Positions 1-9,502 of a DNA stretch of 9,502 nucleotides are shown one piece after another. The notes beneath the pieces were generated by a model, which saw only the letters and a list, made by a program, of their open reading frames with translations, had not been told where the DNA came from and ran no database searches. The stretch is from Nitrospinae bacterium RIFCSPLOWO2_12_FULL_45_22. GTDB lineage: Bacteria > 2-12-FULL-45-22. Position 1 is the stretch's first letter, and each line of letters begins with the position of its first letter. Both the position numbers and the translations under genes were made by a program. Location: NCBI GenBank assembly GCA_001803565.1, contig MHDQ01000058.1, positions 1-9,502 on the forward strand, written 5' to 3'.

Positions 1-176
1 ACTTCACATGCCCAGCTCAGGAGAAAAGCAGCCCCTAAAATAGATAGGCCAGAAAGGGAGGATATTAGCAGGGGATTCCCATCCATACCGCTAATCTTGA
101 AGACCAGCCAGGGAAGGGTAAGGGAAACCGGACTAATACACCAGATAAAGTTTCTCAGGTCACTCCTTCCGTTCAT
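1..176 (-). CDS. N-terminal part of a sodium/calcium antiporter-like membrane protein (runs off the left edge)
   Basis: Reading leftward from the ATG at 176-174 gives 58 complete codons with no stop before the window ends. The protein starts MNGRSDLRNFIWCISP and has two hydrophobic stretches: roughly residues 11-28, and residues 36-56, the latter ending GAAFLLSWACE. That second stretch resembles the first core helix of CaCA-family sodium/calcium antiporters, where a GAAFLLSWAAE-like segment precedes the ion-binding repeat. This is recognition by eye, not a search. A GGAG Shine-Dalgarno motif lies about nine bases upstream of the ATG, supporting the start. The gene is divergent from the korD operon, and its promoter must lie in or near the repeat-filled spacer. 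The reading frame is well supported; the exact transporter family is less certain because only the first helices are visible. Confidence 0.6.
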   Translation of the reverse strand, partial: MNGRSDLRNFIWCISPVSLTLPWLVFKISGMDGNPLLISSLSGLSILGAAFLLSWACE

Positions 177-199
177 ATTTATTACTCCTGAAGCCAATA

Positions 200-332
200 A
201 ATTCGTAACAGTTCAGGTTCTTTGTCATTTCGAGCGCCGCGAGAAATCTTTCCGAGACCGGAGGTAAATAAAGATTCCTCCCTTCGGTCGGAATGACATT
301 CATTTTCGATAGGGGCTGAGCGGTTACAAATT
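200..332. repeat. Nested palindromic dispersed repeat
   Basis: The inner arms are 223-251 (TGTCATTTCGAGCGCCGCGA and on) and 270-298, whose reverse complement begins TGTCATTCCGACCGAAGGGA. They are 29 nt each, most positions match, and the loop is about 18 nt. The outer arms are 200-217 (AATTCGTAACAGTTCAGG) and 315-332 (reverse complement AATTTGTAACCGCTCAGC), matching at 14 of 18 positions. TGTCATTCCGA-type palindromes and GTAAC-GTTCAG-type motifs are familiar dispersed repeats in many environmental bacterial genomes. One looks inserted within the other. There is no coding potential. It could affect expression of the flanking divergent genes through secondary structure. Confidence 0.75.
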
Positions 333-421
333 TTTTTAATATATTTGGTTGATTATACTAAAATGAATGCCTTTCTGCAAGGAACTTAGCCAGTGGAACT
401 TCCCGGAAACTTTCTTTTTTG

Positions 422-450
422 TTGCATACCTTCCTGGAAGTGGTTATTAT
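422..450 (+). promoter_or_regulatory. Weak candidate promoter for the korD operon
   Basis: TTGCAT (422-427) and TATTAT (445-450) are spaced by 17 bp, a good geometry for a housekeeping sigma factor. The -10 box matches five of six consensus positions but the -35 box only three. It points toward korD with a leader of about 270 bases. Another possible -10, TATACT near 353-359, lacks a matching -35 box. Such pairs occur by chance in AT-rich spacers, so this is only a candidate. Confidence 0.2.
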
Positions 451-502
451 AGTGTAGTAAAATAGCCTTGATGGACTTGCGCCAATAAGGACATATCTAA
501 AG

Positions 503-681
503 AGCCACTAAGGCCGCTAAGCTGAGCAGCAGCCTCTTACGCTGCCATTTTCGCAGCACCCATGGGGTATCCAGGCCCTGCGGTACTTTCTTATAGAAAA
601 ACATGTAGCAAGGGACTTTGCAGGAACATAGCAAAGTCCATCCCCTTACTTTAGAGGGATCCTTCGTGTCCTTTCGTGGCT
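503..681. repeat. Inverted-repeat element with CCACNAAGG-type ends
   Basis: The left end reads AGCCACTAAGG (503-513). The right end (670-681) has the reverse complement AGCCACGAAAGG, and the sequence just inside it continues as ACACGAAGG. A 5-bp direct repeat CTAAA flanks the element (497-501 and 680-684). CCACGAAAGGACACGAAGG-like motifs are another common dispersed repeat in environmental bacterial genomes. The interior contains small hairpins: GCTGC/GCAGC at 541-557 and the 9-bp stem at 613-639. The boundaries are approximate and the flanking repeat is short enough to be chance. Confidence 0.45.
613..639 (+). promoter_or_regulatory. Perfect 9-bp hairpin in the korD upstream region
   Basis: GGACTTTGC (613-621) is followed after nine bases by its exact reverse complement GCAAAGTCC (631-639). 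It lies about 90 bases before the korD start. No T-run follows, so it is not a typical intrinsic terminator. It may be only the core of the surrounding repeat element, or a structured part of the leader RNA. Confidence 0.35.
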
Positions 682-729
682 AAACAGTCACCCTGAATGA
701 AATTTTTTATAATGAGTTAGGAGAAGGAA

Positions 730-954
730 ATGACTGCGGGAGAAGTGCTTATCAAAGAAGATTTTTGCTTAGGGTGTGGTTATTGTGCAGAATTCTGCCC
801 CACCAAATCTATCGCTATTTCTCCGGAGAGGTTTAACTCTCAGGGGCACTTGTTGGCCGAATTTATTCATCCTGAGACTTGTAATGCCTGTGGGATATGT
901 GCCTGGATGTGCCCCCACTTTGCTATCGAGGTCTATAAGGTTCAAGGAGGTTAG
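730..954 (+). CDS. korD: Ferredoxin-type delta subunit of a 2-oxoacid:ferredoxin oxidoreductase
   Basis: This 74-residue protein is a typical two-cluster bacterial ferredoxin. It carries CxxCxxCxxxCP twice: Cys13, 16, 19 and 23 (CLGCGYCAEFCP), and Cys51, 54, 57 and 61 (CNACGICAWMCP). Each motif should bind a [4Fe-4S] cluster. In KorDABC/VorDABC complexes this small subunit passes electrons from the catalytic beta subunit to soluble ferredoxin. The start is supported by an AGGAG-rich site just upstream of the ATG. It opens the operon. Its last codons contain the AAGGAGG ribosome binding site of korA (944-950), so the two genes are probably translationally coupled. The family assignment is firm from motifs and gene order; the substrate of the complex is not determined by this subunit. 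Confidence 0.9.
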   Translation: MTAGEVLIKEDFCLGCGYCAEFCPTKSIAISPERFNSQGHLLAEFIHPETCNACGICAWMCPHFAIEVYKVQGG

Positions 955-960
955 ACAGCT

Positions 961-2058
961 ATGAATGAGAGAATCTTCGTAAACGGAAATGAAGCCGTTG
1001 GCTGGGGGGCATTAGCTGCCGATTGTCGGGCCTTCTTTGGCTACCCTATAACACCCCAAAATGAAGTTACAGAATGGTTTGCCCGGGAATTTCCCAAGCG
1101 GGGCCGGATTTTTATCCAGACTTCTTCTGAAACGGCTTCTATCAACTGGCTTTACGGCGGGGCATGTGTAGGGGCCCGGGTTATGACCTCTACTTCTAGT
1201 CCGGGCTGGGCCCTTATGCAAGAGACTATTTCCCATATGGTCAATACCGAGGTGCCTTGTGTAGTTGTCCTGGTGCAACGCGGTGGCCCCGGGCAAGGCA
1301 CTACCCGTCATGCTCAGATGGATTATGCCTCAGCCACCTGGGGGGGTGGCCATGGCGGTTACAAGAATATAGTATTGACCCCGGCTTCTGCCCAGGAAGT
1401 ACACGATCTCATGCAACTGGCCTTTTACCTGGCAGATAAATACTGTAATCCGGTAATAGTCCTGAGTGACGGGATTATTGGTACCATGATGGAGCCGATA
1501 GCATTAAGAGAGATAAATTTTAACTCTTTACCGGAAAAGGATTGGGCCTTACGGGGTAAAGGGAGACGCAAAGACGGTCAGCGCCGGCTCTTAAGTTCTG
1601 GTCAGGGCTTAATACCCACCAGCCGGAACCCTAATTACCTAACCTTACTCCATACGCTGCATAATAAGTTCCAGCAAATGGCTGCCCATGAAATAAGGTA
1701 CGAAGCCTCACTCCTAGAAGATGCGGAGCTGGTTTTAGTAGCCTTTGGCTATGCAGCCCGGGCTAGCCTCCAGGCCATGAATTGGGCTCGGGCAGAAGGT
1801 ATAAAGGTAGGTATGATCAGGCCCATTACGGTATGGCCTTTCCCCTCGCAGATTGTCAAAGAAGAGGCCGAAAAAGGGGTAAAATTTCTGGTGGTAGAAG
1901 ATAATTTAGGCCAGATGGTCATGGATGTTAAGATGGCCTCAGAAGGGAAGGCTGCAATCTATCTGGTGAGTGCCCTGGATAGGCACGAAGCTATGGAAGG
2001 CGGGGCTATTTATCCGGAAAAAGTCCTGGAGAAGATCAAAGAGTTGACAGCAAGCTGA
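961..2058 (+). CDS. korA: 2-oxoacid:ferredoxin oxidoreductase alpha subunit, copy 1 (VorB/KorA type)
   Basis: The 365 residues match the length and layout of the VorB-type alpha subunit. A pyrimidine-binding thiamine diphosphate domain comes first: GYPITP at 27-32, a probable cofactor-activating Glu57 in SSETASIN, and RGGPGQGTTRH at 107-117. A transketolase C-terminal-like domain follows, with GMIRPITVWPFP in its core. With KorB it forms the site that decarboxylates a 2-oxoacid and transfers the acyl group to CoA in the cytoplasm. The stretch GGGHGGYKNIVLTPAS resembles proteins annotated as 3-methyl-2-oxobutanoate (branched-chain) ferredoxin oxidoreductase, but this subgroup is broad and also includes aryl-pyruvate and 2-oxoglutarate enzymes. 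It begins six bases after korD and ends 14 bases before korB. It is clearly paralogous to the minus-strand protein at 6074-7174, starting at the same residue and sharing most motifs. Confidence 0.9.
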   Translation: MNERIFVNGNEAVGWGALAADCRAFFGYPITPQNEVTEWFAREFPKRGRIFIQTSSETASINWLYGGACVGARVMTSTSSPGWALMQETISHMVNTEVPCVVVLVQRGGPGQGTTRHAQMDYASATWGGGHGGYKNIVLTPASAQEVHDLMQLAFYLADKYCNPVIVLSDGIIGTMMEPIALREINFNSLPEKDWALRGKGRRKDGQRRLLSSGQGLIPTSRNPNYLTLLHTLHNKFQQMAAHEIRYEASLLEDAELVLVAFGYAARASLQAMNWARAEGIKVGMIRPITVWPFPSQIVKEEAEKGVKFLVVEDNLGQMVMDVKMASEGKAAIYLVSALDRHEAMEGGAIYPEKVLEKIKELTAS

Positions 2059-2072
2059 GAGGAGTAAGCGAT

Positions 2073-2837
2073 ATGACAGAGAGAAGGCGAATTACCGGTA
2101 CACCGAAGCTCAAAATCGAATTGCCCGTGCCCGTCGGCGCATGTCAGGGGTGTCAGCATGGGTCGGTTGGTAGGATAATATGGGAAGTGCTGGAAGAGTT
2201 GGAGCTAGGCGAAAATACCATCTGGATTGGAGGGGTAACCTGTGGCACTATGAATGCCTTTCTCTCCGATCTGGATGCCGTCGGGCCAGTGCCCCATGGC
2301 CGGGCTCCAGATATTGGCAGCGCTATGAAGCGGCTCCTAGGTAAAGAGACTATAATAATTACTTATCAGGGCGATGGGGATGCTATTGCTATTGGCACTG
2401 AGAGCCTTATCCAGGCAGCAGCACGGGCTGAGAGGATAACGGTTTTTATGGCAAATAATGCCAATTATGGTACCACAGGTGGCCAGATGGCCCCTACTAC
2501 CTTGATGGAGCAAAGGACCACCACTACCCCACAGGGCCGGGGTATGGTAGAGGGCTTCCCTATCAATACCGCCGAGCTGGTGGCCCAACTCAGAGGAACC
2601 GCTTATTCTGCTAGAGGGGCTATTACCTCACCAGCTAATTATCAGCGTACCAAGAAGTATGTAAAAAAGGCATTGCAGAAGCAGATAGATGATATTGGCT
2701 TCAGCTTTGTCGAGATACTATCTGCTTGTCCACCCAACTGGGGCAAAAAACCGGTTGATTGCTTGAAGTGGATAGATGATGAGATGATCAGCCAATATCC
2801 CCTGGGAGAATTTAGAGACCTGGAGAGCCTTAATTAA
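2073..2837 (+). CDS. korB: 2-oxoacid:ferredoxin oxidoreductase beta subunit, copy 1 (thiamine diphosphate and Fe-S binding)
   Basis: The 254-residue beta subunit has the expected set of motifs. Cys24 and Cys27 (ACQGCQHG), Cys57 (GGVTCG) and Cys219 (SACPPNW) are the likely ligands of one [4Fe-4S] cluster. GDGD at 100-103 followed by NN at 128-129 and GTTGGQ at 133-138 is the Mg-thiamine diphosphate binding signature. The usual YGMTGGQ reads YGTTGGQ here. The C-terminal part, with LKWIDDEMI and YPLGEF, is characteristic of VorA-like beta subunits. GAGAGGAG precedes the ATG. The gene ends with a TAA inside TTAATTAAA, which is the left copy of a 9-bp direct repeat flanking an inserted repeat element; korC therefore now lies 183 bases downstream instead of about 11. 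The role is certain, the 2-oxoacid substrate is not. Confidence 0.9.
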   Translation: MTERRRITGTPKLKIELPVPVGACQGCQHGSVGRIIWEVLEELELGENTIWIGGVTCGTMNAFLSDLDAVGPVPHGRAPDIGSAMKRLLGKETIIITYQGDGDAIAIGTESLIQAAARAERITVFMANNANYGTTGGQMAPTTLMEQRTTTTPQGRGMVEGFPINTAELVAQLRGTAYSARGAITSPANYQRTKKYVKKALQKQIDDIGFSFVEILSACPPNWGKKPVDCLKWIDDEMISQYPLGEFRDLESLN

Positions 2838-3010
2838 ATAGCATACTAATTTCCATTCTGGACACAGATGAACACAGATCCGTTTCAATGCAAAATGCAA
2901 AATTAGCAATTAGCATTTCAAAATTAACTCCTTCTTGGTAATTGCTAATTTTATATTGTTAATTTTGCAATGATAGTTATCTGTGTGTATCTGTGTCCTA
3001 ATTAATTAAA
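2830..3010. repeat. Palindromic insertion element with 9-bp flanking direct repeats, between korB and korC
   Basis: TTAATTAAA occurs at 2830-2838 and again at 3002-3010, 172 bp apart. Between them lies a strongly palindromic, non-coding sequence. The outer arms are GGACACAGATGAACACAGAT (2860-2879) and 2979-2998, whose reverse complement is GGACACAGATACACACAGAT; they match at 18 of 20 positions. An inner perfect 14-bp inverted repeat, AAAATTAGCAATTA, pairs 2899-2912 with 2939-2952. This has the form of a small non-autonomous, MITE-like or REP-like element with a target duplication. Deleting one repeat unit rejoins the korB stop directly to AAAGGAGGAGACC and the korC GTG. ACACAGATGAACACAGAT-like arms are a familiar dispersed repeat in environmental genomes; the insertion reading is inferred from the junctions. 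Confidence 0.8.
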
Positions 3011-3020
3011 GGAGGAGACC

Positions 3021-3566
3021 GTGAGTTCCGAAAGATTTGAGGTAATATTTGCTGGGGTGGGGGGGATGGGTGCTTTAACGGCGGGACAGCTCTTGGCTGA
3101 AGCGGCCCTAGCCTACTACCCATGCGTTACCTGGTATCCCAACATTACTACTGCCCGCAGGAACGCCCCGGCAGACTGTATTGTTATCTATTCCAAAGAA
3201 GTTATTGCCTCTCCACTGATACACCGGGTTGGGGCGGCCGTGATAATAGAATCTTCTCAACTAAGGACCTTTGAAGATAGGGTGAAGCCTGGTGGACTGG
3301 TTATAGTAGAGACTGCGGGCCTAAAAGATCATGTCAGCCGAAGAGATATCACGGTAAAGAAAATACCAGGGCTAGAGACTGCTTTACGCCTCGGTAATAG
3401 CCGGGCAGCCAACCTGCTTATGCTGGGGGCTTATATTGGTTCTACTAATACCTTGCCACCAGAACTGATTGAAGAGAAATTAGAAGATAGGTTTAGCAAG
3501 AACAAAAAGGTTCTCGAGATCAACCTAAGAGCCTTCCACGAAGGGATTAGGTTGGGCCACAATTAG
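3021..3566 (+). CDS. korC: 2-oxoacid:ferredoxin oxidoreductase gamma subunit, copy 1 (divergent)
   Basis: The 181-residue protein belongs to the POR/KOR gamma family. It starts with a GTG that follows a strong GGAGGAG site. The N-terminal Rossmann-like motif reads GVGGMGALTAG (residues about 12-22), where the family usually has GxGGQG. The next conserved region, normally like SYGxxxRGG, reads YPNITTARRNAPADC, so the RGG element is replaced; the minus-strand paralogue keeps it as SYATRVRGGPCEC. The middle and C-terminal parts follow the family well, for example FEDRVKPGGLVIVE and NLLMLGAYIG. The subunit completes the CoA-dependent complex with KorA, KorB and KorD. The substitutions may mean altered partner or CoA contacts, or relaxed constraint after duplication. 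The gene was separated from korB by the palindromic element and ends ten bases before tmk. Confidence 0.85.
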   Translation: MSSERFEVIFAGVGGMGALTAGQLLAEAALAYYPCVTWYPNITTARRNAPADCIVIYSKEVIASPLIHRVGAAVIIESSQLRTFEDRVKPGGLVIVETAGLKDHVSRRDITVKKIPGLETALRLGNSRAANLLMLGAYIGSTNTLPPELIEEKLEDRFSKNKKVLEINLRAFHEGIRLGHN

Positions 3567-3576
3567 AGGATTAGGG

Positions 3577-3689
3577 GTGAGCCATAAGCAGCAAGGGGCA
3601 AGGGGTAAGCAGCAAGCAGTAAGGAGTAAGGGGGAAAAAGAAACGCCTCACTGCTCACTGCTCACTGCTCACCCTGGTGGGCTGAGCCA
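3577..3689 (+). repeat. 105-bp heptamer-repeat insertion at the tmk N terminus
   Basis: GTGAGCCA (3577-3584) and CTGAGCCA (3682-3689) are direct repeats exactly 105 bp apart. The insert holds an imperfect inverted repeat: 3605-3631 and 3646-3672 (27 nt each) match at 21 positions. The right arm is CACTGCT repeated with a 7-nt period; the left arm is a decayed AGCAGTG/AGCAGTA version. Collapsing the direct repeat gives GTG AGC CAG GGT, an ideal tmk start. The flanking octamer itself resembles the repeat unit GTGAGCA, so it may be a seed for repeat growth rather than a target duplication. Confidence 0.8.
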
Positions 3690-4434
3690 GGGTGTTCTGA
3701 TTGCCCTGGAGGGGATAGATGGTGCTGGTAAAACTACTCAAGCCCAACTCCTGAAGGATTTCTTGCGGCAAAAAGGGTTTGAGGTCGTATGTTTTAAAGA
3801 ACCTACCCCGGGTCCTTGGGGGAGGAAGATTGCTGAGATTGCCCGATGGGGCCGCAAAGGGATTTCAGCCCAGGAAGAGATGGAACTCTTCCTTAGAGAT
3901 AGAGAAGAAGATGTAAGGGATAACATTTTACCCGCCCTAAGAGAGAATAAGATTGTTATCATGGACCGATATTATTATTCTTCTATCGCCTATCAAGGTG
4001 CCCTGGGCTTAGACCCCAACGAAATAAAAGAAATAAATGAACAACGGTTCCCTAAACCTGACCTGGTATTTATATTGACCATCCCACCGGCCGAGGGTAT
4101 TAAGCGGATATTAAGTAGGGGTCAGGGGTCGGGGATCAGGGGCCCGCAAAGAAGCCCAGCTTATGAGGAAGAAACTTATTTAACGCGGGTAGCTAAAATA
4201 TTCCATGAGCTGGCTAAGAACAAAGAACCAAGAACAAAGAACCAAGAACAAAGAACCAAGAACAAAGAACAAAGAACAAAGAGCTATGAGCCATCAGCTA
4301 AAGGACTATTAGAGCCGCCCTCAACTCACTGCTTACTCATAGATGGGATGCGCCAGATTAACATTGTCCACCAAGAGATAGCCCCGTCAGTATTAGACAG
4401 GTTGAGTCCTTTAATGAGGTGCTCGTGTCCGTAA
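3577..4434 (+). CDS. tmk: Thymidylate kinase with three in-frame repeat insertions
   Basis: This 285-residue dTMP kinase phosphorylates dTMP to dTDP for DNA synthesis. The P-loop GIDGAGKTT is at 46-54, and the DR(Y/H) motif of the family is at 130-132 in MDRYYYSSIAYQG. An EEETYLTRV stretch follows the LID region. The family is normally about 200-215 residues. The excess comes from three low-complexity segments: 35 extra residues after the GTG start, seven (GQGSGIR, 182-188) in the LID region, and 28 (215-242) near the C terminus containing NKEPRTK/NQEQRTK/NKEQRTK heptads. Without them the protein would be 215 residues and begin MSQGVLIALEGIDGAGKTT. No in-frame ATG or GTG lies between the GTG at 3577 and the P-loop, so translation must cross the N-terminal insertion unless a CTG is used. 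It follows korC by ten bases and is probably co-transcribed. Kinase identity is firm; activity with the insertions is unknown. Confidence 0.88.
   Translation: MSHKQQGARGKQQAVRSKGEKETPHCSLLTAHPGGLSQGVLIALEGIDGAGKTTQAQLLKDFLRQKGFEVVCFKEPTPGPWGRKIAEIARWGRKGISAQEEMELFLRDREEDVRDNILPALRENKIVIMDRYYYSSIAYQGALGLDPNEIKEINEQRFPKPDLVFILTIPPAEGIKRILSRGQGSGIRGPQRSPAYEEETYLTRVAKIFHELAKNKEPRTKNQEQRTKNKEQRTKSYEPSAKGLLEPPSTHCLLIDGMRQINIVHQEIAPSVLDRLSPLMRCSCP
4117..4142 (+). repeat. 21-bp heptamer insertion in the tmk LID region
   Basis: The sequence runs as AGGGGTC, AGGGGTC, GGGGATC and then AGGGGCC, a clear 7-nt period. AGGGG at 4117-4121 and 4138-4142 brackets 21 bp, or seven codons. Deleting one bracket-to-bracket unit turns SRGQGSGIRGPQRSPAYEE into SRGPQRSPAYEE, close to what thymidylate kinases show before the Glu-rich segment. 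A similar AGGGGTCAGGGATCAG occurs at 8694-8709 in an intergenic region. Confidence 0.65.
4213..4302 (+). repeat. 84-bp tandem heptamer insertion near the tmk C terminus
   Basis: Positions 4216-4257 are three exact copies of the 14-nt unit AAGAACAAAGAACC, which is two heptamers. Shorter copies follow, ending with AAAGAAC and AAAGAGC at 4271-4284. The translation is three heptads, NKEPRTK, NQEQRTK and NKEQRTK. GCTAAG (4213-4218) and GCTAAA (4297-4302) bracket 84 bp, or 28 codons. Joining them gives HELAKGLLEPPSTHCLLIDG, a plausible native sequence. A second possible bracket, ATGAGC at 4205 and 4286, would give 81 bp, also in frame. Confidence 0.7.
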
Positions 4435-4462
4435 ACTGTAGCCGGGAAAGACAGCCGGGCAC

Positions 4463-4531
4463 TCATTTTGACTCGAACATCTTTATACTCACCTTGTCAA
4501 TCCCTGCTGCTCTCCGATTCCGCTTGACCAT
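4463..4531 (-). pseudogene. Possible fragment of a group II intron-type reverse transcriptase
   Basis: A 22-codon minus-strand reading begins at the ATG at 4531 and ends with TGA. It contains RAAGIDKVSIKMFES. This resembles the N-terminal region of group II intron reverse transcriptases, where a segment like NKGAAGIDGVTxxxFE precedes the polymerase domain. Nothing else of such a protein is present nearby. The match is short and by eye, so it may be coincidence. It lies just downstream of the CopG remnant on the same strand, which fits a spacer of mobile and toxin-antitoxin debris between the two convergent operons. Confidence 0.35.
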
Positions 4532-4534
4532 TTT

Positions 4535-4714
4535 TTAGACCACTTCTTTCAATTTTCCACTGACAAGCTTGTGCAACGTACTTGAAATCAGGGTCTGATA
4601 GGGAATGCCTTCTTTGGCGGCTCTTTTCTGGATCCTCTCCAAATCGCGGGATGAGATTCTGATATTGATGCGTTTGTCTTTCTGAAAGGTGTTCCGAGCC
4701 GTTCTGCGGTGATA
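4535..4714 (-). pseudogene. Truncated CopG/ribbon-helix-helix antitoxin (COG5304-like)
   Basis: An open minus-strand frame from 4714 to the TAA at 4535-4537 encodes ARNTFQKDKRINIRISSRDL, followed by ERIQKRAAKEGIPYQTLISS and a C terminus ending GKLKEVV. This is the conserved C-terminal part of COG5304-type antitoxins, whose DNA-binding ribbon sits at KRINIRIS. Complete members have about 80-95 residues; here about 59 remain. A TAA stop lies immediately upstream in frame (4715-4717), and no ATG, GTG or well-placed TTG exists, so the N-terminal third is lost or shifted out of frame. No partner toxin is visible. The remnant begins 38 bases past the end of the minus-strand korC, suggesting that a rearrangement broke it there. 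Confidence 0.7.
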
Positions 4715-4752
4715 TTAATTCCTCACAAGATACTGAGCAATTACGAAAATTC

Positions 4753-5310
4753 CTATGCGATAAACTTAATTCCTGCACGGAAGGCTTGCTGGTTCAACGA
4801 TAAAATTGCCTCTTTATCCCTAAACCTCTCATGAAGCTTTTTCTCTATAGATTCAGGAGAAAGGGCTTTGGTAAGAGCCAGGTAAGCCCCCAGAAGAACC
4901 ATATTTGAAGCCAACTTACTACCCAGACTTAGAGCGATTTCCTGGGCAGGTATAGCTTTCAGTTTGATATCTTCCCTTCCTACCTCATCAACTAAACCAC
5001 TACTTTCTACCAAGATCAATCCTCTGGGTCGTACCCTGTTTTCAAAGGGTTTCAGGTAGAGTGGACTTGCCAGGATCGCTACTGCAGATTTAGAAAGTAA
5101 AGGGGAATATATCTCTTCATGAGATAGGATGACGGTACATTCACACGGCCCTCCCCGTACCCGGGTAGCATATGATGGTGTCCAAACGATATGCCGGTAC
5201 TCGGTAAGACCTGCCTCGGCTAAAATCAAACCAGCGACCAGGACCCCCTGGCCACCGATCCCTGCTATTATCACCTCCGCCCGGTTATTTTCTTCTCTTA
5301 CCATATTCAT
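4753..5310 (-). CDS. korC: 2-oxoacid:ferredoxin oxidoreductase gamma subunit, copy 2
   Basis: The 185-residue protein is a regular POR/KOR gamma subunit. It keeps the canonical GIGGQGVLVAG near residues 17-27 and WTPSYATRVRGGPCECTVI, which contains the RGG element missing in copy 1. FENRVRPRGLILVESSG and NMVLLGAYLALTKALSPESI also follow the family. It should complete the CoA-dependent complex encoded by korA and korB of this operon. The ATG at 5310 follows an AAGGAG site; a second ATG three codons later is possible. Only seven bases separate it from korB, so it is co-transcribed. It is the last gene of the minus-strand operon; beyond its stop lies the truncated antitoxin, with no clear terminator hairpin. 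Confidence 0.9.
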   Translation of the reverse strand: MNMVREENNRAEVIIAGIGGQGVLVAGLILAEAGLTEYRHIVWTPSYATRVRGGPCECTVILSHEEIYSPLLSKSAVAILASPLYLKPFENRVRPRGLILVESSGLVDEVGREDIKLKAIPAQEIALSLGSKLASNMVLLGAYLALTKALSPESIEKKLHERFRDKEAILSLNQQAFRAGIKFIA

Positions 5311-5317
5311 AAGCTCC

Positions 5318-6070
5318 TTAAAGCTGATCTACGTTTTTGAATTCTCCCAGTGGGAATTGGGGAATCATCTGCCCCTCCATCCATTTAAGGCTTTCTAAGG
5401 GACTCATATGCCAACCTGTAGGGCAGGCAGACAGTATCTCTAAAAAGCTAAAGCCTACTCCATCCATCTGCTTTTGCAAGGCTCTTTTCAGGTAGCTCTT
5501 TGTTTGATGAAAATTTTTTATATTATTAACCGCACCTCGGGCACTAAAAGCCACACCCTTAATAGCAGCAGCTAATTCAGCCATATTTATGGGATAACCC
5601 AACGAGGGATTACGGCCCTCGGGCGTAGTAGATGTGATCTGCCCCATAATGCTAGTAGGGGCCAATTGTCCACCGGTCATGGCATAATGGCCATTATTTA
5701 GCATCAACTGGGTAAACTTCTCCGCCCTCCCTGCCGCATTAAGGAAAGCACCGGCACCAATAGCTGCCACATCTCCATCTCCTCCAAAAACCAGGACAAT
5801 ACTTTCTGGCGAGGCCCGCTTTATACCCGTTGCTACATCAATACACTGACCATGATTAGGCATAACGGTATCAGTCGGAGTATTGAGCAATATCCCAGCA
5901 CCACAAGCAGCCCCTCCTACAACCACCGTCTCCCCTACAATCCCCATCTCTTCTATAACCTCAAAAATGATTCGATAAACAATAGGATACTGGCACCCTC
6001 CACATTCCTGCCGCTCAGCAAAATGACTGAGCCAAATATTTGGCAATCCACAGATACGCTCTTTATTCAT
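5318..6070 (-). CDS. korB: 2-oxoacid:ferredoxin oxidoreductase beta subunit, copy 2
   Basis: The 250-residue protein carries Cys23 and Cys26 (ECGGCQ), Cys56 (GGAACG) and a later Cys in SACPTGW as probable [4Fe-4S] ligands. GDGD at 97-100, NN at 125-126 and YAMTGGQ at 129-135 make up the Mg-thiamine diphosphate site. The segment usually like HGRA reads HGQC here, and the canonical CPGCxH is changed to CGGCQY, so this copy differs from the plus-strand one around the cluster. The C-terminal LKWMEGQMIPQFPLGEF is typical of VorA-like subunits. The ATG lies three bases after the korA stop, with an AAGGGGG site inside the end of korA, so translation is likely coupled. It catalyses the same step as the first complex; a different 2-oxoacid preference is possible but unproven. 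Confidence 0.9.
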   Translation of the reverse strand: MNKERICGLPNIWLSHFAERQECGGCQYPIVYRIIFEVIEEMGIVGETVVVGGAACGAGILLNTPTDTVMPNHGQCIDVATGIKRASPESIVLVFGGDGDVAAIGAGAFLNAAGRAEKFTQLMLNNGHYAMTGGQLAPTSIMGQITSTTPEGRNPSLGYPINMAELAAAIKGVAFSARGAVNNIKNFHQTKSYLKRALQKQMDGVGFSFLEILSACPTGWHMSPLESLKWMEGQMIPQFPLGEFKNVDQL

Positions 6071-6073
6071 GCC

Positions 6074-7174
6074 TTACGCCCCCTTCAAAATTTCTTCCAA
6101 AACCCTCTCGGGTAAGATCATACCCACGTCAGTTGGGTCATGCCGGGCTAGGGCCCCCAAAAGACTCACTTCAGCCATCCCCTGTACTGCCATCTTGACA
6201 TCTTCCACCAACTGGCCAAGGCTATCTTCCACCACAAGGAATTTAGCCCCATTCAAGGCCTTTTCCCTGATAATCTGGTAGGGAAAGGGCCAGGCAGTAA
6301 TGGGGCGTATCATGCCAACTTTTATCCCCTCTTTCCTGGCCAATACGATAGCTTCCTTAGATACTCTTGCGGTATATCCATAGGATACTATTATTATTTC
6401 AGCATTATCGGCCTCAAAGGTGTCATACCGCACCTCTTCCTTCTCCATCATCATATATTTTTTATTTAAGGCCTCTAAAAGCTGCAAATAATTAGCATAG
6501 GGAGGATGTGGTGGAGTGGGCATTAGGCCCTGCATAGCCATAACCACCCTTCGTCTACCGTCCTTATGCCACTTAAGTCCTTTTATAGCCCAATCTTTTT
6601 CAGGCAGTGGAGCAAAGCTACGGCTCCTTAATTCCAGAGGCTCTATCATCTGACCCAATATCCCATCAGACAATAATATCACCAGGTTTCTATATTTATC
6701 TGCCAGATAGAAGGCCAGTTGGGTAAGGTAATAGATTTCCTGAACCGATGCCGGGGCAAGGACTATATTTTTATATCCCCCCTGCCCACCACCCCGGGTT
6801 ACAGACAAGTAATCCATTTGGCCATGGCGGGTAGTACCGGCCCCCGGACCACCCCTTTGTACATTGACGATCACACAGGGTACCTCAGCATTGGCTATAC
6901 TAGATATGCCTTCCTGCATCAGGCCCCAGCCTGGCCCCGATGTAGTAGTAATGGCCCTAACACCAGTAGCGGCTGCTCCAAACAGCATATTAATAGAACC
7001 GGTCTCTGATTGCGATTGAACAAAACAACCCCCGCGTTTGGGGAGCTCCCGGGCAAACCACTCCGTAATTTCATTTTGTGGGGTAACCGGATAACCGAAA
7101 AAATGTAGACAACCTGCGGCTATAGCCCCCCACCCCACCGCCTCATTGCCAGTTACCAGGATCCTCTCGGTCAC
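6074..7174 (-). CDS. korA: 2-oxoacid:ferredoxin oxidoreductase alpha subunit, copy 2 (VorB/KorA type)
   Basis: The 366-residue protein starts at GTG 7174, preceded by AAGGAGGGG, and has the same layout as the plus-strand copy. GYPVTP is at 27-32, SQSETGSINM contains the probable activating Glu57, and RGGPGAGTTRH sits near 107-117. The C-terminal transketolase-like domain includes MIRPITAWPFP. GGGQGGYKNIVLAPASVQEI and SDGILGQMIEP are closer to consensus VorB sequences than copy 1 is. Together with KorB it forms the thiamine diphosphate active site. It lies 36 bases after the ubiD stop, so both are probably transcribed together. No ferredoxin-like delta subunit gene accompanies this operon in the window. 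Confidence 0.9.
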   Translation of the reverse strand: MTERILVTGNEAVGWGAIAAGCLHFFGYPVTPQNEITEWFARELPKRGGCFVQSQSETGSINMLFGAAATGVRAITTTSGPGWGLMQEGISSIANAEVPCVIVNVQRGGPGAGTTRHGQMDYLSVTRGGGQGGYKNIVLAPASVQEIYYLTQLAFYLADKYRNLVILLSDGILGQMIEPLELRSRSFAPLPEKDWAIKGLKWHKDGRRRVVMAMQGLMPTPPHPPYANYLQLLEALNKKYMMMEKEEVRYDTFEADNAEIIIVSYGYTARVSKEAIVLARKEGIKVGMIRPITAWPFPYQIIREKALNGAKFLVVEDSLGQLVEDVKMAVQGMAEVSLLGALARHDPTDVGMILPERVLEEILKGA

Positions 7175-7210
7175 GTATTCCCCTCCTTACAAATAATTCG
7201 CTTCTGTCAG

Positions 7211-8572
7211 CTACGGGTTATCAATTTTTTGCTGTTCGACTATAGTTTTTAGTCGAGCCATTACATCCTGGGATATACCTGCCCGTTCAAAGCGCTCCGG
7301 TTGGTCCAATGGCTTAGTAGCATCAATAGACCAAACGGATGAATAATACTTATCTCCTATCTGCCTGGATGAGGGATCAAACTCCATCCATTCTATTCCA
7401 GAGATAATCCGTATATCTGTGTCTGGCTGGCAGCGCGTAGCGATTGCCCATTCTATATCTTTAGGATCATCAATGTTTACATCGGTATCCACTACAACAA
7501 TTAGCTTAGAGTAAGGATTTAGCGAGCGTAAATGCTGAATGATTCCAGGCACATCATCTTGGGACCCCTTCTCTATTTGTACCACAACATGGAAGCCTAT
7601 CATGTTAATCTTTAATCTCTTTATTTGGGGAAAGGCTTCCCGCGCCTGGATGAAGAGTTCTGGAGTCCAGGTAAGATCAATCAAGGCTGAATCTTCGCTG
7701 GTATTGGGCATTAAGGCATGATAAATGGGGTTTTTCCTATGGGTAATAGCCCCGACTTTTGCTATATAAACCGGTTGACCGTGATAATAACCATCTGAAT
7801 CGCCAAACGGGCCATCTATTTCCCTTAGGCCAGGGATGAGCCGGCCTTCCAGGATAAATTCGGCCCTGGCTGGAACTTCCAAATCAATAGATTCAGCCCT
7901 GGTTATCTCTAATGGCCCACCCCGTAATGCACCACCAAGCTCATACTTATCTACCCCTTCCGGTGCGAAGGCCACGGAGGAGAAAAAGGTCATGGGATCT
8001 AGGCCAATTACTACTGCTATCTCCAAACCTACACCCTTTTCTTCCGCCTTCTGGACAATCCTGGACATGCCCGGAGAGGCAATCACTATGCTGAAACTAT
8101 CCTTATCCCTTATCCTGATACGATGAAGGCCCATACGATGGTAGCCGGTTTCAGGATGTCTAGCAACAGTAAGTCCCGATGTTATGTAAGGGCCTATATC
8201 TTTACTGTGGTGGGTTAGTGCTGGGAGGGTAGCCATAATATCAATATTATTACGGATTATAATATCTTTGACTGGAGCATCTTTCACTATTAAGGGTTTC
8301 AATAAAGTTTTACGGCGGGCAAGGTATTCCTCCCCAAGGTCTTTAGAGGTATTGAAGGCCAGGCTAAGTAATTTCTCACTTCCTAAAAGATTGGCTACTA
8401 CCGGTATATTGTACCCCTTTACTCGATGGAAAAACACCACTGAACCGATCTTTTTATTTAAGAGTTTTATCATGCCCGCTATCTCCTGGACAGGCGAGAG
8501 TTCTTCCCAGATATGGAATATATCCCCAGACTGATCCAAAAAGGCCAAAAAATCCCTCAGGTCTCTATACAT
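7211..8572 (-). CDS. ubiD: UbiD-family decarboxylase with non-consensus active site
   Basis: UbiD enzymes use prenylated FMN to reversibly (de)carboxylate aromatic or unsaturated acids. The protein has 453 residues from the ATG at 8572, where MYRDLRDFLAFL matches usual UbiD starts and GGGGG-AGCAAGGGGT gives a ribosome site. An in-frame ATG at 8590 adds six residues but lacks such a site. Recognisable motifs are ATLPALTHHSKDIGPYIT, HRMGLHRI (145-152), DKYELGGALRGGPLEI and IDGPFGDSDGYY. By eye, some positions differ from characterised members. The Asn of NxGxxR is Arg146, while the Arg is kept as Arg151. The first Glu of EGPFG(E/D) is Asp253. The His-bearing segment after the Arg reads SIVIASPGMSR. 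It heads the second kor operon, suggesting it supplies or consumes a metabolite of that complex. Menaquinone-pathway MqnL and aromatic acid decarboxylases are alternatives; the substrate cannot be told. No UbiX prenyltransferase is seen. Confidence 0.85.
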   Translation of the reverse strand: MYRDLRDFLAFLDQSGDIFHIWEELSPVQEIAGMIKLLNKKIGSVVFFHRVKGYNIPVVANLLGSEKLLSLAFNTSKDLGEEYLARRKTLLKPLIVKDAPVKDIIIRNNIDIMATLPALTHHSKDIGPYITSGLTVARHPETGYHRMGLHRIRIRDKDSFSIVIASPGMSRIVQKAEEKGVGLEIAVVIGLDPMTFFSSVAFAPEGVDKYELGGALRGGPLEITRAESIDLEVPARAEFILEGRLIPGLREIDGPFGDSDGYYHGQPVYIAKVGAITHRKNPIYHALMPNTSEDSALIDLTWTPELFIQAREAFPQIKRLKINMIGFHVVVQIEKGSQDDVPGIIQHLRSLNPYSKLIVVVDTDVNIDDPKDIEWAIATRCQPDTDIRIISGIEWMEFDPSSRQIGDKYYSSVWSIDATKPLDQPERFERAGISQDVMARLKTIVEQQKIDNP

Positions 8573-8657
8573 ACCCCTTGCTCCCCCCATACAAATTGCG
8601 GTAAGAAGGCTGCCTTTTGCATTGGTTTATGCTATTATTACCCTCTAAAATTACCCA

Positions 8658-8720
8658 TTGCCTGGAAAAGATAAATTCACCGTAACAGTTCACAGGGGTC
8701 AGGGATCAGTTGTCAGGCAA
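8658..8720. repeat. Dispersed repeat upstream of ubiD with GTAACAGTTCA and GGGGTCA units
   Basis: CGTAACAGTTCA (8681-8692) repeats the motif at 204-215 in the left spacer. AGGGGTCAGGGATCAG (8694-8709) has the 7-nt period of the tmk LID insertion. A perfect 7-bp inverted pair, TTGCCTG (8658-8664) and CAGGCAA (8714-8720), brackets both. A second pair, GGAAAAG (8664-8670) and CTTTTCC (8722-8728), overlaps it. There is no coding potential. It lies about 90 bases upstream of the ubiD start, so it may influence that promoter, but I see no confident promoter boxes here. Confidence 0.5.
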
Positions 8721-8755
8721 GCTTTTCCTCAAAGATATCCAGGGGCTATGAATCC

Positions 8756-8833
8756 TTATTTAGAGTTTTTTCCTGAACCCCGTGAACGATAGAATTCAGC
8801 GGCGCGGGTTACCGCATCCGCTGGATTTTCTTG
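8756..8833 (-). pseudogene. Possible C-terminal gene remnant, unrecognised
   Basis: A 25-codon minus-strand frame between two TAA stops reads QENPADAVTRAAEFYRSRG and ends in SGKNSK. Its composition looks protein-like, with an amphipathic ADAVTRAAEFYR helix, but no start codon is available. I do not recognise the family. It follows higA by about 20 bases on the same strand and might be the tail of a gene once downstream of the toxin-antitoxin pair, or plain chance. Confidence 0.2.
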
Positions 8834-8851
8834 TTAGTTGAATCTTTTTAT

Positions 8852-9154
8852 TCATACAGCGCTTGCATACGTCCTTACTTCTTGCTTCAACCTTTCGCCG
8901 AGTTCCTCGGCAGTGACATCTAAGTCATACTGTGATTGCAGTCCGAGCCAGAATTCGGCTGATGTTCCAAAAAACGTTGCAAGCCTGAGGGCGGTATCAG
9001 CAGTAATTCCGCGCTTGCCGAGAACAATCTCGTTAATTCTCCGTGGTGGTACACCAATATTTAGGGCCAGTTTATTTTGACTTATACCCATTGGCTTTAG
9101 AAATTCTTCCAAAAGAACTTCGCCTGGATGTACGGGATATAGCTTCTTCTTCAT
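8852..9154 (-). CDS. higA: HigA-family antitoxin (XRE-type helix-turn-helix)
   Basis: The 100-residue protein opens with VHPGEVLLEEFLKPMGISQN, the hallmark of HigA antitoxins. An XRE-type helix-turn-helix follows at about residues 25-44 (QNKLALNIGVPPRRINEIV). LRLATFFGTSAEFWLGLQ after it is also typical. HigA neutralises the HigB toxin and represses the operon by binding its promoter. The start follows a GGAGGAG site located in the 11-base gap after the higB stop, so the two genes are one transcript in the usual higBA order. The length is normal and no damage is visible. The likely target is the TAACG-N5-CGTTA site before higB. Confidence 0.93.
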   Translation of the reverse strand: MKKKLYPVHPGEVLLEEFLKPMGISQNKLALNIGVPPRRINEIVLGKRGITADTALRLATFFGTSAEFWLGLQSQYDLDVTAEELGERLKQEVRTYASAV

Positions 9155-9165
9155 AACTCTCCTCC

Positions 9166-9447
9166 CTAATGATAGTCGGTTATTTCTACATCATATGCAT
9201 CAGCTTCTTGGCAGGCAAAGCAAATGCGCCATTGGTCATTGATCCTAATGCTATATTGACCTTCACGGGCACCTTTTAACTTTTCAAGCCTATTCGCTGG
9301 TGGTATTCTTAAGTCATTAAGATTTTTGGCATTATTTATCATGCGTAATTTCCTTAATGCAACTTGTTGGATATCTCGTGGTAATTTGCTCGATCCCTCC
9401 CGACTATAAACTTTTTCTGTTTCCTTGTTTTTGAATGATTTTATCAT
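9166..9447 (-). CDS. higB: HigB-family toxin (RelE-like mRNA endonuclease)
   Basis: The 93-residue protein begins MIKSFKNKETEKVYSREG and ends DVEITDYH, both typical of the HigB/plasmid maintenance killer branch of the RelE superfamily. The conserved middle LEKLKGAREGQYSIRINDQW, followed by RICF, carries the Arg and Lys residues expected of ribosome-dependent mRNA interferases. The length is normal and the frame is intact, so the toxin is probably functional. Toxin precedes antitoxin, as is usual for higBA. The ATG lies only seven bases after the predicted -10 box with no Shine-Dalgarno site, which suggests a leaderless message. A start further inside would remove conserved N-terminal residues, so I keep this one. 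Confidence 0.92.
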   Translation of the reverse strand: MIKSFKNKETEKVYSREGSSKLPRDIQQVALRKLRMINNAKNLNDLRIPPANRLEKLKGAREGQYSIRINDQWRICFACQEADAYDVEITDYH

Positions 9448-9454
9448 TTAATTC

Positions 9455-9483
9455 ATTGTATAACGGCTAACGTTAAACGTCAA
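9455..9483 (-). promoter_or_regulatory. higBA promoter with embedded operator
   Basis: On the minus strand, TTGACG (9483-9478) and TACAAT (9460-9455) are spaced by exactly 17 bp; each matches five of six sigma-70 consensus positions. The spacer contains the inverted repeat TAACG-N5-CGTTA (9461-9475), including the perfect palindrome TAACGTTA (9468-9475). An operator placed between the boxes suits repression by HigA, since antitoxin binding would exclude RNA polymerase. The -10 box ends seven bases before the higB ATG. Confidence 0.7.
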
Positions 9484-9502
9484 GAGTTATATTGAGGGAG
9501 CA

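Follow-up and report, generated by a model that had tools for sequence, protein, structure and literature searches.

The window analysed here is a 9,502-nucleotide stretch of the genome of Nitrospinae bacterium RIFCSPLOWO2_12_FULL_45_22 (contig MHDQ01000058.1, positions 1 to 9,502). It carries on its plus strand a korB gene (2073-2837), encoding a thiamine pyrophosphate enzyme C-terminal domain, and downstream of it a korC gene (3021-3566), encoding a POR domain. korB ends with a TAA codon at 2835-2837 and korC has a GTG start at 3021. The space between them is taken up by a palindromic element bordered on both sides by the 9-bp word TTAATTAAA (2830-2838 and 3002-3010), the left copy of which overlaps the korB stop codon. 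The korC Shine-Dalgarno sequence, GGAGGA (3011-3016), lies outside the hairpin, just beyond the right border. The interval between the two words (2839-3001) is 163 bp long, or 172 bp with one copy of the repeat, and the coordinates given in a preliminary description of this DNA hold. Formal excision of the interval and one repeat yields AGGAGGAGACC and rejoins korB to korC with a gap of 11 bp, also as described there, compared with 7 bp in the paralogous operon on the minus strand of the window (korB 5318-6070, korC 4753-5310), which is without a hairpin.

Within the borders the element is built, on the plus strand, from several distinct parts. A left-end module, TAGCATACTAATTTCCATTCT (2839-2859; family consensus TAGYATAGGAATTTCCWTTTT), is kept in copies from the same genome and from Desulfobacteraceae. 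It is followed by an outer left arm, GGACACAGATGAACACAGAT (2860-2879), made of two 10-bp iterations, and by an inner left arm, AATGCAAAATGCAAAATTAGCAATTAGCATTT (2887-2918). The innermost loop, placed by the fold, occupies 2919-2939, and the inner right arm, AATTGCTAATTTTATATTGTTAATTTTGCAATGA (2940-2973), and outer right arm, ATCTGTGTGTATCTGTGTCC (2979-2998), were defined from sequence, arm complementarity and fold. The inverted arms (2860-2918 and 2940-2998) are 75% complementary across 59 nt. The hairpin spans 139 nt. The 163-bp interval has a predicted folding energy of -55.3 kcal/mol as RNA and -35.2 kcal/mol as DNA, with a z-score of -8.1 in each case relative to dinucleotide shuffles, and none of 200 shuffles was equally stable. 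According to the ORF list of the window there is no ORF inside the element. A scan of the hairpin against Rfam 15 gave no family at gathering score, only sub-threshold matches to microRNA hairpins, a terminator scan gave no terminator-like site and a promoter scan gave nothing useful.

Copies in the source genome and across phyla

The source genome (3.67 Mb in 321 contigs, 85% complete) proved to be rich in related sequences. Comparison of the element with its own genome by BLAST gave 100 matches, the best non-self match being 94% identical. Pattern searches of the same genome found the arm 96 times (6 with a reversed control), a longer outer-left pattern 46 times and a right-end pattern 21 times (none with the control in either case). 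Counted manually as distinct left ends, which leaves out right ends and another arm type, there are about 35-40 copies of the outer module. The aligned copies share a common left end, AATTTAATAGCATAGGAATTTCCATTTTGGACRCAGATGAACRCAGAT, and a common right end, CTGYGTCCTAATTAATTTAA. The preliminary description considered the insertion to be recent, a view that finds no support in the identity of the nearest copy or in the imperfect complementarity of the element's own arms. At two loci (L093 and L153) two elements adjoin, right end to left end, with a single AATTTAA word shared between them, and units can thus stand in tandem.

Beyond this genome, an exact scan of 257 billion bases placed the 20-mer GGACACAGATGAACACAGAT on no fewer than 117 contigs, spread over many phyla, the chance expectation being about 0.5 (2 x 257e9 / 4^20, equal base use assumed). 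Among the matches listed, the hosts include Desulfobacterota, Chloroflexi, Verrucomicrobia, Planctomycetes, Acidobacteria, Nitrospirae, Cyanobacteria and Proteobacteria, as well as one methanogen record, and again among the matches listed the inverted partner lies downstream in 59 of 91 occurrences. In Desulfobacteraceae the entire outer unit is conserved, including the left-end module.

One Chloroflexi genome, Dive96_bin10.46 (G394), contains about 55 near-identical CACAGAT hairpins (L335, L274, L347, L222, L272, L285 and L323), many of them at contig ends. They sit in the middle of units with other ends (TATACTGCCAACGGCC... / ...GGTCACAAAGTAACATT) bounded by TATA, and look to have been amplified recently.

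Copies with identical outer ends and CACAGAT arms differ in their loops. Half of the loops of 25 nt or more (14 of 28, a few loci being counted twice) fold with a z-score below -3, and these sort into four or more multi-copy groups with no relation to one another, besides singletons; the groups comprise hairpins of the GAGCAGTAAGCAGT, CCTAAATTCTAAAC and CAGAATTCAGAAG types and the window's own AATGCAAAATTAGC hairpin. The AATGCAAAATTAGC hairpin is also found without CACAGAT arms, and in other copies its own loop carries further hairpins. Loops may be insertion targets or may simply tolerate insertion. The best reading of these sequences is that the window element is a composite, in which a hairpin of the type associated with the 23S rRNA intervening-sequence protein (IVP) is nested in the loop of the outer hairpin.

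At one orthologous site (L329/L393, L390 and L394) related genomes have the same or a similar left end but differ in the hairpin core, a pattern that could reflect exchange of the core or a hot spot.

GxxExxY and IVP genes between iterated arms

Genes for GxxExxY and IVP proteins are often present in multiple copies, and we know of no role for either GxxExxY or the four-helix-bundle IVP. In one outer-module copy of the source genome (C219, at L089/L401) the loop contains a decayed GxxExxY gene, a finding that led us to search for both families. In this genome there are 12 matches to PF13366 (GxxExxY), five long and seven C-terminal remnants, and nine matches to PF05635 (IVP), and most of these genes sit between iterated inverted arms. 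The arm sequences are CACAGAGGCACGGAGACACAGAG, ACAGGATGAACAGGAT, CACAAAGGCACCAAGTCACTAAG and CACGAGATTAACACAAGATT for GxxExxY, and AGAACAAAGAACACAGAAC, TTCTAGGTTCTAAG, GGTCATTAGGTTATTAGG and AGCTGATAGCTCATAGC for IVP. Both arms of the window copy have counterparts beside such genes. An IVP gene of the source genome (L415) is flanked by arms like the inner arm, and in the deltaproteobacterium DeMMO6_18 (L302) an intact TIGR04256 gene (E 5e-39) lies between a sequence identical to the outer arm and its inverted partner.

The association was assessed over 45 loci, with control positions taken from the same loci. An arm score of 13 or more was found for 9 of the 12 GxxExxY genes of the source genome (0.6% of control positions), for 8 of its 9 IVP genes (3.9%) and, in other genomes, where many GxxExxY genes likewise lie within iterated inverted arms, for 15 of 24 (0.15%); the remaining 9 of these 24 have no arm above control. 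GxxExxY copies that are truncated and have CACAAGATT arms turn up at four loci (L403-L406), an indication that deletion derivatives spread as well. The window copy shares its arms and left-end module with L089/L401, and we infer from this kind of likeness that it descended from a gene-carrying copy. Missed in the preliminary description were the composite structure and the likeness of the element to a GxxExxY- or IVP-carrying element without its gene.

GxxExxY is a predicted PD-(D/E)XK nuclease, which makes a role in movement plausible; comparison of the protein with solved structures gave no match. The IVP protein matches structures 2gsc and 2rld, both of uncharacterised proteins, and its resemblance to the DGR protein Avd is weak (E 1e-5, under the curated cut-off); the latter may serve as a lead, and a lead only, toward a link with reverse transcriptases. 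GxxExxY is scarcely named in the literature searched, and the passage on it found there does not treat it as mobile.

Borders and empty sites

In Desulfobacteraceae the unit can be written as AACTTGA, TAGTATAGGAATTTCC...GTCCTATTT, AACTTGA. The corresponding border word in the source genome is AATTTAA-like, and the 9-bp repeat of the window falls exactly at that border, so that the direct repeat first noticed here does mark the true limit of the element and matches a family-wide AAYTTRA border. The repeat is less surprising than it looks, because both copies lie within AT-rich ends that the family conserves (AATTTAATAGCATAGGAATTT on the left, CCTAATTAATTTAA on the right). When left and right ends were paired across different copies the shared words averaged 4.6 nt, as against 5.0 nt for ends paired with their own partners (p 0.04-0.10), and in several copies the border words are unmatched.

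Since this test within the source genome is weak, orthologous sites in Desulfobacteraceae were used instead. Empty orthologues were sought by a family-level search with joined flanks, followed by alignment, and three sites were informative; the comparisons at L225, L326, L301 and L352 were set aside as involving other insertions, remnants or diverged spacers. At L269 the empty site reads TTTAACTCGATTTTTT and the filled site TTTAACTCGAT / element / TTTAACTTGATTTTTT; at L337 these are TTCTGACCTGAGT and TTCTAACTTGA / element / TTAACTTGAGT; and at L329 they are TTCCCAACCGGAGG and TTCTAACTTGA / element / TTAACTGGAGG. At all three there is one border word in the empty relatives and two in the filled ones, indicating that a site gains, on insertion, the element and a single extra border word. 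The left word at L269 is that of the empty site and the right word is the family consensus, while at L329 it is the right word that is the host's. Judged from these sequences, the second border word may be a copied target or may be carried by the element. For the korB-korC site of the window no empty counterpart was found, the sole genome of the same order compared being too diverged.

The view that this is a non-autonomous palindromic insertion is thus borne out by the many copies in its own genome and by empty orthologous sites of related copies, the latter being present in relatives at the three Desulfobacteraceae sites. The proposed target duplication has fared less evenly. One word in empty sites and two in filled sites speak for it; the unmatched words in several copies and the conservation of the word throughout the family speak against it. 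The suggested search of the genome for copies and comparison of their flanks was productive for copies of the outer module and gave only weak matching of border words.

Origin of the korB-korC element

We consider it likely, on the sequence comparisons above, that the window contains a non-autonomous composite palindromic mobile element, in which a GxxExxY-type hairpin without its gene holds an IVP-type hairpin in its loop and which has inserted at an AAYTTRA-like site. The point of insertion would lie between the korB stop codon and the korC Shine-Dalgarno sequence, with one AAYTTRA-like word at each border. The outer hairpin, consisting of the left-end module and CACAGAT arms, would be the gene-less form of GxxExxY carriers (PD-(D/E)XK type, TIGR04256/PF13366), and the inner hairpin, with AATGCAAAATTAGCAATTAGC arms, would be of the kind that carries the IVP gene (PF05635). 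A gene-carrying copy may have lost its gene through internal deletion, and the resulting gene-less copy could then have been moved by enzymes supplied in trans. The IVP-type hairpin could have entered the outer loop either before or after insertion between korB and korC. Counted against this explanation are the conservation of the right border word, which may belong to the element, the weak matching of border words in the source genome, the gene-less state of the window copy and the 9 of 24 GxxExxY genes of other genomes that have no arm above control.

Comparison with 23S rRNA intervening sequences (IVSs) is instructive. In Coxiella burnetii the S23p/IVP ORF lies in the loop of the IVS hairpin and cleavage by RNase III is known (PMC4990558), and in rRNA insertions of CPR bacteria the ORF is likewise in the hairpin loop (PMC11270868). 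The window copy resembles these sequences in that its terminal inverted repeats form a stable stem, that in full forms from the source genome the loop holds a gene of this IVP family, and that its distribution is patchy across distant bacteria, IVSs having long been considered possible mobile elements. It differs in being located within a protein-coding operon rather than a 23S rRNA gene, in having no IVP ORF in its loop, and in its nested, iterated 10-bp arms, the outer of which go with GxxExxY and not IVP. By analogy, the stem would be a candidate substrate for RNase III in the korB-korC transcript and may be cut there, with korC keeping its own Shine-Dalgarno sequence. No paper describing arms of the kind seen in the window emerged from our literature search, the coverage of which is narrower than the literature at large.

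The window element is also similar to MITEs in being short, ORF-less, multi-copy, palindromic and intergenic, with repeat words at its borders. It could simply be the MITE of a DDE transposon (an IS630-like one, say), the transposase of which would recognise the AT-rich ends and duplicate an AT-rich target, with the hairpins being passive filler and the link to GxxExxY and IVP a matter of hitch-hiking. The border repeats and one-copy empty sites would be expected in that case, and the near-identical hairpins of Dive96_bin10.46, placed mid-unit within other, TATA-bounded ends (TATACTGCCAACGGCCATAAAGTAACATT), indicate that hairpin and ends can be uncoupled. However, beyond the arms the two ends match poorly as inverted repeats, matching of target variants is weak and the evidence for target duplication is mixed, and no parental transposon sharing these ends turned up among the loci examined. 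In place of a known transposase the full forms have GxxExxY or IVP genes, and the gene link holds over many arm families and phyla, and for these reasons a DDE origin seems unlikely to us. A different precedent is provided by MITE families of Candidatus Thiomargarita nelsonii, for which derivation from PD-(D/E)XK-containing elements has been proposed (PMC4853749). These too are large, high-copy hairpin elements, which their authors connect with a PD-(D/E)XK nuclease family, although that family is another one (PFAM12784, 'Yhg-A') and the likeness noted here is one of description.

An origin as a single-strand element, IS200/IS605-like or REP/RAYT-like, is more doubtful still; here a Y1 transposase would recognise the hairpin, the left word would be the host target and the right word the element's own cleavage site. 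Such an element would have a border word at each end without a strict copy, as at L269, where the left word is that of the empty site and the right is the consensus; at L329 the asymmetry is reversed. The hairpin structure is in keeping with this mechanism, as is the presence of five Y1_Tnp matches in the genome, one of which (L119) is directly followed by a stretch that matches the left-end module at 23 of 26 positions, yet for none of the five were these ends seen on either side together. REP/REPIN sequences with their RAYTs (PMC2817692, PMC3116915) are dispersed extragenic palindromes, similar in this respect to the element described here, and Y1 transposases are present in the source genome. 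Their palindromes are short (20-40 bp) with a GTAG- or CGTC-type tetranucleotide tag at the foot, whereas the foot of the window stem reads TTCTGG and has no such tag, the stems are much longer, the linked genes are others and the hairpins are nested. The Y1 transposase-like gene at L119 (about 1270-2070) is itself flanked by GTAGTGGCAGG palindromes, and we regard this locus as suggestive only.

Least probable is a host regulatory element retained as a processing site or stabiliser that tunes korC output relative to korB, for which the position between two subunit genes, the very stable stem and the retained korC Shine-Dalgarno sequence might be cited, but which is opposed by related sequence at dozens of unrelated loci, by the hairpin-free paralogous operon, and by the lack of a terminator-like site or of an Rfam family at gathering score.

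Returning to the composite mobile element, a wider generalisation may be put forward, though we hold it tentatively and would not count on it. GxxExxY and IVP genes could serve as cargo, or in mobility, for a large class of iterated-arm hairpins that spans phyla and whose members preferentially insert into each other's loops, with GxxExxY acting as the mobility nuclease of one branch, and many ORF-less iterated palindromes in uncultured genomes could be deletion derivatives of this class. Placing both families in one such class would give them a common role that is open to testing, and the class would explain many intergenic palindromes of uncultured genomes. In the window itself the hairpin stands in a metabolic operon, a clean setting in which to ask whether such a stem alters the ratio of two enzyme subunits.

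Other features of the window deserve mention. Another hairpin of the kind described here (GTGAGCCATAAGCAGC...CTGCTCACTGCTCACC, 3577-3672) is situated after korC at the 5' end of a thymidylate kinase ORF, ahead of the point where the conserved part of the kinase starts, and the listed N-terminus of this protein is probably hairpin and not protein. Further into the same ORF, iterated AAGAACAAAGAACC units (4217-4283) run in frame (KNKEPRTKNQEQRTKN...) and resemble the arms of an IVP gene at L407. A copy of the left-end module, AAGTTTATCGCATAGGAATTT, is present without CACAGAT arms at the 3' end of the second korC (4747-4767, minus strand). Finally, two neighbouring small ORFs on the minus strand (8852-9447) have, from their translations, the look of a HigB/HigA-type toxin-antitoxin pair.

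Follow-up and report, generated by a model that had tools for sequence, protein, structure and literature searches.

Heptamer-built, in-frame inserts in a thymidylate kinase gene and their probable derivation from an insertion element with inverted heptamer ends and a PF05635 gene

The window analysed here, which is an entire contig of 9502 bp from a 3.67-Mb draft genome (321 contigs, 85% complete), carries at 3577..4434 on the forward strand a gene for thymidylate kinase (tmk) of 285 aa with a GTG start and, at about 3565-3569 on the same strand, a ribosome-binding site AGAGG. The product matches the Pfam profile Thymidylate_kin (PF02223; E 1.5e-43) with 149 bits against a cut-off of 27, and it is the only thymidylate kinase match in the draft genome. 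The gene is flanked by two convergent sets of 2-oxoacid:ferredoxin oxidoreductase genes (961-3566 and 4753-7174; alpha, beta and gamma, POR families), which we read as a duplicated operon and which are followed by a UbiD-family decarboxylase gene; a HigB-like toxin gene and an adjoining HTH antitoxin gene (PF05015, PF01381) lie at 8852-9447. The invariant core residues of thymidylate kinases are present in the tmk product, as judged from a 30-member alignment, and the AlphaFold prediction made with this alignment gives the kinase core a pLDDT of about 95. The stretches discussed below as inserts (residues about 1-35, 181-200 and 215-250) have values of about 47-74 and are, in the predicted structure, tails and loops external to the kinase fold.

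Self-comparison at a lag of 7 bp identified four tracts within tmk (3590-3637, 3640-3677, 4117-4144 and 4212-4298) and a single intergenic tract in the window (2886-2918), and lags of 4-6 and 8-12 gave no tract at all in the window. The original prediction had seen three in-frame, heptamer-bearing inserts in tmk, and this is confirmed: all three lie inside the single open reading frame of 285 codons (3577-4434), and they are missing from about 80 relatives, the comparison set being composed of 3 of the nearest matches among 60 genomes and of 80 loci of named genomes. Relatives sharing the segments as conserved domains were looked for, and none of the about 80 does so; an ancestral thymidylate kinase domain was ruled out as the source of the segments, which are absent from all of them. 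This supports the description of the inserts as lineage-specific, heptamer-built and frame-preserving. No empty tmk allele of a near relative was found, and the sole other genome of the order (68% complete) has no tmk match.

Insert 1 (3585..3689, forward strand) measures 105 bp, or 15 heptamers, as had been predicted, since the word TGAGCCA at 3578-3584 recurs at 3683-3689 and these bounding direct repeats are spaced by 105 bp. The insert-free start of the gene can be deduced as GTGAGCCAGGG (MSQGVLIALEG), which matches MKQGILIVFEG of a relative, and the thymidylate kinases of relatives begin at the equivalent of residue 36; residues 1-30, in insert 1, have a pLDDT of about 50 in the AlphaFold prediction. 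One heptamer type had been assigned to each insert, which does not hold for insert 1, composed as it is of two arms in opposite orientation: a lag-7 run of GTAAGCA-like heptamers on the forward strand (3590..3637), followed by a lag-7 run of CTCACTG, the inverted form of GTGAGCA, on the reverse strand (3643..3677). The inverted-partner score is 14 for the left arm, where the 95% control threshold is 12, and 17 for the right arm, and the left arm, a short loop and the inverted right arm form a hairpin. Folded as RNA this hairpin has an energy of -43.5 kcal/mol (z -2.1), an excess which is only modest because the composition alone already folds well. Insert 1 looks like a gene-less hairpin copy of the element described below; among the elements read there was no gene-carrying copy with GTGAGCA arms.

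Insert 2 (4117..4144, forward strand) is an AGGGGTC-type tract with a net length of 21 bp (+/- 3), or 3 heptamers, and here too the predicted 21 bp is borne out, within 3 bp, by the length of the I..Y loop, which has 22 residues as opposed to 13-16 in relatives (mode 14-15). Insert 3 (4216..4320, forward strand) is composed of an AAGAACM array (4216-4282) and a AGCTATGAGCCATCAGC-type tail, with ends that are uncertain by a few codons. The F..D segment at this position counts 46 residues, compared with 11 in 57 of about 78 measurable relatives (range 9-14, truncated ones aside), and the alignment gap is 35 residues; from this excess of 46 over 11 it follows that insert 3 encodes 35 aa and has a net length of 105 bp, or 15 heptamers, and not the 84 bp first proposed, a value which had been flagged as dependent on the junction chosen. 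The residues in question (about 215-250) have a pLDDT of 49-72 in the AlphaFold prediction. Insert 3 shares the words AAGAACA and AGCTATGAGC..ATCAGC with two full elements of the genome (L075 and L172 in our numbering of loci), whose arms are built of them. Neither insert 2 nor insert 3 has an inverted partner within 100 bp, and none of the tmk inserts contains a PF05635 ORF; we infer that inserts 2 and 3 are remnants, that is solo or decayed arms. Deletion of all three inserts (105+21+105 bp) leaves a normal kinase, as predicted, but one of about 208 and not 215 residues, and it is the net insertions, not the visible repeat tracts, whose lengths are multiples of 21 bp.

A search of 1.50 Mb of the same genome yielded 72 runs of period 7 versus 1 in a Markov shuffle, so that the heptamer repeats are real and far beyond chance. 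Other periods mostly gave 0-4 runs, with the exception of period 8 (28 runs) and of the harmonics 14, 21 and 28. Tandem 7-bp units which are dispersed and exceed other periods, the features by which heptanucleotide STRRs are recognised, are therefore present both in the window and in the genome. Genes hold fewer arrays than expected, since at the loosest threshold coding-like flanks were seen for 41 of 109 arrays compared with 76% of random sites, and most arrays follow closely on a stop codon or closely precede a start codon. About ten sampled arrays have coding sequence on both sides and an open frame. Arrays within genes were found in tmk, recD2 (L074), hsdM and hsdR (L080), the genes for a GH38 protein (L036) and a GT4 glycosyltransferase (L105), and a lipoprotein leader (L087), the remaining arrays with coding-like flanks in the 1.5-Mb sample lying between two different genes. 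An array in asnB (L105:2669) was not counted as an insert, the encoded residues looking native to the family. No heptamer-frameshifted gene occurred among the sampled arrays with coding flanks. By homology the excess in recD2 is 12-24 aa, which is too loose for a 21-bp rule, and only tmk gave a clean excess. The smallest length divisible by both 7 and 3 being 21, a surviving heptamer insertion in an essential gene must have a net length that is a multiple of 21; the 21-bp rule is ordinary purifying selection on frame and no property of array growth. The claim that arrays are tolerated in genes only in steps of 21 bp thus agrees with the open frames of the in-gene arrays but is trivial, 21 being 7 x 3.

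Of 90 arrays, 43 have an inverted partner no more than 100 bp away that scores higher than the 95% control level, as compared with 13 that have a direct partner and 6 a reversed-control partner; for roughly half of the arrays no inverted partner could be detected. The spacing of inverted neighbour pairs is bimodal: ten pairs are hairpins whose arms lie 10-42 bp apart, and in three pairs the distance is 358-373 bp, all three of these enclosing a PF05635 gene. This family (23S_rRNA_IVP) is that of the 23S rRNA intervening-sequence protein, S23, a four-helix bundle. The present genome has nine such genes and fourteen well-known control genomes have none; the other genome of the order (G001), in which GTGAGCA-type arrays are present, has no PF05635 match. 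Five of the nine, those in the 1.50-Mb sample, were read, and by eye all five are flanked by heptamer arms, those to the left and right being inverted relative to each other, with one set of arm words for each gene (AAGAACA; GTTCTAG; AATGCAA/AATTAGC; AGCTGAT/AGCTATG; GCGGAAT). A strict test for runs on both sides was positive for 3 of the 5 genes versus 1 of 1260 other ORFs. The layout of a full copy is arm, PF05635 gene, inverted arm, over about 0.45 kb or more, and the protein has 115-130 aa. To our knowledge PF05635 contains no known transposase, HUH, DDE or nuclease domain, and we know of no transposase activity in the family; an unsystematic look noticed no reverse transcriptase beside the elements read in this genome.

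The window also contains, between the KGOR beta and gamma genes, a complete miniature inverted-repeat element of 139 bp (2860..2998, without assigned strand) which has imperfect inverted ends of 61 bp (43 matches), heptameric arms of AATGCAA/AATTAGC and outer ends GGACACAGATGAACACAGAT. More than 10 nearly identical copies occur at unrelated sites in the sampled genome. The same arms also bound the PF05635 gene in L102, the other copies being gene-less. With arms shared with a gene-carrying relative this element is a candidate gene-less copy, as is insert 1 with its hairpin and TGAGCCA direct repeats.

Searching plasmid records with one PF05635 protein gave 25 records, nearly all from cyanobacteria, which are the group known for heptamer STRRs, and 22 loci were analysed. 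In 14 of the 22 the 120 bp upstream of the gene hold a lag-7 run, and in 10 the 120 bp downstream do so; among 3940 control windows taken from these loci the proportion is 1.2%, and other lags gave 0-1 runs (lag 8, 3 and 3). Inverted heptamer arms were seen by eye in the Azospirillum copy, octamer arms in two copies (Gemmatirosa and one Nostoc plasmid), and a few PF05635 genes were without arms (L257, L275). PF05635 genes with inverted arms have thus been seen in hosts of two unrelated kinds. The octamer arms at L271 and L276 are of GAGCAGAG-type, and the lag-8 excess of the genome amounts to 28 runs. At L261, L268 and L272 the arm upstream of the PF05635 gene ends in CAGGAGTCAGAATAAATG, and the heptamer therefore gives the gene of the element a Shine-Dalgarno-like AGGAG. 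The PF05635 gene at L272:7983-8560 is apparently itself split by another heptamer-ended hairpin insertion. PF05635 elements are also located within CRISPR-Cas operons at L259, L264 and L270 (around 7980-8360), in type I-D between cas6 and cas4 and in type III-B between cas10 and cmr3; such insertions may lie behind the listing of "23S rRNA IVP" as CRISPR-linked (PMC10910872).

Comparison of filled and empty plasmid sites showed that arm, gene and arm arrive together as one insertion. The empty site L277 (Nostoc linckia, about 98% identical) reads AAAAAGTAATTAACAAAT and the filled site L268 (Trichormus) reads AAAAAGTAAT-[arm, gene, arm]-TTTGTAATTAACAAAT, with the junctions ...AAGTAAT, element, ...TTGTAAT, TAACAAAT, in which GTAAT is repeated. 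In the second case the empty site L267 (Nostoc pNsp_c) reads GGTTCTAGGTTATG and the filled site L261 (pNsp_a) reads GGTTCTA-[element]-GGATTCTAGTTATG, with the junctions GGTTCTA, element, GGATTCTA, GTTATG and a repeated TTCTA. Both clean sites therefore have a 5-bp direct repeat, or target duplication; the junctions were not clean at the other empty sites (L267 site B; L255 versus L280 and L279). Orthologous arms differ by whole heptamers, namely by 7 bp between L255 and L256 and by 14 bp between L268 and L269, and the prediction was right that arrays change by whole units. We consider it probable that the heptamer arrays represent the inverted termini of a short insertion element whose full form carries one PF05635 gene.

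It is unlikely, by comparison, that a near-matching word seeds each array, which then grows in place by polymerase slippage, surviving within genes only at net multiples of 21 bp and involving no mobile element. Slippage would account for the variation of orthologous arms by whole heptamers and for flanking words that resemble the repeat units (GTGAGCCA and GTGAGCA), and the accessible text of PMC4679880 cites heptamer slippage as a proposal for bacteria in general; it leaves unexplained, however, the inverted pairing, the bimodal spacing, the arrays flanking PF05635 genes and the insertion of arm, gene and arm at empty sites, and both orientations occur inside insert 1. Growth from near-matching genomic seeds, as originally proposed, is thus unsupported, inverted pairs and the arrival of arm, gene and arm as a unit being seen instead, and where a seed resembles its repeat, duplication of the target site or microhomology with the target is the better reading. 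Less probable again is a functional and non-mobile role in which the arrays are host regulatory hairpins or terminators, bound and regulated by PF05635 as a host protein. The position of most arrays, right behind a stop codon or ahead of a start codon, is in keeping with such a role, as is the ribosome-binding site that purine-rich upstream arms can supply (such as CAGGAGTCAGAATAAATG in L261), but presence and absence at empty sites with short direct repeats, more than 10 near-identical copies at unrelated sites, and insertions in the conserved genes tmk, recD2, hsdM and hsdR all argue against it. That the tmk inserts are a metagenome assembly artefact, with collapsed or chimeric repeats and a true gene that is shorter, is very improbable even in a fragmented draft of 321 contigs and 85% completeness, given that every insert is in frame and stop-free, that the copies are imperfect and not collapsed, that the region has zero N and that the arrays in other conserved genes are frame-open as well.

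If the arrays are the ends of an insertion element, the gene-less hairpins and solo arrays would be derived copies of the arm-gene-arm form, and most insertions of the element would fall in the gap that separates a stop codon from the following start codon. A gene-less hairpin copy would have entered tmk at codon 3, with TGAGCCA as direct repeat, to produce insert 1, and selection would have retained only copies whose net length is a multiple of 3 and which can be read through without a stop codon, leading to a kinase with disordered tails and loops. The gene-less copies may be mobilised in trans by PF05635 proteins; as a guess, the protein might recruit a host nuclease or reverse transcriptase by binding the heptamer hairpin in the form of DNA or RNA. 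By analogy an RNA or hairpin step would be the likeliest, because the homologue Avd is present in retroelements and RNase III cuts the Coxiella intervening sequence (IVS).

REP/BIME palindromes with RAYT transposases, and likewise MITEs, combine numerous short hairpins with one protein-coding relative that shares their ends. The present hairpins are many and also have one gene-carrying relative with the same ends, but unlike those systems PF05635 is without a HUH/DDE nuclease domain and the tandem-heptamer arms are variable between elements of one genome. Avd works together with a reverse transcriptase, on a template that bears repeats, whereas no neighbouring reverse transcriptase was noticed by the elements read here. 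It is an accessory protein of diversity-generating retroelements and a homologous four-helix bundle (PMC10053308). According to the accessible text of PMC4990558, the 23S rRNA IVS of Coxiella burnetii is located in helix 45, is excised by RNase III, is described as selfish, and has terminal inverted repeats and tandem GACAGAT heptamers, in 2-3 copies by strain, just before the S23 ORF; that text notes the heptamers and not their spread. The elements described here are similar in that a PF05635-type (S23) ORF lies between inverted repeats with adjoining heptamers, and differ in their location, which is within protein genes or between them, in the many copies that a genome holds, in their long heptamer arms and in their gene-less forms. 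A PF05635 ORF between inverted terminal repeats was found for 5 of 5 genes read by eye (3 in the strict test) and for most of the 22 plasmid copies; as the elements lie between protein genes, and the tmk inserts within one, and not in 23S rRNA, we say that they work like an IVS and do not call them IVS. Repeats of GGGAATC have been reported in Xanthomonas and Nostoc (PMC4692102), and of TAACTGA in Beggiatoaceae, where in-ORF cases were reported and a mobile carrier was raised as a possibility (PMC4679880). Like these and the STRRs of heterocystous cyanobacteria, the present arrays have a period of 7 and are dispersed, mostly intergenic near stop or start codons and rarer in genes; unlike here, the accessible parts of both papers treat the heptamers as simple sequence repeats or regulatory motifs, without PF05635 or inverted arms. 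We class the tmk inserts with the heptamer STRRs, here located in an essential gene, and the element as a variant of the IVS/S23 kind which lacks the defining 23S rRNA location.

The wider relation of heptamers to PF05635 was addressed in 145 genomes. Arrays of AATTCAG were present in 20 of 49 genomes with PF05635 versus 11 of 96 without (Fisher 8e-5, for genomes related to different degrees and with phylogeny ignored), and the reversed word showed no correlation. For GTGAGCA the counts were 8 of 49 versus 3 of 96, and this word adds little because the reversed control behaves alike, correlating equally. AGAACAA was discarded as a test word, being too AT-rich with an equally frequent reversed control. 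One surveyed genome (G009) has 19 PF05635 matches, many of them partial and in closely spaced opposite-strand pairs. We propose tentatively, as a possibility not much short of an even chance, that most bacterial heptanucleotide and some octanucleotide repeats, the cyanobacterial STRRs included, are ends or remnants of one class of mobile elements with S23/PF05635 as its only gene, of which the 23S rRNA IVS would be a special case and whose repeats sometimes enter essential genes in frame.

That bacterial genomes hold an excess of heptamers has long been known without explanation, a puzzle of decades, and we know of no function for the PF05635 proteins, which are annotated as "S23 ribosomal protein" or "four helix bundle protein". 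A search of the open literature, subscription papers and preprints lying outside it, found nothing that joins the heptamers with four-helix-bundle proteins. Joining the two gives a testable meaning to both, namely that the protein acts on its own arms. For annotators there is the warning that PF05635 genes inside operons, several of them CRISPR-Cas operons, may be passengers, and tmk shows an essential enzyme absorbing the ends of an element as disordered loops.
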